From positions 434,001-498,000 of the forward strand of contig JAIXUN010000003.1 of NCBI GenBank assembly GCA_027483535.1: a stretch of 64,000 nucleotides of DNA, given 5' to 3'. Positions 1-64,000 of the stretch are shown here, one piece after another; within the stretch, counting starts at the first letter, position 1, and the number at the start of each line of letters is the position of its first letter. Source of the DNA: a bacterium. Its GTDB lineage: Bacteria; Armatimonadota; Fimbriimonadia; Fimbriimonadales; Fimbriimonadaceae. A program made the translations under genes and the position numbers. A model generated the notes under the pieces. That model did not search any database, was not told the origin of the DNA, and saw only the letters and a list, made by a program, of their open reading frames with translations.

Positions 1-55
1 CCGACCCCGTCCGACGTAAAATCAGACCACCTCGCAACGGAGCGAAGAGAAGACC

Positions 56-2191
56 TTGAGCAACATCGATCCCACGGTACCGTCAAGAGAAGAGTTCCTC
101 TTCTTCTCCCTCCCGGAAAAGCTGCTTTTCTACGGAATCACCGCCGCAACCCTGTTCTACATGGGCAAGCAGGTGTACGACCGCGTGAAGCTGTGGCAAA
201 CGGGTCGACCGTTGGAATCTCAACCCGCCGCCTTCACCCAAGGGGCTAGCGCCGAGAGCAACCCGTTCACCCTGCGACAAGGGTGGAAGTACTGGCTCCC
301 CACGCCCGAACTGGGCAAGCGATGGATCGGCAACTTGCTCACCTACGTGCTTGGGCAAAAGAAGGTGCGAGCCTCGCGAAAGAAGTCGGGCGCGCCGATG
401 CACCTCGCCATCTTTTACGGGTTCCTCGCCATGGTCGTAGCGACCACGCTGCTCGCCATCAACACCTATTCTCCGTTCAAGTTTCACCAGGGGAACTACT
501 ACTTACTGTACGAAGGCATCTTCGACACGCTGGGCATTCCGCTAGCGGTTGGGTTGGCGTGGGCGATGGGTCGGCGAATCAAGGTCGCCAAAGAAGCCCC
601 CGAACTGACTGCGAAGTTCGCAACGGAAGCGGGCGACGCCGCGGGCGGACAAACCACCGACAACCGTCGCTATCCCATCTCTCACAACTCCACCGACGTG
701 ATGGTGCTCGCCCTCTTGCTGGTGATCACGCTGAACGGCTATCTGCTGGAAGCGGCGAGAATCGCCGCGAACCCCAAGCCGTGGGATCAGTGGTCTTGGG
801 TGGGCCACGGCATCTCGAGTGCGCTCTTCAAAACGGGTTCGACCGCAGAGGCGGCGGGGATCGGGGCGGTTGCCTACAAAGCGTTCTGGTGGTTCCACAT
901 TGTTCTGGTGCTCGGGTTCTTTGCCGTCCTACCCAAACTGCGGATCAAGCACGTATTGCTCGCCATTTTCAGCACCGCGGGCACTCCCGACAGGCCGATG
1001 GGCGCGCTGCGCACCATTCCTATGGAAGAGGTGGAGCAGACCGAGCAGGTCGGCGCCAAGCTCGCCAAAGATTTCTCGCGCTGGCACCTCATGTCGCTGG
1101 ATGCGTGCATGGAATGTGGCAGGTGCACCGAAGTTTGCCCGGCGTACGGTGTAGGAAAACTGCTCAACCCTAAACAGATCGTGCAAGACGCTCGGGGCGC
1201 GCTTCAAACGGGTGAAGAACTCGCTCCGAAGATGAGCGAGGAAGCGCTTTGGCAGTGCACCACCTGTAACGCCTGTGTGGAAGCGTGTCCGGTGAACATT
1301 CGGCACGTGGATCTCATTGTCGACGTTCGTCGCAACCTGGTTTCCGAGGGTGCACTCTCAGGATCGGCGGCGAACATGCTCCGACAAACCGCCTCCACCG
1401 ATAACGCCTGGGGCGTGCGGGGCAATCGAGAAGATTGGATGAAGGGGATGGAGATTCCGCTCTGCCGAGACGGCGTGGAGTTCGAGTACCTCTTCTGGGT
1501 GGGCTGCGCGGGAGCCACCGACCCCGGTGCGGTGAAGACCACCAAGGCAACGGCGGAACTGTTCCAAAAGGCGGGCATCAAGTTTGCGTGCCTCGGCAAC
1601 GAGGAAGCCTGCACGGGCGATCCGGCTCGGCGAGTGGGCGAAGAGTTCGTCTTCCAAGAGAAGGCGATGCAGAATCAGTCGGTTTTCGAACGCTACGGCG
1701 TGAAGAAAGTGGTCACCGCTTGCCCGCACTGCTTCAACTCTTTGAAGCACGAATACGGCGATTTCGGCGCGAAGCTAGAGGTTTTCCACCACACCCAACT
1801 GCTGCAATCGCTGGTCTCGAAAGGAGCCCTTCTTGCCGCTAAACCCGAGCGGGGATCGGTGGCGTACCACGATCCGTGCTACCTCGGGCGAGTGAACGAC
1901 GAAGTCGAAGCGCCGCGAGCGCTCGCCGAAGGGATGGTGAACCCGGAGAGCCACGGTCGAAAAACGCTGTGCTGCGGAGCGGGTGGCGGAAGGATGTGGA
2001 TGGAAGAGCCGCAAAATCAGCGACCTTCTAACCGCCGCGCCGAAGAACTGCTCGCGACGGGAGCCAAGACGGTCGCGCTGGGCTGTCCGTTCTGCAAGAT
2101 CATGCTCGATGCGTCGATCAAGCAGGTGAAGCCAGACGAAGAGATTCGGCTGTTGGACCTCGCGGAGATGCTTCAGGAAGCGAACAAATAG
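56..2191 (+). CDS. Membrane-anchored HdrD/GlpC-like iron-sulfur oxidoreductase
   Basis: This large membrane iron-sulfur protein probably moves electrons between the quinone pool and a soluble partner such as an electron-transfer flavoprotein; no partner gene is visible. The first ~310 residues hold about five hydrophobic segments resembling the cytochrome b-like HdrE/NarI subunit. Two ferredoxin motifs follow, CMECGRCTEVCP near residue 351 and CTTCNACVEACP near 401. The last third carries two cysteine-rich CCG-type domains (ACPHCFNSLKHEYG; then DPCYLGR and CCGAGGGRMW). This is the HdrD layout fused to its own membrane anchor. Translation appears to start at a TTG; an in-frame TAA at 17-19 rules out a start farther upstream. 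The family call is strong, the substrate unknown. Confidence 0.85.
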   Translation: MSNIDPTVPSREEFLFFSLPEKLLFYGITAATLFYMGKQVYDRVKLWQTGRPLESQPAAFTQGASAESNPFTLRQGWKYWLPTPELGKRWIGNLLTYVLGQKKVRASRKKSGAPMHLAIFYGFLAMVVATTLLAINTYSPFKFHQGNYYLLYEGIFDTLGIPLAVGLAWAMGRRIKVAKEAPELTAKFATEAGDAAGGQTTDNRRYPISHNSTDVMVLALLLVITLNGYLLEAARIAANPKPWDQWSWVGHGISSALFKTGSTAEAAGIGAVAYKAFWWFHIVLVLGFFAVLPKLRIKHVLLAIFSTAGTPDRPMGALRTIPMEEVEQTEQVGAKLAKDFSRWHLMSLDACMECGRCTEVCPAYGVGKLLNPKQIVQDARGALQTGEELAPKMSEEALWQCTTCNACVEACPVNIRHVDLIVDVRRNLVSEGALSGSAANMLRQTASTDNAWGVRGNREDWMKGMEIPLCRDGVEFEYLFWVGCAGATDPGAVKTTKATAELFQKAGIKFACLGNEEACTGDPARRVGEEFVFQEKAMQNQSVFERYGVKKVVTACPHCFNSLKHEYGDFGAKLEVFHHTQLLQSLVSKGALLAAKPERGSVAYHDPCYLGRVNDEVEAPRALAEGMVNPESHGRKTLCCGAGGGRMWMEEPQNQRPSNRRAEELLATGAKTVALGCPFCKIMLDASIKQVKPDEEIRLLDLAEMLQEANK

Positions 2192-2201
2192 TCGGGCGGT
2201 T

Positions 2202-3512
2202 CTAGTGGCCCATCATCGACATGAGTCGGCCGACCACCTTCATGGGGTCGTGCCGAACCACGTCGGTTTCCGACATGTAGTTGCCCTGAATGACCTTGAA
2301 GCCCATCGCCTGAATGCGGTCGATATCCGGGTCCACCACGTGCTGACCGTACTCGCGATACTTCTCTAGCGCTTGCTGAGAGGGCATAGCGGTGTTCACC
2401 ATCACGTAGTCGAACACTCGATCTTTGACCTGGTTGAGAATCGCGGCGACGTGCTGAGAAGCGGAGAAGTCGTCAGATTCGCCGGGCTGGGTCATGACGT
2501 TGCACACGTATACCTTCACCGCCTCCGATTTCTTGAGCGCCTGGGCGATGCCGGGGACCAGTAGGTTGGGAATCACCGACGTGTAAACACTGCCGGGGCC
2601 GATGCAGATAATGTCGGCGTTGAGGATTTCTTCGATGGCTTGCGGGTAGGCGGAGATGTTGCTCGGGGCGATCTGCAGGGTTTGAATTCGTTTGCCCGCT
2701 TCCACAATGGCGGTCTCGCCGAAAATCTCGGTGCCATCGTCCATCACCGCTTTGAGCCCTACGTGATCGAGGGTGGATGGCATGACCTGACCGCGAATCG
2801 CCAAAACGTCACTGGCAATGCTGATCGCGCGCTCGAAGTCGCCTTGGGCTTGATCTACCAGAGCGGTGATGAGCAGGTTGCCCATCGCATGGCCAGAGAG
2901 CGATCCGGAATCGTTGCGGAAGCGGTATTGGAAAAGGTCGGTCATCGCCTTTTCCGCATCGGCAAGGGCGACCAGGCAGTTTCGAATGTCGCCCGGGGGG
3001 AGCATGCCCTTCTGCTGAACCAGCTTGCCGCTACTCCCGCCGTCGTCGGTGACGGTCACGATCGCGGTGATGTTGGAGCTGTGCTGCTTCCAACCTCTTA
3101 GCAAGGTGCTCAGACCCGTGCCACCGCCAAGGGCGACAATGCGTGGTCCCAGGGCGAGTTGCTGCCTACGAACGTAAACGTCTACTCGCGAGCTTTTCAG
3201 GCTTGGATTGAGGGTTTCAATGACGTGGACGAAGATGGTCCGCACCGCTCGGGCGACCAAAAAGATGCCGAACAGGATCAGAAGCGCGCCCGTCCAATGA
3301 ACCCATTTGTCGGTTTCTAAAGGGTCGATGTATTGGCTGATCGCCTGGCTTGCGGCGCGATCCAGCCAGCGAACGCCCATCTGAATTTGGAGCGTGAAGC
3401 TCATCACCGCTCCCACAACCGTGGTGAGCAGCCCGATGGCCACCAGCAATCCCGCCTTCTGAATCACAAGGGTCGGTGCGACCGCTTTGCGAAGGCGTTG
3501 GCGTTTGATCAT
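2202..3512 (-). CDS. yvcK: YvcK/CofD-like gluconeogenesis factor with N-terminal membrane segments
   Basis: YvcK-family proteins bind UDP-sugars and influence central carbon flux and cell-wall synthesis; they share a fold with the CofD phospholactate transferases. The conserved core begins near residue 123 with ALGGGTGLSTLLRG and continues with VTDDGGSSGKL and PPGDIRNCL, the nucleotide-sugar pocket signatures. The first ~100 residues add two hydrophobic segments (about 20-42 and 74-96), so this version is membrane-anchored, as in some Gram-negative and thermophile homologues. It lies 30 bp downstream of the YvlD-like membrane protein and is probably co-transcribed with it. The ATG start gives the full N-terminal membrane region; the ribosome site before it is weak. 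Confidence 0.88.
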   Translation of the reverse strand: MIKRQRLRKAVAPTLVIQKAGLLVAIGLLTTVVGAVMSFTLQIQMGVRWLDRAASQAISQYIDPLETDKWVHWTGALLILFGIFLVARAVRTIFVHVIETLNPSLKSSRVDVYVRRQQLALGPRIVALGGGTGLSTLLRGWKQHSSNITAIVTVTDDGGSSGKLVQQKGMLPPGDIRNCLVALADAEKAMTDLFQYRFRNDSGSLSGHAMGNLLITALVDQAQGDFERAISIASDVLAIRGQVMPSTLDHVGLKAVMDDGTEIFGETAIVEAGKRIQTLQIAPSNISAYPQAIEEILNADIICIGPGSVYTSVIPNLLVPGIAQALKKSEAVKVYVCNVMTQPGESDDFSASQHVAAILNQVKDRVFDYVMVNTAMPSQQALEKYREYGQHVVDPDIDRIQAMGFKVIQGNYMSETDVVRHDPMKVVGRLMSMMGH

Positions 3513-3542
3513 GTTGATGGTGAGAGGCGAATCGGGGCGGCT

Positions 3543-3956
3543 TTAGTCTTCCTTCGGGTCCGGAAGAAAGATGCTCAAAAGACCATTGATCAACGAGATC
3601 AAGATGCTGGCAACCGCGGCCGACATGAATCCGGCGAATCCGTCTTGAGTGATCATGAACCCGAGCTTAAAGGAGGCGGCGACCATGAGAACGATGGCGT
3701 TCACCACCAAAGAGAAGAGCCCAAGGGTGAGACAACTCAGCGGAAGGGTGAGAAACTTGAGGATCTTGCCGAGCGTGGCGTTGAGAAAAGCAAGGACGGC
3801 GACTCCCAGCAGGAGGGTGATGACTTTGCCCGGGACCACGGCGTTCGCCTTGTCAAAAATGTCGACCTGGAACCCAAGATTGAGCATCTTGGTGATCTGA
3901 GAAGCTCCAAAAACGGCCAGAGCTAACACAATCCACTTGAGGGCCAAGTTCTTCAT
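3543..3956 (-). CDS. Phage-holin-superfamily 4 (YvlD-like) membrane protein
   Basis: A 137-residue, almost wholly hydrophobic protein with four predicted membrane segments (about 4-23, 42-60, 68-97, 110-130). The spacing and the LPLSCLTLGLFSLVVNAIVL stretch match the Phage_holin_4_2/YvlD family of small membrane proteins. These are chromosomal proteins and are not real holins; their function is poorly known, with links to envelope stress in Firmicutes. The start is well supported by AAGGAGA eight bases before the ATG. It is followed at 30 bp by yvcK in the same direction, which suggests an operon with an envelope role. Confidence 0.75.
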   Translation of the reverse strand: MKNLALKWIVLALAVFGASQITKMLNLGFQVDIFDKANAVVPGKVITLLLGVAVLAFLNATLGKILKFLTLPLSCLTLGLFSLVVNAIVLMVAASFKLGFMITQDGFAGFMSAAVASILISLINGLLSIFLPDPKED

Positions 3957-4154
3957 TTAAGGTCTCCTTGAAAAACAGACGAAAGATGTCCTTATCTTTC
4001 TCGCTCATTATGAAGGATTCAGGCTCCTCAGTGAACTAACCGGGTAAGGACGTGCCAATAGCCTCAGCAGAAAGCACTCGGGCGGTACCCTTTCGACTTC
4101 CCAGTCCGGCGAATGGTGAAGCATTTGGGGATTGGCGGAGCGGAGACAGCAACG

Positions 4155-5354
4155 ATGCGCATTGGTCTAGATCGGTTGATCGCGGCGGATTTCGCCCCCT
4201 TGAAAGGCAAACGGGTTGGGCTTGTTTGCAACCAGGCCAGCATCGATTCTGGGTACGAGCACATTCTGGAGTCGTTCCACCGAGCCCATCTAAACGGCGC
4301 GTTTGAACTAAAGGCGATCTTTGGTCCGCAGCACGGTTTGTACGGACACACCCAAGACAACATGATCGAGTGGGAGCCGGGCGGCGGTTGGCGCGGCATT
4401 CGTTTGCATTCGCTGTACGGCACTCATCGCGAGCCCACCGACGCAATGCTGGAAGGACTCGATCTACTGGTGGTCGACCTTCAAGATGTGGGGGCGCGCT
4501 ACTACACCTTTGTCTGGACCACCGCCCTTTGCATCAAAGCGTGTTCTCGGTTGGGAGTTCCGGTGTTGGTGCTGGACCGTCCTAACCCGATCAACGGGGT
4601 GACGGTCGAGGGTCCGGGGTTGCAGGAGGAGTTCACCAGCTTTGTCGGGCTGCATCCGGTTCCGGTTCGCCATGCCATGACCATCGGCGAGATCGCCATC
4701 ATGGTGGCCGAGCGTTACTATCTTGGGGCAGAGGTCAGCGTCATTGAGTGCGAAGGTTGGGATCGAAACCTTTACCTGGACCAGACCGATGCACCTTGGG
4801 GAATGCCCAGCCCTAACATGCCGACCATCGACACCGCGGTGGTCTATCCGGGAGGGTGCCTCTTCGAGGCGACGAACCTGAGCGAGGGTCGTGGGACCAC
4901 AAGACCGTTCGAGATTGTGGGTGCTCCGTTCCTAAATGGCGAGCGTTGGGCAAAGGATTTGCAAGAGTATCAACTTCAGGGAGTGGTTTTTCGACCCCTG
5001 GAGTTTCAGCCCACTTTTAACAAACACGCGGGCAAAGTTTGTTCGGGCGTGTTTTTGCACGTGACAGATCGTTCGGTGTTCAAACCGGTTTTGACCGCTC
5101 TGGCGATGATTCACGCCGCAATCCGGCAGACCGGAGTTCACCGCGTGGAGGGCGTGCAGCTTGACCGTTTTGCAACGAACTCGCCGGAGGTGGCACTGCC
5201 CGGATTCGCGTGGAAGCTCCCGCCCTACGAGTACGTGGAAGACAAGATGCCTATTGACATTTTGGTGGGCAGTGATAAAATGCGTGCCCTTCTGGAATCG
5301 GATTCGTTCCCCAAAATTTCTTCATTGACCCTAGTAGAATCTGTGGATTGTTAA
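4155..5354 (+). CDS. namZ: DUF1343 exo-beta-N-acetylmuramidase-like protein (NamZ family)
   Basis: DUF1343 proteins include NamZ, which removes terminal N-acetylmuramic acid from peptidoglycan fragments during wall recycling. The characteristic opening RIGLDRL, GKRVGLVCNQAS and AIFGPQHGLYG, then DLQDVGARYYTF and LDRPNPING near residues 100-150, are all present, and MPSPNMPT follows near residue 215. Length (~400 aa) is normal for the family. I prefer the ATG at 4155, which starts right at MRIGLDRL; an in-frame ATG at 4113 would add 14 residues with no family similarity. No signal peptide is visible from either start, so it should act in the cytoplasm unless it is exported another way. It is divergent from the yvlD-yvcK pair. 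Confidence 0.85.
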   Translation: MRIGLDRLIAADFAPLKGKRVGLVCNQASIDSGYEHILESFHRAHLNGAFELKAIFGPQHGLYGHTQDNMIEWEPGGGWRGIRLHSLYGTHREPTDAMLEGLDLLVVDLQDVGARYYTFVWTTALCIKACSRLGVPVLVLDRPNPINGVTVEGPGLQEEFTSFVGLHPVPVRHAMTIGEIAIMVAERYYLGAEVSVIECEGWDRNLYLDQTDAPWGMPSPNMPTIDTAVVYPGGCLFEATNLSEGRGTTRPFEIVGAPFLNGERWAKDLQEYQLQGVVFRPLEFQPTFNKHAGKVCSGVFLHVTDRSVFKPVLTALAMIHAAIRQTGVHRVEGVQLDRFATNSPEVALPGFAWKLPPYEYVEDKMPIDILVGSDKMRALLESDSFPKISSLTLVESVDC

Positions 5355-5399
5355 GAACCATTCGGTCTAAACTGTCAGCGTGACTGTTTCTTAACAATC
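5346..5399. repeat. 12-bp perfect inverted repeat with 30-bp spacer
   Basis: GATTGTTAAGAA at 5346-5357 is repeated in inverse as TTCTTAACAATC at 5388-5399. The left arm overlaps the stop codon of the upstream muramidase-like gene. No T-run follows, so it does not look like an intrinsic terminator; an operator or an mRNA hairpin upstream of the pseudopilin gene is possible. Confidence 0.6.
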
Positions 5400-5511
5400 A
5401 GTTAACAAAAGAATTCCAAACTTTTTTCGAAGTTGGGATGTCAAAGTCCCTGGCCGCTGGAGGACAAGGTGGTTAACCGGGCCGGCCGACCCATTACCAG
5501 GACTCTTACCC

Positions 5512-6492
5512 ATGAAAAAGGCATTTACCCTTATTGAGCTGCTCGTCGTAATCGCGATCATCGCGATTCTTGCCGCCATCCTCTTCCCGGTTTTCGCTCA
5601 AGCGAAGGCTGCTGCTAAGAAGTCGGCAAGCATCAGCAACCAAAAGCAATCTTCGCTCGGCATCGTCATGTACGGTGCAGACAACGATGACATGTTCCCG
5701 CGAAACGACGACTGTCAGCCTGGCTCGGCCCTGAACCCCGCGCTGAACGTCCAACCTTTCAACCCGACTGGATTTGGATGCACCACCGGCGCGTTCTTCT
5801 ACCGAACGAACCACTTCTCTTGGCAAAAGTGGGTAATGCCCTACATCAAGAACATCGACATCTTCTTCAACCCGGCTCGCGGTCGAACGGACGTCGTCAC
5901 TCCTTCCTGCCCGGGTGGTACTTGGGCTGGTTGCGGTCAGATCACGGGTAGCTACCTGCTGAACACCTCGATCACCGGTCAGTTGAACACCTACGGTAAC
6001 GCAACTCGACCTGGCGCGTTCCGAAACAGCTGGTTGGGTGGAAGCATGACCTCCATCCCGAACCCTTCGGCAACCGCAATGCTCCTCGAATCGGGCAACG
6101 CACAAATCGGCGTGGCTCCGGTTGCTCTCACCGTCGCTGACACGGGTGTGACGCAAACCGCGTTCCCGCCTGCTATCCGAGAGGTCTGGGCATACGAGTA
6201 CAAGCAACAAACCGCAGCGTACAACGGCAACCTTCTGGGCAACCCAGACGAGAACCGAACCGCTTTCGGTGGTGTTGTTGTCGGTCACACCGACGGTTCC
6301 GCGAAGTTCTACCCAGTCGAGCGATTCCTGGCTCTTACGCCGACCGCTGCTGAGTACGGCGTTGGCGTCACTCCTTCCCAAGGTTGGAACGGAAACCCTG
6401 GAAACCTTCGTGGTTTCACCGGTGGCACCATCCGCATCTCCAACGCTCCGAACCTCTTCGTCCAGTACCCTCTCTGGGGCCTCGGACAGTAA
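5512..6492 (+). CDS. Prepilin-type N-terminal cleavage/methylation domain protein (pseudopilin-like)
   Basis: A secreted, pseudopilin-like protein of 326 residues. The N-terminus MKKAFTLIELL is a class III signal: a short basic leader, cleavage before Phe, Glu at mature position 5, then a hydrophobic helix to about residue 35. The -1 residue is Ala instead of the usual Gly. The C-terminal body is rich in Asn, Gly and aromatics, with GGVVVGHTDGSAKFYPVERF near 255-275, the H-x-D-G-S-A-K pattern common in DUF1559-like pseudopilins of Planctomycetota and Armatimonadota. The body differs strongly from the second pseudopilin at 52144-52917, but the first ~30 codons of the two genes are nearly identical in DNA. 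It is monocistronic, with a strong terminator behind it. Confidence 0.88.
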   Translation: MKKAFTLIELLVVIAIIAILAAILFPVFAQAKAAAKKSASISNQKQSSLGIVMYGADNDDMFPRNDDCQPGSALNPALNVQPFNPTGFGCTTGAFFYRTNHFSWQKWVMPYIKNIDIFFNPARGRTDVVTPSCPGGTWAGCGQITGSYLLNTSITGQLNTYGNATRPGAFRNSWLGGSMTSIPNPSATAMLLESGNAQIGVAPVALTVADTGVTQTAFPPAIREVWAYEYKQQTAAYNGNLLGNPDENRTAFGGVVVGHTDGSAKFYPVERFLALTPTAAEYGVGVTPSQGWNGNPGNLRGFTGGTIRISNAPNLFVQYPLWGLGQ

Positions 6493-6518
6493 TCCCTTTC
6501 TGGGGATAGCTTAGAAAA

Positions 6519-6550
6519 GAGACCGCTGACCTGAAAAGGTCGGCGGTCTC
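6519..6550 (+). terminator. Rho-independent terminator after pseudopilin gene
   Basis: A 14-bp stem (GAGACCGCTGACCT with AGGTCGGCGGTCTC, one G-U pair) closes on a GAAA loop and is followed by TTTCTC. It lies 27 bp after the pseudopilin stop. Confidence 0.85.
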
Positions 6551-6566
6551 TTTCTCACTTGCTTGT

Positions 6567-6580
6567 TATAATTCACGCTA
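6567..6580 (+). promoter_or_regulatory. -10 element positioned for leaderless darA mRNA
   Basis: A perfect TATAAT (6567-6572) is followed by 7 nt and the ATG of the darA-like gene. Initiation 7 nt after a -10 hexamer would put the transcript start on the A of the ATG, so no 5' leader or ribosome site would exist. No good -35 is visible. Confidence 0.55.
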
Positions 6581-6909
6581 TGAAGCTCGTCGTCTGCATC
6601 GTCCACAACCGCGATAGGGGTCGCATTACGGACGAATTAGTGAAGGCGGGGTTCAAATTCACCGTGATTGGCTCTACGGGCGGCTTCCTCCGAGAAGGAA
6701 ACACGACCTTTCTTGTCGGTACAGAAGAGGCCGATCTGCCCGTGCTCAAGCAGGTCATTGCCGAAAACTGCCAGAGTCGTGAGCAGTTGGTGAACGTGGC
6801 GCCCTTCGATTCCGGCGCGGCGACTCCTTTTGTGCCAACGGCCGTGAAGGTCCCCGTTGGTGGCGCCGTAATCTTTGTGCTCAACGTCGCCGAGTTTGAG
6901 AGGTTTTAG
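6580..6909 (+). CDS. darA: Cyclic-di-AMP receptor DarA/PstA-like (DUF970)
   Basis: A 109-residue PII-like protein. MKLVVCIVHNRDRGRI, LVKAGFKFTVIGSTGGFLRE and TTFLVGTEE follow the DarA (YaaQ/PstA) pattern; the T-G-G-F-L turn forms part of the c-di-AMP pocket in characterised homologues. I start it at the ATG at 6580 because the family begins there; the ten extra upstream in-frame codons lie over the -10 box. Its stop overlaps the GTG of the polymerase delta-prime-like gene. In Bacillus subtilis yaaQ also sits near holB, so the pairing is an old conserved neighbourhood. No diadenylate cyclase gene is seen in this window. Confidence 0.85.
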   Translation: MKLVVCIVHNRDRGRITDELVKAGFKFTVIGSTGGFLREGNTTFLVGTEEADLPVLKQVIAENCQSREQLVNVAPFDSGAATPFVPTAVKVPVGGAVIFVLNVAEFERF

Positions 6910-7877
6910 TGGATTCCTCAGTGATGGAATCAATGGAATTGCGCCTGGCAACTCTGCCAGGTCTGAAACGGGCCAAAGAGACGGTTCGTCGCTTTATCGC
7001 TTCGGAAAGTCCGGTTCACGCCGTGCTGCTGTACGGGGCTGAGGGAGCGGGCAAGTCGGCGCTCGCTAACGAGATCACTCGGTACTGGCTGGGTGTGGGC
7101 AACGATCGATACCAAAAAGCGGTCGACGCCTTCGACCGTGGCAACTCGGCCGATGTCCTGCGTTTGACCCCGGTTGGGCCGTCGTCCATCATCAAGCTGG
7201 CCCACATCACAGAGGTTGATCCGGCCGATAAGGAGTACACGGGCACGCCTCTTCGCACCTTCTTCCGAACGCTTCCCATCGTGGCAAAGAACCGAGTGGT
7301 GATCATGCACGACGCTCATCGGATGAACGATGCGGCTCGAAACAGCCTGCTCAAGCCTCTGGAAGAGCCTTCCGAGCACGGCAAGATCTTGCTGATGACG
7401 ACCTCGATCTCGTCGATCACCCCAACCATTCGGTCGCGATGCCTGGCGATCGCGTGCGATCTTCCCTCACCGGAAGAAGCGGAGAACCCGTTTGAAGACG
7501 AGCGGTGGGGAAAAATGGCGGGCTATGCCCCAGCCATTCTTCAGCGATTTGCGGCCAACCAGGAGGTTTACGGAACGGTCGTGTCCTTCGCCGATCATCT
7601 GCTTATCGCCAAGCCTTCTCACGCGATCGCGCTTTCGGAGAAGTTTCGTGAGGTTGCCAAAGGGTTAGAAGACTCCGAGAAGCTCAATGCCCGCGCGGCG
7701 AATGCGCTCGCCATTCAACTCCTCGCCCAACTGCTGTACGGAGATGAGCGAGCGCCCGCGGAGTGGTTGCACAAACTCATTCGTGCTCACCGAATGATTC
7801 TTGGCAACGTCAATTCGGGGATTGTTTTCGACGCGCTGTTCAGCGGGTTGGTTTTGAGTCGTTCGCGGGCTCGCTAG
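6909..7877 (+). CDS. holB: DNA polymerase III delta-prime-like clamp-loader subunit
   Basis: A clamp-loader AAA+ protein that would help load the sliding clamp at the replication fork. Near the N-terminus, LPGLKRAKETVRRFI is followed by a Walker A motif, GAEGAGKSA, around residue 42. NRVVIMHDAHRMN is the Walker B-like segment, and ARNSLLKPLEEPSEHGKILL and TIRSRCLAI (sensor 1 and the arginine-finger SRC motif) come near 135-180. The zinc-binding Cys cluster of the DnaX subunit is missing, which favours delta prime over DnaX. The GTG shares a base with the darA stop, so translation may be coupled; a GTG at 6921 or ATG at 6924 are alternatives. The 3' end overlaps a convergent small ORF by 38 bp. 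Confidence 0.85.
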   Translation: MDSSVMESMELRLATLPGLKRAKETVRRFIASESPVHAVLLYGAEGAGKSALANEITRYWLGVGNDRYQKAVDAFDRGNSADVLRLTPVGPSSIIKLAHITEVDPADKEYTGTPLRTFFRTLPIVAKNRVVIMHDAHRMNDAARNSLLKPLEEPSEHGKILLMTTSISSITPTIRSRCLAIACDLPSPEEAENPFEDERWGKMAGYAPAILQRFAANQEVYGTVVSFADHLLIAKPSHAIALSEKFREVAKGLEDSEKLNARAANALAIQLLAQLLYGDERAPAEWLHKLIRAHRMILGNVNSGIVFDALFSGLVLSRSRAR

Positions 7878-8244
7878 TTGTTTGCGGCTCGCTAGCGTTT
7901 TGCGCTTCGGTCGTCTTTTCAGAGAGCGGACGCTCGTTCGAGGACGGTTCGTTTTGCCCGGTGGGAGTCGTGGAATCGCGGGTGGGCTCGGTGAGCGGAG
8001 CGGCGGAAGCTTGGCTCTGGGAGCCGCTCTCAAAGATGACCTTCAACGGCTTGCGCGGAAACTGGATCGGAAAGATCCAGAAGTAGTACACCGTGCCAAC
8101 TAGGGCAAGAATCAGCACCCAGTTCCAGGCGGTATCGGAGCTTTGGCGGCTCGATTTAATTCGCGTGGGTGAAACAGTGGTGGATGCTCCGGAAGAAGAT
8201 TCCAGCGAAGAGGAGGGTTCAACGGGTGACGGGTCTCTCTTCAC
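7840..8244 (-). CDS. Hypothetical single-span membrane protein, Ser/Thr/Glu-rich
   Basis: An unrecognised 134-residue protein. A Ser/Thr/Pro-rich N-terminus (~40 residues) is followed by one hydrophobic span, WNWVLILALVGTVYYFWIF near 43-61, and then a long low-complexity tail rich in Ser, Thr, Glu and Pro. The pattern suggests a bitopic envelope protein with a disordered tail. Translation would begin at GTG. Its 3' end overlaps the clamp-loader gene on the other strand by 38 bp, and low-complexity ORFs can be accidental, so this is a moderate call. The clear membrane span and long open frame are the support. Confidence 0.5.
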   Translation of the reverse strand: MKRDPSPVEPSSSLESSSGASTTVSPTRIKSSRQSSDTAWNWVLILALVGTVYYFWIFPIQFPRKPLKVIFESGSQSQASAAPLTEPTRDSTTPTGQNEPSSNERPLSEKTTEAQNASEPQTTSEPANDSKPTR

Positions 8245-8357
8245 TTCCAGTCCATCTCCGGCGATAGAGCCGAATGAGGGCAGTCTACCAACCGAAGAAT
8301 TGCCTGGCTAGCCGGGAGCGCAGAATGCTTCGCGAACAACCGGAAGGGATGGCGACC

Positions 8358-8516
8358 TTAGGCGGCTTTTCGCTGTTCTTCGAAGAGGTAAACGGACTCG
8401 CCAGATGCGACAGCGATGGGTGCTCTCTCTTCGTCGACCACGGGGGCAAACTTGACCAAGAGGGTGTACATGGCAACTGCGCCAACAACGTAACCCAAAA
8501 CGAGCGGAATGATCAT
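8358..8516 (-). CDS. Small single-span membrane protein (52 aa)
   Basis: A 52-codon ORF beginning MIIPLVLGYVVGAVAMYTLL with a convincing membrane helix at about 2-21. A polar C-terminus ends YLFEEQRKAA. The composition and the membrane helix ending in positive and acidic residues look like a genuine small inner-membrane protein; it recalls accessory subunits of respiratory complexes, but I do not recognise a family. It lies alone between a hypothetical membrane protein and a divergent glycosyltransferase. GTGAG just before the ATG may serve as a weak ribosome site. Confidence 0.6.
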   Translation of the reverse strand: MIIPLVLGYVVGAVAMYTLLVKFAPVVDEERAPIAVASGESVYLFEEQRKAA

Positions 8517-8653
8517 CTCACTGTTCTTATTGGCGATTTCCCCTGCGAAAGGTTAGGTGCTATTACCGGTAATCTCCCAAAACCCTTTAGATTTTTGCCC
8601 CTGGTCCCGAAGCAAACCTCGCACGCTGGACTCAAGCTAGCTGGAAAGTTAAC

Positions 8654-9880
8654 ATGCCCAAGCCGACTGTCGTCATCGTTTCCGACCATGGGTCTGTGGT
8701 GGGAGGCGCCGAGAAGGTCGCGTTTGGATCGGCATTAGGGTTGGTTGAACGCGGATACCGAGTTCATGCGGTCATCGGAACGGGCGAACCGGATGAGCGA
8801 CTCGTTGAGGCGGGGATCACGTTTCACACCGTTCGTCACGATGCCTACTGGATGGAGTGGGGACGAGCTTCGAAGGTCGGCAAAATCCAGACCTTCTGGG
8901 GCGACCCGGTGCTTCAGGAGCAGCTTCGGAAGACCTTTGCCCAGTTCGACCCGGCATCGACGGTTTTCCATTTTCACGTCTTCTACAGCTTCCTCACCAA
9001 TGCGGCCCTGGATGTTGCGGTGGCGATGGGTTTTCGATGTTTCGTGACCTGTCACGACTACAACATCGCCTGCACGAGTTCGACCTTCTACGATTCCCTC
9101 GCCGAACGACCGTGTGGTCAAAAGGCGTTGAGTGTCGGCTGCTACAAGTGCCAATGCTTCGGCACCGGATCGGTGGCGGTAAAGACACTCCGATTCGGCA
9201 GAGCTTGGAAGCAGCACTTTCTCAAGAGGACCCTCAGCCGGGTTTCAGCCTTCCTTTTCGTGTCGGAGAAGTCTCGATCGATCCTGACTCCGTACTTGCC
9301 CGCAAAGGTTCAAAAGGACGTTCTGTTGAACCCAATCGACGTGCCGGAGGCGGTGGCGAACACCGAGTTTAAGGATCGGAATCGCTACCTTTGGTTAGGC
9401 CGGATGGTCAAAGAAAAGGGGCCCTGGGTTGCGGCCGAAGGGGCAAAGCAGGCGGGAGTTCAGCTCACTTTCGGAGGGGATGGTCCGCTTCTGGAAAAGA
9501 TGCAACGGGACTTCCCGGAACACGAATTCTTGGGCTGGGTGAATTCGGAGAAGGTGCGAGAGTTGTACGGTCGGTCACGCGCGGTGCTGATGACTTCTCA
9601 ATGGTTCGAGACCGCATCTTTGGTGACGCTGGACGCGATGGCTCAGGGGGTCGCGCCGATTGTCGCGGATATCACCGTCGCGACGGACTGGTTTGAAGAG
9701 GGCGTCTCGGGCAGGTCGTTCCAGTTCGATGATCCAGCGTCGTTGGCAAAGGTTCTGAGCGACTTTAAGGACGACTCCTATGCCGAGCGTCTGGGCAAGG
9801 CGGCCCGCGCCAAGTTCATGGTCGATCCGCCCACCATGGAAAAGCACCTCGATCAGCTTGAGAAGCTTTACGCGGGTTAA
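8654..9880 (+). CDS. Family 4 (GT-B) glycosyltransferase
   Basis: A 408-residue GT-B glycosyltransferase, probably transferring a sugar from a nucleotide donor to a cell-surface glycan. The acceptor half opens with VVIVSDHGSVVGGAEKVA and contains a HFHVFYSFLTNAAL segment. A Cys-rich insert (RPCGQKALSVGCYKCQCFG, around 155-175) resembles metal-binding inserts seen in some GT4 enzymes. The donor half has LWLGRMVKEKGPWVAAEGAK near 256, LTFGGDGPL near 280 and a degenerate EX7E region around ETASLVTLDAMAQGVAPIVA near 325. The acceptor is unknown, as no other glycan-assembly gene adjoins. It converges with the Y-family polymerase gene, 3 bp away. Confidence 0.83.
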   Translation: MPKPTVVIVSDHGSVVGGAEKVAFGSALGLVERGYRVHAVIGTGEPDERLVEAGITFHTVRHDAYWMEWGRASKVGKIQTFWGDPVLQEQLRKTFAQFDPASTVFHFHVFYSFLTNAALDVAVAMGFRCFVTCHDYNIACTSSTFYDSLAERPCGQKALSVGCYKCQCFGTGSVAVKTLRFGRAWKQHFLKRTLSRVSAFLFVSEKSRSILTPYLPAKVQKDVLLNPIDVPEAVANTEFKDRNRYLWLGRMVKEKGPWVAAEGAKQAGVQLTFGGDGPLLEKMQRDFPEHEFLGWVNSEKVRELYGRSRAVLMTSQWFETASLVTLDAMAQGVAPIVADITVATDWFEEGVSGRSFQFDDPASLAKVLSDFKDDSYAERLGKAARAKFMVDPPTMEKHLDQLEKLYAG

Positions 9881-9883
9881 GGG

Positions 9884-11188
9884 TCACTGAACCAGTCCAC
9901 GGAAGGTGTCCGGCCATTCGTGATCGCCCTTGCCTTCCGAGAATAACTCGGTCTTTTGGAAAGCAATTTTCTCATCAGCGGCGTGCTTAGCTCGCTCCAT
10001 CCCGGCGACGAAGACGGTGTTCTTCCCGAACTTCTGGTTCACCTTATCGATGGCGTGATTGAAGGCCTGGCGATCTTCCCGATCGGTGCGTTCCGCAACT
10101 TCCTCGAACAGGGAAGGAGTGAACTCGGTTCGAGCGTGCAGCCCGGTGAACCAAACGCTCACGCTTCTCGGGCGAACAAAGTCCCTCGACTCCCAAAGCG
10201 TTAGAAACTCTCGGTTTAGGGTGATGGTGTCCTGTGTCGCGTTCACTCTCACATGGGCCTTCCAAGAGCGTTCGAACCCCTTCACGCTGCAAGACATCTC
10301 GGTGGTCCAGAGCCCGTTTGCTCGCAAGCGAGCGGTCGCCTTTTGAATGAGCCGGAGAAGCACTTCTTTACAGCCCTGATCAGTGCGAAGATCGGGTGGC
10401 AGTACGTGCGAGTGGCTCAGCGACTTGCGATCGTGCGAATCTTCGCCGAGTTCGAAGCCGCGAAGGGCGTAGTACCACCGCTCGCCGATGATCCCCCCAA
10501 AGGCTCGAAACAGCTCGGACTTACTCGCGCTGCAGAGGTCCTTCGCGGTGAAAAGGCCAGAAGCCGCCAGACGCGCTTTCATGCGCTTGTTGATGCCAAC
10601 GAAGTCGGTGATTTCAAGATCGTAGAGTCGGTGAGGCAGATCTTCGGCGGTGAGAACGGTGAGTCCGTCCGGCTTCTGCATATCGCTGGCGACCTTCGCC
10701 AGGAAGCGATTGGGAGCGATTCCGATGCTGGAGGTCATGCACTCGCCCACCCCTTTGGCGACGGCCCGCTTCATCTCGTTCGCGATCTTCTTGGCGTTCT
10801 CGGGCTCGCACTCTTTGCCCAGGAGTTCGAAGCGCATCTCGTCGATGCTGCACACTTCTTCCACCGGAAGAACGGTGCCCGCCACTTCCACAATTCGGCG
10901 GTGATAGGCGGTGTAAAGCGATGGGCGAGCCTTCACGATCTCGATCCCCGGGCACATCTCCTTGGCGTCTCGCACCATGGTGCCGCACTTCACGCCGAAC
11001 CGCTTGGCTTGATAGCTGGCGGCGATCACGAACGTGGTGTCCGCTTCCAGCGGAACCACCGCAATGGGACGGTCACGAAGCTCCGGACGCTCCTGTTGCT
11101 CGACCGAAGCGAAGTACGCGTTCAGGTCCAGAAAGAGCGCCTTGAGCGGGCGTGGCCTTTTCTCAATGGGTAGAACTGTGTCTACCAT
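9884..11188 (-). CDS. Y-family translesion DNA polymerase (DinB/UmuC-like)
   Basis: A translesion polymerase of 434 residues. Catalytic acidic residues are visible in FLDLNAYFASVEQQ (Asp21) and VCSIDEMRF (Asp116, Glu117). ASYQAKRFGVKCGTMVRDAK is the finger motif, and GIAPNRFLAKVASDMQKPDG with the helix-hairpin-helix around FVGINKRMKARLAASGLF completes palm and thumb. The little-finger domain runs from about 245 to 360. The ~70-residue C-terminal tail shows no clear clamp-binding motif to my eye. Overall it is closer to the UmuC/ImuB-type branch than to compact DinB. A promoter with a perfect TTGACA lies directly upstream; SOS control is plausible but I see no recognised LexA box. Confidence 0.87.
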   Translation of the reverse strand: MVDTVLPIEKRPRPLKALFLDLNAYFASVEQQERPELRDRPIAVVPLEADTTFVIAASYQAKRFGVKCGTMVRDAKEMCPGIEIVKARPSLYTAYHRRIVEVAGTVLPVEEVCSIDEMRFELLGKECEPENAKKIANEMKRAVAKGVGECMTSSIGIAPNRFLAKVASDMQKPDGLTVLTAEDLPHRLYDLEITDFVGINKRMKARLAASGLFTAKDLCSASKSELFRAFGGIIGERWYYALRGFELGEDSHDRKSLSHSHVLPPDLRTDQGCKEVLLRLIQKATARLRANGLWTTEMSCSVKGFERSWKAHVRVNATQDTITLNREFLTLWESRDFVRPRSVSVWFTGLHARTEFTPSLFEEVAERTDREDRQAFNHAIDKVNQKFGKNTVFVAGMERAKHAADEKIAFQKTELFSEGKGDHEWPDTFRGLVQ

Positions 11189-11194
11189 ATGATT

Positions 11195-11225
11195 ACTATA
11201 CGCGATTCTTGTCTGTTTGTGTCAA
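11195..11225 (-). promoter_or_regulatory. Promoter of Y-family polymerase gene
   Basis: On the minus strand a perfect TTGACA (11220-11225) and TATAGT (11195-11200) are separated by 19 nt. The -10 ends 6 nt before the ATG, so the mRNA is probably leaderless or nearly so. The long spacer could make the promoter weak or activator-dependent. Confidence 0.6.
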
Positions 11226-11291
11226 TCCGGTTCGAGGATCAGCCCTCTTCAAAATCTCTTAACATTTGATCGGCTAATCTTAAAGGAAGTT

Positions 11292-12845
11292 ATGAGCATT
11301 TCCCGACGATCGGTCTTGGGTCTCGCGGCGGCAGGATTAGCCGGCTCCGCCCTGAGTTTTGGCCTGCTAGAGAAGCAGCCGAAGGGTCTGCGAGGATGGT
11401 CTCGACCAAAGACTCGCGCCCCTAAGAACATCATCTTCTGCGTAGTCGACGGTATGGCGACACAGGTGCTCTCCCTCGCGGATCACTACTCGCAGCACCA
11501 CTACGGAAAGGCTTCTTACTGGGCTTCCATCCTGGATGATCCTCGAATGACGACCGGATGGCAAGATACGGCTTCGCTCTCGTCGGTAGTCACCGACTCT
11601 GCAGCCGCATCGAGTACTTGGGGATCGGGTCGGCGCATCTGGAACGGGATGCTCAACATGTATCCCGATAAGACCGCCCTTGCGCCCATTGGTCAGCTCT
11701 TGAGAACCAAGGGAATGAAGACGGGTCTCGTCACTACGACCACCATCACGCACGCCACCCCGGCGGGCTTTACGGTGAGCATCGTTAGTCGCGACTTGGA
11801 GCCGTTGATCGCGGAGGAGTATCTCAAGGTAGGACCGGATGTGCTGCTCGGTGGAGGCGACAAGTTCTTCGACGCGAGTAAGCGAAAGGACGGCAAGGAT
11901 CTTTACGGCGCGTTCGCCAAGGCCGGATACGAAGTGGTCAAGGATCGAGCCGCTCTGAAGGCTTCCAAAGGTGACAAGGTTCTCGGCATTTTCGATTCCA
12001 GCCACCTGCCCTTCTCGGTAGACCGAGACAACTCGCCCGCAATGGCCGAGAAAGTCCCGACCCTTGCCGAAATGACCCGGATCGCCATCGACAAGTTGAA
12101 GGGCTCCAAAGAAGGCTTTCTTCTGCAGATCGAGGGTGGAAAGGTCGACCACGCCGGACACGGAACCGACGTTGCGGGCCAAGTTCACGACCAACTCGCC
12201 TTTGAAGAAGCCGTCCGCGTCGCCATCGAGTTCGCGGAGCGGGATGGCGACACGCTGGTCATCATCACCGCAGACCACGCGACGGGTGGCCCCTCGCTGA
12301 ACGGTGCGGGTGAGGAGTATGCCGACAGTCTTAAGGCTGCAGATACCATCGCCGGAATGAAGTGTTCGCTTCCCACGCTGATCGCCACCATGGGCCTGAA
12401 GCCCAAGGCAGATCGGGTCGCAGACGTGGTCGCTTCCAAGTACGGCATCAAGCTCAAGAAAGAGGAAGCGGAGACGATGGCCGACATCCTTAACGGAAAG
12501 TCGCCGTTCGCCTTCAGCGAGTTCCTGAGCGGATCTTCCCAGGGTCTCTCGGTGGTTCTCGGAAACTACTCGAAGGTGCTTTACACCAGCGGAAACCACA
12601 CCGCCGAATACGTTCCGGTGACCGCATTCGGTCCTTGGTCGGAGAGCCTAGGCGGGCTCACGCGAAACGTGGACTTCAACGAGGTGATCCTCGCTACGCG
12701 AGGGATTGAGAACAAGAATCCGACCATGGATTACGCCACCGCGGCGAAGCACATGGAAAAGCTGAAGGAAACGATGGATGCGGAATGGTTCGCGTTCAAC
12801 GCATCGCATGATGACGAGTGTTCCTGCCACGTCCACATAAACTAA
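11292..12845 (+). CDS. Tat-exported alkaline phosphatase (PhoA family)
   Basis: A periplasmic phosphomonoesterase of 517 residues. The N-terminus MSISRRSVLGLAAAGLAG is a twin-arginine signal, which suits a metalloenzyme folded before export. The family signatures are intact: CVVDGMA near the start for metal binding, SSVVTDSAAAS with the nucleophilic Ser near residue 105, THATPAGF, then EGGKVDHAGHGTD near 278, ITADHATGG near 325, and a HTAEYVPVTAFGP region near 437 for the zinc ligands. AAGGAAG lies six bases before the chosen ATG; the frame is open for 25 more codons upstream but without a signal peptide. It is followed by a terminator, so it appears monocistronic. Phosphate-starvation control would be usual, but no Pho box was recognised. 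Confidence 0.9.
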   Translation: MSISRRSVLGLAAAGLAGSALSFGLLEKQPKGLRGWSRPKTRAPKNIIFCVVDGMATQVLSLADHYSQHHYGKASYWASILDDPRMTTGWQDTASLSSVVTDSAAASSTWGSGRRIWNGMLNMYPDKTALAPIGQLLRTKGMKTGLVTTTTITHATPAGFTVSIVSRDLEPLIAEEYLKVGPDVLLGGGDKFFDASKRKDGKDLYGAFAKAGYEVVKDRAALKASKGDKVLGIFDSSHLPFSVDRDNSPAMAEKVPTLAEMTRIAIDKLKGSKEGFLLQIEGGKVDHAGHGTDVAGQVHDQLAFEEAVRVAIEFAERDGDTLVIITADHATGGPSLNGAGEEYADSLKAADTIAGMKCSLPTLIATMGLKPKADRVADVVASKYGIKLKKEEAETMADILNGKSPFAFSEFLSGSSQGLSVVLGNYSKVLYTSGNHTAEYVPVTAFGPWSESLGGLTRNVDFNEVILATRGIENKNPTMDYATAAKHMEKLKETMDAEWFAFNASHDDECSCHVHIN

Positions 12846-12865
12846 CCCTTTGGAATCTGCCGATC

Positions 12866-12898
12866 AAGCCCATCCCTACGGTTCGTGAGGATGGGCTT
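12866..12898 (+). terminator. Rho-independent terminator after alkaline phosphatase gene
   Basis: AAGCCCATCC (12866-12875) pairs perfectly with GGATGGGCTT (12889-12898) around a 13-nt loop, followed by TCTTTATT. It sits 20 bp after the stop. Confidence 0.8.
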
Positions 12899-12981
12899 CT
12901 TTATTGTCAATCCTCTGTGATTCGGGCTCCGAAGCGGGAACCGAAACCAAAACAATCTCCGTTTCGTGCTACAAGGTAGAG

Positions 12982-14505
12982 ATGCAAATGAAATCCAAGG
13001 CGATCTTGATGTCGTTACTGGTGGCGACGGCTTGGGTGAGCAGCCCTCAAGCGCACGCGCAGGGTGCTACTCCGGAAGATGCCTACAAGGTGTTGAAGGA
13101 CGGTTCGCTTTGGACTCACCCATCGGCAGTGAAGTTGGTCGATCGGGCGAAGGTCGAGGAAGCGGCCAAGGCGATCGCCCCGATGAAGCTTAAAGTGCTG
13201 GTGGTGCCTCAACTCGGCAACCGCTGGAATCGCGGTGGGAATGAGAATCGAGGTGGATACGCCAAGTATCTGAACGATTCCCAGTTCAAGTTGGGCAAAG
13301 AAGGATTGGTTGTCGTGGTGACGAAAAAGGGCATCACGGGCTACAACTCCCAAGTCTCGAACAATCGTCTTCAGCAGTTGAACAACGAAGCGGCGAAGGC
13401 GATGACTAAGACCGACTTCACACCGGGCATCACCCGATTGGCGGTGAGCCTTTCGGAGGCGGCTCGGATAGACGCGAAGAGTTCGGTGGGTGCTCCGGCG
13501 AAGGTTGCCGCCCCGGTTGCAAAGCAGAACTCCGGAATCTCCGGCTGGATCTGCATCGGTATCCCGCTCATCGGCGCGGGTATCGCCGGGCTCATCTACT
13601 GGTCGGCGCAGAAAAAAAAGTTGAACGCGGCCCGTGGCAGAGCCGCTGAAGCCAAGCAAAACGCTATCGAGGCGATCTTCTATCTGGACAGCTACGACGG
13701 TCTTCTTGAAGAGAGCCAAGATACGGACGCGATTCGTCAGTACCGAACTCGAATGCAAGAGTCGCTCGACGAAGGAACGTCTCTGTTCAATCGAGCGAAA
13801 ACGGTTGATGACTATCTGCGAGCCCAACGGCAGTTCGAACTGGTGCAAGACGATCTGGAGTCGGCCAAGACCCACGTTCGACGAGCAACGGGCGACACCG
13901 AAGTGGCTTTCAAGATTCCGCCACGTGCGGATGATGCCCTGTACGAGCGGGCTCCTCTCTTTGAGCCGGTGAAAGGCGTCTCTTACTTCAGCAGTCAGCC
14001 CTCGGGCGATCTGCACCCGGTGGAGATGAATCTAGGTGGCCAACGTCGAACCGTTATGGTGACCGCTGCCGAGCGAGACGAATTGATGGCAGGCAGAATG
14101 CCGACCATGCGCGGCATGGAAGACAATGGCCGATTCCAACCGTGGTACGAGGTGCGCGGATACGATCCGTACCGTCACTACGGCAGCGGCGACTTCCTCT
14201 TCAACGCACTCGCGATGGGAGCGGTGATGAACCTGATGACCCCGCACTACTACACTCCATTTGGAGGATATGGCGGTCACTGGGGTGGCTATCACAACCA
14301 CAACTACGACTATGCGGGCGGCTACGGAAACAGCCTCGGCGGCGACTTCGGCGGGGGATCTTTCGATAGCGGCACCGACTTTGGCGGATCGTTCGACTCT
14401 GGCACCGACTTTGGCGGCGGAGACTTCGGCGGTGGCGATTGGGGTGGGTCCGACTTCGGCGGTGGAGATTTCGGCGGCGGCGACTTTGGTGGTGGCGGGG
14501 ACTAG
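12982..14505 (+). CDS. Exported TPM-domain-like protein with Gly-Asp-Phe repeat tail
   Basis: A secreted or membrane protein of about 507 residues. A signal peptide is followed by a domain (about 30-165) with the general look of TPM/YgcG domains (an LVDRAKVEEAAKAIAPMKLK helix then a VLVVPQL strand, and GKEGLVVVVTKKG). A membrane span follows near 190-210 (WICIGIPLIGAGIAGLIYW), then a coiled-coil-like region. The last ~60 residues are imperfect repeats of GGGDFGG with one GGGDWGG. Such glycine-rich tails occur in YgcG-type proteins. The ATG at 12982 follows AAGGTAGAG and begins at a good signal peptide. The next gene follows 18 bp later in the same direction. Confidence 0.7.
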   Translation: MQMKSKAILMSLLVATAWVSSPQAHAQGATPEDAYKVLKDGSLWTHPSAVKLVDRAKVEEAAKAIAPMKLKVLVVPQLGNRWNRGGNENRGGYAKYLNDSQFKLGKEGLVVVVTKKGITGYNSQVSNNRLQQLNNEAAKAMTKTDFTPGITRLAVSLSEAARIDAKSSVGAPAKVAAPVAKQNSGISGWICIGIPLIGAGIAGLIYWSAQKKKLNAARGRAAEAKQNAIEAIFYLDSYDGLLEESQDTDAIRQYRTRMQESLDEGTSLFNRAKTVDDYLRAQRQFELVQDDLESAKTHVRRATGDTEVAFKIPPRADDALYERAPLFEPVKGVSYFSSQPSGDLHPVEMNLGGQRRTVMVTAAERDELMAGRMPTMRGMEDNGRFQPWYEVRGYDPYRHYGSGDFLFNALAMGAVMNLMTPHYYTPFGGYGGHWGGYHNHNYDYAGGYGNSLGGDFGGGSFDSGTDFGGSFDSGTDFGGGDFGGGDWGGSDFGGGDFGGGDFGGGGD

Positions 14506-14523
14506 TAAAATCGTCCTAACGTC

Positions 14524-15063
14524 ATGTCTCAGGAGTTCTTCGAATCAGTCAATCCGGAAGTGGGAAATGCCAAGCGCAGCCCAAAGTCCGAGATTGGCTC
14601 TGACGAGGAACTCCGCCTTCTACTAGAACGCCTGCATCGCGCGGAATCCTTAGAAGAGGAGACCGCGCGCTATCACCAGATCGGCAAGATCACGGTCGAA
14701 GATGTCGCGGAAGCGGTGGGGATGCACCCCGATGTGGTGGCGCAAGAACTGGACGCAATGCACCAAGAATGGATGGAGGCCCGAGTATCGGGTGTCTTGC
14801 GCGAACTTGAAGAGCCCCTGTACCGCGTGGAGCGACCGGGAACCGAAGTGAAAAGCGGTCTCGATAGCCCTCTCTTGCGGATGAAGAGCGTCCAAACCCT
14901 GGCAAGTAAGCTTCGTGAAGATCGGCAAATCGACCGCAAAAAGGTGGACCACTCGCCCTCAAAGCAAGACCGCCTGATCGCCAATGTTATCCTCGCCGGA
15001 TTTGGAATCCTATTCGGAGTTTTGGCCATCAAGGCGGTCTATGTTTTCTTAATGAATCGCTAA
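14524..15063 (+). CDS. Hypothetical tail-anchored protein with HTH-like segment
   Basis: An unrecognised 179-residue protein. Residues 40-75 form helices with KITVEDVAEAVGMHPDVVAQ, which could be a helix-turn-helix but could also be another small helical fold. A hydrophobic span at the very C-terminus (about 150-175, ending VFLMNR) makes it tail-anchored with the soluble part in the cytoplasm. It lies 18 bp behind the TPM-like gene, so the two are probably one transcription unit; a role linked to that envelope protein is inference. It converges with thyX, the two stops being 1 bp apart. Confidence 0.65.
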   Translation: MSQEFFESVNPEVGNAKRSPKSEIGSDEELRLLLERLHRAESLEEETARYHQIGKITVEDVAEAVGMHPDVVAQELDAMHQEWMEARVSGVLRELEEPLYRVERPGTEVKSGLDSPLLRMKSVQTLASKLREDRQIDRKKVDHSPSKQDRLIANVILAGFGILFGVLAIKAVYVFLMNR

Positions 15064-15064
15064 C

Positions 15065-16072
15065 TTACGCAGTTGGCGGAGCGGGTTCTTCCAGGTCTGT
15101 CGCCGGTACGGCGCTCTTCACCTTTTCGAGCTTTTCAAGGAACGCCTTGAGCGGCCTTTCTTCCATTGTCGGCTCACCGCCTGCGAGCATCACATTGAGC
15201 GCTTCGCACTCGGCTCGGCTAAAGGAAACCGAACCCAAAATGTGCTCTTCAAATGCCTCATAGGCGATTGGCGCTACCGCTTTGGCGCATTCGGCAAGAG
15301 CGTCGGCGTAGACCCGAATCTCGTACTGAGCGTGTGCGTCGGCGCGGAGCCGGATGAAGTGGAAGAGGTTGTGCAGATCGATCTGCCAGTACCACTCGGT
15401 GTAGAGCGAAAGAGGAAGGTTAGAGCGGGCGAGTTCGCGAGCCACTCCTTTGTCGATCATCGACGTGTAGTTGTCGTAAACCGCGCGTTGCTCGGCTTCC
15501 ATCGAGTCGATGATCGCCTTCGCCTCGTCGAACGGAAGCGTGTCGCCACGACCCTGTTTGTTGTTCGAGCTTTGGAAGCTCACCATGTTGGGATCTGGGA
15601 CGTAAAACTCGTCCTTCATCACCGAATAGCGACCGGAAATCTCGTTGAGTCGGGCGGTTCGGTGGCGAACCCACTGCCGAGCCACAAAGATGGGCATTTT
15701 GGTGTGGAACGTCAGTTGAACCTGCTCGAACGGGCTGGTGTGCCAGTTCTTGATGAGGTAGTGGATGAGCCCTCGATCTTGCCGGTAGGTTTTGGTGCCC
15801 GAACCGTAACTGACCCGAGCGGCTTGAACAATCCGCTGGTCGCCGCCCATGTAATCGACAAGGCGGACAAATCCTTTGTCCAGCACTTTGATCTCTTGAT
15901 CCAATAATGCTTCGGCTTCGGGAACAACGATTCGGCCCATCGGGTTCCAGTCTACTAGGTGGCGTTCCTCAGCGGAATCGGCATCTAACGTGGGCACGCG
16001 ATTCAGCCAAAATGAAATTGTTGCACCCCGTAATTTCACTGGCTCGCTAGACTGGGGAGTCGAGTGAGCCAA
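15065..16072 (-). CDS. thyX: FAD-dependent thymidylate synthase ThyX
   Basis: ThyX makes dTMP from dUMP with methylene-tetrahydrofolate, using FAD and NADPH. The diagnostic RHR-x7-S motif is present as RHRTARLNEIS (Arg136 to Ser146), followed by GRYS. The FVRLVDYMGGDQRIVQAARVSYG stretch in two parts (near 69-90) and the QIDLHNLFHFIRLR segment complete the FAD and nucleotide sites. At 335 aa it is longer than the usual 220-300; part of the excess may be a wrong start. An in-frame ATG at 15940 (MGRIVVPEAEALL) with TAGACT 8 nt upstream would remove 44 poorly conserved residues and is a real alternative. Confidence 0.92.
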   Translation of the reverse strand: MAHSTPQSSEPVKLRGATISFWLNRVPTLDADSAEERHLVDWNPMGRIVVPEAEALLDQEIKVLDKGFVRLVDYMGGDQRIVQAARVSYGSGTKTYRQDRGLIHYLIKNWHTSPFEQVQLTFHTKMPIFVARQWVRHRTARLNEISGRYSVMKDEFYVPDPNMVSFQSSNNKQGRGDTLPFDEAKAIIDSMEAEQRAVYDNYTSMIDKGVARELARSNLPLSLYTEWYWQIDLHNLFHFIRLRADAHAQYEIRVYADALAECAKAVAPIAYEAFEEHILGSVSFSRAECEALNVMLAGGEPTMEERPLKAFLEKLEKVKSAVPATDLEEPAPPTA

Positions 16073-16098
16073 GAGACCACAGACGCGAAGAAAGAACC

Positions 16099-16989
16099 AT
16101 GATGACCCTCGTTCGACTCCTTCGCGTGAAACAGTGGACCAAGAACGGATTTGTATTCGCCGCCTTTGTTTTCACCAATCAGGCGACGGAAGGCTCGGCC
16201 GATATTTGGCGAGCGACCTTGTTCGCGTTCCTGGGCATGTGCCTCATCTCTTCGGCAACGTATATCGCCAACGACATCAAAGATGCCGAGCGGGATCGAG
16301 CCCACCCCGTAAAGAAGAATCGCCCCATCGCTTCGGGAGCTATCGGAGTCACTCCTGCCATAGCGATCGCCGTGTTGTGTTTGGCGGCCGGACTTGGGCT
16401 CGGCGCGGCGGTCGGGATTCCGGTGTTGGTGTGTCAGGCGGTGTACTTAGGGCTTCAGGTTGCCTACAACCTTGGACTCAAGAACATGGCGATTGCCGAC
16501 GTGTTCACGATCGCGGCGGGCTTTGTGCTGCGAGTCGTGGTGGGAGCGGTTGCCATTGATGTGAAGCTTTCGAGTTGGATCTTGCTTTGTACGGGATGCC
16601 TTGCGTTCGTGCTCGGGTTTGGCAAGCGGCGCCACGAATATCACCTGAAGAAAGACTCTGGGTTTTCTTCTCGCTCGGCGCTTTCCCAGTACAACGAGCG
16701 CTCGCTGGACGTTCTGGTCGTTTTTTCGGCTGCCCTGGCTGCTATCTCATACGCGCTTTACTCGATAGAGAGCGAGACCGCTCAGACCTACCGGGGGATT
16801 ATTTTGACGACCCCATTCGTGCTGTACGGCATTGCAAGATATCTATTGATCGTGTTCGTCGCTGAAGAAACAGGAGAGCCAGAGACTCTGATTCTCAAAG
16901 ACAAGCACCTTCTCATCACTCTCCTCGGATTCCTGCTCACAGCCGTGGCGGCCCTTCGAGGAGTGGAGATTCCGTTCCTCTTGAATTGA
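16099..16989 (+). CDS. UbiA-type decaprenyl-phosphate phosphoribosyltransferase
   Basis: An integral-membrane prenyltransferase of 296 residues with about eight or nine spans. It probably joins phosphoribose from PRPP to a polyprenyl phosphate, the first dedicated step towards decaprenylphosphoryl-arabinose. The first Asp-rich motif NDIKDAERDRAHP and the following RPIASG (near 58-78) closely resemble those of the mycobacterial DPPR synthase (Rv3806c). A second motif is less obvious, around IADVFTIAAGFVLRV near 135. The next two genes encode DprE2- and DprE1-like proteins and overlap or almost touch it, which strongly supports this substrate over ubiquinone-type aromatic prenylation. Confidence 0.85.
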   Translation: MMTLVRLLRVKQWTKNGFVFAAFVFTNQATEGSADIWRATLFAFLGMCLISSATYIANDIKDAERDRAHPVKKNRPIASGAIGVTPAIAIAVLCLAAGLGLGAAVGIPVLVCQAVYLGLQVAYNLGLKNMAIADVFTIAAGFVLRVVVGAVAIDVKLSSWILLCTGCLAFVLGFGKRRHEYHLKKDSGFSSRSALSQYNERSLDVLVVFSAALAAISYALYSIESETAQTYRGIILTTPFVLYGIARYLLIVFVAEETGEPETLILKDKHLLITLLGFLLTAVAALRGVEIPFLLN

Positions 16990-17012
16990 ACGCACACCCA
17001 CCAAACACCCTC

Positions 17013-17732
17013 ATGGAGAAAATTGTTATCGTTGGAGCCAGCAGTGGGATCGGTGCCGATCTCGCCCGGATTCTCGCCAAAGAGGGGCATAAAGTGGCCG
17101 CCCTTGCGCGCCGATTCGATCGTTTGGAGGAGTTGCGGTCGGAGTACCCAAACAACATCTTCATCTACGAACACGACGTGCTTCAGCCGGAAACCGTGCC
17201 CGATCTGATGCTCCAGATTGGCAAGGATATGGACGGCATTGATACTCTCATCTACTCTTCGGGAGTGATGCCGGACGTTTCGAAAGACCCGTACGGATTC
17301 GCCAACGACAAGGCGATGGTCGACGTGAACATCACGGGTGCGATCGCTTGGATCAACGAGGCCGCCAAACGATTTGAGGCTGCCGGACGTGGAACCATTG
17401 TGGGCATTGGAAGTGTGGCCGGAGTACGTGGTCGAGGCGCTCAGCCCGTTTACAACGCTTCGAAGGGCTTCCTGCACATCTATCTGGAATCGCTCCGAAA
17501 CCGGATTGCGAAGAAAGGCGTGAAGGTGACCACCGTTAAACCCGGTCCGGTAGACACCGAGATGACCAAAGGCTTGAGCATGCCGATGATGATGCCTTCT
17601 CGAACCGCCGCCGAAATCATTGCCAAGAATCGCCACTGCGGAAACGAGATTTACCTCTCCTTCAAGCTCAAGGTGATCTTCTTCATCCTTCGAAACATTC
17701 CCAGCTTCTTGTTTAGGAGGCTCAAGATTTGA
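17013..17732 (+). CDS. DprE2-like short-chain dehydrogenase (decaprenylphosphoryl-keto-ribose reductase)
   Basis: A short-chain dehydrogenase that, with DprE1, would epimerise decaprenylphosphoryl-ribose to the arabinose form: DprE2 reduces the 2-keto intermediate with NADH. The Rossmann motif is VGASSGIG near residue 8, a serine near IVGIGSVAG and the YNASK pair give the catalytic Ser-Tyr-Lys. The C-terminus FFILRNIPSFLFRRLKI matches the hydrophobic-basic ending I recall for mycobacterial DprE2 (RHIPRSIFRKLPI), a feature unusual among generic SDRs. I start at the ATG at 17013; an upstream TTG overlapping the UbiA stop is possible. A strong AGGAGG near its 3' end serves the next gene. Confidence 0.82.
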   Translation: MEKIVIVGASSGIGADLARILAKEGHKVAALARRFDRLEELRSEYPNNIFIYEHDVLQPETVPDLMLQIGKDMDGIDTLIYSSGVMPDVSKDPYGFANDKAMVDVNITGAIAWINEAAKRFEAAGRGTIVGIGSVAGVRGRGAQPVYNASKGFLHIYLESLRNRIAKKGVKVTTVKPGPVDTEMTKGLSMPMMMPSRTAAEIIAKNRHCGNEIYLSFKLKVIFFILRNIPSFLFRRLKI

Positions 17733-19159
17733 GCGGTCGATCGCTTCCGATCGAGCTGGATTACGGGTACTTCGAGACCGTCCAAGGTTACGGACAGTCG
17801 ACCTACGGGCAATCGTGGGTGTATCGACCCGCGAGGGTGGACGAGATTCGCGAGGTGCTGCAACTCGCCAAGCAGAACGGTCGGCGCGTGTGTTTGCGCG
17901 GTTCGGGTCGCAGCTACGGCGATGCCAACTATCTGGAAGAGTCGATCACCATCGACATCACGCGGATGGATCGCATCCTCTCATGGGATCGGACCACGGG
18001 CATTCTAGAAGCCGAAGCGGGCGTGACGATTGAGGACATGTGGCGACACGTGCTGGAAGACGGCTACTGGCCGCCAGTGGTCACCGGAACGATGTATCCG
18101 TGCCTCGGCGGGGCGCTGGGCATGAACGTCCACGGCAAGAACAACTACTGTCGAGGAACCCTGGGCGAGCACGTGCTTGAGATCGACGTTCTCAACGCCA
18201 ATGGGGAGCTGAAAACACTGACTCCTCGGGATGAAGAGTTCTTCGCCATCGTCTCCTCGGCGGGTTTGCTTGGCATCATCACCCGCGTCAAGATTCAAAT
18301 GCACGCGGTGAACTCGGGTGATCTAAAGGTGTGGGCGGAATCGGCGGATGACTGGCGCGAGCAGTTTGAACTCTTTGAAAAGTTCGAGCACAACTCTGAT
18401 TACATGGTGAGTTGGGTCGACTGCTTTGGGCGAGGCGCGCAAGCAGGCCGAGGTCTTTTCCACGCTGCTTGGTACAAGGAAACCCTCGACCCTAAGTCGC
18501 TGAAGGAAGAGAAGCAAGACCTCCCCTCGCTCATTCTTGGATTCTTCCCAAAGTCGATGCTGTGGAAGATTCTAAAGAAGTTCTGCAATCGCACCGGAAT
18601 GCGCTTTGTGAACTGGGCGAAGTACGTCAGCGGTTCGACACTCGGCAACAACAAGATGCACGATCAGAGCCTGGTCGCGTTTTCGTTTTTGTTGGACTAC
18701 GTTCCGGATTGGCGACGCGCTTACGAACCGGGCGGGTTCATTCAGTATCAAACCTTTGTGCCCAAAGAGCACGCCCGTAGGGTGTTTTCCCGCCAGGTTG
18801 AATTGCAGCAAGAGGCCAAATTGGAGTCTTTCCTGGGCGTTTTGAAGCGGCACCGACCCGACAACTTTCTCTTCTCTCACGCGGTGGACGGATACAGCTT
18901 TGCCTTGGACTTCAAAGTGACTCAAAAAAACCGGGAGCGGCTATGGAAACTGGCTCACCAGATGAACGATTTGGTTCTAGAAGCGGGTGGAAGGTTCTAT
19001 CTGGCGAAAGACAGCACCCTTCGGCCGGAAGACGTTGCCCAGTGGTTGGGACCAGAAAAGATGGCTCGCTACAAAGCTTTGAAGAGCGAGTGGGATCCCG
19101 AAGGGATCTTTGCTACGGCGCAATCAGACCGATTGGGCCTCACGCATCGCCCGCGTTAA
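17729..19159 (+). CDS. DprE1-like FAD-binding oxidoreductase
   Basis: A 476-residue FAD-linked oxidase of the VAO/FAD-binding-4 family. DprE1 oxidises decaprenylphosphoryl-ribose to the 2-keto form that DprE2 then reduces. The FAD-binding motif appears as CLRGSGRSYGDANYL near residue 52, and GGALGMNVHGKNNYCRGTLG near 128 parallels the DprE1 stretch around HGKNHHSAGSFG. The ending WDPEGIFATAQSDRL is typical of sugar-lactone-oxidase relatives. The TTG start shares bases with the DprE2 stop and is preceded by a perfect AGGAGG, so translational coupling is very likely. This completes an apparently full ribose-to-arabinose epimerase operon. Confidence 0.82.
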   Translation: MSGRSLPIELDYGYFETVQGYGQSTYGQSWVYRPARVDEIREVLQLAKQNGRRVCLRGSGRSYGDANYLEESITIDITRMDRILSWDRTTGILEAEAGVTIEDMWRHVLEDGYWPPVVTGTMYPCLGGALGMNVHGKNNYCRGTLGEHVLEIDVLNANGELKTLTPRDEEFFAIVSSAGLLGIITRVKIQMHAVNSGDLKVWAESADDWREQFELFEKFEHNSDYMVSWVDCFGRGAQAGRGLFHAAWYKETLDPKSLKEEKQDLPSLILGFFPKSMLWKILKKFCNRTGMRFVNWAKYVSGSTLGNNKMHDQSLVAFSFLLDYVPDWRRAYEPGGFIQYQTFVPKEHARRVFSRQVELQQEAKLESFLGVLKRHRPDNFLFSHAVDGYSFALDFKVTQKNRERLWKLAHQMNDLVLEAGGRFYLAKDSTLRPEDVAQWLGPEKMARYKALKSEWDPEGIFATAQSDRLGLTHRPR

Positions 19160-19184
19160 GTTTGAACCCAATTCCGTTAGAACG

Positions 19185-19220
19185 TCGACAATTGAGTAGA
19201 CGTAGATATACTATTAGCTA
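19185..19220 (+). promoter_or_regulatory. uvrB promoter, predicted leaderless
   Basis: TCGACA (19185-19190), 16 nt, then TATACT (19207-19212), followed by 7 nt and the ATG of uvrB. The transcript should start at or within a base of the ATG. No ribosome-binding site is present, which agrees with a leaderless message. Confidence 0.65.
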
Positions 19221-21289
19221 TGGCCATTGTCCAGTACGACACCCCATTCCAAATCTCTAAGGACTTCGAGCCTAAGGGTGATCAGGGCAAGGCTATTGAG
19301 GGTCTTCTAGAAGGTCTGGATAGCGGTTATCGCTTCCAAACGCTGCTGGGTGCAACGGGTACGGGAAAGACCTACACGATGGCGTCGGTGATCGCCAGAT
19401 CGCAACGCCCCGCACTAGTTCTTGCTCATAACAAAACGCTTGCCGCTCAGCTTTGCCAGGAGTTTCGAGCCTTTTTCCCCGAGAACTCGGTTCAGTATTT
19501 CATTAGTTATTACGACTACTATCAGCCAGAAGCGTACGTTCCGAGCAGCGACGTTTACATTGAAAAGGATAGTAGCGTCAACGACGAGATCGAGCGCTTG
19601 CGCCACGCCGCTACTCAATCTCTGCTAGAACGACGCGACATCGTGGTCGTTGCCTCGGTGAGCTGCATCTACGGCTTGGGTTCGCCGGACGTGTACGCAG
19701 ATTCGGTGGTCACCTTTGAAACCGATAAGGAGTTCGATCTTGATTCAGCTCTGAAACGTCTGGTTCAGCTTCAATTCACGCGCAACAATCAGGTTTTGGA
19801 ACGTGGAACGTTCCGGGTTCGCGGCGACACTCTCGAAATTCAACCGAAGGACGAGGAGATCGTCACCCGCATCGAGTTCTTTGGCGACACCATCGAGCGG
19901 ATTCGCCTTTTCGATCCTCTCACGCAAGAGGTTCTCGACGAGCCAAGCCGAGTTTCCATCTTCCCGGCAACCCACTACGTCACCCCTTGGGAGCGGCTGG
20001 AGACGGTCGTCGATCAGATTCAAGAAGAGCTTGCCGCGCAGGAGGCGCTCTTCATCAGTCAAGGAAAGCTTATCGAAGCTCAGCGGATTCGGCAGCGAGT
20101 GGAGTTCGACCTAGAGATGATGCGCGAGGTGGGCTACTGCAACGGCATCGAAAACTACTCGCGATACTTCGACGGTCGAGTGCCCGGTGCGCCGCCTTAC
20201 ACGTTGCTCGACTTCTTGCCCTCGGACGCGATGGTGTTCATTGATGAATCGCACCAAACGCTTCCCCAGATTAGGGCCATGTACAACGGCGACAGGCAGC
20301 GCAAGTCGGTTCTGGTGGACTACGGTTTCCGCCTCCCGAGCGCGCTGGACAACCGACCGCTCAAGTTTGAAGAGTTTCTCACGAGGGTGCCTCAAGTGGT
20401 GTACGTCTCGGCGACCCCCGGTCCTTTTGAAGTTGAGACTCAGGCACAGGTGGTGGAGCAGATCATTCGCCCGACCTACATCATCGACCCCGAGATCGAT
20501 ATTCGGCCCACGCACGGCCAGATCGACGACCTGATCCACGAAATCCAAGTGAGGGTTCAGAAGGGCGAAAGGTCGCTGGTAACCACGCTGACGAAGAAGA
20601 TGGCAGAGGACCTTACGGGTTATCTGCAAGACGTTGGGGTGAAGGTGAACTATGTCCACTCCAACGTGCACTCGTTGGAGCGACCAGAGATTCTGCGCGA
20701 CCTTCGCTTGGGCGTTTACGACGTGATTGTGGGCGTCAACTTGCTTCGGGAAGGTTTGGACTTGCCGGAGGTCACGCTGGTCGCCATCTTGGATGCGGAC
20801 AAGGAAGGGTTCCTCCGGAGCGAGACATCGCTGGTCCAAACCATCGGACGGGCGGCTCGAAACGTCAACGGGCGAGTGATCATGTACGCCGACAACATCA
20901 CGGGGTCCATGCAACGGGCGATGGACGAGACCGAGCGGCGTCGGAAGATTCAGCGAGAGTACAACGAGAAGAACGGCACCGCCCCGACCACCATCATCAA
21001 AGAGGTTCGACAAACCGTTCGGCACTACGATGCGGTTGCCGAAGTGGCAGCTCAGTACAGTCCCGAGACGCGCGATAAGATCGGCAAAGACGGCTCGCCG
21101 ATTCGAGTGGAAGATATCCCGATCCTCATTGCCTCGCTGGAGAAAGACATGAAGGATCTCGCCAAGTCGATGGAGTTCGAGAAGGCGGCGCACATTCGCG
21201 ACGAGATCACCGCGCTTCGAGGCATTTTGGGTACCAGCGACGGGCGACTCGGGCAAGAGAAGCGGAAGATGAAGCGGATTCGCAACTAA
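19220..21289 (+). CDS. uvrB: Excinuclease ABC subunit B
   Basis: UvrB verifies DNA damage in nucleotide excision repair with UvrA and positions UvrC for incision. The 689-residue protein is full length. Walker A is [10 protein letters not shown] near residue 44, the damage-probing beta-hairpin is at [12 protein letters not shown] near 94, the DEAD-like box is FIDESHQT near 340, and helicase motifs [15 protein letters not shown] and QTIGRAARN lie near 508-545. A C-terminal UVR motif ([19 protein letters not shown]) ends the protein for UvrA/UvrC contact. It has its own promoter separate from the dprE operon. SOS regulation is typical for the gene; I cannot define a LexA site here. Confidence 0.96.
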
Positions 21290-21293
21290 AAAA

Positions 21294-21322
21294 GCGACCC
21301 CGACTAAGGAAGTCGGGATCGC
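21294..21322. terminator. Bidirectional terminator between uvrB and barrel-protein gene
   Basis: GCGACCCCGACT and AGTCGGGATCGC form a 12-bp stem with one mismatch and a 5-nt loop. Read on the minus strand it is followed by a run of T, so it mainly serves the convergent gene; on the plus strand a CTGTTTGCTT tail follows. Confidence 0.75.
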
Positions 21323-21347
21323 CTGTTTGCTTCTCGGAAAAACCGAA

Positions 21348-21869
21348 TTAGAAGCGGTAGCCGAAGAAGAAGCCGATAGCGTTGGCTCGACCCGCGTTGG
21401 AGCGGTCAGAGATGTAGCCTGCAACTTCTGCGAAGATGTTCTCGTTCAGGTTGATACCTAGGCCGGCTCGACCGAGGAACACGTTGTCCGAGGTGTTGAT
21501 GTCGATGATGCCCACGCCGACACCAAGGAACGCATAGGTTTGGCCGTTGTTTGCGAATCGCTGACCATAGAACCGTTGGTTAATGGTGATGGGGATCACC
21601 GAGCCCTTGCCGAAGCGAAGACCGCGCGACCAGTACTCAGCGGAGATGAAAGTCTCGCCGCCCTTAAGGAGCGTATCTGGGAGGCGATATTCGATACCGA
21701 TCGCAAGGAGGTTATCGCCCAGGTTGGAAAGGTCGTTGTCCACCGGGAAGATTCCGCCTGCCTTCAGGGTGTAGCTGCTGAGAGTGAAATCGGCCGACTT
21801 GTTGGCGACCTGAGCGGTCGAAATGCCAACCAATCCTAGTGCCGCAACGGTAAGAGCAATCTTGTTCAT
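21348..21869 (-). CDS. Small outer-membrane beta-barrel candidate
   Basis: An exported protein of 173 residues that I do not recognise as a named family. A signal peptide, MNKIALTVAALGLVGISTAQ, is followed by alternating polar/hydrophobic strands (GIEYRLPD, TFISAEYWSRGLRF, YAFLGVGVGIIDI, FLGRAGLGINLN, IFAEVAGYISDRS) and a C-terminal GFFFGYRF. A final aromatic Phe after amphipathic strands is the usual outer-membrane insertion signal, so an eight-stranded barrel is likely. The chosen ATG starts at the signal peptide; twelve upstream in-frame codons are charged and unlikely to be translated. Confidence 0.7.
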   Translation of the reverse strand: MNKIALTVAALGLVGISTAQVANKSADFTLSSYTLKAGGIFPVDNDLSNLGDNLLAIGIEYRLPDTLLKGGETFISAEYWSRGLRFGKGSVIPITINQRFYGQRFANNGQTYAFLGVGVGIIDINTSDNVFLGRAGLGINLNENIFAEVAGYISDRSNAGRANAIGFFFGYRF

Positions 21870-22083
21870 TTTTCTTTTGCGCCTTATTGGTGCGTGGTTT
21901 TGCAACCACTCGGTGTCCCTAACTCGACCCAGAACAAAGACTGAGGCGAACCGCCGGCACCAAATCCTCCGCTATTGTAACCCGAACGCCCATGCAAGGG
22001 GAACAACCTTCCCGCCGAACCTAACAAACTCAGCCCGATATCACCCACTGTTGGACTCTGGAGGGCGATTGTAAACTGCAACC

Positions 22084-22629
22084 ATGCAGTTGTTCCCGGA
22101 TCGATCCGTGCTGGTGCTCGTCGACCTTCAGCCAAAGTTCATGGCGGCGATCCACGAAGCCGACCGGGTGATGAACCGGAGTCTCTTTCTTGCCAAGGTG
22201 GCGAAGCTCCTAAACATTCCGGTGCTGGGCACCGTCCAGAACCAAGCCCGCATGGGCGGCCTGGACGAGGCGTTCGGTGAGATCTGCCCTAACCCCTTCG
22301 ACAAAATGACCTTTTCCTGTACGGAGAATGCGCCGTTCTTTACGGCTTTGGAAGGTCTGGAACGGTCTCACGTGGTTTTGGTGGGGGTGGAAACCCACAT
22401 TTGCGTATCGCTCACCGCTCACGGCTTGTTAGGGGCGGGTTACCAGGTGGTGGTTTGCCCAGACGCGGTTTCTTCGCGAACGCAGGATCGGCACAAGCTG
22501 GGCATGGAACGGATTCGCGACGCGGGAATCACCCCGGCGCACACCGAGGCCGTGGCTTACGAATGGTTCCGTGACGCGGCTCGCCCCGAATTCAAAGCGT
22601 TCCTCGAGATCGTGAAATCCCACCCCTAA
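22084..22629 (+). CDS. Isochorismatase-family cysteine hydrolase
   Basis: A 181-residue cysteine hydrolase of the isochorismatase/nicotinamidase superfamily, nearest in style to the YcaC-like group. The catalytic Asp is in VLVDLQPKFM (Asp14), the Lys candidate is in the NPFDKMTFSC segment, and the nucleophilic Cys is in VGVETHICVS (Cys107) after the cis-peptide region. Substrate cannot be read from the sequence. A TAAACT 6 nt before the ATG suggests a leaderless transcript. The gene ends 10 bp before the remnant of an MFS transporter 3' end, which marks the start of the accessory region. Confidence 0.8.
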   Translation: MQLFPDRSVLVLVDLQPKFMAAIHEADRVMNRSLFLAKVAKLLNIPVLGTVQNQARMGGLDEAFGEICPNPFDKMTFSCTENAPFFTALEGLERSHVVLVGVETHICVSLTAHGLLGAGYQVVVCPDAVSSRTQDRHKLGMERIRDAGITPAHTEAVAYEWFRDAARPEFKAFLEIVKSHP

Positions 22630-22636
22630 CCTAACT

Positions 22637-22830
22637 CTAGGTAGCGGTTGAGAAGTGGGGATTCTCGGCGGGCATCTCCTCTTCCTTGACCGGCAGTTCT
22701 GGCATCGTCATCGCGATGAGGATCGCCGGGATATAGAGGAAGCCAACAAAGTAGAACGCCTTGCCCGGATCGATGGTCCCGGCGGCGGGTGCGACCGAAA
22801 GGAACGCCGTCGTAGTACATTCAACATCCG
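22637..22830 (-). pseudogene. Truncated 3' end of an MFS transporter gene (copy A)
   Basis: This minus-strand stretch encodes GTIDPGKAFYFVGFLYIPA and the following C-terminus of an MFS transporter, ending ENPHFSTAT and a TAG stop. It is a second copy of the end of the intact MFS gene at 26426-27742. Beyond 22783 the reading frame passes through TTTAFLSVAPAAG, which resembles the internal AAAFFGLGV of the intact protein; about 50 residues appear to be deleted between the two parts. No start or upstream membrane segments remain. It marks the left boundary of the restriction-modification insertion. Confidence 0.75.
22640..22783. repeat. 144-bp direct repeat, copy A (MFS 3' end)
   Basis: Aligned without gaps to 26450-26593 it shows 8 mismatches in about 144 bp (~94% identity). 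Similarity stops exactly at the stop codon of the transporter on one side. Confidence 0.92.
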
Positions 22831-23069
22831 CCCCATGGCCATACACCATTGAACGAGTGATGGAAGATTCAGCGCCCTTTGGTAGTATGAAGGTGAAGCA
22901 CTGGGGTTGCAGCTCTGAAATCAAGCAGCATAAAGACCTCAACGCGATGGCTTGTTCGACGGGAAGCACGATGAGGCAATGCGGTTCCAGGTCTTGAAAT
23001 GACGCTTTGTTCGACAGATTGTTGATTGAAGACTGCTTCTGGGACTTAGGTATGATTGTATGGACTATA

Positions 23070-23098
23070 TTGACATTTGTGATGATGTATGATAGTAT
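23070..23098 (+). promoter_or_regulatory. Promoter of restriction-modification operon
   Basis: A perfect TTGACA (23070-23075), a 17-nt spacer, then TAGTAT (23093-23098). It sits 14-25 bp before the methyltransferase start candidates in an A+T-rich stretch. Confidence 0.6.
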
Positions 23099-23123
23099 TT
23101 TATAGAACATTATGGAGCTAGGC

Positions 23124-25094
23124 ATGAAGGAGCATCATCAGCTGCGTCTTGAACTTCTCTCTGACGAACCAGAACCAGCCCATGGGGTGTGGCTAGAAGA
23201 CTTGGGCAAGTTTCTGAAGATCCAGACTCATGGCGCTTGGCCTGATCAATTTGGCGATGCAATAAGGGAATGGTTCGACACTCAATACGATTCGCCAATA
23301 CGCACATTGAGTCTATTCAGTGGTGCAGGAGGACTTGACATCGGCTTCCATGATGCAGGGTTCAACATCGTCGAGATGGTCGAAATCGAAAGTCAATTTG
23401 CATCTACACTCAAGGCAAACACGCTCGTAGCTGGCCGATTGAAAGGAGCGAAGGTTAATTGTATCGACATTCGAGAGTATGTTCCGCCTAATGATTTGAC
23501 AATCGATTTCATCATAGGTGGACCACCTTGTCAAACATTTTCAGCCGCAGGGCGAAGAGCGGCTGGCGTAAAAGGTACTAGCGACGCGCGCGGGGTTCTG
23601 TTCCAAGAGTATGTCCGAATCCTTGAAGCACTCAATCCGAAAGGATTTCTCTTCGAGAACGTCTACGGGATTACGGGCGCAAACGGAGGTGCAGATTGGA
23701 AGGAGATTCAAAGGTGCTTTGCAGAGGCTGGGTACGATCTCTACTATCGCGTCCTTGATGCGGCCGATTACGGCGTTCCGCAGCACCGGGAGCGACTGAT
23801 CATCGTAGGGGTTCGCAAGGGTGACGCGCCGTTCCACTTTCCTTCTCCAACGCACGGCCCGGATTCTCCCGATCGGGCACCGTATTACACTGCTCAGCAA
23901 GCAGTTTACGGCGCCCAGATAACGAATGAAGATTCCCTAGGAATAAAGGGACGATGGGGGCATTTAATCGATGGAATTCCCCCAGGGTTGAACTATTCCT
24001 TTTACACAGCTGAAATGGGACACCCTCGTCCCGTTTTCGCTTGGCGATCAAAGTTTTCAGATTTCATGTACAAGGCTGACCCTGAAATGCCTGTTCGAAC
24101 AATAAAAGCACAAGGAGGACTCTACACCGGACCATTCTCATGGGAAAACCGGCATTTTAGTTCTTCAGAGCTTAAACGCCTGCAGACATTTCCAGACGAT
24201 TACAACATATGCGGTTCCCGAGGGGAAAGAATCAAGCAGATCGGAAACTCTGTACCGCCCCAATTCGCACGTGTATTGGCACTAGCGGTAGCTACGCAGC
24301 TTTTCGACAGGAAACTTCCAGTTCCAATCCCACTAATGCACCCGTCAAGTCAATTAGGGTTTCGAACTAGAAAACGACAACTAAGCGCACGATACTCGAG
24401 AATTGCCAAGAAAGCGATTAGTACACTTCCCGATTCTCAAACAGCGGCAAAAGAACGAGAATTGTCGCATGAATACCAAGCTTTTCTCAGTAAATCTTTC
24501 GACTTCAATTGCAAGGAAAACCATGATAGTGCTAAATTTAAAGTAATCCAAAGAATTAATCAGGAGTTCTTGGAACTACAGTGTATTCAAGATTCTCGTC
24601 CTGTTGCGACATCCCACTTTCAGCTGGACATCGTTCCATCAGGTACTGGATGGGTAATCCCTTTGCAAAGTATTATCGCGCAGGGTTTCGATCTCAGTCC
24701 CGAAACGTTTACAGCAACATGGAAAGCAATTGAACGTGCAGTGTTCGACGCTTACGATATTGATGATCTTGTGCAACTGTGTGGTTACTATCAATATCAA
24801 CCACGCTTCCGAGCTAGCTTGAAGCTTCCTTCGTACGAAGACCCACTTTGGAAGATTGTCAGTCAAATAGTTTCTGGTGAGGGTGTAGGGAGACAACTAT
24901 TTATTGATGAATATGCCGCCTTGTGGGGAGTTGACGAAAGAAGAGCGGTGGAGGTAATGCATTTCCTGAGAATCCTCGGGTTTGAAGTTCGGAATCATAA
25001 CACAAACCCGCAGATTGCTGATGGGAGATTCCTTGTGCCATACGGATTCCCAACGCTGACGAGCAGAAGCGTGCAGTTGCGTAAGGTGCTGTAA
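23124..25094 (+). CDS. DNA cytosine-C5 methyltransferase with long C-terminal extension
   Basis: The modification enzyme of a restriction-modification pair. Motif I is LSLFSGAGGLDIGF near residue 62, motif IV GGPPCQTFSAAGRR near 133 with the catalytic Cys, motif VI FENVYGI near 175, motif VIII QHRERLIIVG near 225, and motif X QIGNSVPPQFARVLA near 375. The usual enzyme would end near residue 390. About 250 further residues follow with no motif I recognise; they may bind the partner nuclease or DNA. GGAG precedes the ATG at 23124; the ATG at 23112 is an alternative. A+T-rich codons and the repeat boundary mark it as transferred. The nuclease gene follows 31 bp later. Confidence 0.92.
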   Translation: MKEHHQLRLELLSDEPEPAHGVWLEDLGKFLKIQTHGAWPDQFGDAIREWFDTQYDSPIRTLSLFSGAGGLDIGFHDAGFNIVEMVEIESQFASTLKANTLVAGRLKGAKVNCIDIREYVPPNDLTIDFIIGGPPCQTFSAAGRRAAGVKGTSDARGVLFQEYVRILEALNPKGFLFENVYGITGANGGADWKEIQRCFAEAGYDLYYRVLDAADYGVPQHRERLIIVGVRKGDAPFHFPSPTHGPDSPDRAPYYTAQQAVYGAQITNEDSLGIKGRWGHLIDGIPPGLNYSFYTAEMGHPRPVFAWRSKFSDFMYKADPEMPVRTIKAQGGLYTGPFSWENRHFSSSELKRLQTFPDDYNICGSRGERIKQIGNSVPPQFARVLALAVATQLFDRKLPVPIPLMHPSSQLGFRTRKRQLSARYSRIAKKAISTLPDSQTAAKERELSHEYQAFLSKSFDFNCKENHDSAKFKVIQRINQEFLELQCIQDSRPVATSHFQLDIVPSGTGWVIPLQSIIAQGFDLSPETFTATWKAIERAVFDAYDIDDLVQLCGYYQYQPRFRASLKLPSYEDPLWKIVSQIVSGEGVGRQLFIDEYAALWGVDERRAVEVMHFLRILGFEVRNHNTNPQIADGRFLVPYGFPTLTSRSVQLRKVL

Positions 25095-25125
25095 CGAACG
25101 CCGACGGAGTAGGGTGGATACAAAA

Positions 25126-26433
25126 ATGAGAACGAGAGAGGAGTATCATCTACGGGTATTCTCGGGGCGCAGTGTGTTAATAGTGCCCGATGGGCGCGTG
25201 GAAGAGTTTGCCGAGGGGAAACCTTCGGCCGATGCGAAAGCACGGTACGCTAAGATTCGGGAGGCCCTCGAGCAGGGGTTTCTCGTCGATGAAATCAGAG
25301 GATGTAAGTCGGCGCCAGGTGCCAGTTCAGGGGACTTGTTGGACGCTCATTATAAACAATGCCTCAAATCCATTGTTTCAAGTGTAACGTCAGAGGTTGG
25401 CCGCGCTCTCGTGGGTCTTACAGTTCTACAGCTTGTCGTTAAGGCTATTGAACCTTCTCAGAGTATTCGATTGCATAAAGGTGGTAGCGGCGAATTTAGT
25501 TGGAAAGAAGGGATATCGATGCGTTCGTTAGATGCGGGGTACATTTCGCCTACTCTCCGAGATGAAGGATTGCTGAAACTCAATAAATTTGGGTTCATGA
25601 TGACGCGGAGTTTAGCTGAGAATTATCCATATTCGAAAGTCTATAAGGCTGCACTGAAAGGAGCAAAGGATGAGTGGGCGGAAATAACGGATGCACTTGA
25701 AGAGGGCCGGTTATCTCCTGTAGAGTCTCTGCGGTTTATGCTAGGCCTTTTAATTAACAATGCTGAGTACTTCAACACGCTGGCTGACGAAGCACTTGAA
25801 AAAACCGAAAGCTCGATCGAGAGTGGCGGGTTGTCTGATGTTGCTAGTGTCTTGGACCTTATGTTGCGACATATCGAGATAGCCGACTACAAAGCGCGAA
25901 TTTTTGAATTGCTACTGCATTCTTACTATCAGGCTTTGGAGGACCTGGGAGTATTGCATGAGGGTTCGCTGAAGCCGTTATCACAGATGAGGTCAGCAAA
26001 CAAAAAACACGGGAACATTGGTGACGTTGAAGTTTTCGATGGCAAGGTGATCGTAGAAGCTTGGGATGCGAAGTACGGCAAGCCTTATCTACGTGACGAG
26101 CTTGAGGAGCTTAGTGATAAAATTATCAACCATCCCTTAGTGCAGAAAGTAGGTTTTGTCTGTTCCGGTAATCCAATACGTGATGATGAAATTAAGACAA
26201 GAGTGGCTGATATAGCTTCTGTTACGGGAGTTTCGATTCAGTTAGTCTCGGTTTGGGAGTGGCTTGAAGCTAACCTAGCTCAGTTGATTGGTTGTGATGT
26301 TAAGCCTTCTGATCTTGGCAGGGCGTGGGTGAGAGCCTACGTCCAGTCTCTATCGCAGCAACGTAGAGAGAAAGCGCCCATAGATGAGCCTTGCCAGCAA
26401 TGGTTGGAAGCTTGGCTTAAGGTAATCAGTTGA
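25126..26433 (+). CDS. Predicted type II restriction endonuclease (PD-(D/E)XK-like)
   Basis: The likely cognate nuclease of the adjacent cytosine methyltransferase. I do not recognise a named enzyme family. The segment GDVEVFDGKVIVEAWDAKYG (near residues 305-325) has the order expected of a PD-(D/E)XK core: an acidic residue after a turn, then Glu-x-x-D-x-K at the end of a strand. Upstream is a mostly helical region that could read the target. The position directly behind the methyltransferase on the same strand is the classic arrangement. I choose the ATG at 25126; GTG 25114 is possible. The stop overlaps the 3' end of the convergent MFS gene by 8 bp, which is the right junction of the insertion. 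Confidence 0.72.
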   Translation: MRTREEYHLRVFSGRSVLIVPDGRVEEFAEGKPSADAKARYAKIREALEQGFLVDEIRGCKSAPGASSGDLLDAHYKQCLKSIVSSVTSEVGRALVGLTVLQLVVKAIEPSQSIRLHKGGSGEFSWKEGISMRSLDAGYISPTLRDEGLLKLNKFGFMMTRSLAENYPYSKVYKAALKGAKDEWAEITDALEEGRLSPVESLRFMLGLLINNAEYFNTLADEALEKTESSIESGGLSDVASVLDLMLRHIEIADYKARIFELLLHSYYQALEDLGVLHEGSLKPLSQMRSANKKHGNIGDVEVFDGKVIVEAWDAKYGKPYLRDELEELSDKIINHPLVQKVGFVCSGNPIRDDEIKTRVADIASVTGVSIQLVSVWEWLEANLAQLIGCDVKPSDLGRAWVRAYVQSLSQQRREKAPIDEPCQQWLEAWLKVIS

Positions 26434-27742
26434 CAGGAGTAGTTGGACTGGTGGCGGTTGAAAAGTGGGGATTCTCGGAGGGCATCTCCTCTTCCTTGGT
26501 CGGCAGCTCTGGCATCGTCATAGCGATGAGGATCGCCGGGATGTAGAGGAAGCCAACAAAGTAGAACGCCTTGCCCGGATCGATGGTCCCGGCATAAAGA
26601 GTGCCTCCCGCCGCCACCAATCGACCCGCGTTGTAGCAGAATCCCGCGCCCGTGGTCCTCAGCAGAGTGGGGAAGAGGGGCGGGAAATAAAGCGGGAACG
26701 ACGCGAATACGCCCAGACCAAAGAACGCCGCCGCGTTGATCCACATCTGCGATTCTGGAATGCTGCGAGGAACCGAGAATCCGTAAATGAACACCACCAG
26801 CGCCGCTGCGAGCATCACCACAAAGCCTTTTCGGTAGCCGATCCACTTAGTGAGTCCGGCCGCCGCGAAGTTACCCACGATGTTCCACAGGGTGTACACG
26901 GTTACCATTCCGCTCACCATGGCGGTGAGGTTGGACGGGTTCATCGTGGCGGCGTCGGGGTGCTTTCTCACCAACTGAGCCGCAAAGTAAAGAATGGTCC
27001 AGGCTCCGCAGAGGCAGATGGACGAGAGCCCGAGAACCTGCCAGGTGGTTTTGCGGACCTCTGGACCAAAGAGCGCGCTGAGCTTGGGGAGTTCCCGCTT
27101 GCTGGCCTCGTTCGCCCACTCTTCCGGCTCGGGAACGGCTTTTCGAATCCACAGCGTGAGCAGCGCGGGCACCACGCCCACCACAAACACCCACCGAGGG
27201 TCCATGCCTCGGAACAGGTTGACGGTTTGCGCGGCGAGCAGCATGCCCGTCATGTATCCGGATTGCAAAAGCGCGCTCGCCCAGTGTCGATACTTCGGAG
27301 GAAGGGTTTCGCTGACCAATGCCGATCCTGCCGCCCATTCGCCCCCGATTCCGAGTGCGGCAAGGAACCTTAGGATGAGCAGGTGCCACCACTGACCCGC
27401 GAGCGCGGAGAGTCCGGTGAAGATGGCGTAGGTGAGAATGGTGAGATTGAGGGTTTTGGTTCGACCCAGTTTGTCGCCGATCCTGCCAAAGAACGCTCCG
27501 CCAAACGCCCAGCCAACCAAGAACACCGCCTGAATGATCGCCGCCTTTTGGCTCACTTGGGGGTCGGTGGGTTGCAGGCCCATCAACTGCGCCACGAAGG
27601 GTAACGCCACCAGGGTGTAAAGGAATCCGTCTAGGCCGTCGAACGCCCAACCTAGCCAGGCGGCTAAGAACGCCAGCCCGGGTCTTTGCTTGGGCTTTTC
27701 GGCTGCGGTCGCGGTTACGGAACTCCCTGGCGTCGTCGACAT
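26426..27742 (-). CDS. MFS transporter (metabolite:H+ symporter-like)
   Basis: A 438-residue, twelve-span major facilitator. The signature between spans 2 and 3 is GRIGDKLGRTKTLN, and span 4-5 holds GIGGEWAAGSALVSETLP, a hallmark of the metabolite:H+ symporter group that includes sialic-acid and aromatic-acid carriers. The substrate is unknown. Its last 48 codons are duplicated at 22640-22783, but here the terminal TAG seen in the other copy is replaced and seven new codons (SPTTPVN) lead to a stop inside the end of the nuclease gene. The transporter is therefore intact except for a changed tail. Confidence 0.87.
   Translation of the reverse strand: MSTTPGSSVTATAAEKPKQRPGLAFLAAWLGWAFDGLDGFLYTLVALPFVAQLMGLQPTDPQVSQKAAIIQAVFLVGWAFGGAFFGRIGDKLGRTKTLNLTILTYAIFTGLSALAGQWWHLLILRFLAALGIGGEWAAGSALVSETLPPKYRHWASALLQSGYMTGMLLAAQTVNLFRGMDPRWVFVVGVVPALLTLWIRKAVPEPEEWANEASKRELPKLSALFGPEVRKTTWQVLGLSSICLCGAWTILYFAAQLVRKHPDAATMNPSNLTAMVSGMVTVYTLWNIVGNFAAAGLTKWIGYRKGFVVMLAAALVVFIYGFSVPRSIPESQMWINAAAFFGLGVFASFPLYFPPLFPTLLRTTGAGFCYNAGRLVAAGGTLYAGTIDPGKAFYFVGFLYIPAILIAMTMPELPTKEEEMPSENPHFSTATSPTTPVN
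26450..26593. repeat. 144-bp direct repeat, copy B (within MFS gene)
   Basis: The coding copy of the repeat that bounds the restriction-modification module; the two copies differ at 8 positions, two of which change amino acids (V/T and A/S). Confidence 0.92.
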
Positions 27743-28068
27743 GGTTGGGAGCCATTATGCCACCGAGTTGTAGGTGTGGAAAGAGGAACAAAGCTCATCG
27801 GTGGATGAGATACTCGGGCCCAGGGCGTCGAGAGCGAGAGGCAGTCCAAGCGAAAAAGACGGAGATATCCAAAATTTTTTCCTCTATTCTCTAGAATCAG
27901 TGAAGGAATGTCCGCTCATCGAAATAAATATATAGTACGATCAGGCAGTTGAAGCTGCCTCGGCAAGCCTGGGATCATTTCTGAACAAATCGTCAGTGGG
28001 GACCCGAGGTTCGAATCCCTCAGTTACTAGGTTGATACCAACGTCGGGATAACACAGTGGGATTTCAA
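27743..28068. other. Intergenic region upstream of small-protein cluster
   Basis: No ORF is convincing here. The first 40 bp hold the 34-bp repeat C. An A+T-rich stretch around 27870-27945 includes AAATATATAGTACG, a plausible promoter for the cluster to the right. At about 28007-28022 GGTTCGAATCCC resembles a tRNA T-arm, but the stem does not pair well and no other tRNA part is present. Confidence 0.5.
27749..27782. repeat. 34-bp direct repeat, copy C
   Basis: Matches 29446-29479 with three mismatches and shares CCACCGAGTTG and AGGTGTGGAAA. It begins 7 bp upstream of the MFS start codon. A shorter GAGTTGTAGGT also occurs in the repeat block at 34.59 kb, so it may belong to a dispersed intergenic family. 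Confidence 0.75.
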
Positions 28069-28287
28069 ATGATGAGCGAAAAGAAGCTGAACTGGGCGAT
28101 TTCTCTAGCGATTTCAGCGCTAGTTGTCTCCCTCGGAACATATGCATTTACCTGGAAAATTGTCCAGAGTATTGGAGCGATAAATGCTCAGCTCAAGCAA
28201 GAACAAGCAGACCTTAACACCGTGATTGATCGTCAGAACGACCTCTTAGAGAGGCTGCTTGAAATCGAAAAGAAGGGTAAAAAATGA
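28069..28287 (+). CDS. Small single-span membrane protein with coiled-coil tail
   Basis: A 72-residue protein of unknown family: MMSEKKLNWAISLAISALVV starts with a short basic segment and a membrane helix (about 9-32), followed by a helical tail with heptad-like spacing (INAQLKQEQADLNTVIDRQN) and a Lys-rich end. The same plan appears in the 62-residue protein at 31026-31214. Its TGA overlaps the ATG of the next ORF (ATGA), so the two are translationally coupled. It is the first gene of a low-G+C cluster running to about 31.2 kb. Confidence 0.7.
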   Translation: MMSEKKLNWAISLAISALVVSLGTYAFTWKIVQSIGAINAQLKQEQADLNTVIDRQNDLLERLLEIEKKGKK

Positions 28288-28415
28288 TTGATGTTGATGT
28301 TCGCATTAGAGATGCAGATTCTGATAGGCCGCCAGTTAGTTTCAGGTTAGGAGAGAGTTTGGTTGCCGAGAAAGGCGGTGTCAGTGCTGGTGTCGGTGTC
28401 GGAGTCAAGTTCTAA
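28284..28415 (+). CDS. 43-residue hypothetical protein, translationally coupled
   Basis: A tiny ORF beginning MIDVDVRIRDADSDRPP and ending in a Gly-Val-rich GGVSAGVGVGVKF. It has no membrane span or signal peptide. Support comes from its location: its ATG overlaps the stop of the preceding gene and its own stop overlaps the ATG of the next, so three frames are chained with no gap. I do not recognise the family. Confidence 0.6.
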   Translation: MIDVDVRIRDADSDRPPVSFRLGESLVAEKGGVSAGVGVGVKF

Positions 28416-29428
28416 TGGTTTCCATAACAAGCACGTTATTTGTGCTAATTGTATTGCCTTGTTATAGTGGATCCTCGTACAGCTTAAACTCCTCAGACGG
28501 ATTAGCCCCATATACTGTGCCTGTTCGAGTAAACGGCAAAGAGGTAGAGGCGATCATCAATCTTTCCGACCGCTATACTTTTGTACACCCCAGCTTGGTC
28601 ACCGAAGTGATTGGCCAAGATGAGATCGTAAATGCTCAAGTGGAAGCTTTCGGTATCAAGAATGATCGATTGATTTGCAGAACGGATGGGTTTACGACAC
28701 CGAGAATGATTTCTCTTGGACGCGAGTTTTTCAAAGGAAGAACTCTGAAATGGGATATTCCAAATGCTCGGCTGACTGTAAACGAAACAGCCGAGCCCCT
28801 TGAGAACGGTCGCAAGTTCGACTTCGAAACCGGACAGTACAAGGTAGGTGCGGCGACGATCTTTCTTCCTATTCTCTCGCCCTGCAACTCGATTCCTTTT
28901 GGTGCGCCACTGAAAAGGGGATTTCAGTTCTTTAACACCGATGAACGTAGATCGGAAACCCGCGAGAATGTCTTCTATGCGTTCGAGTTATTTGGAAGCA
29001 TGCAGGTAGGTGCGCCTACGAAACTCTTCGATATTGAGTTTGCCAATAAAGGATGGGAACAAGGGATATTTTATCCGGGGGCAATTTTCTTTGGTGCCCA
29101 ATTAGTAAAGATCGACTTTTCCTCGATGTCAATTGAATACCTAGAGGATTCTATCCTTAAAGGTGTTCAATTGTTAGCCTTGCGTCTTAATTCCAATCTA
29201 GAGCTAAAGGAAAACGGCTTGGTCCTGAGGTCTGGAGCTAACAAGCAGATAGATCAGTGGTTTCGATCCAAAGGTGTCGTTGGACTCCGTGTGAAAAGGA
29301 TTGGGTCTTTGTCTGTCGACCCCGCAAAGCTTGGAGATTTTGACTATCTCTTGTCACTATTGCGTGAGCTAGAATCGGGTGTGTCGGTTGTGTTTACAGA
29401 TGGGTCTAAGGATGTCGTTATTGGGTAA
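28415..29428 (+). CDS. Exported protein with degenerate retropepsin-like fold
   Basis: A 337-residue protein with a signal peptide (MVSITSTLFVLIVLPCYSG). Residues 33-60, TVPVRVNGKEVEAIINLSDR followed by YTFVHPSLV, read like the first lobe of bacterial aspartyl-protease-family proteins, where the sequence is normally VPVxVNGxxVxFLVDTGA. Here Asn-Leu-Ser stands in place of the catalytic Asp-Thr-Gly, so no protease activity is expected. A second half (about 170-270) may repeat the fold. The assignment rests on pattern only. The ATG overlaps the stop of the 43-residue ORF. Codon use is A+T-rich compared with core genes. Confidence 0.6.
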   Translation: MVSITSTLFVLIVLPCYSGSSYSLNSSDGLAPYTVPVRVNGKEVEAIINLSDRYTFVHPSLVTEVIGQDEIVNAQVEAFGIKNDRLICRTDGFTTPRMISLGREFFKGRTLKWDIPNARLTVNETAEPLENGRKFDFETGQYKVGAATIFLPILSPCNSIPFGAPLKRGFQFFNTDERRSETRENVFYAFELFGSMQVGAPTKLFDIEFANKGWEQGIFYPGAIFFGAQLVKIDFSSMSIEYLEDSILKGVQLLALRLNSNLELKENGLVLRSGANKQIDQWFRSKGVVGLRVKRIGSLSVDPAKLGDFDYLLSLLRELESGVSVVFTDGSKDVVIG

Positions 29429-29445
29429 CGAGAGCAACGAAAGGC

Positions 29446-29479
29446 GAGTCATTACGCCACCGAGTTGCAGGTGTGGAAA
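29446..29479. repeat. 34-bp direct repeat, copy D
   Basis: Partner of the repeat at 27749-27782 in the same orientation. The two bracket the three chained genes between them. Confidence 0.75.
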
Positions 29480-29574
29480 AACGCGGGACGAGGCATTCTG
29501 AATTTGAGTAGGAGACACAACCAAATCGTTCGTTAACTGGAGAAATGCGATATTACAATAGTAGATGGGAACCG

Positions 29575-29970
29575 ATGAAGCACTTTCTCGCCACCGAAGA
29601 TCCTCCCCGATCACGATTGCCTACGTTCCCGACGGTTGTGGGAATCGGGATGGGTCTGAGTGTGGTCTGTTTTCTCTCAGTTATTCCGATCACTAAGACA
29701 ATAAGTCCCGATCTGTGGACTGTGCGCGCGACAAACACGCGGGGCGAGAAGATCACGGTTATGGATGTGGTCGACAAAGAGCAAACCGTTTTGCCGCCGG
29801 GGAAGTCGGTGGTAGTCGGTAAGGGGTATCGACCTTGTGCAAAAGACTTTGAAGGAAAGGATGCGACGTTCACCGCGAAGTTGTCGAGCGGCAAGTTGCT
29901 CTTGCCTAAAGGTCTCAAATATCGGCAGGGGTCACCCTTCTGGGATGCGGAGGTCGAAGTCCGCTACTAG
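29575..29970 (+). CDS. Membrane-anchored protein, paralogue 1 of an unrecognised family
   Basis: A protein of about 131 residues with one N-terminal membrane span (VVGIGMGLSVVCFLSVI, about 22-38) and an extracytoplasmic domain of some 90 residues. It aligns along that whole domain with the protein at 30342-30749: ISPDLWTVRATNT versus INPDLHTVRVVNT, PPGKSVVVGKGYRP versus PAGKSTNVGKEFRP, and similar endings with FWDAEVEVRY/GDATCEVTF. The domain looks like a small beta-sandwich. I do not know the family. The ATG at 29575 is chosen because the similarity begins soon after it; ATG 29545 is an alternative. Confidence 0.65.
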   Translation: MKHFLATEDPPRSRLPTFPTVVGIGMGLSVVCFLSVIPITKTISPDLWTVRATNTRGEKITVMDVVDKEQTVLPPGKSVVVGKGYRPCAKDFEGKDATFTAKLSSGKLLLPKGLKYRQGSPFWDAEVEVRY

Positions 29971-30046
29971 TCGTCCCACACGGAGTTACGATGTCTAAGC
30001 GCCACATGAAATTGCCGCAGATAATGACGCGGAGTTTGCCCAAAGT

Positions 30047-30331
30047 ATGAATAACCACGTGAATTCGACGTTTGCGGCAGTCTTCGTTCTGGTCGCCTTC
30101 TTCCTAATAGTGACATCAAGACGCTACGTTGTTTGGATGATCAGGACTCGGAACGACTGGCATTATTCTTTGCACAGAAAGGACGTTTACCGAGATCGAG
30201 CGGACCAGGCGAATGAGACAGCACTTAGGGTCTTGCCGTGGGTCCGATTAGCGGTAGGCGCCTTGTGTATCGCCGCAATTTGCCTCATCTTTGCTAATGG
30301 GGAAAACCGTGTCCTATCCACGGGACGTTGA
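30047..30331 (+). CDS. Two-span small membrane protein
   Basis: A 94-residue protein with hydrophobic spans near 8-27 (FAAVFVLVAFFLIVTS) and 63-83 (VRLAVGALCIAAICLIFA), separated by a strongly charged loop rich in Arg, Asp and His. No family is recognised. It lies between the two paralogous membrane-anchored proteins and ends 10 bp before the second, which fits one operon encoding a small membrane complex; this last point is inference. Confidence 0.6.
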   Translation: MNNHVNSTFAAVFVLVAFFLIVTSRRYVVWMIRTRNDWHYSLHRKDVYRDRADQANETALRVLPWVRLAVGALCIAAICLIFANGENRVLSTGR

Positions 30332-30341
30332 AGTAGTTACC

Positions 30342-30749
30342 ATGAAGGATCGACTGCTCGCACAGCTCCGCAAAGAGTTTACTTTCAGTTCTTCGGATCG
30401 GCGGTTCATCGTCGTGTCGTTAGTTGGGAGTGTAATCTTCTGGTCTTGTTGTCTTGTTCTACTGTCAATCATCGTTCGGATAAATCCTGACTTGCATACC
30501 GTGCGGGTGGTGAACACCACCGAAAAGAAAATTCTGGTCAAGCACATTCGGGAGAAGACTGAGTTTGTGTGCCCCGCCGGGAAATCTACGAACGTGGGTA
30601 AAGAGTTTCGACCGGGGAATCGTGCTTTCAACGGGGAGAAGCCTATTTATGAGGCCCGGTTCCCGGACGGTTCGAGAGTGTTTCCAAAATCGGTTCGATT
30701 CATCAGCGGATTTCCCTCTGGAGACGCCACCTGCGAGGTTACGTTTTAG
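30342..30749 (+). CDS. Membrane-anchored protein, paralogue 2 of an unrecognised family
   Basis: A 135-residue protein starting MKDRLLAQLRKEF, with a membrane span near 22-45 (FIVVSLVGSVIFWSCCLVLL) and a ~90-residue outer domain. Identity to the protein at 29575-29970 is roughly one third by eye, with the motif PxGKSxxVGKxxRP and the spacing of aromatic residues kept. The duplication is old. The upstream in-frame starts overlap the preceding gene and would add residues without similarity, so I use the ATG at 30342. Confidence 0.65.
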   Translation: MKDRLLAQLRKEFTFSSSDRRFIVVSLVGSVIFWSCCLVLLSIIVRINPDLHTVRVVNTTEKKILVKHIREKTEFVCPAGKSTNVGKEFRPGNRAFNGEKPIYEARFPDGSRVFPKSVRFISGFPSGDATCEVTF

Positions 30750-30862
30750 GTCGACGGTGTGATGGGCACGAAGTATCAGCGGGCGACGACTTCAGGAAAT
30801 CTGAGGGCAGAAATTCTTGGCTCATTCCTTGCTCTCATCAAGTATGATTAGAAACAATACTT

Positions 30863-31042
30863 ATGAGTAGCTTTGAAAAGAACCTTAGTCTGTTGGCGAA
30901 AAGTTCTGTCGCTATAAGCGTTATTGGGCTTTCATTGCTCTTTGTAAGGGTGATGCTTAACGGTCCAACCTATAAGATGGGAATAGGGTATGCGACTAGT
31001 GACATCAAAAGACTGGAGGAGCAGTTTGAAAAACGCAAATAA
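30863..31042 (+). CDS. 59-residue single-span membrane protein
   Basis: A small ORF, MSSFEKNLSLLAKSSVAISV onward, with a membrane helix at about 13-32 and a short charged helix at the end (DIKRLEEQFEKRK). Its stop lies inside the next ORF, which begins at a TTG with a strong ribosome site. It follows the plan of the other small proteins in this cluster (helix, then coiled-coil-like tail). Unknown family. Confidence 0.55.
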   Translation: MSSFEKNLSLLAKSSVAISVIGLSLLFVRVMLNGPTYKMGIGYATSDIKRLEEQFEKRK

Positions 31043-31214
31043 CACTTGGCTCGTGATGGGATTCGCCTCTTTAGCTATAATCATGTCGATAGCTTTAGCT
31101 TGGTTTATTTTCTTCGAGTACCGGCAAACTGCAGAAGCTCTGACCGACCTTAATGAAAGGTACGAGCGGTTAGAGAAGAAACTGGAGGGCCTTAAAGCAA
31201 GCGGCCGCCCTTAA
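31026..31214 (+). CDS. 62-residue single-span membrane protein with coiled-coil tail
   Basis: This protein starts at TTG, seven bases after a perfect GGAGG, and overlaps the end of the 59-residue gene by 17 bp. It reads KNANNTWLVMGFASLAIIMS with a long membrane helix (about 8-30), then a heptad-like tail, LTDLNERYERLEKKLEGLKA. The layout is almost the same as that of the protein at 28069-28287. No family recognised. It ends the small-protein cluster; the following 240 bp lack a gene. Confidence 0.65.
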   Translation: MKNANNTWLVMGFASLAIIMSIALAWFIFFEYRQTAEALTDLNERYERLEKKLEGLKASGRP

Positions 31215-31362
31215 CGGAGACATTTACATGCCGCAGGGATAGGTCTGATAAGCGTGCGATCCTACATGGGAAGGCTTAGGAAGTGCTTTACTTTGGGGTT
31301 TAAATCCTTGAGCTTCCTATGGTGAAACCATGACCAGTGTTGTGTGTGGGCGCTCATGGTTG

Positions 31363-31387
31363 GCAAGCCAGCGACCTTTGCCGAAAA
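31363..31387. repeat. 25-bp exact direct repeat, left copy
   Basis: Identical over 25 bp to 33071-33095, which lies in the 5' coding region of the DUF1287 gene. Weaker similarity continues for about 25 bp to the right (TGGCT and CGCT blocks), so this looks like a decayed fragment of that gene. Confidence 0.85.
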
Positions 31388-31455
31388 TCGGCTGGCTCGC
31401 TATTCCAGTACGTAGCCACCCCGTTTATTGAGCGATGATTCGCACCTAGCTTCTT

Positions 31456-31917
31456 ATGAGTACTGACAACCCTGCGTTTCCGCGTGTGTTCACCCACGGC
31501 GAGCCCATTTGGCGAAGCGAGTCTAACTTCATCATCGTTGCGAATGTGGACGGTGAGAAGGAGCAGCTTTGGGCAAGGCAGATCTCTGAACGCACTTTCA
31601 AAATCTGTTGTATCCCCTTCTTTGTCTACAATCTTGCGCTCGACGATATTGTTGAGACGGACGCGAGTTACTGTGTGACCAAGGTTGTTGAGCGGTCGGG
31701 GCGGTTCGTTTTCAGAGTGTGGAATCGGTCGGGAGATAAGGAATATCTGGCATCCATAGTGAGACGCCTGGAGGAGTTCGGCGCACTCGTGGAAAGGTCT
31801 TCGGAGAGCGTGATCGCGATTGATACTGAAAACGAGCAGGCGGCGAAGGATGTTTCCGGTTGGCTGAGTCAGCTCGAACAAGCTGGACATATCCAGTACG
31901 AGACCGGGATGCTCTAG
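31456..31917 (+). CDS. DUF4265 domain protein
   Basis: A 153-residue soluble protein. The central stretch, LWARQISERTFKICCIPFFV then YNLALDDIVETD, is the DUF4265 signature (a Trp-Ala pair, then a xxIPFF-Y-x-Dxx run). The domain has no known activity; a small alpha/beta fold is expected. The C-terminal half (about 85-145) has an ACT-like pattern with LASIVRRLEEFGALVERSS. It lies in the accessory region between two copies of a 25-bp repeat, together with the divergent metalloprotease gene. Reading of the family is fairly certain; function is open. Confidence 0.72.
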   Translation: MSTDNPAFPRVFTHGEPIWRSESNFIIVANVDGEKEQLWARQISERTFKICCIPFFVYNLALDDIVETDASYCVTKVVERSGRFVFRVWNRSGDKEYLASIVRRLEEFGALVERSSESVIAIDTENEQAAKDVSGWLSQLEQAGHIQYETGML

Positions 31918-31994
31918 AGTCTTCGGAGTAGAAAAGCAGGTGAGTTCTTCACGGGCTATTCAATCCCCTCCTCCACATGCTCGTGGACGCCGGG

Positions 31995-32930
31995 TCAAGG
32001 CTTCAACCACGCGAGGGCTCGCTGGCGCATAACCGCGTTTTGTCCTAGCGTGAAGGATCCATTGTCTGAGTGGGCGGCCATGATGTTGTTTCGGCTAATC
32101 GTCAGGTTGAGAACGCTCCCGTCTTTTAGCTCCACCGCAATTGTTCTTGTGAGGGCTTTTGAACCCTCCCAGTAGCTGACACCAGGGTCCGGGAGGGTGT
32201 CTTCAACTCCTGCCTGCCAATCGCCATCGATTGCCCGCTGGGGATGATTGGGATCGCCGCCTTTTGCCAGGTACTCCTGAATTGCCAGCCCAATGTCGCG
32301 ATCGTTCTTGATCCAACTGGGAGCATGAACCCCATCTTTGCTTGTATGCGGCAGCCCAAGGGTGTGTCCTAATTCGTGAGCCCAGACGCGCGGGCTTTGC
32401 CCGCACACTCTTTGGTAGGTCCCAGCTTTTGGCCGCAAGTTTCCACCTCTAGAAAAGCCCGCGGTGTACTCCCAGCCTCCCTTTTTCGGGTTGAACCGCC
32501 ATTCTGACCCTCGATGAGCGATGATCGTGATTCGATCCGGTCTTTCGGACGCAACCTTTTGAAACCCATCCCGCCGTTCTTTTATTCCGGTTTCTTCAGG
32601 CTTGCGGTTGGAGCTCCCGGGCACAAAGAGATTCAGCGGACGGTCAAAGTCCGTGGCTAAAAAATCGTCCCTTCGGACTTCAAAATCTTTTCGATCGAGG
32701 GAGAACTGAATGCCCGTTGATGAGTAAAGCAAGTTGATCGCATCCAGTTGGGCTTTCGCGTGCGCGAAGCTCATCACCAGGTTCGACCCTCCGAACCACT
32801 CGGCTTGGCCCCGGCCATCTAAGATGTGTACGATCCGAACGGGAAGGAGTAAGTTTTGGTTTGAAGAGGTCGACTGTTGAGACAGACTTGGGAGGGCGCA
32901 GAGGGTTGCGGCGGCCAGGGTTGCGATCAT
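31995..32930 (-). CDS. Secreted zinc metalloprotease (metzincin-like)
   Basis: A secreted peptidase of 311 residues. The N-terminus MIATLAAATLCALPSLSQ is a signal peptide. The zinc site is the extended metzincin motif HELGHTLGLPH near residue 187, with His, Glu, His, Gly and the third His all in place. NNIMAAHS near 283 provides the Met-turn. The N-terminal part (about 30-150) is a propeptide-like region without obvious domains. Substrates are unknown. It is read away from the DUF4265 gene end-to-end, and lies between the two 25-bp repeat copies. Confidence 0.8.
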   Translation of the reverse strand: MIATLAAATLCALPSLSQQSTSSNQNLLLPVRIVHILDGRGQAEWFGGSNLVMSFAHAKAQLDAINLLYSSTGIQFSLDRKDFEVRRDDFLATDFDRPLNLFVPGSSNRKPEETGIKERRDGFQKVASERPDRITIIAHRGSEWRFNPKKGGWEYTAGFSRGGNLRPKAGTYQRVCGQSPRVWAHELGHTLGLPHTSKDGVHAPSWIKNDRDIGLAIQEYLAKGGDPNHPQRAIDGDWQAGVEDTLPDPGVSYWEGSKALTRTIAVELKDGSVLNLTISRNNIMAAHSDNGSFTLGQNAVMRQRALAWLKP

Positions 32931-33030
32931 AAAGCTATTCTACAGTTGGCCCTAAGGATGCTCTGTGACCTTTCTCACTGTGAAACTCCAGTGAGCTGAT
33001 TTGACCGACCGGATGGGTTAATGTTTAGGA

Positions 33031-33597
33031 ATGATTCCTGCGGCACTTACCTTGTTCACGGGAGTCGCGTGCAAGCCAGCGACCTTTGCCGAAAAGGTGG
33101 TGGCTTCCGCTCGCGATCAGTTGACCTGGGGCACCACCTACGATCCAGCCTATGTTCGACTCAAGTACCCGGGCGGAGATGTGCCGAAATCGCGCGGGGT
33201 TTGCACCGACGTTGTGATTCGCGCCTTCCGAGCGGGTGGGCTCGATTTGCAAAAGGCGGTTCATGAGGACATGAAGTCCGCTTTTCGGTCGTATCCCCAG
33301 CGGTACGGGCTCAAGAAACCGGATCCGAACATCGACCATCGGCGCGTGCCGAATCTTGCGACCTTTTTTCGTCGAAAAGGCGCGGCGTTAAGGATGCCGT
33401 CTGACCCGAAGAAGTCGACTTGGAAGGCGGGAGACGTGGTGGTTTGGGTGTTGCCGAACGGTCGGGATCATGTGGGGGTGGTGACGGACGCAAAAGGTCC
33501 GTCGGGGTATCCGACGGTGATTCACAACCTCTCTCGGCCAGCGGAGGAGGATTGTTTGTTTGAGTTTAGGGTCGTTGGTCAGTGGCGCTGGAAGTAG
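33031..33597 (+). CDS. DUF1287 protein (NlpC/P60-like fold)
   Basis: A 188-residue protein of the DUF1287 family. Typical features are VASARDQLTWGTTYDPAY near residues 24-41, GVCTDVVIRAFRAGGLDLQK with the conserved Cys-Thr-Asp near 57, and GDVVVWVLPNGRDHVGVV with the His near 146, compatible with a Cys-His pair as in NlpC/P60 hydrolases. The N-terminus is short and hydrophobic with a Cys at 14; it may be a signal or lipoprotein leader but the lipobox is imperfect. A 25-bp piece of its 5' end is duplicated 1.7 kb upstream. Confidence 0.78.
   Translation: MIPAALTLFTGVACKPATFAEKVVASARDQLTWGTTYDPAYVRLKYPGGDVPKSRGVCTDVVIRAFRAGGLDLQKAVHEDMKSAFRSYPQRYGLKKPDPNIDHRRVPNLATFFRRKGAALRMPSDPKKSTWKAGDVVVWVLPNGRDHVGVVTDAKGPSGYPTVIHNLSRPAEEDCLFEFRVVGQWRWK
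33071..33095. repeat. 25-bp exact direct repeat, right copy
   Basis: Coding copy inside the DUF1287 gene, covering codons for CKPATFAE. The distance to the left copy is 1708 bp and the DUF4265 and metalloprotease genes lie between. Confidence 0.85.
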
Positions 33598-34097
33598 GGG
33601 TTTTTCAATCCTCTTCGGAAAAGGTTGGGCTGCGATGGTCGTCGCGGCTCTGCCGTTCTTGAGCGTGTGTAAAAGGGTTCGAACCCAATTCCCCTCTTGG
33701 GAGGGGTGTCGCGAAGCGACGGGGTGGTTTCCGGATCCCCTCGCCCATCTGGGGGAGAGGGGGCAGGGGGTGAGGGGTCCGGTACCTCCACATGTTTGAA
33801 TGTTAAAGGGAAATGACCACCCCTCCCGGGAGGGGAATTTTGTCGGTCGGCGCTCTTCAGAATCCTTCGTTTTCTTCAGTTGTTAGGACCCCTCACCCGG
33901 TCCCGATTTTCGGGACCACCCTCTCCAGAAGCCTGTCCCGAGTATCGGGAAGGGGCGAGGGTTTTTGGAGGTGCGACTACCCCGGCCTCCCACCACTCTC
34001 TCCCGAAGCCTGTCCCGGAAATCGTCAAGGGGCGAGGGTTTGGATTTCAACCTTTGATTCCCGTTTGAAAGGTCCGGAGGACCGTCCAGACTGTTAG

Positions 34098-34277
34098 CCC
34101 AGACCGCTAGGTCTGGGTAGGTCAACCCCAATGATATAAGGTCCGGAGGACCGGCCAGATACTCCGGACACTTTGTTAACTGGAGGGCAAATCGTATTGC
34201 CAGGGCTCCGCCCTTCTGGCCTTAAATGAGAACCCCTAACCCAGGGTTGAAACCCTGGGCTGCGATGATGGTCGCGG
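34098..34277. repeat. ~180-bp composite repeat, unit 1
   Basis: Contains in order: CCCAGACCGCTAGGTCTGGG, CCCCAATGATATAAGGTCC, GGAGGACC, CCAGATACTCCGGACA, TTGCCAGGGCTCCGCCCTT, and GGGTTGAAACCCTGGGCTGC ending GATGGTCGCGG. Unit 2 repeats the same order. Confidence 0.88.
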
Positions 34278-34414
34278 CTCCGCCGCTTTTTGGAGTTGGT
34301 ATCGGGGAACAAAATTCATTCCCATCGGAGGAGGGGTGGTCCACCGTTCCTGTCGTGCTCACTTTAAAGCATCTGGCCGGTCCTCCGGACCTCTGGGCCA
34401 TAAACGGTCTCGTA

Positions 34415-34592
34415 CCCAGACCGCTAGGTCTGGGTACGAGACCCCAATGATATAAGGTCCGGAGGACCGTTCAGATACTCCGGACACCTTGTTAACAACA
34501 AGGCAAACCGTATTGCCAGGGCTCCGCCCTTTGGAGTCAAAAGACGGACCGTATCCCAACGTTGAAACCCTGGGCTGCGATGATGGTCGCGG
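34415..34592. repeat. ~180-bp composite repeat, unit 2
   Basis: Same order of sub-elements as unit 1 at 34098-34277, with small indels and substitutions; 137 bp separate the units. An inverted, partial relative lies at 49420-49600. Confidence 0.88.
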
Positions 34593-34794
34593 AGTTGTAG
34601 GTCTTTGATTCTGCCGACCACCCCGCCCTTCGGGCACCCCTCCCAGGAGGGGAATTTCATCCGTCGGGCCTCTTACAGGTTTCCCCTCGTTTTCAATTAT
34701 CGGACCCCTCACCCGGCCTTCGGCCACCCTCTCCCCCGGAGGGGCGAGGGTTTCCGATTCAATCCTGTTTTGAAAATGCAGTAGACCGATCCAC

Positions 34795-34832
34795 AAAAAA
34801 TCCCCCGTCCCGACCAAACGCGGGACGGGGGA
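34795..34832 (-). terminator. Rho-independent terminator of the Gfo/Idh gene
   Basis: On the minus strand TCCCCCGTCCCG pairs perfectly with CGGGACGGGGGA around an 8-nt loop and is followed by TTTTTT. It begins 9 bp after the stop of the oxidoreductase gene. Confidence 0.92.
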
Positions 34833-34841
34833 TCAACGACC

Positions 34842-35831
34842 TCAGCCCAAATCGGCGACCTTGACCGCAACGCCGCCAAGATCCATCGACTTCCACGCGG
34901 CTTCGGTCAGCCGAATAACGTCCAGACCCGACTCGAACGGCGACTCGCACGGAACGCCCTTCGTGATGCAATCAATGAAGTGAGCGTCGGGAGTGGTGCC
35001 GCCCTTCAGCTCTTCATACACAATCTTGTCCTGAGCCAGATTGCGAACCGTCAACTTGCCGTTGCGGACAAAGAAGCCCATCTTCTCGCACATGATCGTG
35101 ATGTCCTCGTGCCAGTTGGTGGCGTCGCCGATGATCGAGATCGTGCCGACCGCGCCGTTGCTGAACCGCAAGGTCAGCGCCGAGTCGATATCCACCGGGG
35201 TGCCGCGATTATCGCCGTAAGCCGAAACCGATTCGGCGGCGAGACCGGTCGACCAGAGCAGAATGTCCACAAAGTGCGATCCGGTGTCGTTGAGCTGACC
35301 ACCGCCCGAGAGTTCGGGGATCTGTCGCCAGGTGCCTGCCGTGCCCTTCTTCCACTCTTGGCAGTTCAGACCCGCCACGTACTGCACCGGACCCGCTTCG
35401 CCGCTCAAGATCGTCTCTCGAATCTTGCGAAACTCGGCTTGGAAGTGTCGCTGGTAGCTGACCATGCCGACCTTGCCCGCTTTGTCGCGAGCGGCGATCA
35501 CCTTATGAGCGTCGGCGACGGTGGTGACCATCGGCTTTTCCACGCAGGTGTGCAGGCCCGCACCGAGCGCATCCAGAATCTGGGTGACGTGCTGGGTGTG
35601 AGGGGTCATGATCATCACCGCGTCCAGGTTGCCCGCCGCGATGAGATCTTTGTAGTCGGAGAATTCGGCAGCATCGGCCGTGGCCGGGTGGGCGGCCTTC
35701 AGAGCGGAAATGTTATCCGCGCTGGGGTCGGCCATGGCGACGACCTTGGCTTCTTTGACTTTAAGGAGGTTGCCGGTTCGGTATCGGGCGAATCCGCCAA
35801 CACCGATAAGACCAATGCGCACTTGTTCCAT
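34842..35831 (-). CDS. Gfo/Idh/MocA-family NAD(P)-dependent sugar oxidoreductase
   Basis: A 329-residue dehydrogenase acting on a sugar, inositol or related cyclic polyol. The N-terminal Rossmann domain has IGLIGVGGFARYR near residue 7 and a DAVMIMTPHTQH segment near 70. The family EKP motif is HTCVEKPMVTT near 94, supplying the catalytic Lys. The C-terminal sheet domain includes GGGQLNDTGSHFVDILLW near 178 with the Asp-x-x-x-His pair expected in the active site. TAAACT ends 7 nt before the ATG, which predicts a leaderless mRNA. It is a single-gene unit with a strong terminator. Substrate not readable. Confidence 0.87.
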   Translation of the reverse strand: MEQVRIGLIGVGGFARYRTGNLLKVKEAKVVAMADPSADNISALKAAHPATADAAEFSDYKDLIAAGNLDAVMIMTPHTQHVTQILDALGAGLHTCVEKPMVTTVADAHKVIAARDKAGKVGMVSYQRHFQAEFRKIRETILSGEAGPVQYVAGLNCQEWKKGTAGTWRQIPELSGGGQLNDTGSHFVDILLWSTGLAAESVSAYGDNRGTPVDIDSALTLRFSNGAVGTISIIGDATNWHEDITIMCEKMGFFVRNGKLTVRNLAQDKIVYEELKGGTTPDAHFIDCITKGVPCESPFESGLDVIRLTEAAWKSMDLGGVAVKVADLG

Positions 35832-35955
35832 CGCGGGCAGTTTAGACCCTTGCTCAAAGGAATAACACCGTTTTTAGCAGAATCCTGACAATCAGATTAA
35901 GCGATACATCTCATCCGGTGGTTTCTCTATCAAATCAGGCTTCTGAACCCGGCAA

Positions 35956-36807
35956 TTAAAGCGGGGAATGCTCAAAAGTTTGCACTTCGTCCACTCGAAC
36001 GATGAGCACGGTGACGTTGTCCGTTCCGCCCCCCAGCAAGGCTTGGGAGATAAGGGTCCAAGCGGCCTTGGCAGGATCCAAATCGCGCAGAGCTTCGGCA
36101 ATCGCAACGTCCGGAACGTGGTTGATCAGTCCATCGCTGCAAAGCAGGAAGCGATCTCCGGTTTGGAGATCGAGGGTGAAAATGTCGGGCTGAACGGTGT
36201 CTTCAGCGCCAATGGCCCGCACGAGGACGTTCTTTTGCGGATGCCGTTCGGCTTGTTCGCGAGGGAGAACCCCCAATCGCACCAACTCTTCCACGTAGGT
36301 GTGATCGGTGGTGATCTGTTCAAGCACCTCGTTACGGAATCGGTACACGCGGCTGTCGCCCACCTGCACCACTTTCGCCTCGCCCTGACGAAGCACCAAT
36401 CCGCTCAGCGTGGTGCCCATGCCTCGACGCTGGGGGTTGGAAACGCCTACCAGGTTCACCAGACGGTTGGCGGCGACCACCGACTCGCGTAAGGCGGAAT
36501 CTGCGTCCAGGGTCGGGTGGTTAAGGTAGGTGTCGATGAAGCACTTACAGGAGAGTTCGCTGGCGATCTGCCCGGCGGCGTGACCACCCATGCCGTCGCA
36601 GACAAGGAAGATTTGACCCTTGGTGGCGAGAACCGATTCTTCTTCCGAAATGTAGAACTCGAACTTGTCTTCGTTGTTCTCTCTAATCCGACCAAGGTCG
36701 GTTTTGGCGGCAACCGTCACCTTCGCAACCGCTCGCAGCGGTTCGGATACGGCCAAATCCTGGGCCGCGTATTCGGCGGTGATGTCGTCCATCGTGGTTC
36801 GAGTCAT
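35956..36807 (-). CDS. PP2C-type (PPM) serine/threonine phosphatase
   Basis: A 283-residue metal-dependent protein phosphatase. The catalytic domain begins with KTDLGRIRENNEDKFEFY near residue 34, then FLVCDGMGGHAAG with the metal-binding Asp-Gly near 70, MGTTLSGLVLR near 130, VQVGDSRVYRF near 146 and FLLCSDGL near 213, with GGGTDNVTVLIVRV near 258 closing the metal site. No regulatory domain is attached, so it is the PrpC/Stp type. It lies 24 bp behind the cryptochrome gene with AGAGGTAG before its ATG. No Ser/Thr kinase gene is present nearby. Confidence 0.9.
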   Translation of the reverse strand: MTRTTMDDITAEYAAQDLAVSEPLRAVAKVTVAAKTDLGRIRENNEDKFEFYISEEESVLATKGQIFLVCDGMGGHAAGQIASELSCKCFIDTYLNHPTLDADSALRESVVAANRLVNLVGVSNPQRRGMGTTLSGLVLRQGEAKVVQVGDSRVYRFRNEVLEQITTDHTYVEELVRLGVLPREQAERHPQKNVLVRAIGAEDTVQPDIFTLDLQTGDRFLLCSDGLINHVPDVAIAEALRDLDPAKAAWTLISQALLGGGTDNVTVLIVRVDEVQTFEHSPL

Positions 36808-36830
36808 GCTACCTCTGTCGTTCGCAATCT

Positions 36831-38378
36831 CTACCGTCGCCTTCTGTTCCTTGAGTGGGAATCGTGGCGATCGCGCGAGCGTTCCGAACCCCCTGACGCG
36901 CCAACCCCGGCGGCACGTTCGTACCGTTGGCGATTTTCTTTGGCGGATAGGTCGAAAGCAACGATGGGTTGGGGATAGCCCACCTTCTCGCGAACGGAAA
37001 CGGGCGGGTTGTACCGCTGAGCAACGGGGACGGATCGAAGGCTTGGAATCCAGTAGGCGGCAAACTCGGCTTTGGGGTCGTATTGAGAGGCCTGCCGCTC
37101 CAGGTTGAAGAGCCGAAACTCCCGACCATCGTGCCCCACGCCTGCTTGATACATCCAGTTGCCCCAGTTCGCAGCGGGTTCGTAGTCGATGAGGGCGGAT
37201 TCAAAGGTCGCGGCGCCGAGTCGCCAGTCAAGACCCAGATTCTTCGTAAAGAACGAAGCAAGGTTCTGGCGGGTTCGGTTCGAGGTGTATCCCGTCGCGT
37301 CCAGTTCTCGCAGAGCGGCATCGATCAACGGGTAACCCGTTTCGCCCTTGAGCCAAGCGCTCAGCAGATCGTCGTCCTCAGTCCATGGCACCGAGACTCG
37401 CTGGATGCCGCCGACTTTGAAAAACGACTCCTTCCATTTCCGAATCTGGAAGAGGAAGAAGTCTCGCCAAAGAAGCTCGAAGATGAGCCAGTAGGTGGAA
37501 TCGTTGGCGACCCGCTCCCGCTCGTACCGCTTCACTTCCCAATAGATTTGTCGCGGAGAAAGGGATCCGAGGGCAAGCCAAGGGCTGAACTTGCTGGAAT
37601 CGTCTTCCAACAACATCCCGTTACGGGTCTCTTTGTATACGCGCAGCCGATCTTGGTCCCACAGATAGTGCTTCAGGCGGGCGAGCGCGGCGGATTCTCC
37701 CCCCTCGAACCGATTTTTGCCCGTTGGGTTGGTGGCTCCGGTGGCTAACTTCAGTTGAGGAGTCTCTAACTTGGCTTGTAGTTCCTCCAACGACGGAAGG
37801 GGATAATTCGGGCCCTTCCAAGGAGCGGCAGAGGGCTTGGGTCCGGGGAGGCAATCTCTAATCACGAGCCGCGATTCCACCTGCTTGCGGAACGTGGTGA
37901 ACAAGTCCGGCGCGGATTCGGCGGCGAATGGGAGTTCTTGGGGATGTACCAGGGGGAACCCGTCCGCGCGGAAACTCTTCGCGCCGAGTTTTCGACAAAT
38001 GCGCTCCACTTTGTCGTCTTCGGCGAGTTCCTCAGTGCCGTATTCCCGCTGTCGCCCGACCCAAAAAATGGCATTTTCAGCGCTCAGTTTTTCTAGAGTC
38101 TCGGCAGGCGAGTCGAAAGAAAGGTGGAACCCTATCCCCAGTTTTGCTAGTTTTTGGCGAAGATCTTCGAGCGATTGCAGAAGAAATCGGAGTTTCGAAG
38201 GACCCGTTTTGCTAAATCCGAACCGATCCAGACCTCGCAATCTTGGGCAAAGGCAAAACACTGCCAAGACGGGTTTTCCGGTTCGAATCGCGGCGATCAG
38301 GGTCTCGTTGTCATGAACGCGCAGATCGTTTCTCAGCCACCAAACAGAGATGCCTTGGTTCAATTCGCCCGTTTCCAC
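36831..38378 (-). CDS. DASH-type cryptochrome / photolyase
   Basis: A flavin-dependent light enzyme, most likely a DASH cryptochrome that repairs cyclobutane dimers in single-stranded DNA. The N-terminal alpha/beta domain starts with VWWLRNDLRVHDNE near residue 12. The FAD-binding half carries ETRNGMLLEDDSSKFSPWLA near 263, ELLWRDFFLFQ near 310, TGYTSNRTRQNLASF near 365 and DYEPAANWGNWMYQAGVG near 400. The TSNRxRQN and N-W-x-x-W-Q-x-x-x-G pattern is that of DASH proteins. The C-terminus ends in an Arg/Ser-rich tail. Start is GTG. The PP2C gene follows in the same direction. Confidence 0.88.
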   Translation of the reverse strand: METGELNQGISVWWLRNDLRVHDNETLIAAIRTGKPVLAVFCLCPRLRGLDRFGFSKTGPSKLRFLLQSLEDLRQKLAKLGIGFHLSFDSPAETLEKLSAENAIFWVGRQREYGTEELAEDDKVERICRKLGAKSFRADGFPLVHPQELPFAAESAPDLFTTFRKQVESRLVIRDCLPGPKPSAAPWKGPNYPLPSLEELQAKLETPQLKLATGATNPTGKNRFEGGESAALARLKHYLWDQDRLRVYKETRNGMLLEDDSSKFSPWLALGSLSPRQIYWEVKRYERERVANDSTYWLIFELLWRDFFLFQIRKWKESFFKVGGIQRVSVPWTEDDDLLSAWLKGETGYPLIDAALRELDATGYTSNRTRQNLASFFTKNLGLDWRLGAATFESALIDYEPAANWGNWMYQAGVGHDGREFRLFNLERQASQYDPKAEFAAYWIPSLRSVPVAQRYNPPVSVREKVGYPQPIVAFDLSAKENRQRYERAAGVGASGGSERSRDRHDSHSRNRRRR

Positions 38379-38486
38379 AAGGCATTGCTACGAGATTTCA
38401 AGATCGCGAGTCACCGTTCGGAAACAAGAACCTGTTGGGATTCTGGAACGTCTTTTTAAGTAGGAAAGGTTTAGACTGGAGTCGCC

Positions 38487-38918
38487 ATGGCCAAGTCCTT
38501 GAATGATTTTGTTGCGGAAGCTTTACAGACCGTTAGCGAAATTACGCCTGAGGATATGGCACAGAACTTGTTCAACTCCTCCGTGTTGATTCTCGACGTG
38601 AGAGAGCCTGACGAGTTTGCAGCAGGGCATCTACCGGGAGCGATCAACGTCCCCAGAGGGTTTCTGGAAGTGAAAGCGGATCTTGAACACCACAAGCGCG
38701 ATGAGCGGCTGGCTAATCGCGACCAGTCGATAGCCTGCTACTGTGGTGGAGGGTTCCGTAGCGCACTGGCGGCGAAGACGTTGCAGGAGATGGGCTTTAG
38801 CAACGTCACTAGCATGGCAGGTGGCTGGACGGCTTGGATCGAGAGGTCTATGCCCGTTGAGCGACCAAACGCCTCGGGGGAAAACAACGAAAGCTTAGTT
38901 GGATTCTCTTCGCCATGA
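38487..38918 (+). CDS. Single-domain rhodanese-like sulfurtransferase
   Basis: A 143-residue cytoplasmic rhodanese-fold protein that would carry sulfur as a persulfide. LILDVREPDEFAAGHLPGAINVP near 34-56 is the first signature in two parts, and the active-site loop is ACYCGGGFRSA near 88, with the Cys followed by a GGGxRS loop. GFSNVTSMAGGWTAW is the usual C-terminal signature. The sulfur acceptor is unknown. Its stop overlaps the ATG of the next gene (ATGA), so the pair is translationally coupled. Confidence 0.9.
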   Translation: MAKSLNDFVAEALQTVSEITPEDMAQNLFNSSVLILDVREPDEFAAGHLPGAINVPRGFLEVKADLEHHKRDERLANRDQSIACYCGGGFRSALAAKTLQEMGFSNVTSMAGGWTAWIERSMPVERPNASGENNESLVGFSSP

Positions 38919-39697
38919 CCTCTCCCCGTTCTTCCACCGTTAGAAACGACCGTCGCTTCCCCAATGGGTCACGAGCGGCGCTTTCTCTGCTGTATTCCGG
39001 AGGCTTACCGGAGCACGCTGAGATGGCAACGGGCATTCTGCGTGACCTTAGCCTTCGCGCCACCTTCGCCATCGATCCGGCGGAAGTTGTGCTGCAAGTT
39101 CCGCAATGGCGAGACGTTTTCTACTTTGGCCACGAGGCCATGAACGGCTCCTTGGCCGGGTACGCCTCGGAAGAAGGGCTCACAAACTGGACGCGGCTGG
39201 CAGTGGAGCACGAACTTCACCTCGCCAACAAGTTCATTCGAGAGGAGCTCGACACCACCGCGAAGGGTGTCTGGGTTCCCAGCGATCGTCCCCACGATGC
39301 TCAGGGCAGCTACGAACCCCTGCTCTCAAAGACTTTTGATTACGCGGTTACGCCCGTCGAGGGCGTGAACATGGTTCGCACGCCGCGAACCCAACTCCGG
39401 TCTTCAGAACTGCTGGAGTACCCAATCTCCACCATTCGCGACCTTCAGAACACGCGCTCGCTTCGGTGGACCATCATTCGCATCGATGGGTTGTTCACGG
39501 GCACCGGAAATCAACGCATCCTTGCGCACCGACTTTTGATCGAGGCGATCGCTCGCAATCGCAGCAACATCTGGGTCGCACCGGTGGGCGAAGTTTGGGA
39601 AGCAATGAAGGCGGCTCGCTTGCAGACGGTCGCCGATGCGGCGGTCGAGCAGATGATGCGGGGCATGGTCGCTGGGATCAAACCCGAACTCCACTAG
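38915..39697 (+). CDS. Degenerate polysaccharide-deacetylase-like (NodB fold) protein
   Basis: A 260-residue protein that looks like a NodB-type deacetylase without its metal site. RAALSLLYSGGLPEHAEMAT near residue 20 aligns with the family motif where TFDDG holds the catalytic Asp pair; here Leu-Tyr-Ser-Gly-Gly replaces it. LSLRATFAID near 48 and NIWVAPVGEVWEAMKAAR near 214 are retained family features. The His-x-x-x-His zinc motif is not evident. No signal peptide is seen, so it is probably cytoplasmic. It is coupled to the rhodanese gene. Role unknown; a carbohydrate-binding or regulatory role is only a guess. Confidence 0.65.
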   Translation: MTSPRSSTVRNDRRFPNGSRAALSLLYSGGLPEHAEMATGILRDLSLRATFAIDPAEVVLQVPQWRDVFYFGHEAMNGSLAGYASEEGLTNWTRLAVEHELHLANKFIREELDTTAKGVWVPSDRPHDAQGSYEPLLSKTFDYAVTPVEGVNMVRTPRTQLRSSELLEYPISTIRDLQNTRSLRWTIIRIDGLFTGTGNQRILAHRLLIEAIARNRSNIWVAPVGEVWEAMKAARLQTVADAAVEQMMRGMVAGIKPELH

Positions 39698-39795
39698 GTG
39701 GGAATTGTTCTCAATCCTGAAAGTAATTATTTTTGGGTTGTGATCTTTGCTGCTCCCCATGCGTAAACTTCGGTTGACCTTGGTCACCGGAGCCC

Positions 39796-41796
39796 ATGCA
39801 CGTGAGCAATCGACCTATCACCATCGAAGACCTTGAGCGGTTTCAGCTCGTTTCCGACCCACAGCCGCATCCTGGCGACGGATCGATCCTTTTCTCGCTC
39901 AAGCGACAAGAGCCGAAAAACAAAGCGATCACTCAGTTGCACCTCATCGATCGCAACAAAACCATTCGGCAACTGACACAGGGTGAGAAATCGGCATCAG
40001 GTGGACGTTGGTCGCCGAACGGTTCGACCATCGCCTTTGTCTCCACGCGAACGGGTGGCGCTTCCCAAATCCATCTTCTCCCTTCCGTCGGAGAAGCCTA
40101 TGCGTTGACGCAACTGGCTGAGGGATCGATTTCTGGGCTGCAGTGGTCGCCAGATGGCAAGACCATCGCCTTCCTGTATCGAGCGACCGACCCGAATTTC
40201 ACGGAGGCGGCCAAGAAGCATCGAGAAGAGAACGGGCTTTCCGACCCTCCCAAAGAGATCGACGACATCTGGTATCGCCTCGACGGTGACGGATATTTCT
40301 TGAGCGCCCGCTACGAGCTTTGGGTCGTCGAAGTCGATTCCAAGGTCGCTCGCAAGTTGTACGCGGCATCTCCAACCGGAGACTATGCCTTCTCCTGGCA
40401 TCCTGATAGTTCGAAGTTAGTCGTTTCGCACACGGCGAACGCCCGGCCGATGGCCGAAGCCCCCAACGATCAGATTTACATCGTTGGAATGGATGGTTCG
40501 GTGAAGCAGTTGCCCGGACTACCGAAAGGTGAAAAGAGCGCCCCGAAATTCTCGCCGAGCGGCAACCTCATTTCTTACGCCGGAGACACGTCGGAAGACG
40601 ATCCGTGGGGGACTCGAAACACCAAGATGTATATCGTCTCCGCCGAGGGAGGCGAGCCGAAAGATATCTTGGGTCATACGGATTACGACCTGAACGTTGC
40701 CACTCTGAGCGACACAAAGGAAGCGGCGTACGGCGCGGCTTACGAGTGGCTTTCCGAGACAGAACTGCTCGTGCAGATCGGATGGAAGGGCGAACAACAG
40801 CTTGCCAAGCTTTCGCTGGACGGCGATGTTTCGTTTGTGACGGAAGGGAAGCATTCGGTGACGCTCGGCGGCCTTACGGCAGACAAGCGAACGGTCGGCG
40901 TGGTTCATGGTCACCCGGGGATGGTCCCGGAGCTTGGCAAGTTGGTTCTTGGCGAGGGGCTCGAAACGCTCACCTCGTTCAACGCGTCATGGCATGCGGA
41001 GGTTGAGGTTCGCCTCCCCGAAGAGCATTGGGTGAAAACCCCAGATGGCACCGACCTTCATTTCTGGGTGATCACACCCGTCGGGTTCGACTCATCGAAG
41101 CAGTATCCGGCGGTGCTGGAAATTCACGGGGGTCCGCACACCCAATACGGTTGGACCTTCTTCCACGAGTTCCAAGTGCTCGCCGCCCAGGGCTACGTGG
41201 TGGTTTACAGCAATCCGCGCGGATCGAAGGGTTACGGAGAGGCTCATTGCGCGGCAATCGCCGGAGACTGGGGCAACAAAGACTGGATCGACGTGCAGGT
41301 GGTTCGCGATTGGATGAAGGCTTGTTCTTTCATCGACGAGAAGCGCATGGGCGTGATGGGCGGTTCGTATGGCGGCTACATGACCAACTGGGTGATCGGG
41401 AACTGCCACGACTTTGCGGGTGCGATCACCGATCGATGCGTTTCGAACATGGTCTCCATGGCGGGGAACAGCGACTTCCCGTTCAACAAGGACGGCTACT
41501 TCAAGGGGATCGCCTGGGGCGATCATGAGGACATTAAGGAGTTGTGGCGACAGTCGCCGATTGCCTACTTCAAGAACGTGAAGACCCCAACGCTGGTCAT
41601 TCATAGCGAAGGCGATCTGCGCTGCAACGTCGAACAGGGCGAGCAGGTTTTCACCGCTCTTCAGCAAGAAGGCGTCCCGTCACGATTCGTTCGGTATCCG
41701 TTCTCGACCAGCCACGGTATGTCTCGATCCGGTCCGGCCGATCTGCGGAAGCACCGCCTGAACGAGATCGTTTCCTGGTGGAAGAAGTACCTTTAA
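39796..41796 (+). CDS. S9-family peptidase (acylaminoacyl/dipeptidyl peptidase-like)
   Basis: A 666-residue serine peptidase with an N-terminal seven-bladed beta-propeller (about 1-400; repeated WSPNGSTIAFVS, WSPDGKTIAFLY and FSPSGNLISYAG motifs) and a C-terminal alpha/beta hydrolase domain. The nucleophile lies in MGGSYGGYM near residue 522, the acid in VIHSEGDLRCN near 602, and the His in FSTSHGMSRSG near 637. YPAVLEIHGGPHTQYG forms the oxyanion region. This is the S9C type that removes acylated or short peptides. No signal peptide is visible, so a cytoplasmic role in peptide turnover is likely. Confidence 0.9.
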   Translation: MHVSNRPITIEDLERFQLVSDPQPHPGDGSILFSLKRQEPKNKAITQLHLIDRNKTIRQLTQGEKSASGGRWSPNGSTIAFVSTRTGGASQIHLLPSVGEAYALTQLAEGSISGLQWSPDGKTIAFLYRATDPNFTEAAKKHREENGLSDPPKEIDDIWYRLDGDGYFLSARYELWVVEVDSKVARKLYAASPTGDYAFSWHPDSSKLVVSHTANARPMAEAPNDQIYIVGMDGSVKQLPGLPKGEKSAPKFSPSGNLISYAGDTSEDDPWGTRNTKMYIVSAEGGEPKDILGHTDYDLNVATLSDTKEAAYGAAYEWLSETELLVQIGWKGEQQLAKLSLDGDVSFVTEGKHSVTLGGLTADKRTVGVVHGHPGMVPELGKLVLGEGLETLTSFNASWHAEVEVRLPEEHWVKTPDGTDLHFWVITPVGFDSSKQYPAVLEIHGGPHTQYGWTFFHEFQVLAAQGYVVVYSNPRGSKGYGEAHCAAIAGDWGNKDWIDVQVVRDWMKACSFIDEKRMGVMGGSYGGYMTNWVIGNCHDFAGAITDRCVSNMVSMAGNSDFPFNKDGYFKGIAWGDHEDIKELWRQSPIAYFKNVKTPTLVIHSEGDLRCNVEQGEQVFTALQQEGVPSRFVRYPFSTSHGMSRSGPADLRKHRLNEIVSWWKKYL

Positions 41797-41805
41797 GTCG
41801 CTGCT

Positions 41806-44274
41806 TCACATGAGATGATAGGGGTCCACATCCACTAGGATTTGGACCTCTTTCGTTTGCAGTTCCTGGGTGACCTCGCGAATCGGCTCGAGGTCGGTGC
41901 CGGGCTTGCATTTGATCAAGAGGTGTCTCCGCCACCGGTTCTGGAGGCGTTCCAGGGCGCAGTTCGCGGGACCGATGACTTCCAGGCCGGGGAAGAGTCG
42001 TAGATTGTCGGCGACGTCACGAGAGAGTTCGTTGACGGCTGAGGAAGACTCGCCCGTGAAAATGACGTTGATCAGCTTCACAAAGGGCGGATACCGGACG
42101 GCGGAGCGTTCTTTCAGAGTCTCTTGATAGAGATCCACGTAGCCGTGCCGCGCGGCGGTTTGGATCGCTGAATTCTCCGGGAAAAAGGTCTGGATGACGA
42201 CTTCGCCGGGTTTCTGGCCCCGACCCGCTCGCCCTGCGACCTGCGACAGGAGCTGATAGGTGCGCTCGGTGGCGCGAAAATCGGGCAAGTTGAGAGAGAT
42301 GTCGGCGGCGATCACCCCAACCAGCGTGACGTTCGGAAAGTCGAGGCCTTTTGCGATCAACTGAGTACCGACGAGGATGTTGGTTTCGTTGGCTCGGAAC
42401 TCGGCGAGAGTCTGTTCGAGCGCGCCTTTCTTCGCCGCAATATCGCGGTCTAACCGGGCCACTTTCGAGTTTGGAAAGAGCTCCGCAACCGCTTCTTCGA
42501 CTTTTTCGGTGCCGACCCCGAACGGCTTGATCTTGGGGCTATCGCACTTGGGGCAAATGGGTGGCGGAATCTCTTGGTGACCGCAGTGGTGGCAGCGCAA
42601 CCGATTGTCCCGACGGTGATAGCTAAGCGCGACCGCGCAAGACGGGCACATCCATCGGTGACCGCATTCTCGGCAGTTTAAGAAGGGGGCGTACGCTCGG
42701 CGGTTGAGGAACAGAATGATCTGCTCGTTCCTCGCCAAAGTGGCTTCCATCTTCTCTTGCAGGAGAGGGCCGATGAGCCCGGGGCGACCACGCTTGTAGC
42801 CCTCCTTGAGGTCGTCAATGAACACGGTCGGAAGAACCGCGCTGGCGGTTCGACTCGGGAGGGTGAGCAGGGTCAGCTTCCCACGTTCGATACCTAAACC
42901 GCTCACTTCGTTGGCTTCCGCCTCGTGGAACGATTCAATGCTTGGGGTGGCGGAGCCGTACACGACGGGGCAGCCGTGAATCTTCGCCAGTTGTCGAGCA
43001 ACTGCCCGGGCTTGGTATCGTGGCGACTGCTCCTGCTTGTAAGAGGTTTCGTGCTCTTCGTCCATCACGATTAGCCCGAGATTGGTGATCGGGGCGAAGA
43101 GAGCCGACCGGGCACCGAGGATGATCGCAGCTTCGCCGTTTCGAATTCGGAGCCAGTTTTGCAGCCGCTCGACGGGCGTCAACTCGCTGTGAAGAACGGC
43201 TATTCGCGACCCGAAACGGTCTCTGAGTTGGGCAATGGCCTGAGCAGCCAGGGCGATCTCCGGCACTAAGTACAGGACTTGGCGACCCTGCTCCAGAGCT
43301 TCCGCCGCCGATCGAAGAAACACTTCTGTTTTGCCGCTCCCGGTAACGCCAAAGAGCAAAAACGGTCGGAGTTTGCGCTCCCGGACGGCTTCGGTGATGG
43401 CGTCGATGGCGATCTTTTGGTACTCGTTCGGCGTGGGTGGTTGCGACCCCTTCGGTGCTTCGCTCTCTTCCATGGGGATGAGGAGTGATCCCGAAACAAG
43501 GGCTTTGACCGTGGTTTCAGTCACGCCCGCCATCGCGCGAATTTCAGAGAGCGTGAATCGCGATCGGTGCGCCTGACTTGGATCGGAAATCGCCTGGGAA
43601 AGTTGCATCACTACAACCGCCTGGGCCGGCTTCCTTTTTCCTTCCTGGCTGAGGAATTTCTCGACCTTGGAGCTATCTGGCGTGAGCGCGTAGGTGACTT
43701 CTCCTTTACGAGCCGAGGGAGTGGGTCGAATCTTGAGGACCTGCTGAGCGAGTCCTGCCTTTATAAGCGCTTTCAGTGCCCGCTTGATCCCGTCCGGCAG
43801 CTTCTTCAGGGTGTTCTCGCCGAGCCCTTCCGGATTCTCTTCGAGCACTCGCAGCGATTCGGTTTGAATCGGAGTGAGCTTTTCCGCAACCGGCTGGTCG
43901 GTTCGAAGTATCAAGGTTTCGAGTCGTTCTCGGACTCCCGGCGGAACGGCCGGAGTGAGCGCAACGGGCACCGGGCAGAGATATTCCGCGGCGACCCACT
44001 GGACCAGATCGAGCAGGGCGGTCGGAACCCGAAAACCGCTCACGATGTCGCGAATCGATCGAAGAGACTCAAAAGGGAAGCCAAGTTCAGCCTCGGTGAC
44101 GGTTCGAACCTGGATGACATATCCCAGCATCGGCCGATTTCCGAGGGGCACCATCACCGCATCGCCGAGAGCGGGTGCCGATCCGTTCACGGGTTCGGCA
44201 GAGTAGGAGTAGATCGCATCCGATCCCCCGGTTCGCGGATCGAGCGCGACATCAACGATCCTCCGGGTTTCCAT
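41806..44274 (-). CDS. priA: Primosomal replication-restart helicase PriA
   Basis: PriA recognises stalled forks and loads the replicative helicase during restart. The 822-residue protein is full length. The N-terminal 3'-DNA-binding domain starts VDVALDP. Walker A is LFGVTGSGKTE near residue 308, the DEEH box VMDEEHETSYKQEQSPRY near 397, and the zinc-binding region NCRECGHRWMCPSCA with CHHCGHQEIPPPICPKC near 540-580. Helicase motifs VGTQLIAKGLDFPNV and SQVAGRAGRG follow near 635-690. It is convergent with the S9 peptidase gene, 9 bp apart. CAAACT 7 nt before the ATG may be a weak -10. Confidence 0.95.
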   Translation of the reverse strand: METRRIVDVALDPRTGGSDAIYSYSAEPVNGSAPALGDAVMVPLGNRPMLGYVIQVRTVTEAELGFPFESLRSIRDIVSGFRVPTALLDLVQWVAAEYLCPVPVALTPAVPPGVRERLETLILRTDQPVAEKLTPIQTESLRVLEENPEGLGENTLKKLPDGIKRALKALIKAGLAQQVLKIRPTPSARKGEVTYALTPDSSKVEKFLSQEGKRKPAQAVVVMQLSQAISDPSQAHRSRFTLSEIRAMAGVTETTVKALVSGSLLIPMEESEAPKGSQPPTPNEYQKIAIDAITEAVRERKLRPFLLFGVTGSGKTEVFLRSAAEALEQGRQVLYLVPEIALAAQAIAQLRDRFGSRIAVLHSELTPVERLQNWLRIRNGEAAIILGARSALFAPITNLGLIVMDEEHETSYKQEQSPRYQARAVARQLAKIHGCPVVYGSATPSIESFHEAEANEVSGLGIERGKLTLLTLPSRTASAVLPTVFIDDLKEGYKRGRPGLIGPLLQEKMEATLARNEQIILFLNRRAYAPFLNCRECGHRWMCPSCAVALSYHRRDNRLRCHHCGHQEIPPPICPKCDSPKIKPFGVGTEKVEEAVAELFPNSKVARLDRDIAAKKGALEQTLAEFRANETNILVGTQLIAKGLDFPNVTLVGVIAADISLNLPDFRATERTYQLLSQVAGRAGRGQKPGEVVIQTFFPENSAIQTAARHGYVDLYQETLKERSAVRYPPFVKLINVIFTGESSSAVNELSRDVADNLRLFPGLEVIGPANCALERLQNRWRRHLLIKCKPGTDLEPIREVTQELQTKEVQILVDVDPYHLM

Positions 44275-44372
44275 ATCGTTTAGTTTGGCACTGGATAACG
44301 GGGCGTTTATCGCCTCTTTGCCGTGGGCGGATTCCTTCGCTCCGTTGAATAAACTGGAACAAGGAAGAATTG

Positions 44373-45170
44373 ATGCATACCTATCGCGTGCTTTTTTTGG
44401 GTGATGTCGTGGGCAAACCGGGCCGTCGTGCGGTTTCAGAATGGCTCCCGGCTCTTCAAGAGGAGCATCGACCCCTGTTCACCATTGTCAACGGCGAGAA
44501 CAGTGCAGGTGGGCTTGGGATCACCCCCGATATCGCCCAGGAGTTGTTTGCCCAAGACGTGGACGTCATTACGGGTGGGAACCACTCCTTTAACAAGCGC
44601 GACATTATTCCGTACATCGAAAAACAACCACGACTGTTGCGCCCCGACAATCTGGCGAAAGGCGTCCCCGGCAAAGGCATGGTGGTCGTGGAGAAGATGG
44701 GGATCCAGTTCGTGGTCATCAATCTGAGTGGTCGGGTGATGATGGACCCGCAGTACGGCGACCCCTTCCAGCGCTTCAATGAACTGATCGAGGAAGCCGG
44801 GACTCGCCACGGTTTGCATGACTTTCACGCCGAGGCAACGAGCGAAAAGATCGCGATGGGATATCACGGCGAAGGGCGAATCAGCGCGGTGGTCGGCACT
44901 CATACCCACGTTCAAACGGCAGACGAGTGCATATTGAAAGGTGGAACGGCTTATATTACAGATGTCGGGATGTGCGGACCGGTCGATTCGGTGCTCGGAA
45001 TGGAGCGTGAATTGATCCTCCGCCGATTCCGAACCGGATTGCCGGAGAAATTCGAAGTCTCTGCGCATCCTGGTGTAATCTGTGGTGTAGTGATCGAAGT
45101 TGAGTTCGATTCAGGTCGCGCGGTGAGCATTGAGCGTATCCGTAGAGAACCTGAGCCGTCGAATTTTTAA
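44373..45170 (+). CDS. YmdB-family metallophosphoesterase
   Basis: A 265-residue calcineurin-like phosphoesterase of the YmdB/TIGR00282 family; Bacillus YmdB hydrolyses 2',3'-cyclic nucleotides and affects biofilm and motility gene expression. The metal ligands are in VLFLGDVVGKPGRRA, FTIVNGENSAGGLG and ITGGNHSFNKRD within the first 80 residues, and in VVGTHTHVQTADE near 177; VGMCGPVDSVLGM is typical of the family. I use the ATG at 44373, six bases after AAGGAAG, in place of the in-frame TTG one codon earlier. The next gene is 29 bp downstream, possibly co-transcribed. Confidence 0.9.
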   Translation: MHTYRVLFLGDVVGKPGRRAVSEWLPALQEEHRPLFTIVNGENSAGGLGITPDIAQELFAQDVDVITGGNHSFNKRDIIPYIEKQPRLLRPDNLAKGVPGKGMVVVEKMGIQFVVINLSGRVMMDPQYGDPFQRFNELIEEAGTRHGLHDFHAEATSEKIAMGYHGEGRISAVVGTHTHVQTADECILKGGTAYITDVGMCGPVDSVLGMERELILRRFRTGLPEKFEVSAHPGVICGVVIEVEFDSGRAVSIERIRREPEPSNF

Positions 45171-45199
45171 CACTCGAAACCGCCAACGAGGGAAAGAAA

Positions 45200-46264
45200 T
45201 TGAGCATGTTGATGGCCGCAATTGCCTTGCTTCCGACCGCAGCGCCGGTCCAAGACACGAAGCTGATCTACACGCCTTCGCGAACGATCGCTGATCAGAA
45301 GATCAAACTGGCCCCTTGGGGTTCAGGCGTCGTTTCGGAGACGGAGGAATCTGCTTATGCCGGAACGAAGTCGATCCGAATTTCTAGCCGGAACTACTTC
45401 CAAGGTGGAACGCTGATCTTTGGTGACCCGGTTGATTTGAACGCCTCTTTCGGCGACAAGAACAACATGCTCCGACTGGCATTCCAGTCTTTGGATGCAG
45501 CCACGGGCAGCGCTAGTGGCGGCCGGCCCGGGATGGGTGGTCCTGGAGGACCCGGCGGTGGCTTAGGAGCAGGCGCAGGTTTGGGTACGGGCGCAGGTCC
45601 CGGCGCAGGCGGTTTTGGCCCCGGTGGTCCCGGTGGTGCCGGAGGCCGTCAGGGCGGACCCGGTGGTCCTGGAGCGGGTGGATTTGGTCCTGGTGCAGGT
45701 GGCGCAGGAGCGGGTAGTTCCAACCAGGCAACCATGAAGACCATTCGAGTCATCATCACCACCACCGATGGCAAGCGAAGCGAGGCTTATCTACCGGCAG
45801 CGACTTCGGCACCTGCCGAGCGCGGTTGGCGAATGGCAGGAATCCCGCTGCAAGCCGTTAAGGGCTTCGACAAGACCAACAAGGTCGTCAAGGAAATCAG
45901 TTTTGCCGGTGACGCAGCCGCTGCGTTCTATGTTGGTGACATCCGGATCATCAACGATGCTACACCGATTCGAGGTCAGATCATTCTGGAGCCTAAGTAC
46001 TCTAGCTACAGTTTGAACTCTCGAGTGACTTTCTCTGGAATCGGGCAAGGTGGTTCCAGCGTCCTCAAGTACACCTGGGATTTTGACGATAGCGACGGAA
46101 TTCAGGTGGACGCCGAGGGACCCAGCGTTGAGACTCGTTTCCGACGAGCCAGCTGGACCCCGCAAAACCCAACGGGCACCTTCAACGTTACGCTCACGAT
46201 CAGTGATCAGTACGGTTTGAAGGAGTCATACTCAACTAGCCTCAAAGTTCGGGTAAACCCCTAA
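45200..46264 (+). CDS. Secreted protein with glycine-rich block and PKD-like domain
   Basis: A 354-residue exported protein starting at a TTG. A hydrophobic leader (MLMAAIALLPTAAPVQ) is followed by a beta-rich domain of ~90 residues, then a block of about 70 residues (108-178) made almost only of Gly, Pro, Ala and Arg in GGPGG and GAGG steps. Another beta-rich domain follows, and the C-terminal ~90 residues form a PKD-like Ig fold (LKYTWDFDDSDG near 282, and NVTLTISDQYGL). The glycine block resembles a flexible linker. I cannot assign a function; a cell-surface or matrix role fits. Confidence 0.7.
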   Translation: MSMLMAAIALLPTAAPVQDTKLIYTPSRTIADQKIKLAPWGSGVVSETEESAYAGTKSIRISSRNYFQGGTLIFGDPVDLNASFGDKNNMLRLAFQSLDAATGSASGGRPGMGGPGGPGGGLGAGAGLGTGAGPGAGGFGPGGPGGAGGRQGGPGGPGAGGFGPGAGGAGAGSSNQATMKTIRVIITTTDGKRSEAYLPAATSAPAERGWRMAGIPLQAVKGFDKTNKVVKEISFAGDAAAAFYVGDIRIINDATPIRGQIILEPKYSSYSLNSRVTFSGIGQGGSSVLKYTWDFDDSDGIQVDAEGPSVETRFRRASWTPQNPTGTFNVTLTISDQYGLKESYSTSLKVRVNP

Positions 46265-46277
46265 CAAATCTGGCAGG

Positions 46278-46317
46278 ACGCTCTCTCTTAGGATTGGAGA
46301 GGACTCTGAGAGAGCGT
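46278..46317 (+). terminator. Terminator after PKD-protein gene
   Basis: ACGCTCTCTCT (46278-46288) pairs with the AGAGAGCGT ending at 46317, with about 20 nt of inner sequence that can extend the stem. A T-run occurs 11 bases later (TTTTTT), a little far for a standard terminator. Confidence 0.65.
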
Positions 46318-46455
46318 TCGGCGAAGATTTTTTGCTAGATTTTCAGAGAAATTTGGTTTTGCACTTTTTTGGAGATATCCGAGGGTGCATACTTTTTGCT
46401 GAAATTCAGGGATCATTCGGTGGCGGAAGCCGTCATCTATCAATAAGGACTAATC

Positions 46456-47061
46456 ATGAGAATTGCCGTACTCTCCAAAGAAACACTCTTCTGCGAGGCT
46501 TTAGCCAGCCTTCTTGATCGACATGGGAACTTTCAGGTGGTTGCAAAAGCAAGCGACGCCAAGGATCTCATCACTACCGCCAAGGCTCAGCAAGCTCAAC
46601 TTCTAGTTGTCGACTCGTTTGAAATTGCAAAGGATGAACTTCAGTTCCTCCTAGGTGCACGAGCATTCGGTGATTTCGTGATCGTTGTCATTGGTGGCGG
46701 CGAAGCAACTGCACTGGAAGGCAGCGTTGATCGCGTGGTTAGCCGCTCTGCAAACGCAAACACCCTCTTTAATGCAATTCAAGAGGCAGGCGGGCACCTG
46801 AAATCGACCAGACCTTATGTCCGCGAAGGGAAGCGAGGATACAAGGACGGAAACGCTCTGACCCGACGAGAGTACGAAGTTGCTCAACTCGTTTCGAAGG
46901 GCCTCTCCAACCGACGCATCTCGCAAGTTTCCGGACTTCGTGAGCAAAGCGTCAAGAACCTCGTCAGCGTGATCATGCGAAAGCTGCGATGCGAGAACCG
47001 AACTCAAGTTGCGCTGAAGCTGCTAAACGCAGAAATTGCCGAGCCGGCTACCAAAGAGTAA
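46456..47061 (+). CDS. LuxR/NarL-type regulator with degenerate receiver domain
   Basis: A 201-residue DNA-binding regulator. The C-terminal HTH is clear: LTRREYEVAQLVSKGLSNRR near 135, then QSVKNLVSVIMRKLRCENRT near 162. The N-terminal domain has the receiver fold, but the acidic pair normally after strand 1 is Ser-Lys (IAVLSKETLFCEAL), and the usual Lys of strand 5 is Ser (VVSRSAN). Only the putative phospho-acceptor Asp survives in LLVVDSFEI. It may therefore work without phosphorylation. No histidine kinase is adjacent. cdsA follows after 9 bp and is probably co-transcribed. Confidence 0.85.
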   Translation: MRIAVLSKETLFCEALASLLDRHGNFQVVAKASDAKDLITTAKAQQAQLLVVDSFEIAKDELQFLLGARAFGDFVIVVIGGGEATALEGSVDRVVSRSANANTLFNAIQEAGGHLKSTRPYVREGKRGYKDGNALTRREYEVAQLVSKGLSNRRISQVSGLREQSVKNLVSVIMRKLRCENRTQVALKLLNAEIAEPATKE

Positions 47062-47070
47062 TCTAGTTAA

Positions 47071-47898
47071 GTGGTAGCACGGGTCCTCACTGCGTTGGCG
47101 CTCATCCCAATCGCAGTGGGGACCCTTTATTTCAACCGACCCTACTTCGCCATTTTCGTTTTCTTCCTGGTGGGTGGCATCGCCTCGGCGGAGGCGATAC
47201 GGCTTTGCCGAGTCCCGTCCACTGTCGGGGCTGGCTACCTCGTCCTCACGATGGGCCTCGCCTCAATCGCTCTCGCAGCGACCCTTGGCATCGGGCGTCA
47301 TTTACTCGATCCGGTTGTTCGAGCCCTCGAAACGAGTCCTTTTGTGGCGTTGATTGTCACTGGGGTTGGCTACGCCCTCTTGCTGGTGGGTCCGGAACAA
47401 AAGCCCGCAAAGTGGCAAGCCGTTGGGATGCTGCTCTGGATTTGGGGAGGCATGTTCGCTCTGGTCCAACTTGTCGGCTCGCAGGAACGGAGTCCGCACT
47501 TCATCTTGTACTGCTTCTTGCCCGTTTGGGGCGGCGATTCGCTCGCGCTGTTTGTGGGTCGAAAGTTTGGGAAGCATCAGCTAGCACCACTATTGAGCCC
47601 CAAGAAAACATGGGAGGGAGCCATCGGACACGTCATCGGTGCGCTCGTGGGCGGATTTTTGGTGGCGTTTTTGAATAAGGAGCCTCTCCTTTGGGCGCTG
47701 ATCGCGGCTGCCATCGCAAGCGTCTTCGGACAGGCGGGCGATCTGTTCGAGAGCTGGATCAAGCGCCGATCCGAGGTGAAAGATAGCGGCTCGATCTTGC
47801 CAGGTCACGGGGGAGTCCTCGACCGAATCGATAGTCTGCTGTTTGCGGCCCCCGTGGTTTTGTTCGTGCTCTATTTGGCCGTACCAACAAACAAGTAA
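47071..47898 (+). CDS. cdsA: Phosphatidate cytidylyltransferase CdsA
   Basis: CdsA makes CDP-diacylglycerol from phosphatidate and CTP, the precursor of bacterial phospholipids. The 275-residue protein has about seven or eight membrane spans. The signature is near the C-terminus: WGGDSLALFVGRKFG, then LAPLLSPKKTWEGAIGH near 172, and the closing KDSGSILPGHGGVLDRIDSL near 240, with the Asp-Arg-x-Asp metal-binding end. Translation starts at GTG. The two nearest downstream genes are small and unrelated to lipid synthesis as far as can be seen. Confidence 0.93.
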   Translation: MVARVLTALALIPIAVGTLYFNRPYFAIFVFFLVGGIASAEAIRLCRVPSTVGAGYLVLTMGLASIALAATLGIGRHLLDPVVRALETSPFVALIVTGVGYALLLVGPEQKPAKWQAVGMLLWIWGGMFALVQLVGSQERSPHFILYCFLPVWGGDSLALFVGRKFGKHQLAPLLSPKKTWEGAIGHVIGALVGGFLVAFLNKEPLLWALIAAAIASVFGQAGDLFESWIKRRSEVKDSGSILPGHGGVLDRIDSLLFAAPVVLFVLYLAVPTNK

Positions 47899-47942
47899 CC
47901 CGTTTTGTGAGGAACTCCCTGCTGGAACCGTAAACTTAGGCA

Positions 47943-48245
47943 GTGTTCCGCACCCCAGTAGACCGATTTTGCACGATCGCCCTTGTAGAAGGCGTTTCCG
48001 CCGTTCTGCTTTTCTTCATTGCGATGCCCGTGAAGTACGGCCTTCAGAACGACATTTTGGTGAAGATCATCGGCACCGCCCACGGCGCTCTTTGGGTGAT
48101 CTATATGTTCTCCTTGTTGGAAGTTTGGGTGAAAGAGAAGTGGGCGTTCGGAAAGGTTTTCTTGGGCGGCGTCTCCGGAGTGATTCCGGGGCTTTCTTTC
48201 TGGTTTGAGAAGAAGGTTCGCCGAGAGGCGGTTCCCCAGTCTTAA
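47943..48245 (+). CDS. DUF3817 small membrane protein
   Basis: A 100-residue integral-membrane protein with three spans. The family pattern is visible: FCTIALVEGVSAVLLFFIAM near 9-28, a conserved GTAHGALWVIYMFSLL with the His near 45-60, and a third hydrophobic stretch near 70-85. DUF3817 (YdzA-like) proteins are widespread; function unknown. Starts at GTG, 44 bp after cdsA, same strand. Confidence 0.8.
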   Translation: MFRTPVDRFCTIALVEGVSAVLLFFIAMPVKYGLQNDILVKIIGTAHGALWVIYMFSLLEVWVKEKWAFGKVFLGGVSGVIPGLSFWFEKKVRREAVPQS

Positions 48246-48272
48246 ACCCTCTATCACTGTCAAAATACTAAT

Positions 48273-49292
48273 ATGCGCCAAACCCTATTTCTGTCGGTTG
48301 CCGATGCAAAGACGCTCGTGCACCGCGTGGGCCTTGACACGATGTATCGAGGACTGGTCCAACGACTAGAAGAGGACTATCGGCGTTGGGATAGCTTCAC
48401 GAAGAGCGCCCGACTCGCTTACCACTCGCCGGTGGGTGTTGTTGAATTGATGCCGATCGCCGACGATCGACTCATGGCGTACAAGTACGTCAACGGTCAC
48501 CCGTACAACTACAAGCACGACCTCCCGACGGTCATGGCGTACGGTGCTCTTGCGGAGGTCGAAACGGGCATGCCGCTTTTGCTAGCGGAGATGACCATCC
48601 TCACCGCGATTCGCACCGCCGCAGCATCTGCGATGGCGGCAAAAGCCGTTGCTCGACCCAACGCCAAGACCATGGCAATGATCGGCAATGGAGCGCAAGC
48701 CGAGTTCCAAATTCTGGCGTTTCGCGCCATTTTGGGTGTCCACACGGTGCGTCTTTTTGATATCGATCCCGAGGCAACCGCCAAGCTTCAACGCAACCTT
48801 GCCCATATCGAACATCTGGACCTGGTTCGGTGCACGTCCACCGCAGAAGCGGTTAAGGGTTGCGACATCGTCACCACCTGCACCGCCGACAAGAAGCGAA
48901 CGGCAATCCTAACGCCGGAGATGATCGAGCCGGGAATGCACATCAACGGCATCGGCGGCGATGCTCCCGGAAAGACCGAACTGCATCCAGAAGTGGTCGC
49001 GGGAGCCAAGGTGTTTGTCCAGTACGAACCGCAGACACGGATTGAAGGTGACATTCAGCAACTTCCCGCTGGTTTCCCGGTCACGGAGATCGCACGGGTT
49101 CTCACCGGAGAGGCCACCGGGCGAGATGGGTCGGAGCAGGTCACCGTGTTCGATTCGGTTGGGTTCTCGCTGGAGGATTACTCGACCCTTCGGTATATCC
49201 ACGAGCTGCTGACCGAAACCGGGCTCGGTGCCCCGCTCGATCTCATCCCGCCGCTTGCCGATGTCAAGGACGTGTACGGCCTGATTCGGTAG
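48273..49292 (+). CDS. Ornithine cyclodeaminase / mu-crystallin family protein
   Basis: A 339-residue NAD(P)-dependent enzyme of the ornithine cyclodeaminase superfamily. Members convert ornithine to proline or act as imine/amino-acid dehydrogenases. NGHPYNYKHDLPTVMAYG near 75 is the substrate-loop region with Lys, ILTAIRTAAASAMAAKAVAR near 110 the family helix, MIGNGAQAEFQILAF near 135 the Rossmann motif, and GMHINGIGGDAPGKTEL near 225 is typical and includes the catalytic Asp. Reading of family is firm; ornithine as substrate is likely but not proven. Repeats follow it. Confidence 0.85.
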   Translation: MRQTLFLSVADAKTLVHRVGLDTMYRGLVQRLEEDYRRWDSFTKSARLAYHSPVGVVELMPIADDRLMAYKYVNGHPYNYKHDLPTVMAYGALAEVETGMPLLLAEMTILTAIRTAAASAMAAKAVARPNAKTMAMIGNGAQAEFQILAFRAILGVHTVRLFDIDPEATAKLQRNLAHIEHLDLVRCTSTAEAVKGCDIVTTCTADKKRTAILTPEMIEPGMHINGIGGDAPGKTELHPEVVAGAKVFVQYEPQTRIEGDIQQLPAGFPVTEIARVLTGEATGRDGSEQVTVFDSVGFSLEDYSTLRYIHELLTETGLGAPLDLIPPLADVKDVYGLIR

Positions 49293-49689
49293 GTTGCAGT
49301 TTGGGCGTTTAAGGGGACAGCTCTAGCAAGGCCCTTTGAGAATTCGCCACGGAACCTCGAAGTATCTGGTCGGTCCTTCCCGATTCTCGGGACAGGCCTA
49401 CCCTTTGTTGTTTTGGTCCCACCCACCCAGACCTCGCGGTCTGGGCTAACAGTCTGGACGGTCCTCCGGACCTCCGCCCAAGAAATTGGCTCATGGCTCC
49501 GCTCGAATTCCCAAAAAGCGGCGGAGCCGCGAAAAGCATCGCAGCCCAGGGTTTCAACCCTGGGTCTTGCGATGGCTCCGCCCCTCTATTCGGATTTCAC
49601 AAGATGGGCCCGTTAACCTCCCCTAAGGGGGTGAATTTGATGGGTCGATTCCTTTCGCAACTTCCTGCGACATCTCCCAATGACGGCGA
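49293..49689. repeat. Gene-free repeat block, inverted relative of the 34-kb repeats
   Basis: No gene fits this 397-bp gap. It holds CCAGACCTCGCGGTCTGG, GGTCCTCCGGACC, GGCGGAGCCGCG and CCCAGGGTTTCAACCCTGGG in the reverse order and orientation to the composite units near 34.1-34.6 kb, plus TTCCCGATTCTCGGGA. It is thus a second member of the same dispersed repeat family. Confidence 0.82.
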
Positions 49690-51480
49690 CTACCTTCTTG
49701 GAAACGACACGCCGATTCTCTCCGCAAGAAACGGCATGACATCGATCTGCCGAATCGCGCCTAAATTCCGTTTGGCGACCCCAGGTCCCATCGCGTAAAG
49801 GACCGTCTGCATCGAGCGGCGCATGGGTAAAAATCCGTGATTGCCTGCTCCAATGGGGCCGAGATCGGCAATAAGCGACTCCGATTTTCGGTTTGATGGG
49901 TAGTAGCCCGGGGCGGGTTCGATATACAGATCGCCTCCGTTCTTGCCTCCAATGCCGAACCCGACATGCGTGGCTGGGTCCATGAGCCCCATGACAAGAG
50001 CCGCTCCGGTTCGGGGGTCCTTCAGCCCGCTTAAGGCGCGTCTGGCGAGTTCGACCACCTCTTCCTTGTCGCCGGAACTCACAATGCCGCCCTCGCGGTC
50101 CGTCGAGTTCACCACTAAGAAGAAGTCGCTCCAGGTAGGCACCATGATCTTGGTCTTGCTGAGGTCGATTTGTCCTTTCTCGTCCCAAGCCAGCAGACCG
50201 GCATCGGCCAAAGCCTTATTCAGGAACAGGGTGGAATGGCTGCCTTCCATGCCGTGATCGCCTGTCACCGAAACGATCGCCTCGCCCTTCACGGTGTTGA
50301 GAATGTCACCCACCCACTCGTCTTGAAGCTCCAAGACCCGGGCGTAAACATTCCAAAGCTTATCGGCAACCTCTCCAGAGAGAGGCTTTCCGCCCGGATA
50401 AAACGCGCCGTAAAGCGTATGCCCGGCGCTGTCGCTCATGGGGGTGTAGTGGAAGGAAAGGTCGGGCTTCCACTTCTTCCAACCGTAGCGGAAAGAGCGC
50501 TTGAGGAACTCGCAGTCGAGCCGAACGATCTCGAGAATCCGCTCCTCGGCGACCCCCGATCCTCCTTGCCAAAGAGTTTTGCCCAGCCCGCCCCGACCGT
50601 AAAGACTCCACGCGTCGTCGTGAAACCCTCCATACGCCTGTAGGTAATCCAGGTTGTTTGCGGCGGTTTCGCTGCCCTTCATGGCGGCGGCGGCGCGAAC
50701 GTAAAGCTCCATTTCGCCGCTATCGGCCAGGGAAAAGAGTCGGAAGTAGACCAAGCCCTCATCGGCTCCCTTCTTCACTTTGAAGGGACCGAGCCATTTA
50801 CCGATCTTGTTCGCCGATTCCTCCGCGACGAGATAAGACTGAGGGGACTCCGGGGTTCCGGTAGGGTTGATCTGCACCCGGTCGAATCCAAGACGCCGAT
50901 CGACATCCAACACCTTTACGTCGAAAGTGGAATCACCGACCGACACGGAAAAGTTGGTCTTCTTTTCGGAGTTGGTGATCATCTGCCGAGCCGCAAATTC
51001 ACTCTCGAACCCGGAGAACTCTTTAAACTTTGCCCCCGGCTTCAACGATTTCTCGAAAGCCGATGGCGGGTACGAACAGGCCGCAGAGAAAGCGACCACG
51101 TTTTTGCCTGCATTGGCGGCGGTCACCCAGATGGGTTCGGCGGTGAGTACGCTGGCATCAAACCCTCGCATCGACTCCAGGCACGTGTGCTCGTTCGCCG
51201 GATGAAGGGGCACCGCGTTGTTTCCGACCCCGTTCTGGTCTGGCCAGACCCCGGTGAAGAGAGAGGCGTGCCCCACGGCGGTTTTGGATGGCCACGCCGG
51301 GGAAACCGACTCCGCCCAAGCGCCCTCTCGCTTCATTCGAGCAATGTTCGGAAGGCGACCCTCGGCAAGAAGGCGATCAATCGCCCAATCCGATGCTCCG
51401 TCCCAAACAATGGAAACCAGTTTGGGTGGATTTGCGCTCGTTTGCGTCGCAAGAATCAGGGCAACGGTGGCGACAGTCAT
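49690..51480 (-). CDS. Exported type I phosphodiesterase / alkaline-phosphatase-superfamily protein
   Basis: A 596-residue exported metallophosphoesterase. After a short signal peptide (MTVATVALILATQTSANP), LVSIVWDGASDWAIDRLLAE near 20 gives the first metal-binding Asp. The nucleophile is probably Ser or Thr in AWPSKTAVGHASLFTGVWPD near 62. FHYTPMSDSAGHTLYGAF near 345 and SVTGDHGMEGSHST near 405 supply further Asp/His ligands. This is the nucleotide pyrophosphatase/phosphodiesterase layout. Substrate may be nucleotides, phospholipid heads or other phosphodiesters. It lies alone, between repeats and a small secreted protein. Confidence 0.83.
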   Translation of the reverse strand: MTVATVALILATQTSANPPKLVSIVWDGASDWAIDRLLAEGRLPNIARMKREGAWAESVSPAWPSKTAVGHASLFTGVWPDQNGVGNNAVPLHPANEHTCLESMRGFDASVLTAEPIWVTAANAGKNVVAFSAACSYPPSAFEKSLKPGAKFKEFSGFESEFAARQMITNSEKKTNFSVSVGDSTFDVKVLDVDRRLGFDRVQINPTGTPESPQSYLVAEESANKIGKWLGPFKVKKGADEGLVYFRLFSLADSGEMELYVRAAAAMKGSETAANNLDYLQAYGGFHDDAWSLYGRGGLGKTLWQGGSGVAEERILEIVRLDCEFLKRSFRYGWKKWKPDLSFHYTPMSDSAGHTLYGAFYPGGKPLSGEVADKLWNVYARVLELQDEWVGDILNTVKGEAIVSVTGDHGMEGSHSTLFLNKALADAGLLAWDEKGQIDLSKTKIMVPTWSDFFLVVNSTDREGGIVSSGDKEEVVELARRALSGLKDPRTGAALVMGLMDPATHVGFGIGGKNGGDLYIEPAPGYYPSNRKSESLIADLGPIGAGNHGFLPMRRSMQTVLYAMGPGVAKRNLGAIRQIDVMPFLAERIGVSFPRR

Positions 51481-51654
51481 GTTCGCAGGTTACCGACCTC
51501 GCCCCTTCATCTCAAACGCTCATCGATGAGGATTTCGACCTATCGCCACGATGAGAACTGGAGATAACAGAGAAAAATTCATGCCTATCGCATATACCCT
51601 GCATCAAAATGAACCGCGCTAATCCAATAGTCGTCGCACGAATAAGGATTAACG

Positions 51655-52080
51655 ATGAAGATTTTCACCACATTGACCATTGCCGGCTCGCTTATCGTCA
51701 TGCTTCTCTCCGGCTCTGCCAGTGCAGGTCAGGCAAAGCCGAAGCCTGGAAAGAAGGGTGCGGGTCAAATCCAACGCGAGATCGACAAGCGCAACAAAAC
51801 CAAGTCCGAGTGGCAAAAGCTCCAATACGCCAGTGCTGCAGCGGCGGTGCTGGGTCAGTTCAACCGAGACAAAACCGTGTCCTACGCGGGAGTCGCGGGT
51901 GCCCTCTATTCCACCTACCGGATGGAGCAGGATCGGAAGTCGAAGGACAAGCTGGTTCGAGAGCGAGCCGCCTTTTGGTCTCAGAAATCGTTCACACGAA
52001 AAGGCGTCCGGTATGAGCGACGCGTCGTCAACAAGGGCGGGAAGCGCTACTTCACTTTCGTGAAGGCCAAGAAGAAGTAA
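51655..52080 (+). CDS. Small basic exported protein
   Basis: A 141-residue protein with a clear signal peptide (LTIAGSLIVMLLSGSASAGQ, cleavage near 25) and a very basic mature part rich in Lys and Arg (KPKPGKKGAGQIQREIDKR; KRYFTFVKAKKK). A short hydrophobic helix near 62-80 (YASAAAAVLGQF) may attach it to the membrane. No family recognised. Basic secreted proteins of this size may bind polysaccharide or nucleic acid, but that is a guess. Confidence 0.65.
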   Translation: MKIFTTLTIAGSLIVMLLSGSASAGQAKPKPGKKGAGQIQREIDKRNKTKSEWQKLQYASAAAAVLGQFNRDKTVSYAGVAGALYSTYRMEQDRKSKDKLVRERAAFWSQKSFTRKGVRYERRVVNKGGKRYFTFVKAKKK

Positions 52081-52105
52081 AGCGCCAAGCTACGGAACAG
52101 CTATG

Positions 52106-52138
52106 AATTGGGAGACCACCCGATGTGGTCTCCCAATT
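52106..52138. terminator. Bidirectional terminator between small basic protein and pseudopilin
   Basis: A perfect 14-bp stem, AATTGGGAGACCAC with GTGGTCTCCCAATT, closes on CCGAT and has TTTGC after it. It can end both convergent transcripts. Confidence 0.88.
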
Positions 52139-52143
52139 TTGCA

Positions 52144-52917
52144 TTAGTCGCAGCGCCAGTACCAGGTGTCGTCATACGCGGCAGACGACCCGGTGGATTG
52201 ATTGGAACGGTTACCCTGCGGGTTTACGATCTGGTTGTCGAAAGCGCCGAACGAGGTGATGGACTTCGCGTGTCCATCCGCAAAGATGACGGTGCCTCCA
52301 ATGGAAGACCATTGTTGGTAGTAGCCGCAATCGTAGCCGTACTTGGTGCAAGCGGGGTCGAAGTTGGCTCGGAAGAAGGGCATCATCTCTAAGCGAATGG
52401 TTCGCGCTTCCGATGGGTTCTCCACCATCGTTTCGGAGACCACCCAGTTCTCCGTTCGAGGGAAGTTGTTGCCGTGGGAGTAGCCTGCGACCACGGTGAA
52501 CATGCACTTCGTGAAGCGATAAGAGGTGCCGTAAGCATCCCAGTAGGTGCTCGCCCTTCGATCGTTGGCTTGTAGTCCTGGGTCTTGCGGAAGGTACGGC
52601 CCTCCCGAGTCGAGCGGCGACTTGAAGACCTCTCGGTTCTTGCAGTACGGCAGCAAATAGACCTCGGTGCCAAGGTGGTTGGGGGTCCAAGGAATGGTGT
52701 TGCTGTTGTACGACTGGTGAATCGGCATCATGTCGTCGTTGTCGGCCAAGTACATCTTCTGAGCCAAGCCAATCTGGCGAGCATTCGAAAGGCAAGCAGT
52801 GCGCTTGGCCGATTCTTTGGCTTGGGCAAAGACAGGGAAGAGGATGGCGGCAAGGATCGCGATGATCGCGATCACGACGAGCAGTTCGATGAGGGTGAAC
52901 CCTTGTTTGTTACGCAT
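52144..52917 (-). CDS. Prepilin-type N-terminal domain protein under a TPP riboswitch
   Basis: A 257-residue pseudopilin-like protein. The class III signal [13 protein letters not shown] has the standard Gly before the cleaved Phe and Glu at +5, followed by a hydrophobic helix. The body has the DUF1559-like features [29 protein letters not shown] and [20 protein letters not shown] near 215, with the F-A-D-G-H-A-K pattern. GAGG before the ATG is the likely ribosome site. What is odd is the leader: a complete thiamine-pyrophosphate riboswitch and a hairpin that would hide this GAGG lie directly upstream. No thiamine gene follows; a bidirectional terminator does. Confidence 0.88.
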
Positions 52918-52989
52918 AAAAAAGACCTCGTTTGGGTCGCGAACTGCCGCTCGGTTCGGCATTTCGGACCTCGAAGAAACGAGGTCTTC
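52918..52989 (-). promoter_or_regulatory. Riboswitch expression platform with mutually exclusive hairpins
   Basis: Minus-strand AAGACCTCGTTT (52977-52988) can pair over 12 bp with AAACGAGGTCTT (52922-52933), which includes the GAGG ribosome site and is followed by T6 and the ATG. The first part, GACCTCG, can instead pair locally with CGAGGTC (52967-52973). The two hairpins exclude each other. The long one would act as terminator and as ribosome-site sequestor. Confidence 0.8.
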
Positions 52990-53083
52990 TCCACAATTCC
53001 TACGCCGGAATTACCCGGATCAGGTTCAAGGGATACCAGGATTCTCACCTGGGATCTCAGCCTTTACAGCACCCCTTTGCAGA
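52990..53083 (-). promoter_or_regulatory. TPP riboswitch aptamer (THI element)
   Basis: All diagnostic segments of the thiamine-pyrophosphate aptamer are present on the minus strand: GGGGTGC, the pyrimidine sensor GGCTGAGATCCC, a P3 hairpin CCAGGTGAGAATCCTGG, then CCCTTGAACCTGATCCGG, GTAATTCC and GGCGTAGGAA. P1 can be formed by CTGCAA with TTGTGG (two G-U pairs). It lies 73 bp before the pseudopilin start and 49 bp after the end of the upstream hydrolase gene. Confidence 0.93.
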
Positions 53084-53132
53084 CAGTTCTGCTCTATTGT
53101 ACGTTAAGAAAAGCTCGGGAGTTTGCCCGAAG

Positions 53133-54176
53133 TTACAAGCCGAGCCAACCCAACCGTTGGTAGCCTGTTCTTTTCTTTTTGGATGCCCGCCGAGGAAGGT
53201 CTTCCGTCATGGCGATGCGAGAGGTATCGCCGGAGAGTCTTTTCGGCTTGTAGCGACTCAGTTTTCGGTAAAGGGTCTGGTCTCGGATGTCGTCCAAGAC
53301 CCTTTTGGAAAAGCCTTCCAAGTGCCTTACAAAAGTGTCTCTACCAACCAACTTGGCGGCCGATTCAGCTCCACCCTTCACCATCCAGAGATCGGCGCGA
53401 GAGGCAGTGGCAATCGCTTCGGCGTCGTCGATTCCGTAGGTGCTTTCCAAGGCGCCGTGAACGACCATCGCGGGTCGATTGAAATCGGTGGCGTCCTGAA
53501 GAGGGCTAACCTTATCTAGCGACTCCGAGCTAATCAGCCCAACCAGTCGGGCGACCACCTGGCCGATGGGCCGGGGAACGGTACGGCCTTCGATCCGGCT
53601 CATTCTTGGAAGGGAATCCGCAAGGTCGGCAAAGGCGTTGACGCTCACCACTCCTCGAATACGGGCGTCGCGTTTGGCGGTAGCCCACGCGGTAGATGCT
53701 CCGGTATCGAAGCCGATGAGGGCGACGTTGAGACGATCTTTCCCGACCTTCTCTTCGAGATAATCGAGGGTTCGAATGAGGACGTCAGATCCCCTTGCCC
53801 CGAACGAAACTTGAGATTCCGGACTCTCGTCTTGGCCAGGCATGGGAACCGAAGCGCAATCCATTCCCCGCTTTGCCATCATTTCCATCAAGGTGGAATG
53901 ATCGGCTCGGCTTTCCGTTCTTCCGTGTGCGAGTAGGTACACAACCGGGCTCGGCTTACCATCCGCAAGGTTCGAGGATAGATAGATCGAAAGAAATCCG
54001 CGAGCAGTCGGCATTCGCTCCAGTCGAAAACCGCGAGGCTTCACGGGCGCCATTCTTGGAGGATGGAGGACTTGCCAAGCTAGGGTGAAGACGGTTGCGA
54101 AACTGACAACCATCACGACCAGCAAACCTATTGCTATTCGCTTCTTGGAAAGAACGCCCCGCACTTCTTCATTCAA
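53133..54176 (-). CDS. Membrane-anchored alpha/beta-hydrolase-fold protein with altered catalytic residues
   Basis: A 347-residue protein with an N-terminal membrane span (about 13-36, IAIGLLVVMVVSFATVF) and an alpha/beta-hydrolase domain outside. VVYLLAHGRTES near 80 is the oxyanion region, and the nucleophile elbow reads LIGFDTGAST near 154 with Asp instead of Ser. MVVHGALESTYGIDDAEAIA near 248 has the usual acid-loop form, but the place where a catalytic His is expected reads MVKGGAESAAKL, without His. It may be inactive, or use another set of residues. The C-terminus is strongly basic. The riboswitch lies just downstream. Confidence 0.72.
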   Translation of the reverse strand: MNEEVRGVLSKKRIAIGLLVVMVVSFATVFTLAWQVLHPPRMAPVKPRGFRLERMPTARGFLSIYLSSNLADGKPSPVVYLLAHGRTESRADHSTLMEMMAKRGMDCASVPMPGQDESPESQVSFGARGSDVLIRTLDYLEEKVGKDRLNVALIGFDTGASTAWATAKRDARIRGVVSVNAFADLADSLPRMSRIEGRTVPRPIGQVVARLVGLISSESLDKVSPLQDATDFNRPAMVVHGALESTYGIDDAEAIATASRADLWMVKGGAESAAKLVGRDTFVRHLEGFSKRVLDDIRDQTLYRKLSRYKPKRLSGDTSRIAMTEDLPRRASKKKRTGYQRLGWLGL

Positions 54177-54300
54177 GCAAATTGCACGTGCCGGTCAACC
54201 CGGTAAACCCCCTAAACCCGGCGGATTTACCGTACGAGGATTTGGAACCGTCTTGATGGCGGAACGGGTTGAGCAACAAACCTGTTGAACCGCATGCCGG

Positions 54301-54348
54301 TGCAGTGGGAAACCGGTGCAGTAGGAAACCGGGGCAGTGGGAAACCGG
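54301..54348. repeat. Three tandem 16-bp repeats upstream of tRNA-Leu
   Basis: TGCAGTGGGAAACCGG, TGCAGTAGGAAACCGG and GGCAGTGGGAAACCGG follow each other without gaps. They end 15 bp before the -10 box of the tRNA promoter. Function unknown. Confidence 0.9.
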
Positions 54349-54363
54349 GGAATCCGTGCGCGA

Positions 54364-54369
54364 TATACT
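54364..54369 (+). promoter_or_regulatory. -10 box of tRNA-Leu
   Basis: TATACT ends 10 bp before the mature 5' end of the tRNA. The -35 region would overlap the last tandem repeat or the ATCCGTG that follows it; no clear TTGACA is seen. Confidence 0.55.
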
Positions 54370-54379
54370 AAAGGCGGTT

Positions 54380-54465
54380 GCCCGGATGGCGAAATGGTAG
54401 ACGCAGAGGACTTAAAATCCTTTGGTAGCAATACCGTGTGGGTTCGAGTCCCACTCTGGGCACCA
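54380..54465 (+). tRNA. tRNA-Leu (anticodon UAA), CCA encoded
   Basis: The acceptor arms GCCCGGA and TCTGGGC pair over 7 bp (one G-U) and ACCA follows, so CCA is encoded. The anticodon loop is CTTAAAA within GAGGA/TCCTT, giving TAA. A long variable arm (TTGGTAGCAATACCG) marks it as a class II tRNA. The T-arm is GTGGGTTCGAGTCCCAC. The length of 86 nt is normal for tRNA-Leu. Confidence 0.97.
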
Positions 54466-54544
54466 ACTTCCTAGGTTCATATCCCGTTTTGCCGAGCCGA
54501 GGTTGTTCTTTCACCCTCAGACGCCGACTCTTAGTAAAGGAAGC

Positions 54545-56155
54545 ATGTCAATTTATCGCCTGCCGCTCAAAAGCGCCGTTTTCGCCAGCGCGGGCATCTT
54601 AGTTGTTGGAGTTGGACTCCTCGTCTTTGCCTCGAACCTTGCGGGCAAGGCGGGCTTGCCGGGGCTCTCGAATTCTGCCCCGAAGCAAGTGACCTGGGGC
54701 GATAAAGCTCGCTGGATTCTCCCCACGCCTCACCGCTTGACGATGACGAACATTGCGGGTGGGCCGACTCTCCCCCAGTTCGAAGCGGCGGCGACTCGAT
54801 ACGGTTTTGACTCCCCTTACTCCACGACCCGTGCGGCGCTTGGTGTGACCACATCTTTGTTAACGGTTCATCTGGGCGAGGTCGATGTCTTGCCCGAGAT
54901 CAAGAACGAGTGGGAGCGATCCCGCGAGTTCTCGGGCTCGATTGCAGTTGGGCAACGACCCGGCACGGCGTTTCGATTCGGAGGGATGGATTCCGACCTT
55001 ATCGCAACCGTTGGTCCCCGCTGGAAGATGAGCCGACCGCTCAACTTCGACGTGAAAAAGGGCGATCTGGTTTGGATTCGCGGGGCGTGGTTCAAACCCA
55101 TCGATCGTCCCGACCAGAAGGCTTCCTGGCTGCACCCGATGAATCGGTGGATCGGGCTCTATTCCCGCGTCGAACGCAACGTCACCCCGTCGGCAAAGCA
55201 GTGGATTCTCAGTTCGGGATCGCAAGTTGCCAACGCGACGGATGCAGGTTTTGTCTTCTTTGAAACCAAAGATCCCAAGATCCGGTGCATCAAGCTCACC
55301 GGGAGTTCGCACAGCGTTGCGGGTAAGGGCTGGGGATACGAAGCAGACCAAGAGAAAGCCACTACTCAACCGGGTGGATTCCTTTCCAAGAACGCGAACT
55401 CGGCTCAGGTAGCCGCCGAATACGCTTGCTGGTTGGGCAAGATGCAATGGTTTGCCATGGCTCAATCTGGCAGCCATCTCTTCACCGAGTTTGACGGACG
55501 AATCGGACGACGAAAGGGCGATGCCAACTGGGAAGTCAAGCCCAAGCGGTACGGCACTCGACGCTCCATCGAAGCGACGATCGGCTTCACCGACGACATT
55601 TGGACCGGCTGGACCAACGAATACGCTATGACCGCGCCTGGCTTCAGTCTGGAGTCGGATATCGAGGCGTGGGTGCAGGCATTCCGCGCGAAGATCAAGG
55701 CGAATATCGACCGCAACTGTCGGACTTGGATCATCATGGGCCCCGTCCAAACGTTCTGGCGAAAGCCGGGTCAGGTGTACAACGCCAAGTTGTCTGAAAA
55801 GGAATTCCGTGACGCTCAGGCGATGACGGTTCCCCAGGTGAACGAGTTGGCATTCCGGAAAGCGGTCCTGAAACGGCTCGATGCGCTGTGTAAAGAGATG
55901 GGTTCGGCGTGGGTGTACGATGCCTGCCTCCTCACCCACGGACTCAACTCGAAAGGGGAGCTCGTTTGGGCGAGATGCCCTTCGCCGAAAGGTGGCTACG
56001 TGATCCCCACCGCCCTTGGCGACGGCGAGCGAGGCACCCACTACTCGCACATCAACCACCAGCGGGTCGGCGCGGAATTTGCGAAGTTCTTTGGCAAAGA
56101 TGGCCAAACGAAGTTTCCTCCGTTTGGCCTCCTCAATCCGGGCGAGTACCGTTAA
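54545..56155 (+). CDS. Large exported protein of unknown family
   Basis: A 536-residue protein that I do not recognise. An N-terminal membrane span (FASAGILVVGVGLLVFASNL, about 14-33) is followed by a Trp-rich extracytoplasmic region: HPMNRWIGLYSRVERNV near 200 and WTGWTNEYAMTAPG near 358. The C-terminal part ends with GDGERGTHYSHINHQRVGAE near 502, whose Asp-x-x-x-x-His spacing recalls the end of SGNH hydrolases (D-x-x-H); the nucleophile motif of that family is not evident. I start it at the ATG after AAAGGAAG; the frame is open farther upstream, into the tRNA. It overlaps the next gene by 4 bp tail to tail. Confidence 0.7.
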   Translation: MSIYRLPLKSAVFASAGILVVGVGLLVFASNLAGKAGLPGLSNSAPKQVTWGDKARWILPTPHRLTMTNIAGGPTLPQFEAAATRYGFDSPYSTTRAALGVTTSLLTVHLGEVDVLPEIKNEWERSREFSGSIAVGQRPGTAFRFGGMDSDLIATVGPRWKMSRPLNFDVKKGDLVWIRGAWFKPIDRPDQKASWLHPMNRWIGLYSRVERNVTPSAKQWILSSGSQVANATDAGFVFFETKDPKIRCIKLTGSSHSVAGKGWGYEADQEKATTQPGGFLSKNANSAQVAAEYACWLGKMQWFAMAQSGSHLFTEFDGRIGRRKGDANWEVKPKRYGTRRSIEATIGFTDDIWTGWTNEYAMTAPGFSLESDIEAWVQAFRAKIKANIDRNCRTWIIMGPVQTFWRKPGQVYNAKLSEKEFRDAQAMTVPQVNELAFRKAVLKRLDALCKEMGSAWVYDACLLTHGLNSKGELVWARCPSPKGGYVIPTALGDGERGTHYSHINHQRVGAEFAKFFGKDGQTKFPPFGLLNPGEYR

Positions 56156-56559
56156 AGCTTCAGTGCGCGCCCGAGAAAGGCGTCGACCCGATTTTTTGCC
56201 GCTTGCTTTACCGCTTCCTTTGGCTGGACGGGAGTCACAGTCATCTGAGCGGAATCGGTCGGGATGCTGTACTCGATAACGAATAACGGCGAGTCCAAGA
56301 ACGAAAACTGACCGAATTCGAGTCGGATGGGTCGGAAGAGCTGGTCGATCTTCTCTTTGACGACTTTCTTGCCGTGATCAACGACGTTGTCGACGAAGTT
56401 ATCGACGATCTTGTTTGGAACCTGCTTCACTGAGTTCAGAGCCTGTTCCAAGTTCTTGCCGCGCTGACCAAAGATAATCGTTCCCTCGGCGTGGGCTTGG
56501 GTTGATGCGAAGATGGCGATGGTTCCGCAGATGGCGGTGATGGCAGTTCGTTTGTCCAT
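56152..56559 (-). CDS. Small exported hypothetical protein
   Basis: A 135-residue protein with a standard signal peptide (TAICGTIAIFASTQAHAEG, cleavage near 25). The mature part has an amphipathic helical half (LEQALNSVKQVPNKIVDNFV, then KVVKEKIDQLF) and a beta-like middle (SFLDSPLFVIEYS). Nothing in it matches a family I know. It lies between two exported-protein genes, and all three may act in the envelope. Confidence 0.6.
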   Translation of the reverse strand: MDKRTAITAICGTIAIFASTQAHAEGTIIFGQRGKNLEQALNSVKQVPNKIVDNFVDNVVDHGKKVVKEKIDQLFRPIRLEFGQFSFLDSPLFVIEYSIPTDSAQMTVTPVQPKEAVKQAAKNRVDAFLGRALKL

Positions 56560-56646
56560 GCCAATATGATCGCCCGACCCCGAGAAATCGCCTGTGCGGT
56601 GAGTGATGAGTTCGGTGTGAGGTCCATCACACCGAGGGAACCCGAC

Positions 56647-57663
56647 CTACTCCTCGACTGGGGGCACGATTCGTTGAGCGATCCACGCCCCGTTGCTCTG
56701 CCGAGCATAGACACTGAAAACGCGATCCGTCGGGACGTCGGTCGGATTCTCCAGAGGGAAGGTATCCGGAGCCACCTCGGATCGCACGTTGATGTTCACA
56801 AAGGTCGGTTTGGCGTAGGCGGTCACCGCCCCGTTCGACGTTTGCTTGGCAACCGCGATCACGTTCATGTTGTTGGTCTTGGGGTTGTATCCCCGGAAGC
56901 AGACCTCGAACCGGGTTTGACCCGCGGAGGGACGATCGGAAGCTCTAGTGAGGGGGAATCGGGGACCAGAAAGTTTCTGGCCAGACTTGAGCGAGAAGTA
57001 GGGGTTTCGGATCCCTTTGGGACCGTGAATTTCAAAGTGCAGGTGCGGACCCGTGGCATCGCCCGAATTCCCAACATAGCCGATCAACTGGCCCATCTGG
57101 ACACGGTCGCCGGGCCGAAGGTTCGGGGCGAACATGAAGTCCATGTTGTTTCGGCCGTCGTTGGAGCCGGGTGTATCGTCGTTGAGGTGAGTGCCTAGGC
57201 ACCGATAGCCGTTATCGCCGTAAATCCAGAACGAGTAGATTTTGAAGTTGATTCGACCCGAGAACGGGGCAACAATCGGCCGCATCTTCGGCGCTTGAAT
57301 ATCAATGCCAGTGTGTCGAAATCCGGAGCGCATGTCGTTGAACGAGTTTCGGTAGCTGGTGGCGTTCACGACCGGGAAAACCATCGCCACATAAACTTTG
57401 TCCGACGGAAGGTTCGCCGGAGAGTACGGGGCTACAGGGGGAGGGAGTTCTCGCCAGATCGCGGGTGCCCTGTCGAATGCGCGTGCGCTCATAGAGCCTC
57501 GGCTCAGGGGAGGCGAGAGGTCCAGCGGCCCTTTCTCTTGAACACAGCAAACCGCGTTTGCAATGTGTGACAGGTGCGAATGCACCTCCTTAACGGCGGA
57601 AGCGGGTGCCTGAGAAAAGCCCTGCATGGTGAGGGCAAACATTGCAGTGTAGATAGACACCAT
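56647..57663 (-). CDS. Exported M23 (LytM-like) metallopeptidase
   Basis: A secreted peptidoglycan endopeptidase-like protein of 338 residues. After a short signal peptide comes a linker of ~90 residues, then the zinc site: FRHTGIDIQAP near 115 (His-x-x-x-Asp) and GPHLHFEIHGP near 206 (the His-x-His motif). GDRVQMGQLIGYVGNSGDAT is the conserved Gly-rich turn. All zinc ligands are present, so activity is likely. A C-terminal ~100-residue beta domain with no known family follows. Substrate probably cross-linked stem peptides. Confidence 0.87.
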   Translation of the reverse strand: MVSIYTAMFALTMQGFSQAPASAVKEVHSHLSHIANAVCCVQEKGPLDLSPPLSRGSMSARAFDRAPAIWRELPPPVAPYSPANLPSDKVYVAMVFPVVNATSYRNSFNDMRSGFRHTGIDIQAPKMRPIVAPFSGRINFKIYSFWIYGDNGYRCLGTHLNDDTPGSNDGRNNMDFMFAPNLRPGDRVQMGQLIGYVGNSGDATGPHLHFEIHGPKGIRNPYFSLKSGQKLSGPRFPLTRASDRPSAGQTRFEVCFRGYNPKTNNMNVIAVAKQTSNGAVTAYAKPTFVNINVRSEVAPDTFPLENPTDVPTDRVFSVYARQSNGAWIAQRIVPPVEE

Positions 57664-57873
57664 TTCTTGACCAATCCTTTGTTCTTGCCGCTTCGTCCTG
57701 GCATGGGTCAGACGCTCTCAAATCGACGTTGTTCCGATGAACAAGAAGGATTTCAGAGACGGTTGAGACTTTCGACCCCACCACTATAAACGGAGCCATC
57801 CCGCACCAACAGGTCGAGCCTCTATTTTCTTGATCAAAACTTTCTTCGTTAGGCTGAAATCGTGCGGATCGGA

Positions 57874-57887
57874 CATACTTTCAGGCA
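57874..57887 (+). promoter_or_regulatory. -10-like element before purS (possible leaderless start)
   Basis: CATACT (57874-57879) lies 7 nt before the ATG of purS, the same spacing as in uvrB and darA. No ribosome-binding site precedes the ATG. Confidence 0.4.
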
Positions 57888-58129
57888 TGCCGTCGGTCCG
57901 TGTGTATGTTCGTCTGAAGCCGTCTCTACTCGATTCTGCGGGTCGAACCGTGGGCGAGGCTCTCAAGAATCTTGGATACGCCGAAGTGGAAGATGTGCGG
58001 ATCGGAAAGCTCATCGAACTGAAAGTCGATACGGTTGAGGATTCTCGGATTCGAGAGATGTGCTCCAAGCTCCTGGCAAACCCGGTGATCGAGGACTTCA
58101 CGTATGAGGTCGTTGGGGAGAAGGCCTGA
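57887..58129 (+). CDS. purS: Phosphoribosylformylglycinamidine synthase subunit PurS
   Basis: PurS is the small structural subunit that joins PurQ (glutaminase) and PurL (synthase) in the fourth step of purine synthesis. The 80-residue protein begins SVRVYVRLKPSLLDSAGRTV and contains LGYAEVEDVRIGKLIEL and the ending LLANPVIEDFTYEV, all typical. I start it at the ATG at 57887, where the family begins. purQ follows 5 bp after its stop. purL is not in this window next to it; a different gene follows purQ. Confidence 0.92.
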   Translation: MPSVRVYVRLKPSLLDSAGRTVGEALKNLGYAEVEDVRIGKLIELKVDTVEDSRIREMCSKLLANPVIEDFTYEVVGEKA

Positions 58130-58134
58130 CCAAG

Positions 58135-58821
58135 ATGAAGATCGCGGTTGTACGGTTTCCAGGAAGTAACTGCGACCAAGACGCTCTGAAGGCGCTCACC
58201 GAAGACCTCGGCTTGGAAGCGGAATACGTGTGGCACGAGACCGCCTCTCTGAGCGGTTACGACGGAGTCTTCGTTCCCGGCGGATTTTCTTACGGCGACT
58301 ACCTTCGTTGTGGCGCCATGGCGGCTGCCGCAACCGTGATGAACGAGGTTCGTCGGTTCGCTGCGGAGGGCCGCCCGGTATTGGGTGCTTGTAACGGTTT
58401 CCAAATCCTTTGCGAATCTGGGATTCTCCCCGGTGCCCTTCTGCAAAACGTCGGACGACGGTTCATTTGCGACGACGTGTATCTCACCCCCGGCACCCGC
58501 CGAAGTCCTTGGACCGAGCAGGTCGATCGAACCGTGACCATTCCGATTGCCCACGGCGAGGGTCGGTACGTGATCGACGCGGACGGTCTGAAGGCTCTGC
58601 ACGATAACGATCAAGTCGCTTTTCGGTACACCAATGCGCTTGGAGAGCCCACGCCGCAATCTAATCCCAACGGATCCGTTGACAACATTGCGGGCGTGCT
58701 CAATGAGAAAGGGAACGTACTCGGTTTGATGCCTCACCCAGAGCGATGCACCAAGAGCATTCTTGGCGGCACCGATGGTCTGAAGGTTCTTGCCGGATAT
58801 CTCGCCCTTGTAGGAGCGTAA
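58135..58821 (+). CDS. purQ: Phosphoribosylformylglycinamidine synthase subunit PurQ
   Basis: The class I glutamine amidotransferase that supplies ammonia for FGAM synthesis. MKIAVVRFPGSNCDQDAL opens the 228-residue protein. FVPGGFSYGDYLRCGAMAA near 45 is the oxyanion region, VLGACNGFQIL near 84 contains the nucleophilic Cys, and GLMPHPERCTKS near 195 provides the His and Glu. The length is normal for stand-alone PurQ. It is co-transcribed with purS and with the following LD-carboxypeptidase gene, which begins 1 bp after its stop. Confidence 0.95.
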   Translation: MKIAVVRFPGSNCDQDALKALTEDLGLEAEYVWHETASLSGYDGVFVPGGFSYGDYLRCGAMAAAATVMNEVRRFAAEGRPVLGACNGFQILCESGILPGALLQNVGRRFICDDVYLTPGTRRSPWTEQVDRTVTIPIAHGEGRYVIDADGLKALHDNDQVAFRYTNALGEPTPQSNPNGSVDNIAGVLNEKGNVLGLMPHPERCTKSILGGTDGLKVLAGYLALVGA

Positions 58822-58822
58822 A

Positions 58823-59761
58823 GTGCCGCCGATCCTTTCGCCCGGCACGACGGTTGCCCTGATCGCACCGAGCGGGCCGGTCGCGAGCGAAAAGCACTCG
58901 TTGGCGCTAGAGAACCTGCGCGGACTTGGGCTCCAGGTTAAGGAGGGTCGCCACTGGCAAGGTGAAAGGGGGTTCTTCTCGGGCACCGATGAAGAGCGCC
59001 TGGAAGACCTCAACGCGGCAATTCGGGACCCTGAAGTTCGGCTGATCGTTTGCGCTCGTGGCGGATACGGCGCGATGCGTCTGCTAGATGGGATCGACTG
59101 GGAAGCGTGGCGTCTCGATCCAAAGCCGATCTTGGGTTACAGCGATATCACCGCTCTGCATTGTGCTGGGTTTGCGAAGTTCGGAATCAAAGGTTGGCAT
59201 GGCGCCATTCCCGCCGGGAAATGGAGCGACTTTGAACGCGCCTCGCTGGAAGCGGCCCTGTTTGGCGAAGCTAGGTACGACCTGTTTGCCTCTGGAAACC
59301 GCGCACCTTCCTCCACGTTGGCCTCGAGCAACGAAGTTGCCCGGGCTCGCGAGGGGCATTCGGTAAAGGGGACCCTCCTTGGTGGAAACCTTTGCATGGT
59401 CGCCTCGCTTTGCGGAACGGCCTACCTCCCCAACTTTGAGGGATCGATTTTGTTGCTGGAAGACGTGGGTGAATACCCTTACCGGATCGACCGGTTTTTG
59501 GTTCAGTTGGAACTGGCGGGTGTCTTTTCTGAACTGAAGGCGATCCTTGTTGGCAAGTTCGAAGGGTGTGGATCGGCCAAGGGCGACGAAACGCTTCCGA
59601 GTGTGGAAGACGTGCTTCGGGAGCGATTAGATCGACTCCCCGTACCCGTGATTCGCGATGTCGACTTCGGCCATCTGCCCGAAAAATTCACCTGGCCTTT
59701 CGGCGGGGAAGTCGAGCTGGTTCTGCGAGAGATTCCTGAGCTTTGGTATTCGCGGGGCTAA
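58823..59761 (+). CDS. LD-carboxypeptidase (S66 family)
   Basis: An LdcA-type serine peptidase that releases the terminal D-Ala from tetrapeptides during peptidoglycan recycling; the family includes MccF. The 312-residue protein has VALIAPSGPV near 10, VCARGGYGAMRLLDGIDW near 75 with the oxyanion turn, ILGYSDITALHC near 101 with the catalytic Ser, LLLEDVGEYPYRIDRFL near 212 with the Glu, and a DVDFGHLPEKFTWPFG segment near 280 with the His. Start is GTG directly after purQ. The link to purine genes seems only positional. Confidence 0.88.
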   Translation: MPPILSPGTTVALIAPSGPVASEKHSLALENLRGLGLQVKEGRHWQGERGFFSGTDEERLEDLNAAIRDPEVRLIVCARGGYGAMRLLDGIDWEAWRLDPKPILGYSDITALHCAGFAKFGIKGWHGAIPAGKWSDFERASLEAALFGEARYDLFASGNRAPSSTLASSNEVARAREGHSVKGTLLGGNLCMVASLCGTAYLPNFEGSILLLEDVGEYPYRIDRFLVQLELAGVFSELKAILVGKFEGCGSAKGDETLPSVEDVLRERLDRLPVPVIRDVDFGHLPEKFTWPFGGEVELVLREIPELWYSRG

Positions 59762-59795
59762 GTTCCTCGCGAAGCTAAGTTCCTCGCGAAGCCCG

Positions 59796-60815
59796 CTAGC
59801 CTCGGATCGCTTCTTCTTCCGCGCGTGCCTTCACCGGGTTTCTCCCGAAGAGGGTCCAGAAGAACGCCCAGAAAACCACTTCCAGACAGGCAACGGCGAC
59901 CTTCAGCGACTGCGGAATGACCTCGCTAAAACTGAAGAATCCTTCGATGGGTGCGGCGAGGATACAGAGCCATATCGAGGCGACAATGAGCGCCAGCGCG
60001 TCTCTTCCGATTCGTCGAAGCGACTCTCCTCGGCTGAATCGACCCGGGAAGAACAGCGCCCATCCAAGCCGAAGACCGGTTCCACCTGCGACGAATATTC
60101 CAGATAGCTCGGGCACTCCATGCGGGGCGATCGAAGAGAGGAGGTAATCCAGTCTCCCAACTCGCGCCATTTCCAGCCCCAGAACCCCCAACAGCGTGCC
60201 GTTGGTATAGAGCAGGTAGAGACTCCCAACTCCCATGGTTCCGGCACCGATCGCTCCGGCGATGAGGGAGACCCTAGGGTTGTTAGTGGCGTAAAAGGCG
60301 CTCATGACCACGCCGGAAGTAAACGCCTCGGAGAGGTCTTCGGTGGAATCACCCGTCCCCTTCTCGGTCCATTGAGAGATCATGCCTTCCGCCTGAGGAC
60401 CGACCAGTACATCTCGCAGATGCGGCTTGGCGGCGGTAAGGCCGGCGGCGAAGAACGATGATCCGAGGGTCAAGACAAAGGCTGCCAGGATGAAAAGGAA
60501 CTGACGTCGAAACGCACGGGCGGTGTATTGGAGCCCTTCGTAAGCGGAAACGAAGAGATTGCGTTTGGGCTCGCGATACAGCAGCGCGTAGGCTCGCCCC
60601 ACCAGATCGTTAAGATCCTGAATCTGGACGAGATTCTGTGATTGAGTGCGCAACGTCGCAAGGTCTCGGGAGGCTAGGCGGTACAACCGCACGAACTCCC
60701 GCAGGTCCGTGGTCGGCATGTTCTTCGAGCCCTGGGCGAACAAATCGCACAAAGCGCTCAGGCGATTCCAGTTGCCTTGATTTTCCAGGATGAACTTCTC
60801 TTCATTCGTGCGCAT
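59796..60815 (-). CDS. SpoIIM/DUF95-family membrane protein
   Basis: A 339-residue membrane protein of the stage II sporulation protein M (DUF95) family. A ~90-residue helical cytoplasmic N-terminus (FVRLYRLASRDLATLRTQSQ) is followed by six or seven spans. Family features are FYATNNPRVSLIAGAIGAGT near 173 and SSIAPHGVPELSGIFVAGGTGLRLG near 224 in two parts, with the conserved H-G-x-x-E. In non-sporulating bacteria these genes usually occur beside RDD-domain and MoxR genes; neither is seen here. Function unknown in such hosts. Confidence 0.83.
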   Translation of the reverse strand: MRTNEEKFILENQGNWNRLSALCDLFAQGSKNMPTTDLREFVRLYRLASRDLATLRTQSQNLVQIQDLNDLVGRAYALLYREPKRNLFVSAYEGLQYTARAFRRQFLFILAAFVLTLGSSFFAAGLTAAKPHLRDVLVGPQAEGMISQWTEKGTGDSTEDLSEAFTSGVVMSAFYATNNPRVSLIAGAIGAGTMGVGSLYLLYTNGTLLGVLGLEMARVGRLDYLLSSIAPHGVPELSGIFVAGGTGLRLGWALFFPGRFSRGESLRRIGRDALALIVASIWLCILAAPIEGFFSFSEVIPQSLKVAVACLEVVFWAFFWTLFGRNPVKARAEEEAIRG

Positions 60816-61160
60816 CGAGGTCCTAAGCCATGCTCCCAGACAGGTGCTTTGATTATGCGACGCTTACCACGTAGAAGAGAAAAGAATCAGAAGTCCTCCG
60901 AAAGATTTGAATGTTCCAAGGCTATTGCTCACCCTGAGACCCAGAGCGGGTATCAACAGAAATGGGGAACAAATCTTGCTCATATCGCGCTGAAGCGATT
61001 AAGCGTTGTCACAAGTGAAGAATCGTGGCACGAATATTGAGAGTATTGAATAGACGGAAGAGTGCACTATGAACCCTCTGCGACCTCGAGGCGTCCATTA
61101 GGGAGGGGGGTTCAAGTTTCGCTCCTGCATCGGTAAAGCCTCATCAACCTACTTCTCGGC
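60816..61160. other. Intergenic region before sigma-factor gene
   Basis: No gene is supported in these 345 bp. A 61-codon frame from 60858 has a random-looking, charged composition and no ribosome site. GGGAGGGGGG at about 61101 and an A+T-rich stretch near 61010-61070 are the only compositional features; a promoter for the sigma factor may lie there. Confidence 0.5.
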
Positions 61161-62033
61161 ATGCAGCCACACGACAATTCTCCGGAAAGCGAAGACGGGA
61201 TCCCCAGTTACCTCATCCGTCTGACGCAATCGCCGCTTCTCTCATTAGAGGAGGAGAATTTTCTCACGCGTGCGGTTCGTGAAGGCGACCCTTCCGCTCG
61301 GCAACGCCTCATTGAATCCAACATGCGGTTGGTGATCAACATCGCCAAGGGCTACAAGAACCGACAGATTCCGCTCGAAGATTTGATTCAAGAGGGTGCC
61401 ATTGGCTTGATGCAAGCCGCGGAACGGTTCGATCCGGACCGAGGTTTTCGGTTTTCCACCTATGCCACGCACTGGATTCGCCAGGCGATCGGTCGAGCGA
61501 TCGACAACAAGGGCAAGGCGATCCGCCTTCCCGCTCACATTTCCCAGTCGATCCGGCGCATCGAGAAAGAACGTCTCCGCTTGGTAAGGGAAACCGGACG
61601 GGAGCCGACTCAAGAAGAGTTGTCTAGGGCTTTGGGTCTATCGCTTCGAAAATTCCAATCTCTGATCCAAACCTCTCAAGAGATGCTCTCGCTAGATGCT
61701 CAGGTCGGAGATGGTTTGGGTACGACGCTGGGTAGTTTGATCAAAGACGATGCCACGGTTGATCCGGAAGAAGCGGTGATGGCCGAAGTGCTCTTCGATG
61801 AGCTTCGAAGAATCGTCGCCGAGCTTTCTGAGCGAGAGCAGAAGGTGATGAAGATGCGCTACAAAGTCGTTGCCGATGACGACAAAACGGTGATCGAGGA
61901 AGACGCCAATCCGGAACAGGTGGCGCAAGAACTTCATCTTTCTCGTGAGCGGGTAAGGCAGATCGAACTACAAGCCATTCGCAAGCTGCGAATGATTGCT
62001 CAGCGCAGAAGGCTGCGCGATGTCATTGGATAA
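61161..62033 (+). CDS. RpoD-like (group 1/2) sigma-70 factor
   Basis: A 290-residue sigma factor. Region 1.2 is SYLIRLTQSPLLSLEEE; region 2 holds LIESNMRLVINIAKGYKNRQ, PLEDLIQEGAIGLMQAAERF and FSTYATHWIRQAIGRAI, the core-binding and -10 recognition parts, near 50-115. Region 3 follows with EPTQEELSRALGL. Region 4 ends with LHLSRERVRQIELQAIRKLR near 255, for -35 recognition. About 17 acidic residues are inserted between 4.1 and 4.2 (VVADDDKTVIEEDANP). Region 1.1 is missing and the protein is short, so it may be an alternative factor; the primary one cannot be excluded. Confidence 0.88.
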   Translation: MQPHDNSPESEDGIPSYLIRLTQSPLLSLEEENFLTRAVREGDPSARQRLIESNMRLVINIAKGYKNRQIPLEDLIQEGAIGLMQAAERFDPDRGFRFSTYATHWIRQAIGRAIDNKGKAIRLPAHISQSIRRIEKERLRLVRETGREPTQEELSRALGLSLRKFQSLIQTSQEMLSLDAQVGDGLGTTLGSLIKDDATVDPEEAVMAEVLFDELRRIVAELSEREQKVMKMRYKVVADDDKTVIEEDANPEQVAQELHLSRERVRQIELQAIRKLRMIAQRRRLRDVIG

Positions 62034-62071
62034 CTCGGAAATTTACTAGGATTGAAACTATCGACCTGACG

Positions 62072-62085
62072 TATCATTGAGGGCA
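62072..62085 (+). promoter_or_regulatory. -10-like element before PEP-CTERM gene
   Basis: TATCAT (62072-62077) ends 7 nt before the ATG; GATTGA lies 16 nt upstream of it. TGAGGG in the 7-nt gap could also serve as a ribosome site, so the leaderless reading is weaker here. Confidence 0.4.
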
Positions 62086-62897
62086 TGAAACGATGTTTTC
62101 TTGCATTATCTTTGGGCGTTCTGGTCATCCCTTCGGCTCAAGCACAGTATTTGCGCGCAAGCGCAGTGACAACGATTTCGGACTCGGCGGGCGGAGCTTT
62201 TCAGTCGCGCGAGCAAGATTGGATCATCCAAGGTAGCACCGAAAATCTGGTCCGGAGCGCATACGCATCGACCATTCACTCCATGGCCTCGTCCTCGTTT
62301 ACGGCCGCTTTCGGTGTTCTAAAGGCCGACGTGGATGCTCAAACAAGCAACCCAGGCACAACCAACCACAACGCGTCTGGCAGAGGGACGTTCTTCCCCT
62401 TCACCAACGGCGTTGGGGCCTCATTTAACGACAAACTCACCCTACTAGGCGCGGGACCCGTCCGGTTGCGGGTGAGCTACAACCTTCACAGCATCCTCAC
62501 CGAATCTGGTGCCGGGGCCCTGGCGGAAAGTGCGTTAGACACCTTCGCCTATCCACTAGCGGGTGGCCTGGTGCGGACGTCGGCCATCATTCGCCACGAC
62601 GGTCCTGGTGAGTTCCGATCAGCCGCGTCGTTCCTTATTGAGGGGACTGCAGGTTCGGAGTGGGGCCTTCAAGCCGATCTCTACGCATTCGCTTCGGTTT
62701 TATCGAACACTCCAGGGTTTTCACGTGCCCGAACCGATGCGTTCCATACAGGTCTCATCACCATCGAAGCGCTTGAAGGAACCTTCACTTCCGCAAGCGG
62801 CCACAACTACGTTGCCGCAGTTCCGGAACCCGCTTCTTTCGCGGTGCTTGGTGTAGGACTTCTCGCCTTCCGCAGAAAGAAGAAAGCTACTCTTTGA
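62085..62897 (+). CDS. PEP-CTERM-sorted exported protein
   Basis: A 270-residue secreted protein. The signal peptide is CFLALSLGVLVIPSAQA. The C-terminus AVPEPASFAVLGVGLLAFRR is a standard PEP-CTERM sorting signal: VPEP, a hydrophobic span, then basic residues. Such proteins are processed by an exosortase and linked to exopolysaccharide in diderm bacteria. The mature region is rich in Ser, Ala, Gly and Thr without recognised domains. It overlaps the convergent DinB-like gene by 11 bp. Confidence 0.88.
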   Translation: MKRCFLALSLGVLVIPSAQAQYLRASAVTTISDSAGGAFQSREQDWIIQGSTENLVRSAYASTIHSMASSSFTAAFGVLKADVDAQTSNPGTTNHNASGRGTFFPFTNGVGASFNDKLTLLGAGPVRLRVSYNLHSILTESGAGALAESALDTFAYPLAGGLVRTSAIIRHDGPGEFRSAASFLIEGTAGSEWGLQADLYAFASVLSNTPGFSRARTDAFHTGLITIEALEGTFTSASGHNYVAAVPEPASFAVLGVGLLAFRRKKKATL

Positions 62898-63402
62898 GTC
62901 GCTTAATGTGATACTCCAGGTGTCCTTGGGAAACCTGGAGTATCTCTAGAGGTCCCAAAACTCCAAAAAGCGGGTGTCGGAAGACGCCTTGATCTGGGGT
63001 GTTCTCTCCAAGGAGCGCCATTATCTCGGCTCGTCTTGCCGACCAATGGGCGACCACATCGCTGTACACGAGATTGGATGGAGGGTTCAAACTGGGCACG
63101 GTCATCATTGGCCTTGGCTTTGCCGACATCGCGCGCAACATGCCTCGTCCGATCCAGTTCATCTTCGGCTTTTTCGCCGCGAACTTGGCACGATCGACCT
63201 TTTTAATGAAGCCGATGTACATCCCATCGGTGAGTGCCAAATGCTCGACGGCTTGTAATGGGGAAAACCCGTTTCGAGGTCCCGGACGATTCTGCGATTC
63301 GACGTCCATCGCCTTGATTTCGCTGAGCCAAGCGGCGATTTGTGCCTCGTAGGCCTCGTGAGCCTTTCGAACTTCCGGGTGCATCTCTGTATTGTGATAC
63401 AC
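62887..63402 (-). CDS. DinB-superfamily (DinB_2) protein
   Basis: A 171-residue four-helix protein of the DinB/YfiT metal-dependent superfamily; it is unrelated to the DinB polymerase. The helix-1/2 metal region is FSPLQAVEHLALTDGMYIGF near 48 with the first His, and VSQGHLEYHIKRLKE at the C-terminus carries the other two His. Members bind a divalent metal and some act in thiol-dependent transfer reactions. Specific function unknown. Ends inside the tail of the PEP-CTERM gene. Confidence 0.78.
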   Translation of the reverse strand: MYHNTEMHPEVRKAHEAYEAQIAAWLSEIKAMDVESQNRPGPRNGFSPLQAVEHLALTDGMYIGFIKKVDRAKFAAKKPKMNWIGRGMLRAMSAKPRPMMTVPSLNPPSNLVYSDVVAHWSARRAEIMALLGENTPDQGVFRHPLFGVLGPLEILQVSQGHLEYHIKRLKE

Positions 63403-63426
63403 CCGGAAACTGTTCCGAAGTTGCGC

Positions 63427-64000
63427 CTAGGGGACAGACGCGAGCGCGTTCTTAAGGATGTTGATGGAGTCGATGTTCTCGGGGTCGACTTGGTTCAACG
63501 CAGCCAAGTAGAGCGAGATGTAGTCGCCAAGGAAGACCAGCGAAAGCAGCTTCTCGAGCAACGTATCGCCTTTCGCGGAGACGGTCGTGAATTTGCACAC
63601 GCCTTCGATCAGACCTTCGGTGACCTCGGCGCGCTTCTTCATCTTCGCGCTCTCGTTGCCGTCGGTGAGAAGGATGCCGACAAACCCGGCGATTCCTTGC
63701 TCGTTGGCTTTGACCCATCCAAGAATCTCGTTGTGGTTCAGCTCGGGATAGGTGTTGTTGAGAACCAGGTTCTTCGAGTTCTCGTTGATCTGACCCTTCC
63801 ACCGGTTGGCAACCGCGCCTTGCCAGGAACCAAGAGCGTAAAGAACGCTGAGCTTGCCGAACATCTCGATCGCAAGATCCTTTGCAATCGCGTTGCTGCC
63901 CTCAACTGTCCACTCTTGGACGCAAGCGTCTAGCAACTGGAAGGCTTTCTCGAAGTCGTTCTTGGCGATGAGACCAAGGTTTTCGCAGGCGACGATGACC
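63427..64000 (-). CDS. Bifunctional phosphoglucose/phosphomannose isomerase, C-terminal part (cut by window end)
   Basis: The reading frame stays open through the window edge, so only the last ~191 codons are visible. WQGAVANRWKGQINENSKN followed by NTYPELNHNEILGW is the second SIS-domain signature of the bifunctional PGI/PMI family, with the catalytic Glu and the His in PELNHNE. The ending SLVFLGDYISLYLAALNQVD followed by PENIDSINILK is also characteristic. It would interconvert glucose-6-phosphate or mannose-6-phosphate with fructose-6-phosphate. The N-terminal SIS domain must lie beyond 64000. Confidence 0.85.
   Translation of the reverse strand, partial: VIVACENLGLIAKNDFEKAFQLLDACVQEWTVEGSNAIAKDLAIEMFGKLSVLYALGSWQGAVANRWKGQINENSKNLVLNNTYPELNHNEILGWVKANEQGIAGFVGILLTDGNESAKMKKRAEVTEGLIEGVCKFTTVSAKGDTLLEKLLSLVFLGDYISLYLAALNQVDPENIDSINILKNALASVP

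Follow-up and report, generated by a model that had tools for sequence, protein, structure and literature searches.

We found that, in a genome of the phylum Armatimonadota, a predicted Type II restriction-modification module sits at the 3' end of an MFS transporter gene, with one copy of that 3' end on either side of it. The DNA analysed, a stretch of 64,000 nucleotides (hereafter the window), belongs to a 3.77-Mb genome of 4 contigs with 99% completeness. Here we show the anatomy and gene content of the insertion, its recurrence, and the empty sites of two analogous insertions. We consider it fairly probable that the module, without a recombinase of its own, entered the MFS 3' end by homology-facilitated illegitimate recombination, and that the incoming DNA brought an allele of this end with it.

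Duplicated 3' end of the MFS gene

The two copies form a gapless direct repeat of 144 bp with 8 mismatches (94%). Copy A, the displaced MFS 3' end, lies at 22640-22783 and copy B, which is used by the full-length gene, at 26450-26593, both on the minus strand. The repeat corresponds to the MFS 3' end up to the last sense codon, and no similarity was found beyond either edge of the copies. All 8 mismatches fall within the 94 bp closest to the stop codon, and the remaining 50 bp are identical. In the 10 kb searched, the second-best repeat was 34 nt long; a 94% repeat of 144 bp is far outside chance.

The homology halts immediately ahead of the TAG of copy A (22637-22639, minus strand). This stop codon is 7 bp from the stop of an isochorismatase-family gene (22084-22629, plus strand; PF00857, E = 4.8e-25), the native neighbour distal to the insertion. 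The full-length MFS gene (27742-26426, minus strand; 438 aa; PF07690, E = 4.9e-24) has, in place of the TAG, the seven codons SPTTPVN and a TGA, supplied by the module (26426-26449, minus strand), and the TGA end overlaps the final 8 bp of the nuclease ORF. The first-pass annotation had described the gapless copies with their 8 mismatches, the end of homology at the TAG, and the seven extra codons with a TGA inside the nuclease end; repeat search and inspection of the sequence confirmed each of these. Since the stop of copy A is 7 bp from that of its neighbour, the native state of the site would have been an MFS gene ending near the isochorismatase gene. Same-genus relatives have MFS homologues with 53-66% protein identity, but in other contexts, and the isochorismatase-MFS adjacency is not common to them.

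Two further features adjoin the MFS copies. An open 162-aa ORF on the minus strand (22637-23125) joins the leader of the module to copy A; it is a chance chimera, which automatic annotation pipelines would probably report as a gene. A 34-bp direct repeat (91%) has one copy just upstream of the MFS gene (27749-27782) and the other 1.7 kb away (29446-29479). This pair encloses an A+T-rich stretch with a 337-aa ORF (28415-29428) that has no family match, and may represent a second insertion, on the 5' side of the same MFS gene.

Gene content of the module

The module between the copies occupies 22784-26449 (3,666 bp, about 3.67 kb). Its G+C content is 0.479 versus 0.572 in the flanks, in agreement with an earlier remark that it is A+T-richer than its surroundings. 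According to the ORF list and the family search it holds two genes only, and no site-specific recombinase is encoded among them. The leader from copy A to the first gene (22784-23111) is without a match elsewhere in the genome, where no further copy of the module was found either.

The first gene (23112-25094, plus strand; second ATG at 23124) encodes a C5-cytosine DNA methyltransferase of 660 aa (PF00145, E = 8.8e-63; TIGR00675), with a long C-terminal part that is common to its homologues. The second gene (25126-26433, plus strand) encodes a putative restriction endonuclease. It had no family match in Pfam, NCBIfam, PADLOC, PHROGs or PDB sequences, and the fold search alone identified it as a nuclease. 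Twenty homologues align over the full length, and D300, E302, E311, D314 and K316 are invariant. The resulting motif, D300...E302...E311-W-D314-A-K316 (D...DAK), is by alignment the pattern of PD-(D/E)XK nucleases. The structure model has a mean pLDDT of 85 and matches EcoT38I, a Type II restriction endonuclease (PDB 7edb, 7e8r), with a Foldseek E-value of 7.6e-8 (7edb) and a VIA Z-score of 22.7 over 342 residues (rmsd 4.3), whereas the next unrelated rows have Z-scores of 9.2 or lower. The match to EcoT38I covers the fold over its whole length, although the sequence identity is only about 14%. Thus, the module is a predicted Type II restriction-modification system composed of a C5 methyltransferase and an EcoT38I-like nuclease.

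The two enzymes form a conserved pair in cyanobacteria and in a few other phyla, including an Anaerolineae MAG and a Bacteroidetes MAG. At three Armatimonadota loci (L084, L085 and L086), homologues of the EcoT38I-like nuclease are encoded without an adjoining recognisable methyltransferase of the window's kind, and at L074:4685-7233 the nuclease gene occurs twice in tandem, in diverged copies, after a single methyltransferase gene.

Recurrence at other genes

At locus L083 of genome G208, which has the closest homologue of the enzyme pair within Armatimonadota, a 119-bp stretch from the 3' end of a homoserine dehydrogenase gene is present in two identical copies, one on each side of the pair. 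The copy in the full-length gene is followed by TGA and the other copy by TAG. The same anatomy is therefore found at the MFS gene in the window and at the homoserine dehydrogenase gene in L083, so one kind of module lies at two unrelated genes. The search for the module beside other genes with similar duplications, proposed in the first-pass annotation, thus had a positive outcome. At both inner module edges of L083 (L083:3739-3790 and L083:7285-7320), there are short imperfect palindromes that resemble a repeat dispersed over the contig (GGGGCGCGATGCATCGCGCCCC).

We then surveyed 97 other C5-methyltransferase loci in Armatimonadota (1.24 Mb) for repeats of at least 70 bp and at least 88% identity with a gap of 0.8-6 kb. 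Such repeats directly flank the enzyme genes in 5 of the 97 loci, and one further pair is non-flanking. A set of 31 control regions spanning 0.47 Mb contained one qualifying pair. Given two non-flanking pairs over a combined 1.7 Mb, controls included, we estimate that about 0.2 flanking cases would be expected by chance.

Three of the five are clear cases at the 3' end of a protein gene: an FAA hydrolase gene in L147 (93 bp, 100%), an ABC transporter gene in L163 (182 bp, 97.8%; NgoMIV-family enzyme, PF09015, E = 3.9e-108) and a cyclase gene in L120 (316 bp, 97.8%). In L186, whose surroundings are phage-like, the duplicate spans a gene end and the beginning of the gene that follows, and it departs from the stop-codon pattern. 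The repeats of L180 (82 bp, 90%) are two tRNA-Arg genes with compensated anticodon stems; this locus is ambiguous and was not counted as a clear case. Between these tRNA-Arg(CCT) genes, whose stem differences are compensated, a methyltransferase is paired with an HNH nuclease (L180:3098-5905). L179 was rejected, its repeats being a pair of tRNA-Val genes 11.7 kb apart.

Outside this survey, none of 31 loci of the enzyme family from a wider search, mostly cyanobacterial, has flanking repeats. Further members were found in 1 of 400 genomes sampled from the phylum of the Anaerolineae locus and in 4 of 386 sampled from that of the cyanobacterial locus, likewise with no flanking repeats.

Empty sites

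Uninterrupted sites were found in relatives for two of the analogous insertions. For L147, the sister species G130 and G129 have the FAA hydrolase gene and its downstream neighbour contiguous, with the 93-bp segment present once. When this site is aligned to each side of the insertion, the two alignments have exactly this segment in common; compared with the empty site, nothing is lost and exactly one segment is duplicated. For L120, G140 and G142 show an uninterrupted site with a single copy of the cyclase end. These empty sites therefore prove insertion with long target duplication in Armatimonadota. Together with the recurrence in L083, they support the earlier proposal that the module was inserted at the MFS 3' end with duplication of that end.

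The empty sites also tell which copy is native: in L147 and L120 it is the distal one, which runs on directly into the downstream gene. At L163, TAA, the stop found in the relative G117, is retained at the distal copy, and the full-length gene has TAG. The distal copy of L120 carries a frameshift, as expected for a dead remnant.

Route of insertion

The preferred reading may be outlined as follows. An MFS gene ending 7 bp from the isochorismatase gene would be the starting state. The Type II module, consisting of the C5 methyltransferase and the EcoT38I-like endonuclease genes, would then enter at the MFS 3' end; having no recombinase of its own, it would arrive on DNA that brings an allele of this end along with it. 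One junction would be made by homologous crossover within the MFS gene, and the other by an illegitimate join inside that gene, 144 bp ahead of its stop. The old MFS end would stay behind as the duplicate, that is, copy A would be the displaced native end, and the full-length gene would now read through copy B and stop inside the end of the nuclease gene. Such an insertion would be tolerated because the target gene survives, and afterwards the restriction system may resist loss.

That the incoming DNA carried its own allele of the target had been suggested in the first-pass annotation, and the nature of the copy differences gives some support to this idea. The changes are synonymous at 5 of 8 sites in the window and at 4 of 4 in L163; the combined 9 of 12 differs from the neutral expectation of about 74% non-synonymous changes (P = 5e-4). 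Mismatches that are mostly synonymous suggest two alleles that diverged while both were functional, which favours incoming DNA with its own allele of the target end. The bias, seen in 12 changes, would however also be partly expected if copy B alone had stayed under selection. A donor genome with the module beside the same MFS allele was not found.

The chief alternative, to which we give roughly a one-in-four standing, is break-induced duplication of the target, in which the copies were identical at the start and diverged later. It is the published model for restriction systems (PMC3874152), there is also an enzyme-attack hypothesis (PMC11708052), and the FAA hydrolase site, where one segment is doubled and nothing is lost relative to the empty site, agrees with it. 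The copies in L083 and L147 are 100% identical, which speaks for this alternative, but identical copies fit plain target duplication and allele import alike. The mostly synonymous changes in the window and L163 are unlike drift in a dead copy. The position of the duplicates also argues against it: relative to the coding end or stop, the gene-distal end of the duplicate is at 0 bp in the window, 0-1 in L083, 0-2 in L163, +7 in L147 and +11 in L120, whereas random break points should scatter rather than end 0-11 bp past the stop in five protein-gene cases.

This clustering of duplication ends at gene stops is suggestive, but five cases, from the window, L083 and one survey, are too few to make it a rule, and L186 departs from it. 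Selection for an intact target would demand only that the duplicate end at or past the stop. It is rather doubtful that recombinase-less restriction modules prefer the 3' ends of arbitrary genes, with a block ending at the stop codon, as a dedicated route that spares the target.

The resemblance to integrative elements that restore the 3' end of their target gene, raised in the first-pass annotation, was not supported. An integrase-type element that depended on an integrase supplied in trans and used the gene 3' end as its attachment site would explain flanking 3' ends and a restored target that resemble attL and attR. Site-specific integrases, however, use one fixed site, whereas the enzyme pair has another target gene in L083, and three more genes are the sites of other restriction modules. 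As the same annotation had stated, no phage-type integrase was found in the window, and the three PF00589 matches of the genome are all on another contig. The module ends show no terminal inverted repeats beyond the shuffled expectation. The lack of such repeats and of a nearby integrase argues against a transposon or integrase mechanism, and we regard mobilisation in trans as improbable.

Still less credible is the reading that a tandem MFS duplication left a remnant here and that the restriction genes came in separately. Part of one gene is indeed present twice, but copy A breaks off at 144 bp, flanking repeats are far commoner around methyltransferases than around other DNA, and two complete tandem MFS genes, named earlier as the refuting case, were seen in no relative examined. 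Direct repeats may generally mislead assemblers, but an assembly artefact is hardly conceivable here, given copies that differ at 8 sites, a genome of few contigs and high completeness, and the same pattern in independent assemblies.

Comparison with known systems

How restriction systems without a recombinase spread is a long-standing question, and a little-studied phylum now provides several independent insertions, two of them with empty sites. A rule and a route, both open to testing, are suggested by them: gene 3' ends would be duplicated up to the stop codon, and the neighbour's allele would be imported along with the module. If true, the stop-codon rule would account for tolerated insertions in compact genomes, where intergenic gaps are a few bases.

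Insertion with long target duplication was reportedly proposed from Helicobacter genomes. For restriction-modification genes it was described by Nobusato et al. 2000 and Furuta et al. 2010, as recounted in other articles (PMC3874152, PMC3031569 and PMC1643837). The insertions described here resemble it: the restriction genes lie between direct repeats on the order of 100 bp that derive from the target, they have no recombinase linked to them, and at two analogous loci relatives show an empty site. Since its anatomy matches this published form, the insertion in the window belongs to a known mode of entry. It differs in the Armatimonadota host, in a duplicate that is a gene 3' end stopping at or just past the stop codon, and in that the copies, as in the window, can differ mainly by synonymous changes.

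The preferred route has its own precedent in homology-facilitated illegitimate recombination (PMC3240628), which was proposed for the displacement of T6SS effectors in Vibrio (PMC5361080). In both, homology would anchor one side, an illegitimate join would form the other, and the old 3' part would be left downstream. In the Vibrio case the effector is displaced and immunity genes remain, whereas in the window a restriction system is carried in and its target remains intact. New relative to these systems are the Armatimonadota insertions themselves, together with their empty sites, as well as a bias towards the 3' ends of genes and a hint that the module is accompanied by an allele of its target.
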